Shown here in pieces: positions 1-32,785 of a stretch of 32,785 nucleotides of DNA. Source of the DNA: a virus; the IMG/VR virus record IMGVR_UViG_3300025151_000161, positions 1 to 32,785 of that record. One strand, given 5' to 3'. How positions within the stretch are numbered: position 1 is the first letter of the stretch; the number at the start of each line of letters is the position of its first letter. A program made the position numbers and the translations under genes. The notes under the pieces were generated by a model. The model did not search any database. It was given only the letters and a program-made list of their open reading frames with translations, and was not told the DNA's origin.

Positions 1-99
1 TAATTATCATCTGGAGAAAATGTGCAGTTTTTACCAGATAATGGCAATTCTCCTACAGTAGAAAATGTTGTACCGCTTGATAAATTACCAGAACTGTTA
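1..99. repeat. Terminal direct repeat, left copy (assembly overlap)
   Basis: These 99 bases are identical to the last 99 bases of the window (32687-32785). The overlap lies inside a reading frame that stays open when the ends are joined, so it reads as the overlap of a circular assembly. The odd length of 99 is typical of an assembler k-mer. The non-redundant genome is 32,686 bp. Confidence 0.95.
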
Positions 100-614
100 A
101 CAGTCAGCATCGTGAAATATGGTGACTGTACCCCTGCAACAGTTAAATAATCACCACTATAAGAAAAATCCGCAGCACTTCCGTAACCTGCCACTGAATG
201 AGTATCTTGCGTTGAAAGACTTCCTGCGGTGGTATGATTTAATGTTCGTAAAGTTTGCCCATTATTATTGTTAAATCCAATAGCCAAATAATTGCCGTCA
301 GGAGACCAAGCACAACCAAAGCCTCCACTCGTAGTATATGTGGTTGCAAGACTTAAACTACCTCTTGTCGTATGATCTAATAAATAAACATTTCCGTTTG
401 ACACACAAGCAATATAGTTACCATCAGGCGTAAAAGCATAATCAAAACATTGACTGCCAACACTTATAGTGTCTGCTTGTGAAAGGGAGCCTTTTGTTGT
501 GTGGTCAAGTAAATATATCGTTCCACTTGAGTCTCCACAAACAATATATGAACCAGTCTCATCACCACCCACACCTGCCGCAGCCGCCCCAACCTTTTTG
601 GCAATTGTGCTCAT
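1..614 (-). CDS. Seven-repeat beta-propeller virion protein, N-terminal part (continues at 32686)
   Basis: This is the 5' part of a gene that runs off the left edge and continues in the same frame at 32686, ending at 32290. The joined protein is 336 residues. It starts at ATG 614 and overlaps the stop of the upstream fibre gene (ATGA). The sequence shows seven repeats of about 43-47 residues. Five carry a clear [DN]HTT-x-GS-[LV]-S signature (near residues 37, 80, 127, 264 and 309) and two are diverged (near 169 and 218); F/W-S/T-PDG-x-Y-[IL] strands lie between them. The pattern is that of a seven-bladed WD40/YVTN-like propeller. The protein ends in FSPD, the strand missing before the first N-terminal repeat, so the ring would close by the usual terminal-strand swap. 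Its place between fibre genes and a tail-fibre chaperone suggests a tail-tip or receptor-binding part. Exact function is unknown. Confidence 0.85.
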   Translation of the reverse strand, partial: MSTIAKKVGAAAAGVGGDETGSYIVCGDSSGTIYLLDHTTKGSLSQADTISVGSQCFDYAFTPDGNYIACVSNGNVYLLDHTTRGSLSLATTYTTSGGFGCAWSPDGNYLAIGFNNNNGQTLRTLNHTTAGSLSTQDTHSVAGYGSAADFSYSGDYLTVAGVQSPYFTMLTVNSSGNLSSGTTFSTVGELPLSGKNCTFSPDDN

Positions 615-1474
615 GACATAGCGTCTCCAGCTAAGAAGCCATGCCACGTTGTTCCACCGTCTCGTGTCCAGAATACAAGAACATCTTTTTCCCCAGAAGC
701 AGGCGCGTCAGGAGCACTGCCACCAGCCCAATCTACAGAGCTAGGCCAAGTTACCGTATGCGTACCACCTGCTGTCAGCTCAACCAAAAACCCGACAGAT
801 CGTCCAGAAGTAACACTGCCAAATGTAAACGTAGTGTTCCCACTTGTTGTAAGGCTAAATGCACCTGCGTTATCAGCATCTGGTGATGGCGATGTGCCTG
901 ATAGAGAGTCGTAATCTTCTTGTAGGCTCTCACCCATCAAGACGCCACTAAATGTGCCTGTTGTTCCTGATAAGCTACCTGTTAACGTTCCACCTGCTTT
1001 TGGCAATGCTGCGGTTGCTGTTGTAGTTGTAGATGTTAACACAGCATCACGTGCAGCTATGTCTACGCCATCTACTGTGCCAGTAACTACAATATTACCA
1101 TTAACTGTTGCTGCGGCAAACGTAGGGCTATCTGTGGTTGCCAAGCCTTGGTCTATAGCCTTAACTGACGCAAGAGCAGTTAGCTCACTATCCATTAAAG
1201 CTCCAGCCGCAGTAACATTGGCAGTGTCAGTTACATCTGCACTAGCTTCTACACCATCAAGTTTTGTTCCATCTGTAGCAATATCACGACCGTCTACTGT
1301 GCCTGTTACAGTTACGTTACCAGTGACATCAATCCCCAAGGCAAAATCTACATTGCCAGTAAATGCTGCCCCAGAAAGTTCAGCCTTATCTGTGTTTAAA
1401 TTTGTAAAGTTTGCATCAACTTCATTGTGGGTTAGCGCAGAACCCTTACCAGCGCGTGTAACTATTGTTGCCAT
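611..1474 (-). CDS. Tail fibre-like protein A
   Basis: The 287-residue protein is rich in Thr, Ala, Gly and Val. An N-terminal segment with HNEVDANFTNLN (residues 16-27) is typical of phage fibre proteins that attach to the tail. The middle has repeated beta-rich units such as GNVTVTGTVDG and GNIVVTGTVDG (around residues 51-62 and 124-135), with LTALASV and LPKAGGTLTG motifs common in trimeric fibres. The last ~75 residues (TWPSSVDW ... DGGTTWHGFL) match the end of the fibre at 30658-31398. It probably forms a slender trimeric fibre or a base for a receptor-binding tip. Its stop overlaps the start of the propeller gene (ATGA). No receptor-binding or enzymatic domain is recognisable. Confidence 0.8.
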   Translation of the reverse strand: MATIVTRAGKGSALTHNEVDANFTNLNTDKAELSGAAFTGNVDFALGIDVTGNVTVTGTVDGRDIATDGTKLDGVEASADVTDTANVTAAGALMDSELTALASVKAIDQGLATTDSPTFAAATVNGNIVVTGTVDGVDIAARDAVLTSTTTTATAALPKAGGTLTGSLSGTTGTFSGVLMGESLQEDYDSLSGTSPSPDADNAGAFSLTTSGNTTFTFGSVTSGRSVGFLVELTAGGTHTVTWPSSVDWAGGSAPDAPASGEKDVLVFWTRDGGTTWHGFLAGDAMS

Positions 1475-1480
1475 TGTCTA

Positions 1481-1864
1481 TTAATCCAATGTTATGTCTA
1501 AATCTCCAGCAGGCACACGAATAATATCATCCGTTGCTACGGCTTTGGCAGTTGTCAAAGCATTACTTGCAATCATATTTCCGCCTGACGAAGCGTCTAA
1601 AACCGCGATGTGTGTAACGGTTCCCCATGAGGATGATGCAGCAGACCACTCAATTGCTGCGCTATTTGTTGCCAGATTGCCACTTACTGTAAAGGTAACC
1701 GCCTTCCGTACATATCCACCGCCAGATACTTCAGTACCAGCAGCACCAGTTTCTGTTGGGTCAGAAGTAAATAAGCCTAGATACCAAGCCGTAGGGCGTG
1801 TAACGCTACCAGTAGTAAAAAGATACTGTAACGTAGATGTTTCAAAAGCATTTGTTAGAGACAT
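1481..1864 (-). CDS. Gp80-like phage tail fibre/structural protein
   Basis: The protein has 127 residues. The pattern WYLGLFTSDPTETG ... TEVSGGGYVRKAV followed by a beta-rich segment ending in W-x-x-VTHIAVLDA is characteristic of the small Gp80-type phage fibre/structural family, and the length fits. It would be a virion component near the tail tip. Its ATG overlaps the stop of the adaptor-like gene upstream by one base (TAATG), so translation is probably coupled. The assignment rests on motif recognition; the exact position in the virion is not shown by the sequence. Confidence 0.72.
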   Translation of the reverse strand: MSLTNAFETSTLQYLFTTGSVTRPTAWYLGLFTSDPTETGAAGTEVSGGGYVRKAVTFTVSGNLATNSAAIEWSAASSSWGTVTHIAVLDASSGGNMIASNALTTAKAVATDDIIRVPAGDLDITLD

Positions 1865-2484
1865 TAATAACTCCTAATTTTAATTGTTGCGCCAGACCCA
1901 CTTGTTTTAGCGTTTTGTCCATCTTGATTTACTGCTGCTATTGCTGACTGATACAGTGTTCCCCAAGTTTGCAATCTAGGATCGTCTTTAAGAAACGGTG
2001 CCGTATGCACTAAACTACCATATAAATAGACGCTTGGATAGTGGGTAAGTAACCAATTTGTGGTATTGGTATCTGATAACGCTTCAGCTTTCTCGTAATA
2101 TACCATTTCTAAAGTATAATCCGTGTCAGGCGTTGGAAACACTTCTATTTCACCTTGGGTAAGAGCATAAAATTGCGGACGCCCAGCAGTATTTCTTGCG
2201 GCTGCGCGACGATCAACCATTTGATTTTGGCTTATTAACTCTATTGTGAATGTATCACCACTTGTAATACTTAACCTTATTGGCGCAATAAACCTTGCTG
2301 GCAAAGCTTCGTATTGACTATCAAGCGTTGCTGTAGCGCGGTTTTCCATACGCCAGTGGCGCACTAACAAAGAAGCATTTTCTTCTGCTAAAGAAATAAA
2401 ATCAGGAATTTGCGTTGTTAAATCATCTCTATTAAGCCAATTAGCAATAGAAGTTTTAAGCTCTGAATAAGTTGTAATAGCCAT
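1864..2484 (-). CDS. Head-tail adaptor (SU10-adaptor-like)
   Basis: The 206-residue protein opens with TYSELKTSIANWLNRDDLTTQIPDFI (residues 4-29, cited by ends), then a helical segment and a beta domain with GEIEVFPTPD (near 110-119) and YEKAEALSD, and late helices (TNWLLTHYPSVYLYGSL). This layout fits the phage adaptor proteins that sit under the portal in SU10-like and other short-tailed phages. It would connect the portal ring to the nozzle or tail. The capsid protein here is also SU10-type, which supports the call. The start directly abuts the stop of the preceding gene (TAAATG). Confidence 0.75.
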   Translation of the reverse strand: MAITTYSELKTSIANWLNRDDLTTQIPDFISLAEENASLLVRHWRMENRATATLDSQYEALPARFIAPIRLSITSGDTFTIELISQNQMVDRRAAARNTAGRPQFYALTQGEIEVFPTPDTDYTLEMVYYEKAEALSDTNTTNWLLTHYPSVYLYGSLVHTAPFLKDDPRLQTWGTLYQSAIAAVNQDGQNAKTSGSGATIKIRSY

Positions 2485-2775
2485 TTAACATTTCCAATTT
2501 TTTCGTGACCAATAATTTGCAGAAAATTTATCATTTGCACCTTTTATCCCACTTGATCTAGCACAGTAACTTTTTTTGTTTTCTGCCCTGTTTGATTTTA
2601 CACTCATATTAGGATCACCAAATTGCACAACTTTTATTTCGTCACCTTTTTTTGCAAGCACTTCCATGTCTTTGTTTTTAGAACTTGATTTTTGTGGCTT
2701 ATTAAATCCGCGAAATGTTTTTCCACGATAGTGAAGTTTACCATTAACTCTTTTTGCAGCAGATGCTCTTGCCAT
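2485..2775 (-). CDS. Small basic conserved phage protein, function unknown
   Basis: The 96-residue protein is very basic. The C-terminal half holds VVQFGDPNMSVKSN, KKSYCARSSG and NYWSRKNWKC, an arrangement I recognise from many short marine-phage proteins found close to terminase and adaptor genes, but I cannot name the family safely. The Cys/Trp/Lys-rich tail could bind nucleic acid or fold around a metal; this is inference. Its ATG directly follows the stop codon of the upstream gene (TAGATG), so it is almost certainly co-translated with it. Confidence 0.7.
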   Translation of the reverse strand: MARASAAKRVNGKLHYRGKTFRGFNKPQKSSSKNKDMEVLAKKGDEIKVVQFGDPNMSVKSNRAENKKSYCARSSGIKGANDKFSANYWSRKNWKC

Positions 2776-3639
2776 CTATAAGCCTCTGCTTTCTTTCATT
2801 AACATAATAATTTCAAATTGTTCTTGTGGCGTTTTGTTCTCAAGTAATACTGGTGCTTGCTCCATAATCATTTGACGTGCTTGCTCAAAACCTGTCAATT
2901 CCCCAAGACCCAAACCTCTTTGTTTTCTCTTTATTTCATCGTCGTACAACATACTAATCAAGTTTGCTTCCGTGACAGGGTCAGGGTTTTGATTTATCAT
3001 AGGAAACTCTGCTCTTTGCATTTGTGCAGCAGTGCTTTCATAGTTTTGTGGTGGTGTAAAAGAAGTTGTTTCCTCTTTCTTTTCGTAAGCCTGACCACCT
3101 TTATCTATGTAATTTAATTGGGATGCATATGGATCTAGTCTGTTATAATCAGTATCTAAATAATTAAAGCCACCAAACAATGAACCTTCAACAAATCCTG
3201 GTTGTGCAATTTGATTTGCAAACGCAAGTGCATCTTCAATCTCATCCGCTTTTGGAGCAATATTTTGAGAAAGATTAATAGGATCAATAGGCATGCCAAA
3301 TTCTGATCTCTGCATTTGAGCAGCCGTGCTTTCATAATTTTGAGCTGGTATTTGAGAAACTGCGGCTGGTGGAGCTATTTGATCATTAGTAGGCTCAAAA
3401 CCACGCCTGCCCTGCAAACGCCCTTCGGTAATTTCATTGATAACATCAGTAATTGTTTCTGCGGTATCCGATTTTCTATCACGTAATCTATCTTCATAAC
3501 CGTAAGGACGTGTCAGTGCGTTTGCCAAAATACTTAGAAGACCACCACCTTCAAAACGTTCACCACTTCTACCTGCGCCACCACCATCAATTAGATCAAT
3601 TAAACTTGTATATCTTGGCTGTTCGTCAATATAGGCCAT
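2776..3639 (-). CDS. Hypothetical virion-region protein with an internal repeat
   Basis: I do not recognise this 287-residue protein. It is acidic to neutral, glycine-rich near the N-terminus (DGGGAGRSGERFEGGG), and looks partly disordered. A near-identical 15-residue unit, QNYESTAAQMQR-[SA]-EF, occurs twice at residues 100-114 and 198-212, each followed by a short Pro/Ile-rich stretch. Such repeated peptides often act as docking sites on a multimeric partner; no partner can be named. It lies in the late operon between the small basic genes downstream of terL and the adaptor gene, so a virion or assembly role is likely. Confidence 0.65.
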   Translation of the reverse strand: MAYIDEQPRYTSLIDLIDGGGAGRSGERFEGGGLLSILANALTRPYGYEDRLRDRKSDTAETITDVINEITEGRLQGRRGFEPTNDQIAPPAAVSQIPAQNYESTAAQMQRSEFGMPIDPINLSQNIAPKADEIEDALAFANQIAQPGFVEGSLFGGFNYLDTDYNRLDPYASQLNYIDKGGQAYEKKEETTSFTPPQNYESTAAQMQRAEFPMINQNPDPVTEANLISMLYDDEIKRKQRGLGLGELTGFEQARQMIMEQAPVLLENKTPQEQFEIIMLMKESRGL

Positions 3640-3641
3640 TT

Positions 3642-3746
3642 TTATCCCTTAGCTAAACACTTACCTGCCATAGCACATTTATTAGGAGTTGGACACCCTT
3701 TGCATGGCTTGAAGCTTTTTGCTGATGAATATTTACCTACTCTCAT
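3642..3746 (-). CDS. 34-residue four-cysteine microprotein
   Basis: This small frame encodes 34 residues with a compact cysteine pattern, CKGCPTPNKCAMAGKC (residues 15-30), suited to binding one zinc ion. The rest is basic. Its ATG overlaps the stop of the 16-residue gene upstream (ATGA), and its own stop lies two bases before the start of the 287-residue gene, so it fits the coupled late operon with no spare DNA. Short CxxC-rich peptides of this kind occur in marine phages near terminase genes, but function is unknown. Zinc binding is inferred from spacing alone. Confidence 0.65.
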   Translation of the reverse strand: MRVGKYSSAKSFKPCKGCPTPNKCAMAGKCLAKG

Positions 3747-3793
3747 TTTTTCTTACCACCTTTTTTTTTACCACCTTTATGATACCCAGGCAT
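3743..3793 (-). CDS. 16-residue Lys/Gly-rich microprotein
   Basis: The frame encodes MPGYHKGGKKKGGKKK. A strong Shine-Dalgarno (AAGGAG, 8 bases before the ATG) precedes it. The ATG is one base after the stop of the 86-residue gene, and the stop overlaps the next start (ATGA). That ribosome binding site could not serve the 34-residue gene, which is about 50 bases further on, so this tiny frame is probably translated. The peptide is extremely basic and could bind DNA or RNA or coat a virion surface; this is inference. Confidence 0.6.
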   Translation of the reverse strand: MPGYHKGGKKKGGKKK

Positions 3794-3794
3794 T

Positions 3795-4055
3795 TCACGC
3801 ACTCCTTTTTTTTGATGCTTTTGCTTTTTTCCATAAGTCAGCATCGGCTTTTCTAGCGCCACCTCTGCCACTTATAAAACTATTTACTCTACCCATGCTC
3901 CACGCTGCCATTGAAACATTTCTAGAACCAGAACTTAAATATGCTGCATCACCACGTTTTTTGACTTCTTTTAAAATACTGAGCGAAATACCACTTTCTT
4001 TTGCTTTATTAGCTAATGCGGTTCCACTACTTCTTTTTTTTGGCTTGGGCGGCAC
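3795..4055 (-). CDS. Small basic DUF5824-like protein
   Basis: The 86-residue protein carries the pattern SGTALANKAKESGIS ... LKEVKKRGDAAY, then W-x-x-GRVNSFISG and a KADADLWKKAK tail. This matches, in my recollection, a short domain of unknown function (DUF5824-type) found alone or fused to capsid or protease proteins in many phages. It starts at GTG 4055, with no clear Shine-Dalgarno, and overlaps the upstream gene by 29 bases. The overlap contains a run of eight A, so a sequence error or frameshift joining both frames is possible. Confidence 0.62.
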   Translation of the reverse strand: MPPKPKKRSSGTALANKAKESGISLSILKEVKKRGDAAYLSSGSRNVSMAAWSMGRVNSFISGRGGARKADADLWKKAKASKKRSA

Positions 4056-4218
4056 GGCTTTTACTCACTTTCTTTACATCAATTGGTAAACCAAGTTTAT
4101 ATTTTCGTTTTGTTTCTAATATTTCTTTTTCTTTTGCAGTAGGGTTTTTTGATCCCTGCAAGTATTTTTTAGGTACGCCTTTTTTTGTTTTAGCAACTTT
4201 TTTAAATTTACGAGCCAT
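4027..4218 (-). CDS. Small lysine-rich protein downstream of terL
   Basis: From ATG 4218 the protein has 63 residues (MARKFKKVAKTKKGVPKKYLQG ... LPIDVKKVSKSRAAQAKKKK, cited by ends). It is about one-third Lys/Arg. The segment GVPKKYLQGSKNPTAKEKEI is a recognisable pattern in short phage proteins next to terminase genes. A GTG at 4248 could extend it by 10 residues into terL; ATG 4218 is preferred because it lies 16 bases after the terL stop and gives the conserved-looking N-terminus. Function is unknown; nucleic-acid binding is plausible from charge. Confidence 0.6.
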   Translation of the reverse strand: MARKFKKVAKTKKGVPKKYLQGSKNPTAKEKEILETKRKYKLGLPIDVKKVSKSRAAQAKKKK

Positions 4219-4234
4219 AGTTTTGTTTACCACA

Positions 4235-5494
4235 TTATGCAATTCCACGCAAATTTCTTTTTATTGGTTCGCCCCACTCTTGCTGTTCTTTGCGTCCAAT
4301 TGACATGTATCTAAAGCTATCGGCTGCATGTGATGTCCAATCATGCAAAGGCCTACCACGCCATGTTTTGTTTTTTTCGTCAAATTCTCTACGATATTGT
4401 CTTAATGCTTCAATGCCACGCCCACAATTTTCTTCATCAAACCAACAACGATTAAGCATAGAACGTGCTGATTGTATTCCATCATCTATAGAAAGTTTAG
4501 GAGCTATAGATATATTGCTGACACCAAGAGCATCCAATGTTTCTAATCTGCTTTTCCCTGTACCAAGCTCTTTTACCTTCACATCATGTGGTAATATATG
4601 TTCTTTGTAATGATAGCCTTTTTCATCTAACAACTTTGCATAGTGGTCTAAACCAACACCTGACATTTCGTAAAAATCTATTAGGCGTATTTCTTGCCCT
4701 ACAAATTGAGCAAACCATAATGACGTACTATCACCAATACCTAAATCCCAAGAGACCGTTACACCAACGCTAGGATCATATGGCACTTTTGCAATACGTT
4801 TCTCTTGCGTAGCTGTTTTCATTTCCATTGCATAATATGCGCCTTGAATAGCTGCCTCAAAACTACATTCAAACTCTTGTTCGTAACGATCTTCACCCAT
4901 TGTAGCTTTTGCTTCTTTTAATTCAGCAGTATCTAGAATGTCAGTTTCGGATGCACGATACATTTTGCACCACCAATCTTTGTGGTTTTTTGCGTATTCA
5001 TACATTTCCCAAAATTCGTTTTTGCCTTTGGGTGTTCCTATAATTGTAATCTTACCTTTGCGATCTACTGTAGCTGGCCTAATAACTGTAGGATAGGCTG
5101 ATGCAGGGAAGTCAGCAAATTCATCAATACATACATGGTCAAAAAATAATCCACGAATAGCATTATAATTATCTCCACCAAATAATCTAAATCTTGAACC
5201 GTTTGGAAAATCTATTCTTAGTTCACTGTGGTTAACTTTAATATGTGGTATGTCTCTAGTGTATTCTAACGCATAATCCCACGCTACTGCTTTTGCTTGT
5301 GATAGATAAGGCGCAATATAAGCCACCCTGACACTAGGTAAGTTAATATCAAAGCATGACTTAATAAGATCATTTACAGCCGCTACGGTCTTACCAAAAC
5401 GTCTGTGAGCTACCAATACAGCAAAACGTTCTTTTCTGTTATGGAACTCTACGGCCTGTTTTCTAGGCTTGTAGTTTATTTCTATTGTTTCCAT
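4235..5494 (-). CDS. terL: Terminase large subunit (packaging ATPase-nuclease)
   Basis: TerL (419 residues) pumps DNA into the prohead and cuts it. The ATPase domain has a Walker A-like VAHRRFGKT (residues 28-36), Walker B VCIDE (121-125) and the coupling motif IIGTPKG (151-157). The nuclease domain shows conserved acidic residues in SWDLGIGDS (D250, D255), LIDFY (D273) and SHAADSFRY (D392), the usual RNase H-fold set. Length is normal for a compact phage TerL. It overlaps terS by 13 bases, so the two are co-translated. The Walker A lacks the classical GxxxxGKT glycine, as in other phage terminases. This is the firmest call in the window. Confidence 0.95.
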   Translation of the reverse strand: METIEINYKPRKQAVEFHNRKERFAVLVAHRRFGKTVAAVNDLIKSCFDINLPSVRVAYIAPYLSQAKAVAWDYALEYTRDIPHIKVNHSELRIDFPNGSRFRLFGGDNYNAIRGLFFDHVCIDEFADFPASAYPTVIRPATVDRKGKITIIGTPKGKNEFWEMYEYAKNHKDWWCKMYRASETDILDTAELKEAKATMGEDRYEQEFECSFEAAIQGAYYAMEMKTATQEKRIAKVPYDPSVGVTVSWDLGIGDSTSLWFAQFVGQEIRLIDFYEMSGVGLDHYAKLLDEKGYHYKEHILPHDVKVKELGTGKSRLETLDALGVSNISIAPKLSIDDGIQSARSMLNRCWFDEENCGRGIEALRQYRREFDEKNKTWRGRPLHDWTSHAADSFRYMSIGRKEQQEWGEPIKRNLRGIA

Positions 5495-5817
5495 TTGATG
5501 ACAAACTCATGCTCACCTTGGCTACCACTACCAGTAACTTGCATAGGAAGAACTTTGCCCATTAGTGTCATAAAGCTTTGAGGGTTTTCTAATGCCTGAT
5601 GTTCTAAGTAATGCACCATACCTTCTTTTTTAGCTTGTTCTACAAACCTTTGGTCAGCTTTACTAGGATCAGAATATCTTTCATCTACTATAGATTGACC
5701 AGCACGTTCTGCTGCTTCAAGTATTGCGTCTTTTAACAATCTAGGTACTTTATTGCCTGTACCTTTTTTTCTGCCAGAACCCTCTATCTTAGATTTATGT
5801 TCTTCTTTTGTACTCAT
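5482..5817 (-). CDS. terS: Terminase small subunit-like protein
   Basis: The 111-residue protein has a basic N-terminus with GSGRKKGTGNKVPRLLKDAI (residues 13-32), a helical middle, and the segment EHQALENPQSFMTLMGKVLPMQV (131-style TerS ending, residues 72-94), which I recognise from phage small terminase proteins. It would bind the packaging site and load TerL. It lies just upstream of terL with a 13-base overlap. It is the first gene after the terminator-like region 5871-6080, so it opens the late operon. It is short for a TerS and no classical HTH is obvious, but neighbour and motif agree. Confidence 0.82.
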   Translation of the reverse strand: MSTKEEHKSKIEGSGRKKGTGNKVPRLLKDAILEAAERAGQSIVDERYSDPSKADQRFVEQAKKEGMVHYLEHQALENPQSFMTLMGKVLPMQVTGSGSQGEHEFVIKWKQ

Positions 5818-5853
5818 TTAGTCCGTCCATAACTGGGTGCGTCTATATATGGT

Positions 5854-5859
5854 ATTATA
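5854..5859 (-). promoter_or_regulatory. Possible late-operon -10 element upstream of terS
   Basis: On the minus strand a perfect TATAAT lies about 37 bases before the terS start, in very AT-rich DNA just after the terminator-like hairpin at 5880-5931. No good -35 hexamer is present at 16-18 bases upstream; the stretch there is only T-rich. It could be an activator-dependent promoter or chance in AT-rich sequence. Confidence 0.3.
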
Positions 5860-5870
5860 TTCTATATTTA

Positions 5871-5931
5871 GAAAAAGAAAAGCCCCAGCATATTACCCTC
5901 TCTAAAGGTGTCTCCTAATATACTGAGGCTT
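5871..5931 (-). terminator. Intrinsic terminator or attenuator before the late operon
   Basis: Arms 5916-5931 and 5880-5895 pair over 16 positions in the minus-strand RNA. The two positions that are mismatched on the plus strand become G-U pairs on the minus strand, so the structure is specific to minus-strand transcripts. The loop is 20 nt and can form a small CCU/AGG inner stem. It is followed by a U-rich run (UUUUCUUUUUC, 5871-5880). It sits between the regulator/replication genes and terS. Confidence 0.7.
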
Positions 5932-5989
5932 CAAACTGCACTTCTGAAAGAAGAACTATATGATATTACAAATCTATTTCTTGTCAAAT

Positions 5990-6028
5990 AAAAAAAGCCC
6001 TAGTGGAGCAGTTCAAAACACTAGGGCT
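5990..6028 (-). terminator. Intrinsic terminator after the minus-strand replication genes
   Basis: A perfect 10-bp inverted repeat (AGCCCTAGTG at 5996-6005 and CACTAGGGCT at 6019-6028) encloses a 13-base loop. On the minus strand it is followed directly by a run of T, giving a textbook Rho-independent terminator. It lies about 70 bases after the stop of the gene at 6097-6585. Confidence 0.85.
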
Positions 6029-6044
6029 AGTTGAGGCAAACCCC

Positions 6045-6080
6045 ACATTGGGAGGAGTATGGAGCATATCACCCCAATGT
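6045..6080 (-). other. Inverted repeat after gene 6097-6585
   Basis: Arms ACATTGGG (6045-6052) and CCCAATGT (6073-6080) form a perfect 8-bp stem with a 20-base loop. No T-run follows, so it is not a standard terminator. It could stabilise the 3' end of the upstream message or be a protein or packaging site near terS. Confidence 0.5.
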
Positions 6081-6096
6081 CAGTATAACATAAATA

Positions 6097-6585
6097 TCAT
6101 ATTCTATCTATTTTTTCTACGGCTAAGTATTCCTTGTAAGGCTGTAGATCATGTTCTGTTACTAAACCATCACGTACTAATTCATCTGCCATCTTGCCAT
6201 GAATATAAAACTCACCAACAGGTTCACCTTTTTTTATTCGCTGTGCATTAATTATTTTAGGGTCTGGATGCCAGTTAGGTGATACACTAGGTAAATCTTC
6301 TGCTGTTGTCATACTATGCCTAAGAGCAGCGCATATATCAGAACCTTTCGGCCACGTTCTAGACATATGAGCAGCTTTTATTTTTAATTCTGCCCTACTA
6401 AAAGTACCTTCTATCATTTCCTTATTAGCATCATTAGCAAATAAATTGTTTATTGCTTTAGAAATAATGCCAATTTCGTTTTCTTGTGCATCTTCCAAGT
6501 TTCTAAACTGTATAGGAATAGCATAGCTAGATAGTAACTTTTTCAACTGTTCTTTTATTAACGTTATTCTGTATTCATATTTCAT
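6097..6585 (-). CDS. Unknown protein next to the replication initiator
   Basis: I do not recognise this 162-residue protein with confidence. The N-terminal half is helical (MKYEYRITLIKEQLKKLLSS), a middle segment reads FSRAELKIKAAHMSRTWPKG (residues 62-81), and the C-terminal half is mixed with a charged tail. It follows the initiator-like gene by 11 bases and has a good ribosome binding site (AAAAGGTACAAAA before the ATG), so the two form an operon. By position it parallels lambda P, the helicase loader that follows O, but the sequence does not prove this. Terminator hairpins follow the gene. Confidence 0.55.
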   Translation of the reverse strand: MKYEYRITLIKEQLKKLLSSYAIPIQFRNLEDAQENEIGIISKAINNLFANDANKEMIEGTFSRAELKIKAAHMSRTWPKGSDICAALRHSMTTAEDLPSVSPNWHPDPKIINAQRIKKGEPVGEFYIHGKMADELVRDGLVTEHDLQPYKEYLAVEKIDRI

Positions 6586-6596
6586 TTTTGTACCTT

Positions 6597-7310
6597 TTAA
6601 TTTATTTCTTTTATTGCTTCACGAATTTTACCCATCGCCTGTTTATATTCTATACTATCTTTACCAAACAAACTACCAAAATACCAATCAGGTTCTATAG
6701 ATTGCCATCCTTTTTCTTCTGCCGTTGCCAAAGCATCTTCTGGGCTACCATCAGCAATAAAAATTAATCTTAACTTGTTTGCTAATCTTTGCGCTGCGGT
6801 AACAGTTAAGGGTTTCTTAATTTGCTTACGATATTTAATAAAACTTTCTGCTGCATTATCTTCCACAAGCCATGCAGATAAAATTTCTTTTATATTATTT
6901 GGTTCTATGGATGGTTCTATTAATGGTTTGGGTGCATCTCCTGCATGGGTAGGGGTGCAGGTGCTGCGTGGGTAGGGGTGCATCTCCTGCATGGGTGCAG
7001 CTATTGCATGGGGTTCTCTAGTGTTCTGTAGTGTTCCGATACGTTCCAGATTTAAGGTATAGTCTACAGTGTACCCATTTTTATGTTTTTTCTGACCAGC
7101 TTCAGAGATTATACCAGAACTAACCATGTCTCTAATATTTGTTTGCAGCGTTCTAATAGCCATTTCCAAATCAGCAGCCATATTCTTTTTGCTAACCCAT
7201 ATACCAGTACCATCATCACTAGCCTTGTCTGCCATGTACATCAGAATAGATTTTTGAGTATTAGAACCTACTTTTTTTGTTTGCACTAGGTTACTAACTA
7301 AATTTGACAT
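6597..7310 (-). CDS. Replication initiator-like HTH protein (lambda O-like role)
   Basis: The 237-residue protein has an N-terminal winged-helix/HTH domain of the phage replication type: TQKSILMYMADKASDDGTGIWVSK (residues 18-41, cited by ends), KKNMAADLEMAIRTLQTNIRDM, then VSSGIISEAG. A Pro/His/Cys-rich linker (about residues 98-128) is encoded by a GC-rich tandem repeat. The C-terminal domain is helical and contains EDALATAEEKGWQSIEPDWYFG. A DNA-binding N-domain, a repeat-coded linker and a partner-binding C-domain match the layout of lambda O-type initiators, whose gene contains the origin. ATG 7310 has an AGGG Shine-Dalgarno at good spacing. The replication role is inference from architecture. 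Confidence 0.65.
   Translation of the reverse strand: MSNLVSNLVQTKKVGSNTQKSILMYMADKASDDGTGIWVSKKNMAADLEMAIRTLQTNIRDMVSSGIISEAGQKKHKNGYTVDYTLNLERIGTLQNTREPHAIAAPMQEMHPYPRSTCTPTHAGDAPKPLIEPSIEPNNIKEILSAWLVEDNAAESFIKYRKQIKKPLTVTAAQRLANKLRLIFIADGSPEDALATAEEKGWQSIEPDWYFGSLFGKDSIEYKQAMGKIREAIKEIN
6930..7013 (-). repeat. Iteron-like array inside the initiator gene (candidate origin)
   Basis: Four units lie head to tail: 6930-6952, 6953-6975, 6976-6996 and 6993-7013. Full units are 23 bases and read GGGTGCANNTNCTGCNTGGG(TAG) on the plus strand; the last two are fused by loss of the spacer. The block is much richer in G/C than its surroundings. It codes for the linker of the initiator-like protein. 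Repeated binding sites inside the initiator gene are how lambda and related phages build their origin. Confidence 0.65.
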
Positions 7311-7331
7311 TTTTCACCCTTTTCTTGTTGG

Positions 7332-7356
7332 GCAAGATCGTTTATAAAGACCTTGC
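7332..7356 (-). other. Inverted repeat in the leader of the initiator gene
   Basis: GCAAGATC (7332-7339) and GACCTTGC (7349-7356) pair over 8 positions, with one G-U in the minus-strand RNA, around a 9-base AT-rich loop. It lies 22 bases upstream of the initiator-like gene start. It could be an RNA hairpin in the leader or a repressor half-site pair. No T-run follows. Confidence 0.4.
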
Positions 7357-7373
7357 ATATTTCATTGGTTTTG

Positions 7374-7391
7374 ACATTATGCACACAATGT
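7374..7391. promoter_or_regulatory. Candidate operator between the regulator and initiator genes
   Basis: ACATT (7374-7378) and AATGT (7387-7391) form an inverted repeat around ATGCACAC. The core shares TGTGCA with the operator-like site at 7618-7635 on the other side of the small HTH gene, so both could be bound by that regulator. It is short and could be chance. Confidence 0.35.
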
Positions 7392-7400
7392 ACCTTTTTT

Positions 7401-7437
7401 GAAAGCCCATAGTTGTTCACGCTATGGGTTTTCTTTT
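7401..7437 (+). terminator. Hairpin overlapping the end of the HTH regulator gene
   Basis: GAAAGCCCATAG (7401-7412) and CTATGGGTTTTC (7422-7433) form a 12-bp stem with a 9-base loop. The U-run (UUUUCUUUU) is on the plus strand, where a G-U pair also keeps the stem continuous. On the minus strand the stem is interrupted by one mismatch and followed by CUUUC. The regulator's TAG stop lies in the stem. It may terminate in both directions. Confidence 0.6.
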
Positions 7438-7601
7438 ACCAAATAATCAGACAACTTTTTAACTGTAGAATAATATACATCGTCACCACGCATTAACCTA
7501 TAAATAGTATGCTTTGACACACCTACGTCTCTTACAACTTTAGCCAGTACACGTTTATCTAATCGCCTAATTATTTCCTCAGTTGATAAAATGTTTTCCA
7601 T
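7422..7601 (-). CDS. Small Cro/CI-like HTH transcription regulator
   Basis: From ATG 7601 the protein has 59 residues and is almost only a helix-turn-helix domain: a helix (RRLDKRVLAKVVRDVG), the turn VSKHTIYRLMRG with the recognition helix, and a supporting helix (YYSTVKKLSDYLVKE). This is the HTH_XRE/Cro class. ATG 7601 is preferred over upstream in-frame starts because GGAG lies 9 bases before it and the longer version adds an unrelated hydrophobic stretch. It is divergent from the plus-strand early block with operator-like repeats between. No integrase is seen, so a Cro-like timing role is as likely as lysogeny control. Confidence 0.8.
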   Translation of the reverse strand: MENILSTEEIIRRLDKRVLAKVVRDVGVSKHTIYRLMRGDDVYYSTVKKLSDYLVKENP

Positions 7602-7617
7602 AAAAAAGTCTCCAATG

Positions 7618-7635
7618 TGCAACTTTATGGTTGCA
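7618..7635. promoter_or_regulatory. Operator-like inverted repeat in the divergent control region
   Basis: TGCAAC (7618-7623) and GTTGCA (7630-7635) form a perfect 6-bp inverted repeat with a 6-base centre, 17 bases upstream of the regulator's start and touching the -35-like TTGCAT of the divergent early promoter. Size and place are as expected for the binding site of a dimeric Cro/CI-like protein controlling both directions. Confidence 0.55.
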
Positions 7636-7662
7636 TATATAAGACTGTTTCCTATATAAGAC
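7631..7662 (+). promoter_or_regulatory. Early promoter for the plus-strand block
   Basis: TTGCAT (7631-7636) and TATATA (7653-7658), spaced 16 bases, make a plausible sigma70-type promoter about 30 bases upstream of the first plus-strand gene. The direct repeat TATATAAGAC occurs at 7636-7645 and 7653-7662, offering an alternative -10 or a regulator site. The -35 overlaps the operator-like repeat. Confidence 0.5.
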
Positions 7663-7689
7663 AAGTATAAATTAGAAAGGTACAAAAAA

Positions 7690-7929
7690 ATGGACACAAA
7701 ACTTGGTCAAAAACACCCTGATCCGTCATTAATCAGGCTGTACATTACAAAAGCTATGTTAGAAACAACAGAAAAAGAAATTGCTGAAACAAAAGATGGT
7801 GAGGCAACTAATCTTACTTTTGGAGCAAAATCTAGCTCTGTTATTACGGAAGCAATTAACAAGGCGTGTAGTGATTTCGATAAACATGGCATTTTTGCTG
7901 GTATTATGAAGGAAAATGAAGATGCCTAA
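7690..7929 (+). CDS. First gene of the plus-strand early block, function unknown
   Basis: The 79-residue protein is not recognised. It is charged, mainly helical (LIRLYITKAMLETTEKEIAE, residues 15-34), with a Ser/Thr-rich middle and no Cys pattern or membrane segment. A good ribosome binding site (AGAAAGG, 9 bases before ATG 7690) and the promoter just upstream mark it as the first expressed gene. It overlaps the candidate annealing protein by 8 bases, so the two are co-translated. It could be an accessory recombination or anti-host protein; this is a guess from position. Confidence 0.65.
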   Translation: MDTKLGQKHPDPSLIRLYITKAMLETTEKEIAETKDGEATNLTFGAKSSSVITEAINKACSDFDKHGIFAGIMKENEDA

Positions 7930-8560
7930 TTTACCAGAAAAACTTTCCGAAATTATAAAAGAAGCAGGTCTTACACCAGCACAAGCAACGTGGGATTGTC
8001 ACGGCACTCCTGTCGTTAAACACAAAGCGTTAGAAAAAATAGCTGCATCAAACAATATAGTTTTTGATGCGCCACAGATAATATCGCATGATATAACTAC
8101 AAAAGAAGTTGTCATATGCGTAACAGGTCACATGGCTGACGCTACAGCATGGTCTTTTGGTGAAGCTGCACCATACAACAATAAAAACGGTTACCCCTTT
8201 GCAATGGCAGAAAAACGCGCCAAAGATCGTGTTATATTAAAACTTGTAGGTTTACATGGTGATGCTTACAGCCAAGAGGAAGCAGAAGATTTTAATCTTG
8301 CACAATATGAAGCAGAAATAAGTGGGCAAATAGGTAAAGATTATTTTGAATGGAAGCGTAGAATAACAAAATTCAAAGAGCGTGGTAAGTATGAGGATCA
8401 ACCCAATTGGGAATATCGTGCAAATGAGTTTTTAACTGAATGGCGCGACAGTTTAAAAGATTTTGTAAAAAAAGCAACTAATGATGAAACATTTCCTTCA
8501 ATATTAATAGAAAATTTACGTGAAATATATAAGGCAAAAAAAGAGGAATTAGGGCTGTGA
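7922..8560 (+). CDS. Candidate single-strand annealing protein (Rad52-like)
   Basis: From ATG 7922 the protein has 212 residues. The segment ATAWSFGEAAPYNNKNGYPF, followed by AMAEKRAKDRVILKLVGLHG (about residues 76-115), is a conserved signature of a family in alphaproteobacterial phages that I associate with Rad52-type annealing proteins. The N-terminal half has alternating beta strands, and the C-terminal third is charged and helical. The gene overlaps an SSB gene by 4 bases, the usual partner of phage annealing proteins. ATG 7922 is preferred to 7916 because AAGGA lies 8 bases before it. Family membership needs a profile search. Confidence 0.6.
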   Translation: MPNLPEKLSEIIKEAGLTPAQATWDCHGTPVVKHKALEKIAASNNIVFDAPQIISHDITTKEVVICVTGHMADATAWSFGEAAPYNNKNGYPFAMAEKRAKDRVILKLVGLHGDAYSQEEAEDFNLAQYEAEISGQIGKDYFEWKRRITKFKERGKYEDQPNWEYRANEFLTEWRDSLKDFVKKATNDETFPSILIENLREIYKAKKEELGL

Positions 8561-8946
8561 AACATATTACGATAAAAGGGCGTTTGACTAAAGACGCAGA
8601 AATAAAATCATTTAGCAATGATAATAAGGTTTTAAACTTTAGCGTTGCTGTAGATGATGGCTACAAAGAAGATAAATCAACCTACTTTTTTGAATGTTCG
8701 TTTTTTAGAACAGGATTAGCTACACACCTAACAAAAGGCACAGAGGTTATTGTTGTAGGTGAGTTTAAAACACGTATGTACAATGACAAAACCTACTTAC
8801 AAGTCAAAGCGTCTATTGTAGATGTTATTTGGGCAAGCAAGAAAACCCATACATCTGATAATCGTTATGCAGAGGGTGACAACTTATCTGACAACAATAA
8901 CGAACAACAAACAACCAATGATCTTGACGATGAAATCCCTTTCTAA
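8557..8946 (+). CDS. ssb: Single-stranded DNA-binding protein
   Basis: The 129-residue protein is an OB-fold SSB: ITIKGRLTKDAEIKSF at the start, NFSVAVDDGYK and TYFFECSFFRT in the middle (residues 27-52), and GTEVIVVGEFKTR. It ends in an acidic disordered tail with the DDEIPF tip, the hook used by SSBs to recruit repair and replication enzymes. It protects ssDNA during replication and recombination. It starts with GTG 8557 overlapping the previous stop (GTGA), so it is co-translated with the candidate annealing protein. Size is normal to slightly short for a phage SSB. Confidence 0.92.
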   Translation: MKHITIKGRLTKDAEIKSFSNDNKVLNFSVAVDDGYKEDKSTYFFECSFFRTGLATHLTKGTEVIVVGEFKTRMYNDKTYLQVKASIVDVIWASKKTHTSDNRYAEGDNLSDNNNEQQTTNDLDDEIPF

Positions 8947-9337
8947 AATTCAAGTGCAATTGAAAGATGGTAACTTGTTGCCTTGCACTAGCTTTGATGC
9001 AGAACAAATAGAAGAACACAAACAGGGGCAGACGTTTGATTTAGTAGCCACTGGGAAGCGTTCTAACCCACAACACAATTTGTATTGGGCAACATTAAAC
9101 AACGTGTGTAAGGCTACAGGAAAGTGGCCTACACATAAACATTTGCACGATGAACTTAAATGGGCTTGTGGTTACGTCCGTATGCGTTGGAACGGTTTAG
9201 CAAACTGTCATATGAGAGTAATTGATAGCATTAGCTTCGATGACATGGATCAAAAAGAATTTAACAAATATTTTGAAATGTCGATGGCTAAATTGGCAGA
9301 GGCAATAGGTTATGACCCACTCTATATACGAAAATAA
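8930..9337 (+). CDS. DUF1367-like recombination-region protein
   Basis: From ATG 8930 the protein has 135 residues. The pattern GKRSNPQHNLYWATLNNVC, then HDELKWACGYV and SISFDDMDQKEFNKYFE fits the DUF1367 family of phage proteins, which live in lambda nin-like recombination regions and are of unproven biochemistry. The frame is open further upstream inside ssb; ATG 8930 (or 8918) is chosen because it keeps the overlap with ssb short (17 bases). It overlaps the next gene by 26 bases. The family call is by pattern memory. Confidence 0.6.
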   Translation: MKSLSKIQVQLKDGNLLPCTSFDAEQIEEHKQGQTFDLVATGKRSNPQHNLYWATLNNVCKATGKWPTHKHLHDELKWACGYVRMRWNGLANCHMRVIDSISFDDMDQKEFNKYFEMSMAKLAEAIGYDPLYIRK

Positions 9338-9743
9338 AGAGGATTATGACAACGAACAAAGAATGGCTGACATGCTTGCTGAGAAATGGAAATGCCAAAT
9401 GTTACGCCAAAAAAAGTTATCACAGTTTGACTTTATTGCTTACCGTGACAACAAACCATTAGCATTTTTAGAGTTCAGAAAACGTAATCAAAAGTTTAAC
9501 GACTATCCGACAATGATTGTATCTATGACAAAGTTAGTTGCATGGCATAGCTCCAAAGCAATAACAGGCTTGCCATGTTTTTTTGTAGTAGAATGGAAAG
9601 ATGCCATTGGATATACCGACTTGGAAAATTTTGTAATTTTTGGCGAATTTAAAATTAGTGCAAAAACACATAACAGACGCAATAACTATGACGATCAAGA
9701 AATAATAAGCGTTTTATCAACGGAGCATTTTAAATTACTATGA
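9312..9743 (+). CDS. PD-(D/E)XK-like nuclease candidate
   Basis: The 143-residue protein has an N-terminal helix (YDNEQRMADMLAEKW, residues 12-26) followed by FDFIAYRDNKPLAFLEFRKR (39-58). A helix with an acidic residue, then D...E-x-[KR] on neighbouring strands, is the core of the PD-(D/E)XK nuclease fold: D40 and E55-F-R57 would be the catalytic set, with Arg in place of the usual Lys. The rest is alpha/beta (VVEWKDAIGY). It lies among recombination genes, between the DUF1367-like and HNH-like genes, overlapping both. Catalysis is unproven, and the fold assignment is an inference. Confidence 0.5.
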   Translation: MTHSIYENKEDYDNEQRMADMLAEKWKCQMLRQKKLSQFDFIAYRDNKPLAFLEFRKRNQKFNDYPTMIVSMTKLVAWHSSKAITGLPCFFVVEWKDAIGYTDLENFVIFGEFKISAKTHNRRNNYDDQEIISVLSTEHFKLL

Positions 9744-10078
9744 CTAACTTAGCAAAAAAACCACCATTGGGGCAGAAAACAAAAACAAAAATGAAAGATG
9801 AAAAATACTTACAGTCTATTAGAGAAATGCCTTGTTGCGTCTGTCAACGCTTCGGAGAAAACCAACTAAGCAATACAACAGCCCACCATCCAATACATGA
9901 TAGACATGGCACTCTAAAGCGCCCTGATAGCTCTGCAATACCATTGTGTGAAGGTCACCATCAGGGGTTATGGGATCAAACAAAAATAGCTTTACACAAA
10001 CAACCTGAGTTATGGCGTGAAACATATGGCCCTGATTGGTCTTATTCTTCTGGATCAGTCCAAGATACTGACACATAA
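9740..10078 (+). CDS. HNH-like (DUF968/Ref-type) nuclease candidate
   Basis: The 112-residue protein has a zinc-binding, HNH-like core: CCVC (residues 32-35), TTAHHPIHDR with the paired His (46-55), and PLCEGHHQGLWD (68-79). It then has ELWRETYGPDW, typical of the DUF968/Ref family of small phage nucleases in recombination regions. The basic N-terminus could hold DNA. The start overlaps the previous stop (ATGA). Its 3' end overlaps the end of the opposite-strand rusA gene by 37 bases, an unusual convergent overlap. Confidence 0.75.
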   Translation: MTNLAKKPPLGQKTKTKMKDEKYLQSIREMPCCVCQRFGENQLSNTTAHHPIHDRHGTLKRPDSSAIPLCEGHHQGLWDQTKIALHKQPELWRETYGPDWSYSSGSVQDTDT

Positions 10079-10479
10079 AGCACTGGCCCTCTGTCTGGGT
10101 GGCAGTACATCTTTCTAGCTTTAATTGCAGTCACTTGCTTGTCAGAGACGTATACAGCGCCCTCTATGCCATCTAACGCTGCTTTGACTATATTATCTAA
10201 GTCAGGCTTTACCGTGTGCTGTAGAGCGCCATATTCAGCTTCCATGCGTTTTACTGTAGGCCACGATTTAGGTATTTCCATAAATGCAATAATATCTACA
10301 GCAACAAAACGTTCTGTTGGCTCTAGCTTTGCTTCTTGCATAGCTTTCCAAGCTGCTGCTTGAATACGACTTTCATATTCTTTTGTTTTTTCTGGCGTGT
10401 AAGCCTTGCCTGTCCTTGTAAATCTAGGTCTGCCTTTACCTTGCGGCTGTCCTGATATTTCCATTTCTACTTTGTACAC
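10042..10479 (-). CDS. rusA: RusA-type Holliday junction resolvase
   Basis: RusA cuts four-way DNA junctions, here likely to clear replication and recombination intermediates before packaging. The 145-residue protein has the N-terminal GQPQGKGRPRF (residues 10-20), the catalytic KPDLDN (91-96, giving D93 and D95) and a third Asp in YVSDKQV (D113). Length is normal. It is the only minus-strand gene in the 7.7-14.8 kb block. It reads from GTG 10479 (CAGG 8 bases upstream) or from ATG 10464. No clear promoter of its own is visible; it would need one within the AT-rich gap 10480-10565. Confidence 0.9.
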   Translation of the reverse strand: MYKVEMEISGQPQGKGRPRFTRTGKAYTPEKTKEYESRIQAAAWKAMQEAKLEPTERFVAVDIIAFMEIPKSWPTVKRMEAEYGALQHTVKPDLDNIVKAALDGIEGAVYVSDKQVTAIKARKMYCHPDRGPVLYVSVSWTDPEE

Positions 10480-10565
10480 TGCTAAAACCTGTCAATTGTT
10501 TTTTATTATTTATAGTTTTTATCAAATTTTTTTACAATCTGTGTAAATTAATTATACATAAGGTG

Positions 10566-10594
10566 TTGACAAGTCTCACAAAAGAGACTATATT
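10566..10594 (+). promoter_or_regulatory. Repeated promoter-operator module, copy 1
   Basis: TTGACA (10566-10571) and TATATT (10589-10594) are separated by exactly 17 bases. The spacer holds a perfect inverted repeat, GTCTC-N6-GAGAC (10573-10577 and 10584-10588). The same layout recurs at 11099 and 11756. A dimeric protein bound in the spacer would block or reshape RNA polymerase binding. Confidence 0.85.
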
Positions 10595-10617
10595 ATATGT
10601 ATAAGAAGGAGAAACCA

Positions 10618-10857
10618 ATGACAATTACTTACAAACAAGAAAAAATGATTAGAGAGTTTGTAGCAGACTTAGGTGGCGCAGAGGTAAGAGGACGTTTACT
10701 TGCTCAAGAATTAGACCGCCCAGAAATTAGAAGCAAAAAACATAATATTTTAGCTATCAAATGGGACGGTTTAGAAAATGGTTTTTGCCTGTGTGCTGAT
10801 GGCGTAAGACGTCAAATGTATTCTTGGGAAATATTTGGTGGCAAAGGTTTTTATTAA
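10618..10857 (+). CDS. Small unknown protein under promoter copy 1
   Basis: The 79-residue protein is not recognised. It has a charged helical N-terminal half (YKQEKMIREFVADLGGAEVR) and a more aromatic C-terminal half (CLCADGVRRQMYSWEIFGG). The start is ATG 10618, with AAGGAG at 7 bases; an in-frame ATG at 10597 is rejected because it lies at the promoter -10 and would be at or before the transcript start. It is followed after 2 bases by the next gene. Context suggests a regulated early or middle gene of unknown role. Confidence 0.65.
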   Translation: MTITYKQEKMIREFVADLGGAEVRGRLLAQELDRPEIRSKKHNILAIKWDGLENGFCLCADGVRRQMYSWEIFGGKGFY

Positions 10858-10859
10858 TA

Positions 10860-11075
10860 ATGAAATTAGTTTTTAAACATAAGTGGACAAAAATCTGGGA
10901 GCTAGACAGCGAGGGTCATTATACTCTGAAATGGAGTTCTTACGGATTTGTCGATAACAAAGCATGGCATCTAGAACGTGATAGAGCGCCCGACACATTG
11001 GAAGGTAAGGACACGGCTACGTGGCATTTCTCCACAAAAAGAGAAGCTTTGAAATTTTACAATACTTTAGATTAA
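10860..11075 (+). CDS. Small unknown aromatic-rich protein
   Basis: From ATG 10860 the protein has 71 residues and is not recognised. It is rich in Trp, Lys and His (FKHKWTKIWELD, YTLKWSSYGFVDNKAWHLE, TATWHFSTKREAL) and appears beta-rich, with no membrane segment or metal motif. The ATG lies 2 bases after the previous stop (TAATAATG), so it shares the transcript from promoter copy 1. An earlier in-frame ATG at 10824 would overlap the previous gene and is less likely. It is followed by the second promoter module. Confidence 0.6.
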   Translation: MKLVFKHKWTKIWELDSEGHYTLKWSSYGFVDNKAWHLERDRAPDTLEGKDTATWHFSTKREALKFYNTLD

Positions 11076-11098
11076 TTAATTAATTTATACACTAGGTG

Positions 11099-11127
11099 TT
11101 GACAAGTCTCATATCTGATACTATATT
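11099..11127 (+). promoter_or_regulatory. Repeated promoter-operator module, copy 2
   Basis: TTGACA (11099-11104) and TATATT (11122-11127) are 17 bases apart. The spacer begins with the same AGTCTCA as copy 1, but the right arm is GATAC instead of GAGAC (11117-11121), so the inverted repeat is imperfect and may bind its regulator less tightly. Upstream, TTATACACTAGGTG resembles TTATACATAAGGTG of copy 1. Confidence 0.82.
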
Positions 11128-11153
11128 AGTAATATAAAAGGAAGGTACACATT

Positions 11154-11729
11154 ATGGCATATGACGAAAACCACGAATATCAGCATCATTACCACCCTTC
11201 TATAGAGGCGCGTAAAATAGCTAATGCCGCTAAGACAAAGCGTAAAAACTGGATTGCATCTGATGATCGTGCAGTAGAAATTATAAAATTTGTTTCTGCT
11301 TATGAAGCATCAAACGATGGCATAGGATTTTTTAACGCAGTTAATTATGGCATAGAACGCTATGGTAAACCCACCGATAATATGCGTAACAAAATGGTTG
11401 CCATCTTAGACAGACGCGCTGCACAAGCTGCTGAGTGGGCAGAGCAAGATGCTAAGTTAGAATATGTTGGCAAAGTAGGTGAACGTCAATCTTTCTCAGT
11501 AGTCGTTAAGCACATTGTAGAATTAGAAACAATGTATGGTTTTTCTTACATCAACATTTGTCGTGACGCTGATAACAACGTTATTGTTTATAAAGGCACA
11601 CAAAAGTGGAAAAAAGGCTCACAAATTGACTGTGTTGCTACTGTCAAAGCTCACGATGTGCGTGACAATGTTAAGCAAACTATTATCCAAAGACCATCAA
11701 AAGTAATGATTGATGGAAAAGATTATTAA
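11154..11729 (+). CDS. Unknown protein with C-terminal OB-like domain
   Basis: The 191-residue protein has an N-terminal basic and helical part (ARKIANAAKTKRKNW) and a C-terminal domain from about residue 105: VGKVGERQSFSVVVKHIV, then TMYGFSYINICRDADNNVIV and GSQIDCVATVKAHDVRDN, ending in KQTIIQRPSKV. This C-terminal pattern recurs in phage and plasmid proteins and looks like an OB-type nucleic-acid-binding fold; I am not sure of the name. The gene stands alone between promoter copies 2 and 3, with a strong Shine-Dalgarno (AAGGAAGG), so it is likely well expressed. Confidence 0.6.
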   Translation: MAYDENHEYQHHYHPSIEARKIANAAKTKRKNWIASDDRAVEIIKFVSAYEASNDGIGFFNAVNYGIERYGKPTDNMRNKMVAILDRRAAQAAEWAEQDAKLEYVGKVGERQSFSVVVKHIVELETMYGFSYINICRDADNNVIVYKGTQKWKKGSQIDCVATVKAHDVRDNVKQTIIQRPSKVMIDGKDY

Positions 11730-11755
11730 TCCATAAAATAATTATCTACACACTG

Positions 11756-11784
11756 TTGACAAGTCGCACGAAAGAGACTAAATT
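11756..11784 (+). promoter_or_regulatory. Repeated promoter-operator module, copy 3
   Basis: TTGACA (11756-11761) and TAAATT (11779-11784) are 17 bases apart. The spacer holds GTCGC-N6-GAGAC (11763-11767, 11774-11778), one change from the perfect repeat of copy 1. It is the promoter for the gene at 11813 and probably for the compact string of genes down to the methyltransferase. Confidence 0.82.
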
Positions 11785-11812
11785 AGGTGCATAGACATAA
11801 GAAAGGTACAAA

Positions 11813-12409
11813 ATGACTTACTACACAGGTTTAAAAACGGTTCAAGACCACATCAACTCAGCTTTTGAATACATCAGCGAAGATTCAACTTTTGCTGCGA
11901 AAGCACATCAGAAAGAAGCTCAGAGTTTGTTAAGCGCAGCTTATCGTAGAATTAGAGAAGATAACATAGAGTTCACAAGAGGGACTTTATCAGTTGATGA
12001 TCGTTGGTCAATTCCACATGATCTTTTTCAATTGCGTGAAAAGCATATGCGTTTGTTTGACGAAAAATTTCATGTTGACTTGAATAGACTTGTTTCTCTT
12101 AGAAATGATTTCAAAGCTATGTCTATCGTAAAGCCTCAACCAAAAAATTCTGAGGTAGAGAAAAAACAGAAACAGGTAATCGAAACTGTGACTGATATGA
12201 TCAAGCGCAGAACTGCACAGTATCATGAAGCAGTTGAGCTTGGTAGATTGTTCGGTGGGTTGCCAGTAAGTGTTACTCCTCATCTTGTTACTAATGAGTA
12301 CAACACAACATTTACAAGGTGCTTCTATTACTTGAACGGTAAGTTCACTTCATTGGCTGTAATCTTAGCAGCAGCATCGAAACTAGAAGAGGAAAAGGTT
12401 GGGGCGTAA
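11813..12409 (+). CDS. Unknown helical protein under promoter copy 3
   Basis: I do not recognise this 198-residue protein. It is almost all helical and charged (AKAHQKEAQSLLSAAYRRIRED near residues 29-50, cited by ends; VEKKQKQVIETVTDMIKRR in the middle), with no membrane segment, Cys cluster or nucleotide-binding motif. The good ribosome binding site (AGAAAGGTACAAA before ATG 11813) and its own promoter suggest strong regulated expression. The stop codon lies in the loop of a GNRA-capped hairpin (12397-12418). Confidence 0.65.
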   Translation: MTYYTGLKTVQDHINSAFEYISEDSTFAAKAHQKEAQSLLSAAYRRIREDNIEFTRGTLSVDDRWSIPHDLFQLREKHMRLFDEKFHVDLNRLVSLRNDFKAMSIVKPQPKNSEVEKKQKQVIETVTDMIKRRTAQYHEAVELGRLFGGLPVSVTPHLVTNEYNTTFTRCFYYLNGKFTSLAVILAAASKLEEEKVGA

Positions 12410-12418
12410 GCCCTAACC
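12397..12418 (+). other. GNRA-capped hairpin containing a stop codon
   Basis: GGTTGGGGC (12397-12405) and GCCCTAACC (12410-12418) pair over 9 positions, with one G-U, around the tetraloop GUAA, a GNRA loop. The TAA stop of the preceding gene is in the loop. No U-run follows and AGAAAGG comes next, so it is more likely an mRNA-stability, processing or coupling element than a full terminator. Confidence 0.6.
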
Positions 12419-12436
12419 AGAAAGGCACAATGTTTA

Positions 12437-12679
12437 ATGAAACCTCATTATCAACATATGACAATAGAATATCGTGGCTTCGAATTTGTATTAGAGGTTT
12501 ATTACTCTTTTACAGAAAGCCAATACAGCGACGAATTACAGGGCTGTAGTGCAGACTTTGATGTTTGTGACTTGCACCACCCAGAAAGAGCTAGACCTAT
12601 CTCAGCGCGGCTCTCCAAGGCTCTTATAGCCGAATACCACAACAGTATCCATGAACAGTTAGTAGAGGAGCATGTATAA
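12437..12679 (+). CDS. Small acidic phage protein, function unknown
   Basis: The 80-residue protein begins HMTIEYRGFEFVLEVYYSFTES (residues 7-28, cited by ends), a pattern shared by short acidic phage proteins with a beta-hairpin start and a helical tail; function is not known. The C-terminus is helical (LSKALIAEYHNSIHEQLVEE). ATG 12437 and ATG 12458 (MTIEYRG) are both possible; the former is nearer AAAGG (11 bases). The stop overlaps the next start (TAATG). Confidence 0.6.
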   Translation: MKPHYQHMTIEYRGFEFVLEVYYSFTESQYSDELQGCSADFDVCDLHHPERARPISARLSKALIAEYHNSIHEQLVEEHV

Positions 12680-12888
12680 TGCGTGTTAAATTAGACATTA
12701 TGGAACAGGAAGAAATGGCATGGTCTGCGTTTGCTGACATACTGCCAACTTGTGAAACATTAGGTGATGCACAAGAAAAAGCACACAAGCTAATGAAAGA
12801 ACGCAACTTAGAAGAATATATAGAAGAAAATACAATAGATGAAACAGTTACCGAATACTGGAACGAAAGATGGAGTAAATACCTATGA
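12679..12888 (+). CDS. Small acidic unknown protein
   Basis: The 69-residue protein is strongly acidic and helical, with LMKERNLEEYIEENTIDETV in its second half (residues 38-57) and Trp residues near both ends. I do not recognise it. It starts at an ATG that overlaps the previous stop by one base and ends in an ATGA overlap with the 30-residue membrane peptide gene, so all three are translated as a coupled chain. An acidic DNA-mimic or antirestriction role is conceivable but only a guess. Confidence 0.6.
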   Translation: MRVKLDIMEQEEMAWSAFADILPTCETLGDAQEKAHKLMKERNLEEYIEENTIDETVTEYWNERWSKYL

Positions 12889-12977
12889 GTAGGCAAGATA
12901 GATGGATAGCTTTTTTGTGGGCGGTAATGTTAGGCATTGCCGTTTGCAACATAGATAAATTTTTTGTGGTGCAATAA
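12885..12977 (+). CDS. 30-residue single-pass membrane microprotein
   Basis: The frame encodes 30 residues: a basic start (MSRQDR), a hydrophobic segment (WIAFLWAVMLGIAVC, residues 7-21) and a short tail. It should sit in the inner membrane with the N-terminus inside. Both boundaries are coupled: ATGA with the gene before and TAATG with the gene after. If this frame were not real there would be an 88-base gap in an otherwise gapless run. Function is unknown; it is in the early block, far from the lysis genes. Confidence 0.6.
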   Translation: MSRQDRWIAFLWAVMLGIAVCNIDKFFVVQ

Positions 12978-13174
12978 TGGAAACTTGGGAACAAATGACT
13001 GAGAGACATAAGCGTGAACGTTTTAAACTAGTAGCGCAATTCTCTAAAAATACTACGCAAACAGAGGCAGCAAAAAAACTAGATATGTCTTTGCAAGCCT
13101 TAAACAACTTTGTCAAACGCAACAACATACATTGGTGGGTTATTAAACAAGGTCAGCGCAGTGAAAAAACTTAA
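12977..13174 (+). CDS. Small HTH protein (possible regulator)
   Basis: The 65-residue protein has a clear helix-turn-helix in its second half: TQTEAAKKLDMSLQALNNFV (residues 27-46), where AAKKLDMS is the first helix and turn and LQALNNFVKR the recognition helix. This resembles the small HTH proteins such as NinH-type or Fis-like activators found in phage nin-like regions. The N-terminal helix (EQMTERHKRERFKLVAQF) could dimerise. It is a candidate to bind the repeated promoter inverted repeats or to switch on the late operon; neither is shown. Confidence 0.65.
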   Translation: METWEQMTERHKRERFKLVAQFSKNTTQTEAAKKLDMSLQALNNFVKRNNIHWWVIKQGQRSEKT

Positions 13175-13343
13175 TTATCAACAACAACAGGAGCTAAAGT
13201 ATTTTAAACAACAAGAAGCAAAGTGGTCAGAAGAACGGTTCAAACATGACGCTGACCGCAATGCTCTAAGAAACTATGAGTATGCAAGACGTGAGCTAAC
13301 AGACTACGTTAAGTTGCTTAGACAAAAAGGGTATAATATATGA
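13161..13343 (+). CDS. Small Gln/Lys-rich coiled-coil protein
   Basis: From GTG 13161 the protein has 60 residues, with AAGG 8 bases upstream; an in-frame ATG at 13110 would overlap the HTH gene by 65 bases and lacks a good site. The protein is one long charged helix (YQQQQELKYFKQQEAKWSEE, then ALRNYEYARRELTDYVKLL), likely a coiled coil. It overlaps the HTH gene by 14 bases and the next gene by 4 (ATGA). It may be a partner of the HTH protein; no family is recognised. Confidence 0.55.
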   Translation: MKKLNYQQQQELKYFKQQEAKWSEERFKHDADRNALRNYEYARRELTDYVKLLRQKGYNI

Positions 13344-13546
13344 ATTATATTGAGGCATATAAAAAGAAGTTCAACAGAGAACCAACTGAAGATGAAATAG
13401 CAATTATGATGCAGTCAGTAGCCGTAGAAGATCAAGAAAACGCTAAACATAGATCCATGAAATTTAAACCAAAAGGCTTTGCAGCTAATTGTTATAAAGA
13501 ATGTCGTGGGGCAGCCTCAGGGGAACGTGGACTACCAAAATTATGA
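13340..13546 (+). CDS. Small unknown protein with a Cys/Gly-rich tail
   Basis: The 68-residue protein begins with a short helical motif, YIEAYKKKFNREPTEDEIAI (residues 3-22), of the kind seen at the start of several small phage proteins. It ends in a more GC-rich tail (NCYKECRGAASGERGLPKL). The start overlaps the previous stop (ATGA). The tail coding DNA carries the left arm of a 10-bp inverted repeat whose right arm lies after the stop, so its 3' end may be structured RNA. Function is unknown. Confidence 0.58.
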   Translation: MNYIEAYKKKFNREPTEDEIAIMMQSVAVEDQENAKHRSMKFKPKGFAANCYKECRGAASGERGLPKL

Positions 13547-13562
13547 TGAAAACTGCCCCATG
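13505..13562 (+). other. Long-range inverted repeat at a gene junction
   Basis: CGTGGGGCAG (13505-13514) and CTGCCCCATG (13553-13562) pair over 10 positions with one G-U, enclosing 38 bases that include the stop codon of the preceding gene. It is GC-rich in an AT-rich genome. The element ends 31 bases before the next start. It could be a structured RNA element or a processing site; it is not followed by a U-run. Confidence 0.45.
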
Positions 13563-13593
13563 CGAATAGTACAAAACCAATGGAGAAAAAACA

Positions 13594-13812
13594 ATGATTA
13601 AATATTACACTTTTATGGTTCTTACTTACCTTGTTCAAGGTGAACCAGCAACTCACAATATATTATTTCCCAGCTATGACGCTTGCAGCTATTCTAAGAG
13701 CGCTATGTATGCCATAACACGACCGTACCTAGATGATGTCCATATTTACTGCAAAGGCACTGCACACGCCTCTAATGAGCTTGTGAAGCCTATGCCAAGA
13801 CCAGAGTTTTAG
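13594..13812 (+). CDS. Small protein with hydrophobic N-terminus and cysteines
   Basis: The 72-residue protein starts with a hydrophobic segment (YYTFMVLTYLVQG, residues 4-16), then has two cysteines, in YDACSYSKSAMYAI (30s) and HIYCKGTA. This layout recalls small exported phage proteins in which a signal-like start is followed by a Cys-bonded domain, and is similar in style to the 53-residue product at 16740-16901. GGAG lies about 10 bases before ATG 13594. Export is inferred; function is unknown. It ends 2 bases before the methyltransferase. Confidence 0.55.
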   Translation: MIKYYTFMVLTYLVQGEPATHNILFPSYDACSYSKSAMYAITRPYLDDVHIYCKGTAHASNELVKPMPRPEF

Positions 13813-13814
13813 CA

Positions 13815-14789
13815 ATGTCTATAAAAATTTTACAAGGTGATTGTTTACAAACTTTATCTTCAATTGAAGAAAAATCTGTAAATACGTGTGTGACAAGTCC
13901 ACCTTATTGGGGCTTGAGAGATTACGGTGAAGATAATCAGCTAGGGCAAGAAGAAACGCCAGAGCAATTTGTCGAAAATTTGGTAAAAGTTTTTCGTGAA
14001 GTTCGCAGAGTTTTAAAAGATGATGGTACTGTTTGGTTAAATCTGGGTGACAGTTATTGCGGAACTGGGCATAAAGGAAATACGATAGATCCTATATATG
14101 AAGGACGTAATGGGCAAAAAGTTGCGGTTAACAACAAAATAAAAGGGTTAAAACAAAAAGATCTTGTAGGTATTCCTTGGCGTGTGGCTTTTGCTTTACA
14201 AGCTGATGGATGGTATTTGCGTCAAGATATAATTTGGAACAAACTGAACCCAATGCCAGAGCCTATTAAAGATAGATGCACCAAAGCTCACGAATATATT
14301 TTTCTGCTCAGTAAATCTTCAAAATATTATTATGACCATGAAGCCATAAAAGAAGATTGCTCAGAAAGTAATATTAAAGACTTTATGAAAAGAAAAACTT
14401 TGAATAATAAAGGTAAAGGTGAAGGAACATATGAAGAAGCAAGACCCGATCTTGCTAGAAGTAGAGCCGATTATATGCCATCTGACTTCAAACGTAACAA
14501 ACGATCAGTTTGGTCTATTTCATCTATGCCATACAGTGAAGCACATTTTGCCACATATCCACCAGAGTTAATTAAGCCATGTATTTTGGCTGGATGTCCA
14601 GAAGGTGGCACAGTTTTAGATCCATTTGGTGGATCTGGCACAACTGCACAAGTGGCAAACAATCTGAATAGAAACGCTATTTTGTGCGAATTAAATCCAG
14701 ACTATGTGCAGATTGCAAAAAAACGATTGCATGAAAGTCTTGGCATGTTCATGGATTTGGAGGTAATTGAAACAAAAACCTATGCCTAG
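13815..14789 (+). CDS. Site-specific DNA methyltransferase (N4-C/N6-A type)
   Basis: The 324-residue enzyme transfers methyl from S-adenosylmethionine to an exocyclic amino group of a base in a specific site. The catalytic motif IV is TSPPYWG (residues 27-33) near the N-terminus, and motif I, DPFGGSGTT (269-277), near the C-terminus: the beta-class order. SPPY favours N4-cytosine over N6-adenine, though not absolutely. The middle (residues 180-235) is the likely target-recognition part. No restriction partner is present, so it probably protects phage DNA from host restriction or alters regulation. It is the last plus-strand gene and faces the endolysin gene with 5 bases between stops. Confidence 0.9.
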   Translation: MSIKILQGDCLQTLSSIEEKSVNTCVTSPPYWGLRDYGEDNQLGQEETPEQFVENLVKVFREVRRVLKDDGTVWLNLGDSYCGTGHKGNTIDPIYEGRNGQKVAVNNKIKGLKQKDLVGIPWRVAFALQADGWYLRQDIIWNKLNPMPEPIKDRCTKAHEYIFLLSKSSKYYYDHEAIKEDCSESNIKDFMKRKTLNNKGKGEGTYEEARPDLARSRADYMPSDFKRNKRSVWSISSMPYSEAHFATYPPELIKPCILAGCPEGGTVLDPFGGSGTTAQVANNLNRNAILCELNPDYVQIAKKRLHESLGMFMDLEVIETKTYA

Positions 14790-14794
14790 ACCTA

Positions 14795-15403
14795 CTAACT
14801 AAGCCATTTATATATTTTCATAGTTTCTTCTTGTCGGTGCTTTAATCCATTGTAACCACCATTTACTCTTTTTGTTAGGGCTTTTACGCTTTCATTGGTT
14901 GGCGCAACATCACACATTTCCCATAAATCATTTCTTTTGAAAAACCATAAAGCACTTTCCATAGGGTAATCTGTAGCAACTAAATCTGGATCTTTCATTA
15001 CCTCTGGCAAATTCATGTCATTGGCAAACATCGCGTAATTTTCTTTGAAGGTACATTGAAGGAAACCTCTGCCGCGCCATAAATACCCTTGACCGTCATT
15101 ACCGTATCGGTGACCATATACACGATCTGCTAGGGCTTGTGGGTTACGTGCGCAACTTTCAGCATCTGCTTCTGTCTTAAAATACTTACCAAAAACTTTT
15201 AAAATAGCTTCTTTAGAATAATTTAAGTTTTCCTCTGTATATTTAAACGTACCACTTTCATGCACTAACTGCCCAAGAAAATGCGCCCCACGTTCTGGGT
15301 TTAGCACATAATGATTACAGATAGCTTTAGCGGTCTGTGGGCCGAAACTCCCATCAGCGTTTGCATTTATTTTTGTTTGGAGTTTTTTCAGTGCATCACT
15401 CAT
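14795..15403 (-). CDS. Endolysin: GH19 domain with N-terminal PG-binding segment
   Basis: From ATG 15403 the protein has 202 residues. It opens with a short peptidoglycan-binding-like repeat (LQTKINANADGSFGPQTAKA, residues 8-27). A GH19 (chitinase-class) glycosidase follows: QLVHESGTFKYTEENLNYS (45-63) supplies the two expected catalytic Glu, at E49 and E58, and YLWRGRGFLQ (107-116) is the typical substrate-cleft motif. It would cut the glycan strands of the host wall at lysis. AAGGA 9 bases before ATG 15403 decides the start over longer in-frame options. No signal peptide is seen, so it needs the holin. It is the last gene of the late operon. Confidence 0.92.
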   Translation of the reverse strand: MSDALKKLQTKINANADGSFGPQTAKAICNHYVLNPERGAHFLGQLVHESGTFKYTEENLNYSKEAILKVFGKYFKTEADAESCARNPQALADRVYGHRYGNDGQGYLWRGRGFLQCTFKENYAMFANDMNLPEVMKDPDLVATDYPMESALWFFKRNDLWEMCDVAPTNESVKALTKRVNGGYNGLKHRQEETMKIYKWLS

Positions 15404-15665
15404 TGATAAATTCCTTAGTGCCACATAACCGTTCATAAACCATATCGCTGGTATATGCTTCTGCCCATTTATTTTCTGTGAAAGTACAGAACGCCCATAG
15501 GTCATCAACGTCTTGGTCTATAAGACGTATCAGCTCATCTTGTGCCGATACAGTTTGTTTTAAATGCTCTATATCATGCACGATAGAACTTATGTACCAC
15601 ACCAAACCAACTAACTGTACTGCCATAGCAAAAACTAAGGCAACTGGTATTTTTAAATCACTCAT
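15396..15665 (-). CDS. Small membrane protein of the lysis region
   Basis: The 89-residue protein has one N-terminal transmembrane segment (residues 6-29, IPVALVFAMAVQLVGLVWYI at its core), then a charged helix with coiled-coil character (VHDIEHLKQTVSAQDELIRL) and a variable tail. This layout resembles phage i-spanins (Rz) or accessory holins that precede endolysins; sequence does not decide. It overlaps the endolysin gene by 8 bases and the upstream gene by 4, so it is in the same lysis operon. A partner lipoprotein (Rz1) is not evident. Confidence 0.65.
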   Translation of the reverse strand: MSDLKIPVALVFAMAVQLVGLVWYISSIVHDIEHLKQTVSAQDELIRLIDQDVDDLWAFCTFTENKWAEAYTSDMVYERLCGTKEFINE

Positions 15666-15832
15666 TTTTTTGCTTTCTTTTTGGCTGTCGCACTTAAATC
15701 TTTAAAATGAAATAATTTTTTACTTGTTTTGCCATGTGTTTTTCCAGAATGCACCTCACCATTTGGCATTTTATGGGTGCCACCTTTATGCTCTGTTCCA
15801 TCTTTAAAATAATGCTTTACACCTTTACCCAT
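15662..15832 (-). CDS. Small basic GKGVKHYF-type protein
   Basis: The 56-residue protein (MGKGVKHYFKDGTEHKGGTH at the start, LFHFKDLSATAKKKAKK at the end) is Lys/His/Gly-rich and very basic. I recognise the opening as common in short marine phage proteins, but no function is known. ATG 15832 is chosen because GGAG lies 6 bases before it; the longer frame from 15871 adds an unrelated start inside the holin gene. It overlaps the holin gene by 8 bases. It may be a virion or host-membrane-binding peptide. Confidence 0.65.
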   Translation of the reverse strand: MGKGVKHYFKDGTEHKGGTHKMPNGEVHSGKTHGKTSKKLFHFKDLSATAKKKAKK

Positions 15833-16286
15833 TTTTAACTCCGTAATATTTAGAAACCGCACGATTACCAAACCAAAAAGACATTATTGCAGCGAATAAC
15901 CCTTGTGTTTCTGGCGTCCACATTAGCGGTATAGCGTCTTGCCAGTTGCCACCCTCATTAATAACCTTGAGCATTACAACTACTTGTACGGCAACGAAAA
16001 GACCAAAAAAAGCATAAGTGATAATAGGGCGCACACTACCTCGTAATGCGTTGACAAAACCCCCTGCATCAATTGCATCATGTTTATACAATCCCTCTGT
16101 TTCTTTTATCTCTGCTTGCTTATCAATAATGTTTAGCTTTAGCTCATTACGCTTTGTCATCATTTCCATTTCAACTTGCATACGTTCCAAGTTGTGTTTG
16201 TGATCTTGACTAGCTTTGAAATAATTTAAAACTTCTGGCAAAAACGATGTGCCAAAACCCAACAGACTACCTAAAAGTGTCATCAT
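15825..16286 (-). CDS. Holin-like protein (3TM holin family)
   Basis: The 153-residue protein begins with a short hydrophobic segment (LLGSLLGFGTSFLPEVL), has a charged helical middle (HNLERMQVEMEMMTKRNELK), and ends with one clear transmembrane segment (IITYAFFGLFVAVQVVVMLK, 88-107) and a hydrophobic stretch with AAIMSFWFGNRAVSKYYG (132-149). The FWFGNRA-x-x-K ending is the mark of the phage 3TM holin family. It would form the inner-membrane lesions that release the endolysin. The start is ATG 16286 or 16283, overlapping the previous stop. Confidence 0.8.
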   Translation of the reverse strand: MMTLLGSLLGFGTSFLPEVLNYFKASQDHKHNLERMQVEMEMMTKRNELKLNIIDKQAEIKETEGLYKHDAIDAGGFVNALRGSVRPIITYAFFGLFVAVQVVVMLKVINEGGNWQDAIPLMWTPETQGLFAAIMSFWFGNRAVSKYYGVKNG

Positions 16287-16633
16287 TGTTCATTCTCCAT
16301 TTTAACACTTGCTGATTTACCATTGGCCTTTGCGCTGTAGGCATTGAAGCCCATGAACGCTCCCACTACCGCACTGGCACTGAGGACATAGACTGATGCA
16401 ACATCTGTAATTAAACTTGCCGCTTGATCAAACCCAAGAACAGAAGCAAGCAATATAAAAAAAGGATAAATCAACATCCCTGCTAACGCAAAGCCAGTAA
16501 ATCTTCGTTCTGAATTGCGCTTTAAGTCTTGGTCAACCATCTCCAATCTGGCCTGTTCCAAGCGCAGATTATCCCACTCATTTCTCTCTATGACACCATT
16601 TTTATTAGCGTCTACTTTATCAAATTCTGTCAT
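16283..16633 (-). CDS. Membrane protein with an EF-hand loop
   Basis: The 116-residue protein has a canonical EF-hand calcium-binding loop at residues 8-19 (DANKNGVIERNE: D8, N10, N12, G13, I15, E16 and E19 all fit), then a charged helix and two transmembrane segments (ALAGMLIYPFFILLASVLGF and VASVYVLSASAVVGAFMGFN). Similar small proteins occur next to holins in marine phages. It could sense calcium at the inner membrane or act as a second holin or antiholin; both are inferences. Its start overlaps the 37-residue gene upstream (ATGA), its stop the holin start. Confidence 0.72.
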   Translation of the reverse strand: MTEFDKVDANKNGVIERNEWDNLRLEQARLEMVDQDLKRNSERRFTGFALAGMLIYPFFILLASVLGFDQAASLITDVASVYVLSASAVVGAFMGFNAYSAKANGKSASVKMENEQ

Positions 16634-16743
16634 TTTAAAGACCTAGCATGTGCTATTGCTACTTTTTTATCTTTAGTAATTATAACTACTTTTCCATTTT
16701 TGTCATATACAATATATTTATTGCGAAATTCTTTGAGGATCAC
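16630..16743 (-). CDS. 37-residue basic microprotein
   Basis: A GTG start at 16743 gives a 37-residue protein (VILKEFRNKYIVYDKNGKVV ... KDKKVAIAHARSLK). It is basic, with a beta-hairpin-like YIVYDKNGKVVII segment. The GTG overlaps the stop of the 53-residue gene (GTGA), and its stop overlaps the next start (ATGA), so it fills the only gap in the lysis operon exactly. No strong Shine-Dalgarno is visible, so it relies on coupling. Function is unknown. Confidence 0.5.
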   Translation of the reverse strand: MILKEFRNKYIVYDKNGKVVIITKDKKVAIAHARSLK

Positions 16744-16901
16744 CGTTCTATTTTAATACATACAACTTTAGAATTATTATTAGTAACTAATACTTTAGCT
16801 TCTTTAAGTGCCAGTTTACATGCTTCTTCACTGCTATGACTGCCAATATGATAGTGGTCAAACGTTCCGCTAATAACCTGCAACCATAATAAAACCCACA
16901 T
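16740..16901 (-). CDS. 53-residue exported-type small protein
   Basis: The frame encodes MWVLLWLQVISGTFDHYHIG, then a helical Cys-containing part (SSEEACKLALKEAKVL) and a final beta segment with one Cys (KVVCIKI). The hydrophobic start suggests export or membrane insertion, and the two Cys could pair. Its ATG overlaps the upstream stop by one base (TAATG) and its stop overlaps the next GTG, which argues strongly for translation. It could be an outer partner for the membrane proteins of this lysis region; no lipobox is seen. Confidence 0.6.
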   Translation of the reverse strand: MWVLLWLQVISGTFDHYHIGSHSSEEACKLALKEAKVLVTNNNSKVVCIKIER

Positions 16902-17380
16902 TACCAGCGCCCTTGTCTACTACCCCATAGGTAAAATATAAAAAATATAACTGCTGCACCAATGCTAAAAATTACTGCCCCAATAGCAAAATTAATAAGA
17001 CTATCAATTTGCTGTTGTTTTCTGTATACTTCGGCTCTTCGTTTTTTTCGCATTTGCGCCTCTATTGCCAAGAGTTCTTCGTAGCCGCTTTTGCCGTAGT
17101 GCCACGTCACGAATTCCTTCATTTCTTCCCGAAGAGCCTGCATCTTCTTCTTATGAGCGAAAATTTCCAGCGCGTTACTGCTATCACTGCCTTTGAATGT
17201 TTTCTGCCAGAAGGGTGGATTTTTCTCACGTTCCTCTAAATTACCCCAATCGCTAAAGGCTTGTCCCCAACTTATCATTTGATTTGTACAGTCCTGGAGA
17301 TCGCGGCCTGCCGCCACAGCACCCTTGAGCGCCTTAAATGCGCCGCTAGCCAAAGCTACACAACTGACGGGGTCAATCAT
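16901..17380 (-). CDS. C-terminally anchored membrane protein
   Basis: The 159-residue protein starts IDPVSCVALASGAFKALKGA (residues 2-21), has a soluble helical middle with a KNPPFWQKTF motif (53-62) and charged helices, and ends in one strong transmembrane segment (INFAIGAVIFSIGAAVIFFI, about 128-147) and a short basic tail. I recognise the start and the KNPP pattern from marine podovirus proteins of unknown function near lysis and capsid genes. It probably sits in the inner membrane with a large cytoplasmic part. Start overlaps the upstream stop (ATGA). Confidence 0.65.
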   Translation of the reverse strand: MIDPVSCVALASGAFKALKGAVAAGRDLQDCTNQMISWGQAFSDWGNLEEREKNPPFWQKTFKGSDSSNALEIFAHKKKMQALREEMKEFVTWHYGKSGYEELLAIEAQMRKKRRAEVYRKQQQIDSLINFAIGAVIFSIGAAVIFFIFYLWGSRQGRW

Positions 17381-17589
17381 TTTTTCATTAGCTGATGAAC
17401 GTCTCTACGCATTTCTTTCTGATCTTCGCGCATTTCTTCCATCAGCTTTATAATCATGTCTGTTTTCTGCTCTAAAAGTATAACTTTAGATTTATTAGTT
17501 AAAATATTATTCATTACCCACCACGCCGCAGCAATAAATGCAGTAAAAATTGCAATTAATATTGCTGTATAATCTGACATGGTTTTCAT
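17377..17589 (-). CDS. Small membrane protein with coiled coil
   Basis: From ATG 17589 the protein has 70 residues: a transmembrane segment (TAILIAIFTAFIAAAWWVMN) followed by a charged amphipathic helix (EQKTDMIIKLMEEMREDQKE) that looks like a coiled coil. The layout is i-spanin- or antiholin-like. ATG 17589 lies one base after the previous stop and is preferred to the longer frame from 17628, which starts within the upstream gene. It lies upstream of, and in the same operon as, the holin and endolysin. Confidence 0.65.
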   Translation of the reverse strand: MKTMSDYTAILIAIFTAFIAAAWWVMNNILTNKSKVILLEQKTDMIIKLMEEMREDQKEMRRDVHQLMKK

Positions 17590-17590
17590 T

Positions 17591-17875
17591 TTAAAATCCG
17601 TTTGCAATAAGTTTGGAAAATTCACCACTCATAAGTTTCTTTTTAACATATTCCATGAACTCTTGCGATCCTATTTTTGCACCACACTCCTTTGCCCACA
17701 TTTCTGCAATGACGAAAGGAATAGATCCAGCCAAACGCATTTCGCTATTACGGTTATGACCGTCTATATTTCGCTCTTTGTTAAAATCAAGTATGCGCTG
17801 CACGTCCTGAGAACGCTGCACAATGAGTTTATCATCTTCTGTGTGGTAAGTGGTATCTAATATAGTATCGCTCAT
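17591..17875 (-). CDS. Conserved virion-region protein after the capsid gene
   Basis: From ATG 17875 the protein has 94 residues. Its core (QRSQDVQRILDFNKERN, then RLAGSIPFVIAEMWAKECG and SQEFMEYVKKKLMSGEFSKL) is a pattern I know from small proteins of unknown function found just after the major capsid gene in several short-tailed phages. It has no membrane segment. It may be a minor head or head-completion protein. The start overlaps the previous stop (ATGA). Confidence 0.68.
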   Translation of the reverse strand: MSDTILDTTYHTEDDKLIVQRSQDVQRILDFNKERNIDGHNRNSEMRLAGSIPFVIAEMWAKECGAKIGSQEFMEYVKKKLMSGEFSKLIANGF

Positions 17876-18114
17876 TCTGGGGCTTCTCCACCTTCCCACG
17901 CTTCATTTACGTTAGGGGTATTAGGATTATCTCCAATTAGCTGCCCTTTATTATTTCGCGCTCGTTTAGGTTTTTTTGCTGTTTTTACTTCTACCGCAAA
18001 ACCATTTTCTATAAATACTTTTGCTTCTTCATCAGAAACTTCTACTTCTGCGCCTTGCTCTAATTGCTCTTCGTCGATGAAAGGTTTGCGATCTGTTGTT
18101 ATTTTTATTTTCAT
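17872..18114 (-). CDS. Small acidic protein after the capsid gene
   Basis: The 80-residue protein has a beta-type N-terminal half (KIKITTDRKPFIDEEQLEQG, then EVEVSDEEAKVFIENGFAVE), the pattern of small phage proteins in which a conserved glycine precedes an acidic helix, and then a basic and disordered C-terminal tail. A very strong Shine-Dalgarno (AAGGAGG, 6 bases before the ATG) suggests high expression despite the hairpin after the capsid gene. It may be a head decoration or completion protein; not proven. Confidence 0.65.
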   Translation of the reverse strand: MKIKITTDRKPFIDEEQLEQGAEVEVSDEEAKVFIENGFAVEVKTAKKPKRARNNKGQLIGDNPNTPNVNEAWEGGEAPE

Positions 18115-18133
18115 AAAATCCTCCTTAGGTAGA

Positions 18134-18149
18134 GGGGCATTTCTGCCCC
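18134..18149 (-). terminator. Hairpin between the capsid gene and downstream genes
   Basis: GGGGCA and TGCCCC (18134-18139 and 18144-18149 on the plus strand) form a GC-rich 6-bp stem. On the minus strand the loop reads GAAA, an exceptionally stable tetraloop, and the G-run on the 5' side allows register shifts. No U-run follows, and AAGGAGG comes soon after. It likely protects the capsid message 3' end or partly reduces read-through. Confidence 0.6.
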
Positions 18150-18161
18150 CCCTAGACTTTA

Positions 18162-19154
18162 TTATGATGCGTTTACGTCTGCAACGACACCATGTGCTTT
18201 TTGCGAAGTAACTTGAAGTCCGTACTCGCAGCTTATTAGGCGGCGCTCTGACAGACCAGTTTTCGCTAATGGTTCTTGCTTCGCTGTTTGTAGATAAGCA
18301 ACTTCCGCATAGTTTGGATCAAGAACAAATACGTCTGGTGTATAGTCTACACTTGACACTGTGCGGACACGCATATGACGCGATGGCACTATCTGTAACT
18401 CGCCAAAATCAGAAATGTACACATCAATAGCAGCATTTAGCTTGCTATCTTCTGCTTCCTTGTAACGTGTTGCGTTACCAGTGAATGTAGACATTTTTTG
18501 CTTTTGAGCTGATCCACAAAGTACAACAGTTGGCTGTGCACCTGCATCCCAACAAGAAGCAATTACTGTTTTAAGCAATGCTTCTGTTAAAGCACGTAGT
18601 GTACCGTCTGTTGCTGCTGCGTTGACAAACCCAGCCTCACCTGTTCCTGACGTAGTACCATTAGCACCACCAGAACCACGCGAAACGTTTGAAGTTAAGT
18701 AAGCTGGCAAACCTGCTGTTTGTCTAGCAGTACCAGATGCACCTGCGCTGGCGGCTACGTTCGCCAATAACATGGCTTCCATATCCCGCTTTAACTCGCT
18801 TAGTTTGTAAGCAACTTGCTTTGCAACCGTTTGTGCATTTGCTACACCATTAACAGCTTGGTTAGTAGATGATACTTCTACAACTTTAGCTGAAATCTGT
18901 GTGTAACCACCTTTACGAACAGCATTAGTTGGCGCTGTATTAGACAACCCCACATCGCCCTCAATTTGGCGGTTTGCGGTAGTTGCTGCCAAGTCAACTT
19001 CACTCCATTCAAAGTAGGTATTATCGACATTACGAGAACCGATAGTGCTCATAAAAATAGTTTCAGTAGGGCTTATTGAGGCCATAGCTTCAGATAAATC
19101 TTCCCGAATTGTCGTGACGTCATACGTCTCGTTTGTATTTGCTGTAACAGCCAT
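18162..19154 (-). CDS. Major capsid protein (SU10-type, HK97 fold)
   Basis: The 330-residue protein forms the head shell. It matches the SU10-like (DUF5309-type) capsid family: TTIREDLSEAMASISPTETI (residues 14-33), an E-loop-like region with YTQISAKVVEVSSTNQAVNG, ELKRDMEAMLLAN, then TVVLCGSAQKQKMSTF, a D-rich beta part (IDVYISDFGELQIVPSRHMR) and VFVLDPNYAEVAYLQ. The scaffold and portal genes lie directly upstream, in the expected order. AAAGGA lies 8 bases before the ATG. The following hairpin and the central position fit high expression. Confidence 0.92.
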   Translation of the reverse strand: MAVTANTNETYDVTTIREDLSEAMASISPTETIFMSTIGSRNVDNTYFEWSEVDLAATTANRQIEGDVGLSNTAPTNAVRKGGYTQISAKVVEVSSTNQAVNGVANAQTVAKQVAYKLSELKRDMEAMLLANVAASAGASGTARQTAGLPAYLTSNVSRGSGGANGTTSGTGEAGFVNAAATDGTLRALTEALLKTVIASCWDAGAQPTVVLCGSAQKQKMSTFTGNATRYKEAEDSKLNAAIDVYISDFGELQIVPSRHMRVRTVSSVDYTPDVFVLDPNYAEVAYLQTAKQEPLAKTGLSERRLISCEYGLQVTSQKAHGVVADVNAS

Positions 19155-19169
19155 TTTTTAGTCCTTTCG

Positions 19170-20156
19170 CTAAGACAATAAATAATCAGCGACACTATTA
19201 ATATCGCCTTTTTGCTTCATCCTAGAACGTGCTTGTTGTTGTTTTTTCGCTGAAACATTTTCACTACGCTTTGCGCCTGGCTTAACCATTGGACGAGCGC
19301 CCTTTGATTTTTCAACAACTTTGTCTTTGTTTGCCATTAGCTTACGATAGGCAACCGCATCACGCATAATTTTGAACTCCCAACCATGAGTAAGTTTGCC
19401 AACAATTTCCTCAGGTACTCCGTAAAAAGACGTAACCGTTTCTGTAATATCTGTTAAAAGCTTCTTGCTTTTCTCAGGGTCATTCAGCTCAGGTATTTCT
19501 TTTCGTAAAGCTTCGGCTTGTTGAGCAATATATAACTCTTCGGCTTGTTGTTCTTGCGCAATTTGCTGTTGACGCAAATGATCTGCTTCGTCTTGAAACT
19601 TCTCAAATTCGGCAACTTGCTCACGGTATTGTTCCATTTTTTCCAAATAACCAAGAGGGTCACTATTTTGTAGTTCCTTTGGCGGTTTTTGTGGCATTTG
19701 TGGAACATCGCCATTGTTAAATTGTTCAAATTTTTGCAACAACTGTTCACGTTCTTGTTTAATAGAAATAGCCATTTGCTCTAACTCTTTTCGCGCTTGA
19801 GCGTTTTGTTCCATTCCTTTTTGGATATAATCTTGTCCAGCGCGGCTTCGCTTTAGCTCCCCAAGGGTTGCCTTCTTCATTACACCATCAGCTTTATATT
19901 CAATTTCGATGTCATCAGAAAGTTCCAAGGGAGCGGCTTCGCCGCCTTCAAATTCATCCTCATCTATAGTTTCTTCGTCACTGCTATAGTCAGTGTCATC
20001 CTCACTCTCAGCAACCTCTACTTCTGCCTCAGGTTCAACGTCTTGACTTGCCTCAACAGGTGTTTCAGTTTCCTCGTTCGAATTTTCGTTTTTAGGTGTT
20101 TCCATCACCATTTCTGTAACAGCGTCAATGCTGCCCTTTGTAGGTTCAGTTGCCAT
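19170..20156 (-). CDS. Scaffold-like capsid assembly protein
   Basis: The 328-residue protein has a long acidic and disordered N-terminus (about residues 20-85, many Glu and Asp), then IEIEYKADGVMKKATLGELK (84-103) and a coiled-coil section rich in Gln and Glu (about 120-215), with a basic C-terminal part (KGARPMVKPGAKRSENVSAK). This is the normal design of phage scaffolds, which shape the prohead and then leave; the basic end would bind the capsid protein. It lies directly between portal and capsid genes. No protease domain is seen. Confidence 0.82.
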   Translation of the reverse strand: MATEPTKGSIDAVTEMVMETPKNENSNEETETPVEASQDVEPEAEVEVAESEDDTDYSSDEETIDEDEFEGGEAAPLELSDDIEIEYKADGVMKKATLGELKRSRAGQDYIQKGMEQNAQARKELEQMAISIKQEREQLLQKFEQFNNGDVPQMPQKPPKELQNSDPLGYLEKMEQYREQVAEFEKFQDEADHLRQQQIAQEQQAEELYIAQQAEALRKEIPELNDPEKSKKLLTDITETVTSFYGVPEEIVGKLTHGWEFKIMRDAVAYRKLMANKDKVVEKSKGARPMVKPGAKRSENVSAKKQQQARSRMKQKGDINSVADYLLS

Positions 20157-20394
20157 GCAGTGCCGTTCCTTTCTTTTCTATGAGCTTTTCTGCATTAATA
20201 TCTGCTTGCAGAATATACTCTATTTCATTTAATGCTCGCAAAATGGCGTGTGCGTCCTCACGTTTCTCCACCTCACTCGCGCTGCTACTTGCGAAAACCT
20301 CTAACTGACGCTCTCGCAAATCCTTTAAAATGCTTTGGAAAATTTCATTGTTTTGTAAAGATTTAGCTCTTGAAGCCCTAACCTTGTAATCCAT
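20146..20394 (-). CDS. Small helical protein between portal and scaffold
   Basis: The 82-residue protein is helical and charged (VRASRAKSLQNNEIFQSILK, then REDAHAILRALNEIEYILQA). The segment QSILKDLRERQLEVF is a pattern seen in small proteins encoded between portal and scaffold genes in several phages. It overlaps the portal gene by 17 bases and the scaffold gene by 11, so all three are co-translated. It could be a portal or scaffold cofactor; function is unknown. Confidence 0.68.
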   Translation of the reverse strand: MDYKVRASRAKSLQNNEIFQSILKDLRERQLEVFASSSASEVEKREDAHAILRALNEIEYILQADINAEKLIEKKGTALHGN

Positions 20395-22522
20395 TTCCCA
20401 TACCCATCATTTGTTCATTATGTGGCCTAGCTGCATCTTGTTCTGCTTTGATAGTCGCAGTGTCAACAGCCGTTCCATATTTGCCTAAAATCTCTGCTAC
20501 TTTTACAGCTAAATCTTGCACCATTTCATCACGTTTTACATCGTCTTTCATTGCTAATTCGTGCATTTTGAATTGTTGTTCTGCTTGTGCCTTTTGTGCG
20601 TCCAATTGCAGTTTAGCCATATCAACTTGCATTTTACCTTGTGTTTTCATTTGCTCTGCCGCCAAAAATGCTTGGTTAGGATCACTTGCTGGTATTCCAC
20701 CTTCTTGCTGTTGTGCTGCCATTTGTGCTTCTTGTTGCTTTTGAGCTATAAGTTGTTGTTCGCTTTCTGGCGTAACTGGCAAATAATAACGCTCTGCATT
20801 TTTTAAACCTACACTACTTAACATATCCGCTAATGTATTACGAACATTGGTCATCGTAACTAAACCATTGTTAGGTCCATATTGTTGCCAAACGCTCATT
20901 TGCATTTGTAGAGTTTCGCGCAGAACAGCAGCCTTTTCGTTTTCTCGTCCAGTACCAACACCAACATTAACAATCATATCCATGTCAGCGTTCCACGCTC
21001 TTGGATCAACAGAAACAAACTGATTGTTTAAACGTATTATTTCTTCTTTATCAGAGTTTTTTATAATGCAATTTGCAATAAGTTTAAACAACCTACGCAT
21101 TCCACCCTCTGCTAAATTTCTCGCCATGACTTCTGCTTGCCCTGCTGCTCCTTCCAATGTTGCAGCTACTGCGGTTGCTGTTGCAGATTGTAATACATCA
21201 GGATCAAGCCCTTGTGCTGCTTTGGAAACGCCTGTTTTATTATCTACTAGCAAATCAAAATATTGCAGCGCAGGGAGTGTAGAACCAGCAGTAAAAGGTA
21301 TAACCTGTTCACGTATTGCGTTTGGCTGTTTTACTCTGACAATGCGCCCTATTTCATTGTTAAGCAAATCATCTACTGAAACTTGCCCATCGACTATTTC
21401 TAACCCAGGATTATTTGTAAGAGCAACATTGTCTAAAACACCACGCAACATTGCCGTTGCAGCGTCTTGGTCATCCATTATTAAATCAACTAAACTACGC
21501 CCAAAAAAAGCGTGAGGCTCTGGATCAACCTCAAAAACAGCAAATGGAACTTCATCTGCTAATTCATAAGAAAGCATCTTATAGCCAGAACCTGCTAAAA
21601 TAAATTGATACAATTGAGGTATACCAGTGCCTTCTGCATCAACCTTCATGTACGCCTCTGTTACAACTATCTTCCTTGAAGTTGGATCAACACTTTCATC
21701 TTCATCTTCATCAACAGCATAACCACGTCTTTCAAACTCTGCTTCTTCTTCAATAGTTGAATTTGTACCACTTAATCCTTGCAATTCATCTTCATTGTAA
21801 CCCATCGCTAACAAGTCACCTATTGTCATATCAGTGCTATGACCAATCACAAAAAAATCATCAACACTACGGGCATTTCTATTTACAAAGAATTCTTCTG
21901 GCGGCACAGAGGTAATCAGAATATCTCCATCAGGAAATGTTTTGCTTAGTTTAACATCATATATAGGTGTTTCTATTTCCACACCCATTTCATCTATACT
22001 CATTTGTTGAGTAATAGTTTGTTCTAAGACCTCTACATCGTCATCATCAAGTACAAGTGTATATTCTTCCTCTGACAAACCTGTAAGTGTGTATATTTCG
22101 TTTTCTGTGCGATCTTCATACATTACTTTTGCAATGCCACATTTTTTTACCATTGCATCTTGGAAAACATCATTAAGCATACGATAACCATTGTTCTGCA
22201 TAAATTTATAATTTGCATACTTGGTCATTTGCTCTGCAACTTGCACATCTTCTGGCGTTCTTGGAACAAATTCTACTGGGTTTTCTGTGCTTAAAAACAC
22301 ACGTTGAATAGACGGTTTTATGCCACGAACAACATCACGACATTTTGTAGCAACCACTTTAGATCTGCCTTGCTCAAACCCAATATCAACTTCACCGTCA
22401 AAATATCTTTGCGCTTTAAGCCTTGGTGTAGATATTTCGCTTTCTATAAAATCTCTAGCGTCACGGACTGCCTTTTGAATAATCCCCTCTATTGTATCTT
22501 TGTCTATAGGTTCTATGCGCAT
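20378..22522 (-). CDS. Portal protein
   Basis: The 714-residue protein forms the dodecameric ring through which DNA enters and leaves the head. The N-terminal wing shows STPRLKAQRYFDGEVD and VSIRP-like VVRGIKPSIQRVFLSTENPV (residues 63-82); the core has MLNDVFQDAMVKKCGIAKVM and FFVIGHSTDMTIGDLLAMG; the clip and stem follow. The C-terminal ~150 residues are helical and Gln-rich, a barrel-like extension as in P22-type large portals. Size and context (upstream of scaffold and capsid) support the call. AGGG lies 7 bases before the ATG. Confidence 0.93.
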   Translation of the reverse strand: MRIEPIDKDTIEGIIQKAVRDARDFIESEISTPRLKAQRYFDGEVDIGFEQGRSKVVATKCRDVVRGIKPSIQRVFLSTENPVEFVPRTPEDVQVAEQMTKYANYKFMQNNGYRMLNDVFQDAMVKKCGIAKVMYEDRTENEIYTLTGLSEEEYTLVLDDDDVEVLEQTITQQMSIDEMGVEIETPIYDVKLSKTFPDGDILITSVPPEEFFVNRNARSVDDFFVIGHSTDMTIGDLLAMGYNEDELQGLSGTNSTIEEEAEFERRGYAVDEDEDESVDPTSRKIVVTEAYMKVDAEGTGIPQLYQFILAGSGYKMLSYELADEVPFAVFEVDPEPHAFFGRSLVDLIMDDQDAATAMLRGVLDNVALTNNPGLEIVDGQVSVDDLLNNEIGRIVRVKQPNAIREQVIPFTAGSTLPALQYFDLLVDNKTGVSKAAQGLDPDVLQSATATAVAATLEGAAGQAEVMARNLAEGGMRRLFKLIANCIIKNSDKEEIIRLNNQFVSVDPRAWNADMDMIVNVGVGTGRENEKAAVLRETLQMQMSVWQQYGPNNGLVTMTNVRNTLADMLSSVGLKNAERYYLPVTPESEQQLIAQKQQEAQMAAQQQEGGIPASDPNQAFLAAEQMKTQGKMQVDMAKLQLDAQKAQAEQQFKMHELAMKDDVKRDEMVQDLAVKVAEILGKYGTAVDTATIKAEQDAARPHNEQMMGMGNGLQG

Positions 22523-22531
22523 TTTATTTCC

Positions 22532-24802
22532 CTACTGTAGCAATTCTTGTGCTTGTGGTTGCAATGCACCACGAGCCATTAATGAAAATGCACCTGCAAT
22601 TTCGTTTACTAACAAATCATTTTCCGCTTGCGTTATTATTTGCCCTGTTTGGGCTTTGTCCATTATTTGTATTATTTGTCGCGCTTGTGGGCCTTTTGTT
22701 TCTGTTAAAGCTCTTGCAATATCTGCAAATATTTTCTGTCGTTTTTCAAAACTGTATTGATCAGTCCGTCCTGTAATTGCCTTTACCGCTTCTTTTGCGG
22801 AATTAATAGGTTCACCTCTTAAAAACTGCCCTAACACACCTTCGCTTGTCAAATCTTCTATATCTCTTTGAATTGCTTGCCTTTGCGCTGTTTTACTATT
22901 TAAAGCCGTAGCTGAACGAACCTTTGCGGTTTGTGCAACTTTATCAATTTCAGCAAGTAATTGCTCTGCTTCATCCCCCATAATTCTAATAATTTTCTTA
23001 CGCGCTGCATCTGAACTTGTAAGACGATAGAACGCATCCAATTGACGCGCAGCCAATTCTTGATCCGATGGCACACCTTTTACATTTTCAAGGACTGTGC
23101 GAATATGTTGCCGCATACCTAACTTTGCGGCTTCAATTTGTGCTAGTGAAGGCTCTACACCTAATTCTTCTAAAACATCACCAATTTCTGTTTGGGGCTT
23201 TAGAGCTTCACGACCCAGCTTAAATGCGTTCTGTTCAGCTATTTTTTCACCACCAAGCATAACTGCATCATCATACAAACGAGCGCCTGTTTTGGGATCA
23301 ATAACAGCTTGACCAATAGCATTACGCAAATCACGCGCCAAACCACCATAAAGCAATGTTTCATCTGTTGCCTGTCCTAGTGGCCCTCTAGCATTTTCAG
23401 CCAAGCTGTTAAGGCTGCGTTTGATGTAATCTAGCTGAATGACGTTTGGCAATTCACTAAAGGAAACCTCACCATCCTCACCAACAGTAGCTTTAATTTG
23501 TTGGTTTTTTTTGCCTACAGCCCTCATCATCGCATTAGCTTTTTTAATAGCCTGATCCATAATGCTAGGGTCAACACGATCTAAAACGGTTTCAATATTC
23601 ATGCCCACCTGAGAAGCATAATCAATAGGTTGTGCATACGCCGCATCATAAGCCTTTGTTCTTGCTGATGCAGTTTTTGCAGAAATCATATCTGCCGCTT
23701 GTGACGGAGTCAAAATATCTGCGCCAAGTGTTGCATCTAGTTTTTTAGATAAATCGGTTGTAACTGCTTCTGCACGCTCTTTTAAGGCACGTTCTACTAA
23801 CTGTCCTTGACCACCTGTCGCGGCACTTGCATCTAATAATGCTTGCGCAGCTGGGCCTGCATCGGCAAGCATACCAACGTCACCAGCGCGTTCAAGATTT
23901 AGAATAGCCGTATCTATATCCCCACCAGCATCAAAAGCACTTTTTATAACTTCGGCTGCTTGATTACTTATTCTTAAAGCACCTGCAATCATTGGAATAT
24001 CAGAACGTCTAATGATATTTGCAATATTACGCCCACCAGCGGCTACTAAAGGTGTTGCTGTTCCTAAAACAGTACCTGCTAATCCAGTTGTAATTGCACC
24101 AGTTGCTGCGCTTTTTTTGCGTTCCTCAGGCGTTGTACCTTCACCTGCACCAGAAATTGCTCCAGTTACAACACCACCTCCAGTTGAGACAATGCCACTT
24201 CTTAAAGTTGAACCCAATAATCCCGACTGTCGTGTGCCACCTAATAAATTAGCAAGTTGTGGAAATTTTTTAAGTATTGCGTATCCCTCTGTGAGACCCA
24301 CACCTAATTGGCTAAATAATGTCTCTACTGGCCTTTCACTTGCTTGCGCTTTTTGAATTGCCCTCAAAGCGTCTCCTGATTTGCCACCAACCACTGTATC
24401 AACAAATTCGTCTAACCAAGTACCACTTCCAAAACCTAATGCTTGTGAAGCTGCGACAATTGGGCCTGTGAAGCGACCAAACGGACTTTGTTCTTCTGCT
24501 TCTTGCAGTAAACCCTGCTGTACCATTGAAGTTGATAAGCTGCCTGCTGTTGCTCCTTCTTTAAATGCTGCAATTTTTTCGGGATCGCTAGTGCTATAGG
24601 AAGGTGACACAATTACTTCTCGCCCATCAGGATATTTAAGAAGTGCGCTTCCTTCCGCTTTATTACGCATTTCTACAATCGGTGTCGTAGCTAAATTTAT
24701 TTTTTCTGATTGATCTAAAGCATCCTTTTCGGATGTTGCAACGATCCTAACAATGTTACCTGTTTCCCCAATGCGCACATAATACGGTTTCCGCTCAGCC
24801 AT
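22532..24802 (-). CDS. Large internal virion / DNA-ejection protein
   Basis: The 756-residue protein is likely an internal head protein that leaves with the DNA to build a channel across the cell envelope. It has a soluble N-terminus (residues 1-70), then a long Gly/Ala/Thr-rich hydrophobic region (about 190-275, e.g. GVVTGAISGAGEGTTPEERK and ATPLVAAGG) able to insert in membranes, then a long charged helical part. This is the usual build of podovirus ejection proteins. It lies between the portal and two more Gln/Ala-rich virion proteins. No lytic transglycosylase motif is seen. Confidence 0.72.
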   Translation of the reverse strand: MAERKPYYVRIGETGNIVRIVATSEKDALDQSEKINLATTPIVEMRNKAEGSALLKYPDGREVIVSPSYSTSDPEKIAAFKEGATAGSLSTSMVQQGLLQEAEEQSPFGRFTGPIVAASQALGFGSGTWLDEFVDTVVGGKSGDALRAIQKAQASERPVETLFSQLGVGLTEGYAILKKFPQLANLLGGTRQSGLLGSTLRSGIVSTGGGVVTGAISGAGEGTTPEERKKSAATGAITTGLAGTVLGTATPLVAAGGRNIANIIRRSDIPMIAGALRISNQAAEVIKSAFDAGGDIDTAILNLERAGDVGMLADAGPAAQALLDASAATGGQGQLVERALKERAEAVTTDLSKKLDATLGADILTPSQAADMISAKTASARTKAYDAAYAQPIDYASQVGMNIETVLDRVDPSIMDQAIKKANAMMRAVGKKNQQIKATVGEDGEVSFSELPNVIQLDYIKRSLNSLAENARGPLGQATDETLLYGGLARDLRNAIGQAVIDPKTGARLYDDAVMLGGEKIAEQNAFKLGREALKPQTEIGDVLEELGVEPSLAQIEAAKLGMRQHIRTVLENVKGVPSDQELAARQLDAFYRLTSSDAARKKIIRIMGDEAEQLLAEIDKVAQTAKVRSATALNSKTAQRQAIQRDIEDLTSEGVLGQFLRGEPINSAKEAVKAITGRTDQYSFEKRQKIFADIARALTETKGPQARQIIQIMDKAQTGQIITQAENDLLVNEIAGAFSLMARGALQPQAQELLQ

Positions 24803-24805
24803 GCT

Positions 24806-25714
24806 TTAATCCACTATAGTGTTTTTATTTTCAGACGGTGGTGATGAAGCTTCGTCACCAATGATTTGTTGCTGTAATGCCTCTAACTGTTGATTTGCAT
24901 ATGCTGCACCTTGGCCTGCCGATGCTTCCATGAGCCTAATAGCCAATTCTCTATTTGCGCGTTTTTGCTGTATAATTGCTTCTGTGTCTCCAGGTTGTGG
25001 AAAATATTGTTTTTCTGCACTATCAAATTCACTAGCAGCAATTGCAGCACCTGACTCCCTCCGCAAAACCGCATTTACAAAGTTACGCTTTGCTTGGTCA
25101 TATGATTTATATTCTTCTGTTGTAAGATAATTACCCACCAACGGAATATTCTGTGCTATCCGTTGCGCAAAATCAGTACCTTCACGTTCAACCAAATTTA
25201 AAATGTTTTGTGCCTGTTGCATACGGCCACTATAAATTGTTGAAGTACCTTGACCCTCCGTTAGCTTAAGCATAGATGGGTCTATATTACTAATAGTTTC
25301 ATATTGCCCAGTAGTGGGATTAAACCTAGTCATAGTTGCCGTTGTTGGCGCTGAAAAAATAACTTTTCCTGTTCTTCTGTCAATTAAATTTTTGCCTACA
25401 ACTACAAAGTCTCCTGTTTGCGATTTTCTGTACGCTTCGTAAACTTGACCTGGTGGCATGCCTGACCGTATTGCTTCTGCAAACATTTCACCATCAGGCT
25501 GTGAAGCCAACCAATCGGCAGTGCGGTTACGCTGTTGTTGTTCTTGTTGTCTTACAATATCTCTACCAGCTTGCTCTGCAACACCTTGAAACAATCCTGA
25601 TCTATCCAAAGATGCCAATGTTTGCCTTGTTCTAGGATCACGTAAAAATCCCATTAAGCCCCTTGGCTGTCTTTGCATTTGCTGCATTTGCATTGCTGTT
25701 AGTTCTTCTGCCAT
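24806..25714 (-). CDS. Internal virion protein with conserved YDQAKRNF motif
   Basis: The 302-residue protein is Gln-rich and helical. Near residues 205-235 it has SYDQAKRNFVNAVLRRESGA followed by AIAASEFDSAEKQYFPQPGD, a conserved motif I recognise from virion proteins of many marine phages. Repeated QQ and EQQQRN segments lie near the N-terminus. It is likely part of the ejectosome or internal core together with its two neighbours; the motif's role is not known. Confidence 0.68.
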   Translation of the reverse strand: MAEELTAMQMQQMQRQPRGLMGFLRDPRTRQTLASLDRSGLFQGVAEQAGRDIVRQQEQQQRNRTADWLASQPDGEMFAEAIRSGMPPGQVYEAYRKSQTGDFVVVGKNLIDRRTGKVIFSAPTTATMTRFNPTTGQYETISNIDPSMLKLTEGQGTSTIYSGRMQQAQNILNLVEREGTDFAQRIAQNIPLVGNYLTTEEYKSYDQAKRNFVNAVLRRESGAAIAASEFDSAEKQYFPQPGDTEAIIQQKRANRELAIRLMEASAGQGAAYANQQLEALQQQIIGDEASSPPSENKNTIVD

Positions 25715-25730
25715 ATTTTACCCCAATATT

Positions 25731-26564
25731 TTATATAGGTAGCCCAGGTAATCCACTAAAGGCACTTAAAATACCAAATAAGCCAGGTGTGCCACCAGTT
25801 TGCTGACTTACCGTTGGTAAACCACCTAAAATACCAGTGCCTGTTTGTAGTGCCATTGGACCATACCCTAAATTTGCAGATGTTTGCGCACGAGCAGCAT
25901 CTAGTAATGCTTGCTGTTGTTGTCTTGCACGTTCTGCGGCTTGTTGTTGCATGCGAAGACCTTGCATACCTTGACCAAAAAGTTGACTTCCTAAACCAGT
26001 TAAACCTGCTGCTCCGCCTTGTTGTATTCCAGCGCCACGAAACTGACCGCCATATAAATCTGCTCTTGTTGCTTGTTCTCTTGCTGCCGCAGCTTCTTCA
26101 GCTTGACGATTGGCAATATCCGCAGCATATCTCTGACCAATATCAAACTGTGCGGCTTGTTGCGCTTGTTGAAATGCTTGTTGTCTTTGCTGTGCTGATA
26201 ATGCGGATGCTTGACGTAACGCCTCACCTGCCAGAACGCCTTCTTGTACTGCCTGCCGTGAACCACCAAAAGCCCCTGCACGTTGTGCTTGTGCTGCTAG
26301 ATTTTCTGACGCCAGTTGACGCTGTCTTTCAATGTCCGCCTGTCCTGTCTCAATAACTTGTTGAGTGTACGGAGACATATATTGACCATATTGAGTACCA
26401 GCAAGTTGCCCTGCTTGTATTGGCGCACCAGCAACACCGACTGCTTCATATGGTGTAGCTTGAAATTCACCTAACCGACCGTAAATATCACCAGCTTGAG
26501 TTTGATACCTTTGCGCTTGACCAAATACGCTAGGAGCTGGTTTTGCAACAGGACTAGCTATCAT
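25731..26564 (-). CDS. Gln/Ala-rich internal virion protein
   Basis: The 277-residue protein has a long Ala/Gln-rich helical centre (QLASENLAAQAQRAGAFGGS, then ALSAQQRQQAFQQAQQAAQF, about residues 83-145) and a Gly/Thr-rich end. The AFGGSRQAV motif is common in structural proteins of marine podoviruses, usually near ejection proteins. No enzymatic motif is seen. Its start overlaps the previous stop (ATGA). It is likely part of the internal core or ejection apparatus. Confidence 0.68.
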   Translation of the reverse strand: MIASPVAKPAPSVFGQAQRYQTQAGDIYGRLGEFQATPYEAVGVAGAPIQAGQLAGTQYGQYMSPYTQQVIETGQADIERQRQLASENLAAQAQRAGAFGGSRQAVQEGVLAGEALRQASALSAQQRQQAFQQAQQAAQFDIGQRYAADIANRQAEEAAAAREQATRADLYGGQFRGAGIQQGGAAGLTGLGSQLFGQGMQGLRMQQQAAERARQQQQALLDAARAQTSANLGYGPMALQTGTGILGGLPTVSQQTGGTPGLFGILSAFSGLPGLPI

Positions 26565-27280
26565 CTGCCACCTCCAAAAATTCTGCTAATAGTTGACCTA
26601 AAACCTCTACCACCACTTGGATCTGCTGACGTTCTGTTACCTCTAGCTACTGGCATTCTTGATCGCGTTACTGCACCAGAGGTTCTTGTTATTCTACTAC
26701 CATCAGACAAATTTCTAGCATTAACTCTGTTTGGCATTCGTGAAACAAGTTGCGAAACTAACCCACCAGTGCTTCTATTTGATGGGTCCATATTTCTGCG
26801 ATTTTGTCTTATTCGTTCTCTATTTCGTCTGCTTCGTCTGCGTCTGCGTCTGCGTCTTTCTCTTTCTTCCTCTTCCTGATCTACAATAGGCTCTGTTACC
26901 GTAGTACTGGCACCCATTGGCATGCCTGTTACTGGATCAATAAAAGGTTGCCTTAAATAGTCGTACTGCCCAGGGTATCTTTCAGCAAACGACTGTTCCA
27001 TACCAGTTTGAAAAGGCTGAGAAGTATATACATCCATACCACCAATGTTTGTTGTAGGCATACTTGGTGCTGCAACTTGACTTAAACCTAAAGTACCTAA
27101 TAGTTCATTTGTTCCACTATACATTGCTGGCTGATCCATCGCCATATATGTAGGTAAATTTACTGGCCCAGCCTGATACTGTCGCATCATTTGCTCAAGA
27201 AAATAGTCTCGTGCCTGTTGAATTCCTGGCTCTAATTGTCCTTGAGACGGCTTGCCAAATAAAAAATCCATTATTCCCAT
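26561..27280 (-). CDS. Virion-region protein with a polyarginine block
   Basis: From ATG 27280 the protein has 239 residues: a short start (MGIMDFLFGKPSQGQLEPG), a Pro/Met/Tyr-rich middle, and then an acidic-to-arginine switch (QEEEERERRRRRRRRSRRNR, near residue 140) with a Ser/Arg/Gly-rich tail ending in FGGGR. The basic half could bind DNA in the virion or line the ejection path. GGAG at about 7 bases decides ATG 27280 over 27301. It overlaps the next gene (ATGA). I do not recognise a family. Confidence 0.65.
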   Translation of the reverse strand: MGIMDFLFGKPSQGQLEPGIQQARDYFLEQMMRQYQAGPVNLPTYMAMDQPAMYSGTNELLGTLGLSQVAAPSMPTTNIGGMDVYTSQPFQTGMEQSFAERYPGQYDYLRQPFIDPVTGMPMGASTTVTEPIVDQEEEERERRRRRRRRSRRNRERIRQNRRNMDPSNRSTGGLVSQLVSRMPNRVNARNLSDGSRITRTSGAVTRSRMPVARGNRTSADPSGGRGFRSTISRIFGGGR

Positions 27281-27281
27281 T

Positions 27282-27347
27282 TTACTTCTCCAAAACCTCA
27301 TTTACCTTATAGCACAATTTATACATATTTACACCCCTTGACGCCAT
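27282..27347 (-). CDS. Possible 21-residue microprotein
   Basis: A short frame (MASRGVNMYKLCYKVNEVLEK) fills the only gap in this part of the operon. It starts 4 bases after the stop of the 114-residue gene and its stop is next to the following ATG. No clear Shine-Dalgarno is present. The GGAG that serves the downstream gene lies inside it. It may simply be leader sequence. Confidence 0.3.
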   Translation of the reverse strand: MASRGVNMYKLCYKVNEVLEK

Positions 27348-27351
27348 TTCG

Positions 27352-27696
27352 TTACCACGTACTCAATGCGACTCGTTTCCAGATAGCTGTCGACCCATCA
27401 TGTGAACCTGTGCAAATATATATATAATTTGTATCCCAAGCGATCATATTAGCAACATCTCCAGCAGAACCGACACTTGAAGCAGGCGCCGATTGTTGTG
27501 TTGCAACTTGTTTAAATGCGTTTGTAGAAGAAACAACAACATATTTATTTACTCTATCCCATAACAAAACACCATCTTCTGCGGCAGAGCTATACTGATC
27601 TTTTGCATCTAACTGATTTAACGCTTTGCCTAAATATCTGCGTATGTTTTCAGCCCATTGTTCTAAATTTTGCGTAAGAGGTGGTACTGCTCTCAT
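27352..27696 (-). CDS. Small tail/virion protein
   Basis: The 114-residue protein has a helical N-terminal part (LTQNLEQWAENIRRYLGKAL, residues 7-26) and a beta-rich C-terminal part with DGVLLWDRVNKYVVVSS and MIAWDTNYIYICTG. The NYIYICTG ... W-K-R-V ending is common in small phage tail and fibre proteins. It lies directly after the nozzle-like gene (ATGA overlap), so it may complete the tail. Exact role is unknown. Confidence 0.65.
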   Translation of the reverse strand: MRAVPPLTQNLEQWAENIRRYLGKALNQLDAKDQYSSAAEDGVLLWDRVNKYVVVSSTNAFKQVATQQSAPASSVGSAGDVANMIAWDTNYIYICTGSHDGSTAIWKRVALSTW

Positions 27697-29171
27697 CTTC
27701 GCCCACCGCTTATTGCATCTAACCTCATCACACCTACACGCCAGTCTGAAGCAGAATTACCACTTACACGCATTCTAACTTGCCGACCTGTAAATCGCAC
27801 ACTTGTTGGGTTTGCCATGTTAAATGGCCCATGACTGTTTTCTGTATCTGTAGGGTAAAAACGTGTTTTAAATGTTGCATTTACATCACCAAGTGTTTTT
27901 TCGTCAGGAATAAGCTCTGTTACCGACATTACTTGATCGCCTACGCCAATCGAAATCGGGCCTGTTTCTGCAAATGGTGTGGCAGAACTGTAATTAAAAC
28001 CAACTTCTTGTTCATATAAAACACCATCAGGAGCAATCCAAAATGGTTGCCTAAAAACTCCACGATCAACACCAGCCGTTCTTGCTAAATCACCTGTCAT
28101 CCAAATATTTTCGTTATAATCAAATGCTACATAACGATCACATTCCGTACTTGAGCCGCTTGGATAAAACCACCAAATCTCATTATACCGACCATTTACA
28201 ACACAGCTAATTTTAGAGCTTTGATCATTGTTTATGTCACTAAATACATAGTCTGCAACTTCACAAGGTATTTCACGAACCGCGCCACCACTGTAAATAA
28301 AGAAGCTCCTATTGCCCATCCAAATTACACCAGCGTCTACAGAAGCAACAGCGTTTGTTGCAACTAAACCGCATGATGTGCCGACACGCTCAAACCCATA
28401 CACAAATGGTGGGCCTTGGTATGTCATGGTATGTGCATCTTCGGTTGTAAGAATAAGTGACTGACCTCTTGTTCTTACGCCTCGCAAAATTGTACCATTG
28501 GTTTGTATAATAATATCACCAGCTTGGTTGGTTGCTGCTGGTGTCCAACTTGTATTATCTTCTTGGTCTGACCACTGAACTTTTCGCGGATCACCACCAG
28601 CGCCAAAACAAACAACAAAACGCTCTTCTGTAACCATCATAGCAGTATTATTTATTGGAGCATTTGCTACCTGTGCAGCAACGGCTGAAGCACTTAATTG
28701 CCATTCGTAAATTTTACCATCATCTGCGGTGCATCCTAAAAGATACTCACCCCAATTTTCTAAGCACCAAACTGTTGCTCTTAATACTGTGCCAGTGTCT
28801 TGCTGTGGAACGCCATACAATCCGTTTCCATATGTAGATGCACCATACCCAGTAAAAATATCTGCATCAACTCGTCCAGCAGTAAAACTTGTTGGCGTAA
28901 TATCTGTAACAGCATTACCAGCAGTCATCGCAAAAAGTTTGTTATGAGTGCCAAATGCTACACGTCTTTGGTTACTATTATCTTCCCAAACTAACATGCT
29001 GCGAACAACACCAGTTATATCAACACTGCCACGTTGACGCCATCCACCGATAGGACGCAGCGCACCTTCTTGCCAACGAACTAAATTTGCATCACGCCAT
29101 CGACCCTGCGATTGGTAATCTGTACCGTTTCGATATTGCCCAGAAGGTATATTAAGCGGTATTAGAGCCAT
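27693..29171 (-). CDS. Nozzle-like beta-propeller tail protein
   Basis: The 492-residue protein begins LIPLNIPSGQYRNGTDYQSQ (residues 3-22) and RWRDANLVRWQEGALRPIGG, a pattern widely found in structural proteins of short-tailed marine phages. The rest is beta-rich with repeated Trp-containing strands (SMLVWEDNSNQRRVAFGTHN, GVIWMGNRSFFIYSGG, NEIWWFYPSG), as in the propeller of podovirus nozzle/tubular-B proteins. It probably forms the distal tail tube. It has no export signal. GGAG lies 7 bases before the ATG. The name nozzle is inferred from fold style and neighbours. Confidence 0.7.
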   Translation of the reverse strand: MALIPLNIPSGQYRNGTDYQSQGRWRDANLVRWQEGALRPIGGWRQRGSVDITGVVRSMLVWEDNSNQRRVAFGTHNKLFAMTAGNAVTDITPTSFTAGRVDADIFTGYGASTYGNGLYGVPQQDTGTVLRATVWCLENWGEYLLGCTADDGKIYEWQLSASAVAAQVANAPINNTAMMVTEERFVVCFGAGGDPRKVQWSDQEDNTSWTPAATNQAGDIIIQTNGTILRGVRTRGQSLILTTEDAHTMTYQGPPFVYGFERVGTSCGLVATNAVASVDAGVIWMGNRSFFIYSGGAVREIPCEVADYVFSDINNDQSSKISCVVNGRYNEIWWFYPSGSSTECDRYVAFDYNENIWMTGDLARTAGVDRGVFRQPFWIAPDGVLYEQEVGFNYSSATPFAETGPISIGVGDQVMSVTELIPDEKTLGDVNATFKTRFYPTDTENSHGPFNMANPTSVRFTGRQVRMRVSGNSASDWRVGVMRLDAISGGRR

Positions 29172-29185
29172 TTGTTTCTCCGTAA

Positions 29186-30661
29186 TCAGATAATGTGCTT
29201 TTTTGAAAAAACAGTTACAGGATTTTGATCGTTACTTGGCGCAAGTATACTTGTAATTGCTGCTTTATTGTATGAAACATCTAAGTCAAACGTACCAACA
29301 TCAGAGGTTGTTATTGTTTCTGTACCAACTGAATAACTTGATGAAGTTGAAGTAGAATTGCTTGATGAAGCAGACGAAACAGCACGATCTTCTACAATAA
29401 TATTAGTTAAATTAGTGCTATATGAAAAAGGTGCAGAGCCGCCAAAACTAGTGTAAGGAAAACCCGTAGTTCCTGTTTTTGATGCGTCTATTGGCAATAT
29501 AAGCGTTGTTATACCTTGCAAACCTTGAAACGTCATATACATCTTGCCACCAACAATAAAGGTATTCATAGCGTTACCAAAGCCTGCTGGAGTAGAGTAA
29601 ATATGCAAATCCCAATCAAAAGTTCCTGATGTAGACATTTTAACCCAAGTCATGCCAGTGGTATCTGTCGATACGATGCGGCTTTTTGCGCTAATGTATA
29701 GATCACTATTGTAGAAATGCACATTTAATGGCGTAAACTCAGAACCTGATAGGCTAATTGTACGCTCCCAAGCAACAGAACCATTACTGACACTTAACGC
29801 GGTAACTATAAAATCAGGATTTTGTGACGTGCAGTATAAATAATTTGCGTCTGCTGCAACTATATTTTTACAATATGTATTGACCTCACGAACCCATTGC
29901 TGAGTACCAGAGCTATTAAACTTCATAATTTTATTAGTAAAAGTCGGCGAAGCGCTGCTGTTTGTTGTATGACGTAAAGAAACATATGTATTACCACTAC
30001 TGTCGGCCACCATTTGCTGCTGAGAGCCAAAATTAGCGTTTTCTACGCCAGAGCTTGTGTGCGTTGCTTTTTGTGGTTGTAAATATTTTGCCCACTGTAT
30101 TGTGCCAGAAGAATTGTACTTTGTTAAATACGGAAACTCATAACCTCCCGACTCTCTAGTAAAACCACAGCCATAAAAATTGTTACTACTATCACCAGCG
30201 CCATGAGTAATAGTTGTATACCCACCATCACTATATTGGATTGAATTACCACGACCCTTTGCAAATAAGGTTAGCGACCCATCTGTTACATCAATATCAA
30301 AAACATTAAATATTTGCCAAGCGTTTACACCACCTGGGTCTGTAAGAGTAACAGTATATGCTGCTTTAAGTGTTCCATTTGCATATGGAACAAAAATAGC
30401 ATCAGGATTATATGTTCCACCTCCAGCAGGCGTTAAGCCGTTATTTATACGAATGTGTTGTAAAGCTGATAATTTATTATAACAGTGCACACCAAAGCCA
30501 GGCGATCCACTCATTGCAACAATTACGTTTCCACTGCTATCAGCAAATACACCGTCAGGGCTATCACTTGGGTCTATTGGATTATTAAAATATTTAGTAT
30601 TTGCAATCCAATCTGTTACAGTATCTGCTGCAAACAATACTATGTTGCTAGCATTACTCAT
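29186..30661 (-). CDS. Beta-rich fibre/receptor-binding protein, propeller-like
   Basis: The 491-residue protein is beta-rich, with recurring [AD]DSSGN-[VT]-[IY]-V and KYNSSGT-x-QW motifs (residues ~40, 185 and 220-255), as in large propellers with PQQ/YVTN-like blades: [14 protein letters not shown] and [14 protein letters not shown] are clear repeats. The C-terminus has a Ser/Thr-rich linker ([16 protein letters not shown]) and a short final domain. It lies between a fibre gene and the nozzle-like gene. It is a candidate receptor-binding protein; no glycan-degrading motif is apparent. Confidence 0.68.
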
Positions 30662-31398
30662 GAAAAGTTAGCCCCTCCAAGAAACCCATACCAAGTTGTG
30701 CCACCATCGTGAGTTAAAAAGCCATAAATATATGTTTCACCACTTAATGGGTAGTCTGGCACAATCCCATTTGACCACTGAACTGATGAAGGCCAAGTCA
30801 GTGCATAAGTTCCACCACCTACAACTTTTAAAACAAAGGTATAAGCTGTGCCTGATGACGGAGCATTTGAAAATGTAAAAGTTGTTGCGCCTGATGTTGA
30901 CAATGTAAATACATTACCATTTTCACAATTTACCGTTGGCGTTGTTCCCGATAAAGCCACAACAGTTTCGTTATAGCTTTTAGCTTTCAACTCTTCACTT
31001 AAATTTACATCACCGTTTGCATCTGCCGTTACTGCTTTTGATGCCTCTGATGTTCCAAGCGTTGTAACATCTAAATAGTTTAATTCTGCCGTTGTAGCAG
31101 TTACACCGTCCAGCTTGTTTAGCTCTGCTGTGGTTGCAGTAACTCCGTCAAGTAAATTAAGCTCTGCTGTAGTGGCGGTAACACCATCCAGAATATTTGC
31201 TTCTGCTGCTGTTATTGTAACCGCTGTGCCACCAATTTTAAATAAACCAAGGTCTAAATTTGGCTTAATAGCCGTTGTTCCACCAAGCAAACCATCAATA
31301 GTATCATAATTTGCATTTGTCTTGGTGCCCCACGTATCTTCTGAAGCCCCTACTTCTGGTTTTGTCAGACCATATATTGTTGTTGTGGTATCTGCCAT
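30658..31398 (-). CDS. Tail fibre-like protein B with TAELN-LDG repeats
   Basis: The 246-residue protein starts with a fibre-attachment segment ([20 protein letters not shown], residues 8-27, and [10 protein letters not shown]). It then has four copies of a 14-residue unit with consensus TTAELN-x-LDGVTA (residues 66-110), typical of trimeric beta-helical fibres. The C-terminal domain (TFTFSN ... TWPSSVQW ... [10 protein letters not shown]) is homologous to that of fibre A (611-1474). It is likely a tail fibre or fibre base. Its stop overlaps the next start (ATGA). Confidence 0.82.
31069..31203 (-). repeat. Coding tandem repeat in fibre B
   Basis: About 135 bases hold four units of 42 bases encoding TAELN-LDG repeats. 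Units are divergent at third positions, so the repeat is selected at protein level. Such arrays can change length by recombination and so alter fibre length. Confidence 0.75.
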
Positions 31399-31407
31399 AT
31401 CATTTTC

Positions 31408-31809
31408 CTATGCGTCAGTCCAAATTGTTGTTGCGTCTGTTGTGTTTGTCCATTTAAACTCAGTTAATACGCTGACATTACACTGAATTGGTATTGCTGT
31501 CACCACGTTAAACAAAAGTTGCCCAGTACCAGTAACAGTAACTCCTAAAGGTATTGCTGATGCAACAGATACAGTTTTTGCTGCTGATATTGTTGTAGAG
31601 CTTGTTATAGGGATAACAGATGCAACGTCTTTAACTAAATTAGCAGCAGCAGTAACGCTGACTGTATTTGCTATTGTAGAAGCTACATTGGAAACTTGAT
31701 TAAGACTGCCTGTTAAAGCAGAAGTAATGGCAATGTTTGCTGCGGCAGACTTTGGGTCACCTTCTGCATAACCTTCAAGCCAATATTCTGGTTCTACATA
31801 ATATGTCAT
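31408..31809 (-). CDS. Small fibre-region protein with Ala/Val/Thr repeats
   Basis: The 133-residue protein starts YYVEPEYWLEGYAEGD, then consists of repeated beta-type stretches of about 17-20 residues rich in Val, Ala and Thr (ANIAITSALTGSLNQVSNVA, ANTVSVTAAANLVKDVASVI, AKTVSVASAIPLGVTVTGTG), and ends in EFKWTNTTDATTIWTD. The regular beta repeat suggests a fibre or a spacer. It lies between the chaperone and fibre B. I do not recognise a family for the whole protein. Confidence 0.65.
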   Translation of the reverse strand: MTYYVEPEYWLEGYAEGDPKSAAANIAITSALTGSLNQVSNVASTIANTVSVTAAANLVKDVASVIPITSSTTISAAKTVSVASAIPLGVTVTGTGQLLFNVVTAIPIQCNVSVLTEFKWTNTTDATTIWTDA

Positions 31810-31817
31810 CTGTTAAC

Positions 31818-32279
31818 TCATGACGGCTCAGTTGGGTAATTTACAGTGAATGGAAAACCAGATTGACTGGTCACATCACGCAAGCTCTGTCTGTAAGTTG
31901 CCCATTCCGCTTTCTTTTCATCAGTAAGTGGGCTATCTGCCATTTGCGTCCAGTCGCTTTGCTCTAACCTTGCGCCTCTTTCTGCTCTTACCAACGAAGC
32001 CTCAAGCGTTGTTCTTTCATTAATTGTTTCTGCTGAAGCATCTTGTATCGTCCATTGCTGCACCCAATTGCCGTCTTGCAAAACAGGATTACTTTCAACT
32101 ATATTTTTTGTGTGATCTGCTGAAGGCTGATCGCTTGGCTGAACCTCAAAAACATTATATGAGTTCAGAACTTCTGCTGACAATGTTTTAGGGAAAGACA
32201 CATTTGGATGCGCCTGTTTTAACAAATTTATAAAATACGGATATTGTGAAACCGCACCATCAGCTATCAAAACATACAT
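31818..32279 (-). CDS. Tail fibre assembly chaperone-like protein
   Basis: The 153-residue protein has a mixed N-terminal domain and a C-terminal helix pair with the pattern RAERGARLEQSDWTQMADSP, then KKAEWATYRQSLRDV and a final Pro-containing end. The R-x-x-R-x-x-x-L-x-x-[ST]DW ... YRQ-x-LRD signature is that of phage tail assembly chaperones that help fold or attach fibres. It lies between the propeller gene and the fibre genes, as expected. AGGAG lies 7 bases before ATG 32279, overlapping the preceding stop. Confidence 0.78.
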   Translation of the reverse strand: MYVLIADGAVSQYPYFINLLKQAHPNVSFPKTLSAEVLNSYNVFEVQPSDQPSADHTKNIVESNPVLQDGNWVQQWTIQDASAETINERTTLEASLVRAERGARLEQSDWTQMADSPLTDEKKAEWATYRQSLRDVTSQSGFPFTVNYPTEPS

Positions 32280-32289
32280 GTTTTATCTC

Positions 32290-32785
32290 CTAATCTGGAC
32301 TAAAAGCAACTCCGTAAAGACCTAAACCGCTTATAGAAAAAGTTGTTGCTTGAGAAAGGCTGCCTGCTGTTGTGTGATCTGCTAACAGCAAGTGATCACC
32401 TTCACAAGTAACAACGATGTATTGCCCATCATTGCTAAAATCTACTGACCTTGCCGAATTAGGCGTATTGAGGCTTGCGGCCAACGAAACAGAACCAGCA
32501 GTTGTGTGGTCAATTAAACGTAAACCGTTTGTGGAACTGTCTTGAGTAAACGCAATGTAGTCACCTAATCCACTAAAACAACAAGCTCTACCCCTAGCAA
32601 GCGTAAGTGTGGCTGCACTTGATACACTACTACCACTGCGACTTAATAACCTAAAATAAGGAGACCCATCTTGTGCAACCGCTATATAATTATCATCTGG
32701 AGAAAATGTGCAGTTTTTACCAGATAATGGCAATTCTCCTACAGTAGAAAATGTTGTACCGCTTGATAAATTACCAGAACTGTTA
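32290..32785 (-). CDS. Seven-repeat beta-propeller virion protein, C-terminal part
   Basis: This is the 3' part of the gene that starts at 614 (see 1-614). Bases 32290-32686 encode residues from about 205 to 336, and 32687-32785 repeat positions 1-99. The visible repeats here are the fifth to seventh, with IDHTTAGSVS and ADHTTAGSLS marking blades six and seven. An in-frame ATG at 32733 is an internal Met and not the true start. The protein ends with FSPD and a TAG stop that overlaps the ribosome binding site of the chaperone gene. See the N-terminal entry for function. Confidence 0.85.
   Translation of the reverse strand, partial: NSSGNLSSGTTFSTVGELPLSGKNCTFSPDDNYIAVAQDGSPYFRLLSRSGSSVSSAATLTLARGRACCFSGLGDYIAFTQDSSTNGLRLIDHTTAGSVSLAASLNTPNSARSVDFSNDGQYIVVTCEGDHLLLADHTTAGSLSQATTFSISGLGLYGVAFSPD
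32687..32785. repeat. Terminal direct repeat, right copy (assembly overlap)
   Basis: These 99 bases are an exact copy of bases 1-99. They carry no extra gene content and should be counted once. See the left copy for the reasons to treat the genome as circular. Confidence 0.95.

Follow-up and report, generated by a model that had tools for sequence, protein, structure and literature searches.

The window analysed here is the whole of the IMG/VR virus record IMGVR_UViG_3300025151_000161 (positions 1-32,785; 32,785 bases). Positions 1-99 and 32687-32785 are identical, and because of this exact 99-bp terminal repeat the window is probably a complete genome, that of a small phage of probably marine origin. 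The terminase is 44-47% like those of Methylophilales phage Venkman and of HTVC010P-type pelagiphages. An O-like replication protein, the terminase and the head genes are encoded leftward, and from about 7690 onwards an SSB, a NinB-like protein, an HNH nuclease and small early genes are encoded rightward, the label "early" being taken from position and gene content. No tyrosine integrase was detected in the window in a search with a working control. A search of the window for a T7-type RNA polymerase gave no match, but its control gave none either.

Three promoters of the type TTGACA-N17 had been reported in a preliminary description at 10566, 11099 and 11756, and all of them are present on the plus strand. 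Module 1 (10566-10594) consists of a -35 box TTGACA (10566-10571), the predicted operator AGTCTCACAAAAGAGACT (10572-10589), which is a perfect dyad, and a -10 box TATATT (10589-10594); a conserved YRTA at 10600-10603 lies close to the presumed start. In module 2 (11099-11127) the -35 box at 11099-11104 is followed by AGTCTCATATCTGATACT (11105-11122), with one arm change, and by TATATT (11122-11127). Module 3 (11756-11784) has its -35 box at 11756-11761, the operator AGTCGCACGAAAGAGACT (11762-11779), also with one arm change, and its -10 box at 11779-11784. The -10 sequence given earlier as common to the three copies holds for copies 1 and 2, while copy 3 reads TAAATT. The spacers were said to carry GTCTC-N6-GAGAC or a variant differing at one or two bases; a dyad was indeed found in each of them, with a departure of at most one base (perfect at 10573, one change at 11106, GATAC, and one at 11763, GTCGC). 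The likeness of the upstream flanks of copies 1 and 2 was confirmed, and copy 3 has a weaker likeness there too.

The full dyad covers 18 bp, AGTCTC-N6-GAGACT, its final T being the first base of the -10 box. In each module a T-rich upstream stretch is followed by TTGACA, by the 18-bp dyad, which takes up the spacer, by TAWATT and by a short leader. The module is 66-71 bp long, and the three copies in the window are 73-77% alike. The exact combination TTGACA-N15-19-TATATT was found twice, against 0.03 expected from shuffles of the window. The dyad alone, with up to two mismatches, occurred 7 times in the whole window where 4.5 were expected and is not rarer than chance; its significance therefore lies in the position within the spacer and in the 71-nt repeat present in three copies with 73-75% identity. 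The operator pattern [ATG]GT[AC][TG]C-N6-G[AC][GT]AC[TAC], built from the modules of the window and its relatives, has three sites in the window, every one inside a module.

The gene behind module 1 (10618-10857, plus strand, 79 aa) is followed by a second ORF of 71 aa (10860-11075, plus strand), and no PHROG, Pfam or PADLOC match was obtained for the 10618-10857 product. Module 2 precedes an early gene of 191 aa (11154-11729, plus strand; phrog_27218) and module 3 one of 198 aa (11813-12409, plus strand; phrog_8776). PADLOC, Pfam and PHROGs named no function for any of these cassette genes. No terminator was seen upstream of modules 2 and 3 in the window sequence. The distance from operator to start codon is 27-36 nt ahead of different genes in most cases, and it is shorter in contigs L045 and L052.

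Relatives were collected from IMG/VR, 80 loci through the product of ORF 7916 and 47 through the small HTH protein encoded at 7422-7601, with several contigs in both sets. Conservation of the inverted repeat in relatives had been set beforehand as a check on the operator. Within the arms, the outer G, T and C were as well conserved in an alignment of 17 modules as the TTG of the -35 box, and better than the four final bases of the -10 box. The arms remain paired though the -35 box varies (TTGACT, TTTACA, TTGCAA), and so does the -10 box (TAATTT, TAATCT, TACTGT); the hexamer pairs around kept dyads include TTGACT..TAATTT, TTTACA..TAATCT and TTGACA..TACTGT. Contig L062 has five modules, of which three are perfect with AGTATC/GATACT and two have one arm altered (AGTAGC or AGTTGC). 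Judged from these sequences, its arms have changed in pairs, mostly to AGTATC/GATACT. The number of module copies per phage in the lineage ranges from one to five.

The copies could also be simply duplicated strong promoters, with a dyad that is a by-product of common descent and no operator at all, and their likeness within the window as well as between phages is what such an origin would give. We find this unlikely, as the arms are among the most conserved positions in relatives, above most of the -10 box, change in pairs in L062 and persist in modules whose hexamers have drifted. The data support the proposal that the modules are sigma70-type promoters with a predicted operator in the spacer, together forming a small regulon. 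A grading of repression by operator quality, as suggested earlier, is possible; the "imperfect" operator of module 2 is identical letter for letter in L011, L021 and L179.

That the dyad works at the RNA level, as an intergenic hairpin for termination or processing, would agree with the listing of AGTCTC-N6-GAGACT as a terminator-like stem. This is extremely improbable, since the stem has 6 pairs only and no real T run, the AGTATC variants would form still weaker stems, and the transcript that follows the dyad starts downstream of it.

When whole contigs of 31-36 kb were scanned, AGTMKC-N6-GMKACT occurred in 4, 2 and 1 places in L062, L021 and L011, respectively, only at modules, and the reversed control pattern was never found in these contigs. 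In IMG/VR the strict long module pattern had no match. A looser pattern gave 71 matches, mostly to a different module, TTGACAGGTATC-N6-GATACC, a spacer-operator promoter that is common among prophages and further viral contigs (L135, L147, L153, L160 and about 50 others) and precedes RHH or HTH genes wherever an ORF was seen. It was rejected as part of the same system, as the genes that it heads in prophages are different ones (RHH, other HTH) and the examples tested showed no link to the 7422-7601 HTH family.

The preliminary description overlooked that the genes behind the modules are unrelated from one phage to another. Between phages the 66-bp module is 70-95% alike, while the similarity of the adjoining sequence, on at least one side and often on both, is in most pairs no higher than that of shuffled sequence. 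The module at 11105 of the window is 95% alike in L011, with flanks at 15% and 15%. The one at 10572 is 91-96% alike in L021 upstream, and no similarity is left just past the start codon; in L021 and L026 module 1 heads an unrelated 61-aa ORF. Between L014 and L050 similarity likewise ends just behind the module. Relatives of gene 11154 were found in an HT-class contig (L024, 90% identical) with a module and in a P-class contig (L028, 84% identical) without a module and with another leader, these classes being defined below by the HTH protein. The modules are islands ahead of different small genes, so that the module acts like a portable head placed before early genes. It may either move by recombination at shared sequence or persist while genes turn over, and the shared 66-80 bp perhaps serve as a recombination joint. 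Sequence comparison also indicates that the early operon is strongly mosaic: in L011 and L012 the HTH protein, SSB and NinB are 98%, 98% and 99% identical to those of the window, yet ORF 7916 is only 59% identical.

Neither of the two HTH proteins of the window had been thought to fit the site, and the regulator had been considered possibly a host protein. The present results point to the 59-aa Cro/XRE-type product of 7422-7601 (minus strand) as the best candidate, a putative repressor of both the modules and its own promoter region. Its gene is divergent and first in the leftward unit, ahead of the replication protein. The product matches phrog_18104, a transcriptional regulator (1.8e-11), and scores 19.7 against Pfam HTH_26, just under the cut-off of 22. 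Its AF2 model (pLDDT 92) has four helices, and the structure neighbours include the XRE-type proteins HipB, SinR and Aca11, with weak E-values (best 0.2); a PDB sequence search with the product gave weak HTH matches only. It combines the HTH fold with a family match for Cro/C1 (XRE) regulators. A small HTH protein is encoded leftward beside ORF 7916 in 67 of the 80 loci.

These proteins were divided by recognition helix into an HT class (SKHT or SRHT as in the window, with one SRFT) and a P class (SRPV or SKPT). A module was counted where paired GT[AC][TG][CT] half-sites had an adjacent -35 box, and the HT-class contigs used were non-redundant and extended at least 2.9 kb downstream. Modules were present in 11 of 14 HT-class and in none of 18 P-class contigs; the Fisher value of 2.8e-6 overstates the evidence, as the contigs are related and HT and P are partly separate clades, so that they are not 32 independent cases, and the counts were made on the very data from which both the classes and the module pattern had been derived. 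The HT-class contigs without a module under the strict rule are L035, L042 and L052. The choice between C and A in the arm is not strictly tied to the HTH protein, since L014 and L045 have nearly identical HTH proteins with arms TGTCTC and TGTATC. A profile made from all 16 HTH proteins was too diverse for a genome scan. Genomes of Methylobacterium, Microvirga and other Hyphomicrobiales contained relatives of ORF 7916, but neither this HTH protein nor convincing modules.

Two other candidates from the window were discarded. For the HTH protein of 12977-13174, no relative was detected in the module-bearing contigs L062, L055 and L037, and one was found in L051, which has no module. A methylation switch operated by the 13815 methyltransferase was set aside because most module-bearing contigs are without a detectable relative of that enzyme.

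The region between the HTH gene and ORF 7690 contains sites resembling those of the modules, in a layout that recurs in the sequences of relatives. Candidate operator O1, AGTCTCCAATGTGCAACT (7607-7624), ranks fourth in the window by weight matrix and first in its own intergenic region, with 0 of 500 shuffles as good, and it is kept in relatives; it is weaker as evidence, because its overlap with the Shine-Dalgarno sequence of the HTH gene explains part of the match. Candidate operator O2, GGTTGCATATATAAGACT (7629-7646), lies 22 bp from O1. Its GGTTG, followed at exactly +12 by a module-type half-site, was found in 14 of 14 HT-class intergenic regions, half of which (7/14) have a further half-site 22 bp past that of O2. 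A weak third site, TGTTTCCTATATAAGACA (7646-7663), has lost its left arm in L005. O1 and O2 are less symmetric and weaker sites than the modules. The altered L062 module arm AGTTGC equals the arm of O1 in the window, O2 has GGTTGC, and in the HTH promoter region of L062 the O2 site carries GATACT.

O2 covers the -35 box of a putative rightward early promoter, P_R (7631-7658, plus strand, TTGCAT-N16-TATATA), which would serve ORF 7690 onward, and the -10 box of a putative leftward promoter, P_L (7636-7664, minus strand, TTGTCT-N17-TATATA), which would serve the HTH gene and is kept in L005. The P-class regions mostly have TTTACA-N15-TGTAAA between the HTH gene and the early operon instead (L028 6216, L016 6255, L057 5914, L051 6254 and others), which can be read as two promoters, a TTTACA-N17-TAAAGY on each strand, that overlap and face in opposite directions. 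In the window, a hairpin GCCCATAG/CTATGGG with a T-rich tail was observed at 7403-7436, immediately to the left of the HTH gene. It is kept in L005 with paired changes (GCCCACAG/CTGTGGG) and is likely a terminator.

Since the HTH class tracks the modules and like half-sites lie beside the HTH gene, the regulator is likely phage-encoded. The phage could instead borrow the operator of a host repressor that binds the dyads. In favour of this, no close HTH relative was found in named phages beyond that of Pseudoalteromonas phage H103, at 38%. We regard a host repressor as unlikely, given that in the phage sequences compared module presence follows the phage HTH class and that like sites occur at the promoter of the HTH gene itself, all in phages with a common early region.

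We favour, as probable though well short of certain, an arrangement in which the modules act as promoter-operator heads for exchangeable early genes that are shut off jointly by one Cro-like repressor. The modules would be strong early promoters for the host sigma70 polymerase with an operator dyad in the spacer between -35 and -10, and because the dyad fills this spacer, a bound protein dimer would exclude RNA polymerase. This dimer would most likely be the phage's own 59-aa protein, expressed from the divergent leftward promoter and acting also on the similar sites, two or three in number, in the promoter region of its own gene, O1 and O2 among them. Upon infection all promoters would fire, and as the protein accumulates the early genes and its own gene would be shut off together. 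The head would be kept in the lineage, and the small gene behind it, plausibly one for host takeover or anti-defence, would be swapped.

Repression is the expected mode because of the placement of the operator. Proteins of the Cro/CI type can act as activators from sites upstream of a promoter, and the 7422-7601 protein might accordingly activate the modules, or activate some and repress others. This is very unlikely, since the site occupies the spacer between -35 and -10, which has the optimal length of 17 bp, and the hexamers on either side are near consensus. Aca proteins, whose repeats are situated in the core promoter, act as repressors (PMC9410906) and lowered reporter expression by about 90% on average.

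By analogy, the repressed-head design appears closest to the early genes of SIRV2 and to the PeSLs of T4-type phages, and it is also near the Aca-controlled acr promoters. The latter share with the modules a small HTH protein and an inverted repeat inside the core promoter; some have a second like repeat, and strong promoters are shut off there (PMC9410906), as is predicted here. Unlike the aca genes, which lie within the repressed acr operon, the HTH gene is 3-4 kb off and belongs to a divergent unit encoded leftward, and one site is common to several promoters that lie apart. No acr gene was recognised in the window, the arrangement departs from the definition of an acr-aca operon, and the likeness to Aca is one of design. 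In SIRV2 the same regulatory sequence stands before many small early genes that are not related to one another, and Aca8, an Aca-like viral HTH protein, has been proposed as the repressor of them all (PMC11065993). One regulatory sequence ahead of several unrelated small genes is likewise found here, with the difference that SIRV2 has archaeal TATA/BRE promoters and a wHTH protein, and the window sigma70-type promoters, a spacer dyad and a Cro/XRE-type protein.

As far as they are described in PMC4503421, which cites Arbiol 2010 and Comeau 2014, the PeSLs are early-promoter elements between small exchangeable genes and are thought to mediate shuffling. A conserved promoter between unrelated, exchanged genes was also found here. 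In the PeSLs of that account, however, the promoter comes together with a stem-loop; in the modules it comes with a predicted operator and no terminator, and stem-loop and ribosome-site elements occur apart from the modules in L062 and others. Like lambdoid Cro, the protein is small and of Cro type, and the sequence beside its gene has putative divergent promoters and two to three tandem candidate operators (O1 and O2 being 22 bp apart). The system differs in its predicted operators dispersed in the spacers of accessory promoters, and, unlike in the lambdoid switch, no tyrosine integrase was found and no CI-like ORF faces the HTH gene among the ORFs scanned. A comparable principle is that of the phiC31 and L5 repressors, which have many dispersed sites.

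Three ideas known separately are joined here: spacer operators with small phage HTH proteins, a shared early promoter sequence, and promoter cassettes as exchange joints. Tentatively, and with somewhat more doubt than confidence, they can be extended to a lineage-wide plug-in system in uncultured bacterial phages. In such a system a portable promoter-operator head would be read by one phage Cro-like protein, new small genes would thereby join an early, timed-off programme, the shared head would be the recombination joint, and the genes behind it would form a host-takeover and anti-defence collection that can be mined by the head sequence. If the favoured arrangement is right, a 25-base pattern finds the accessory early genes of these phages even where their proteins are dissimilar, as a search by regulatory sequence did in archaeal viruses (PMC11065993). 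The regulator/operator pairs could then be used to study the drift of DNA-binding specificity.

A further element was observed ahead of small early genes in several lineages and in both HTH classes. It consists of a G-run/C-run hairpin with a ribosome site (CAGGGGGG-loop-CCCCCCAGAAAGG..ATG) and was not found in the early region of the window. Such hairpins are located in L062 at 10321, 11424, 11680 and 12169, and in L003 (4964), L039 (6875), L065 (9865), L070 (10743), L077 (7482) and L082 (10072). They are possibly a second portable gene head, with a role in translation or in mRNA end protection.
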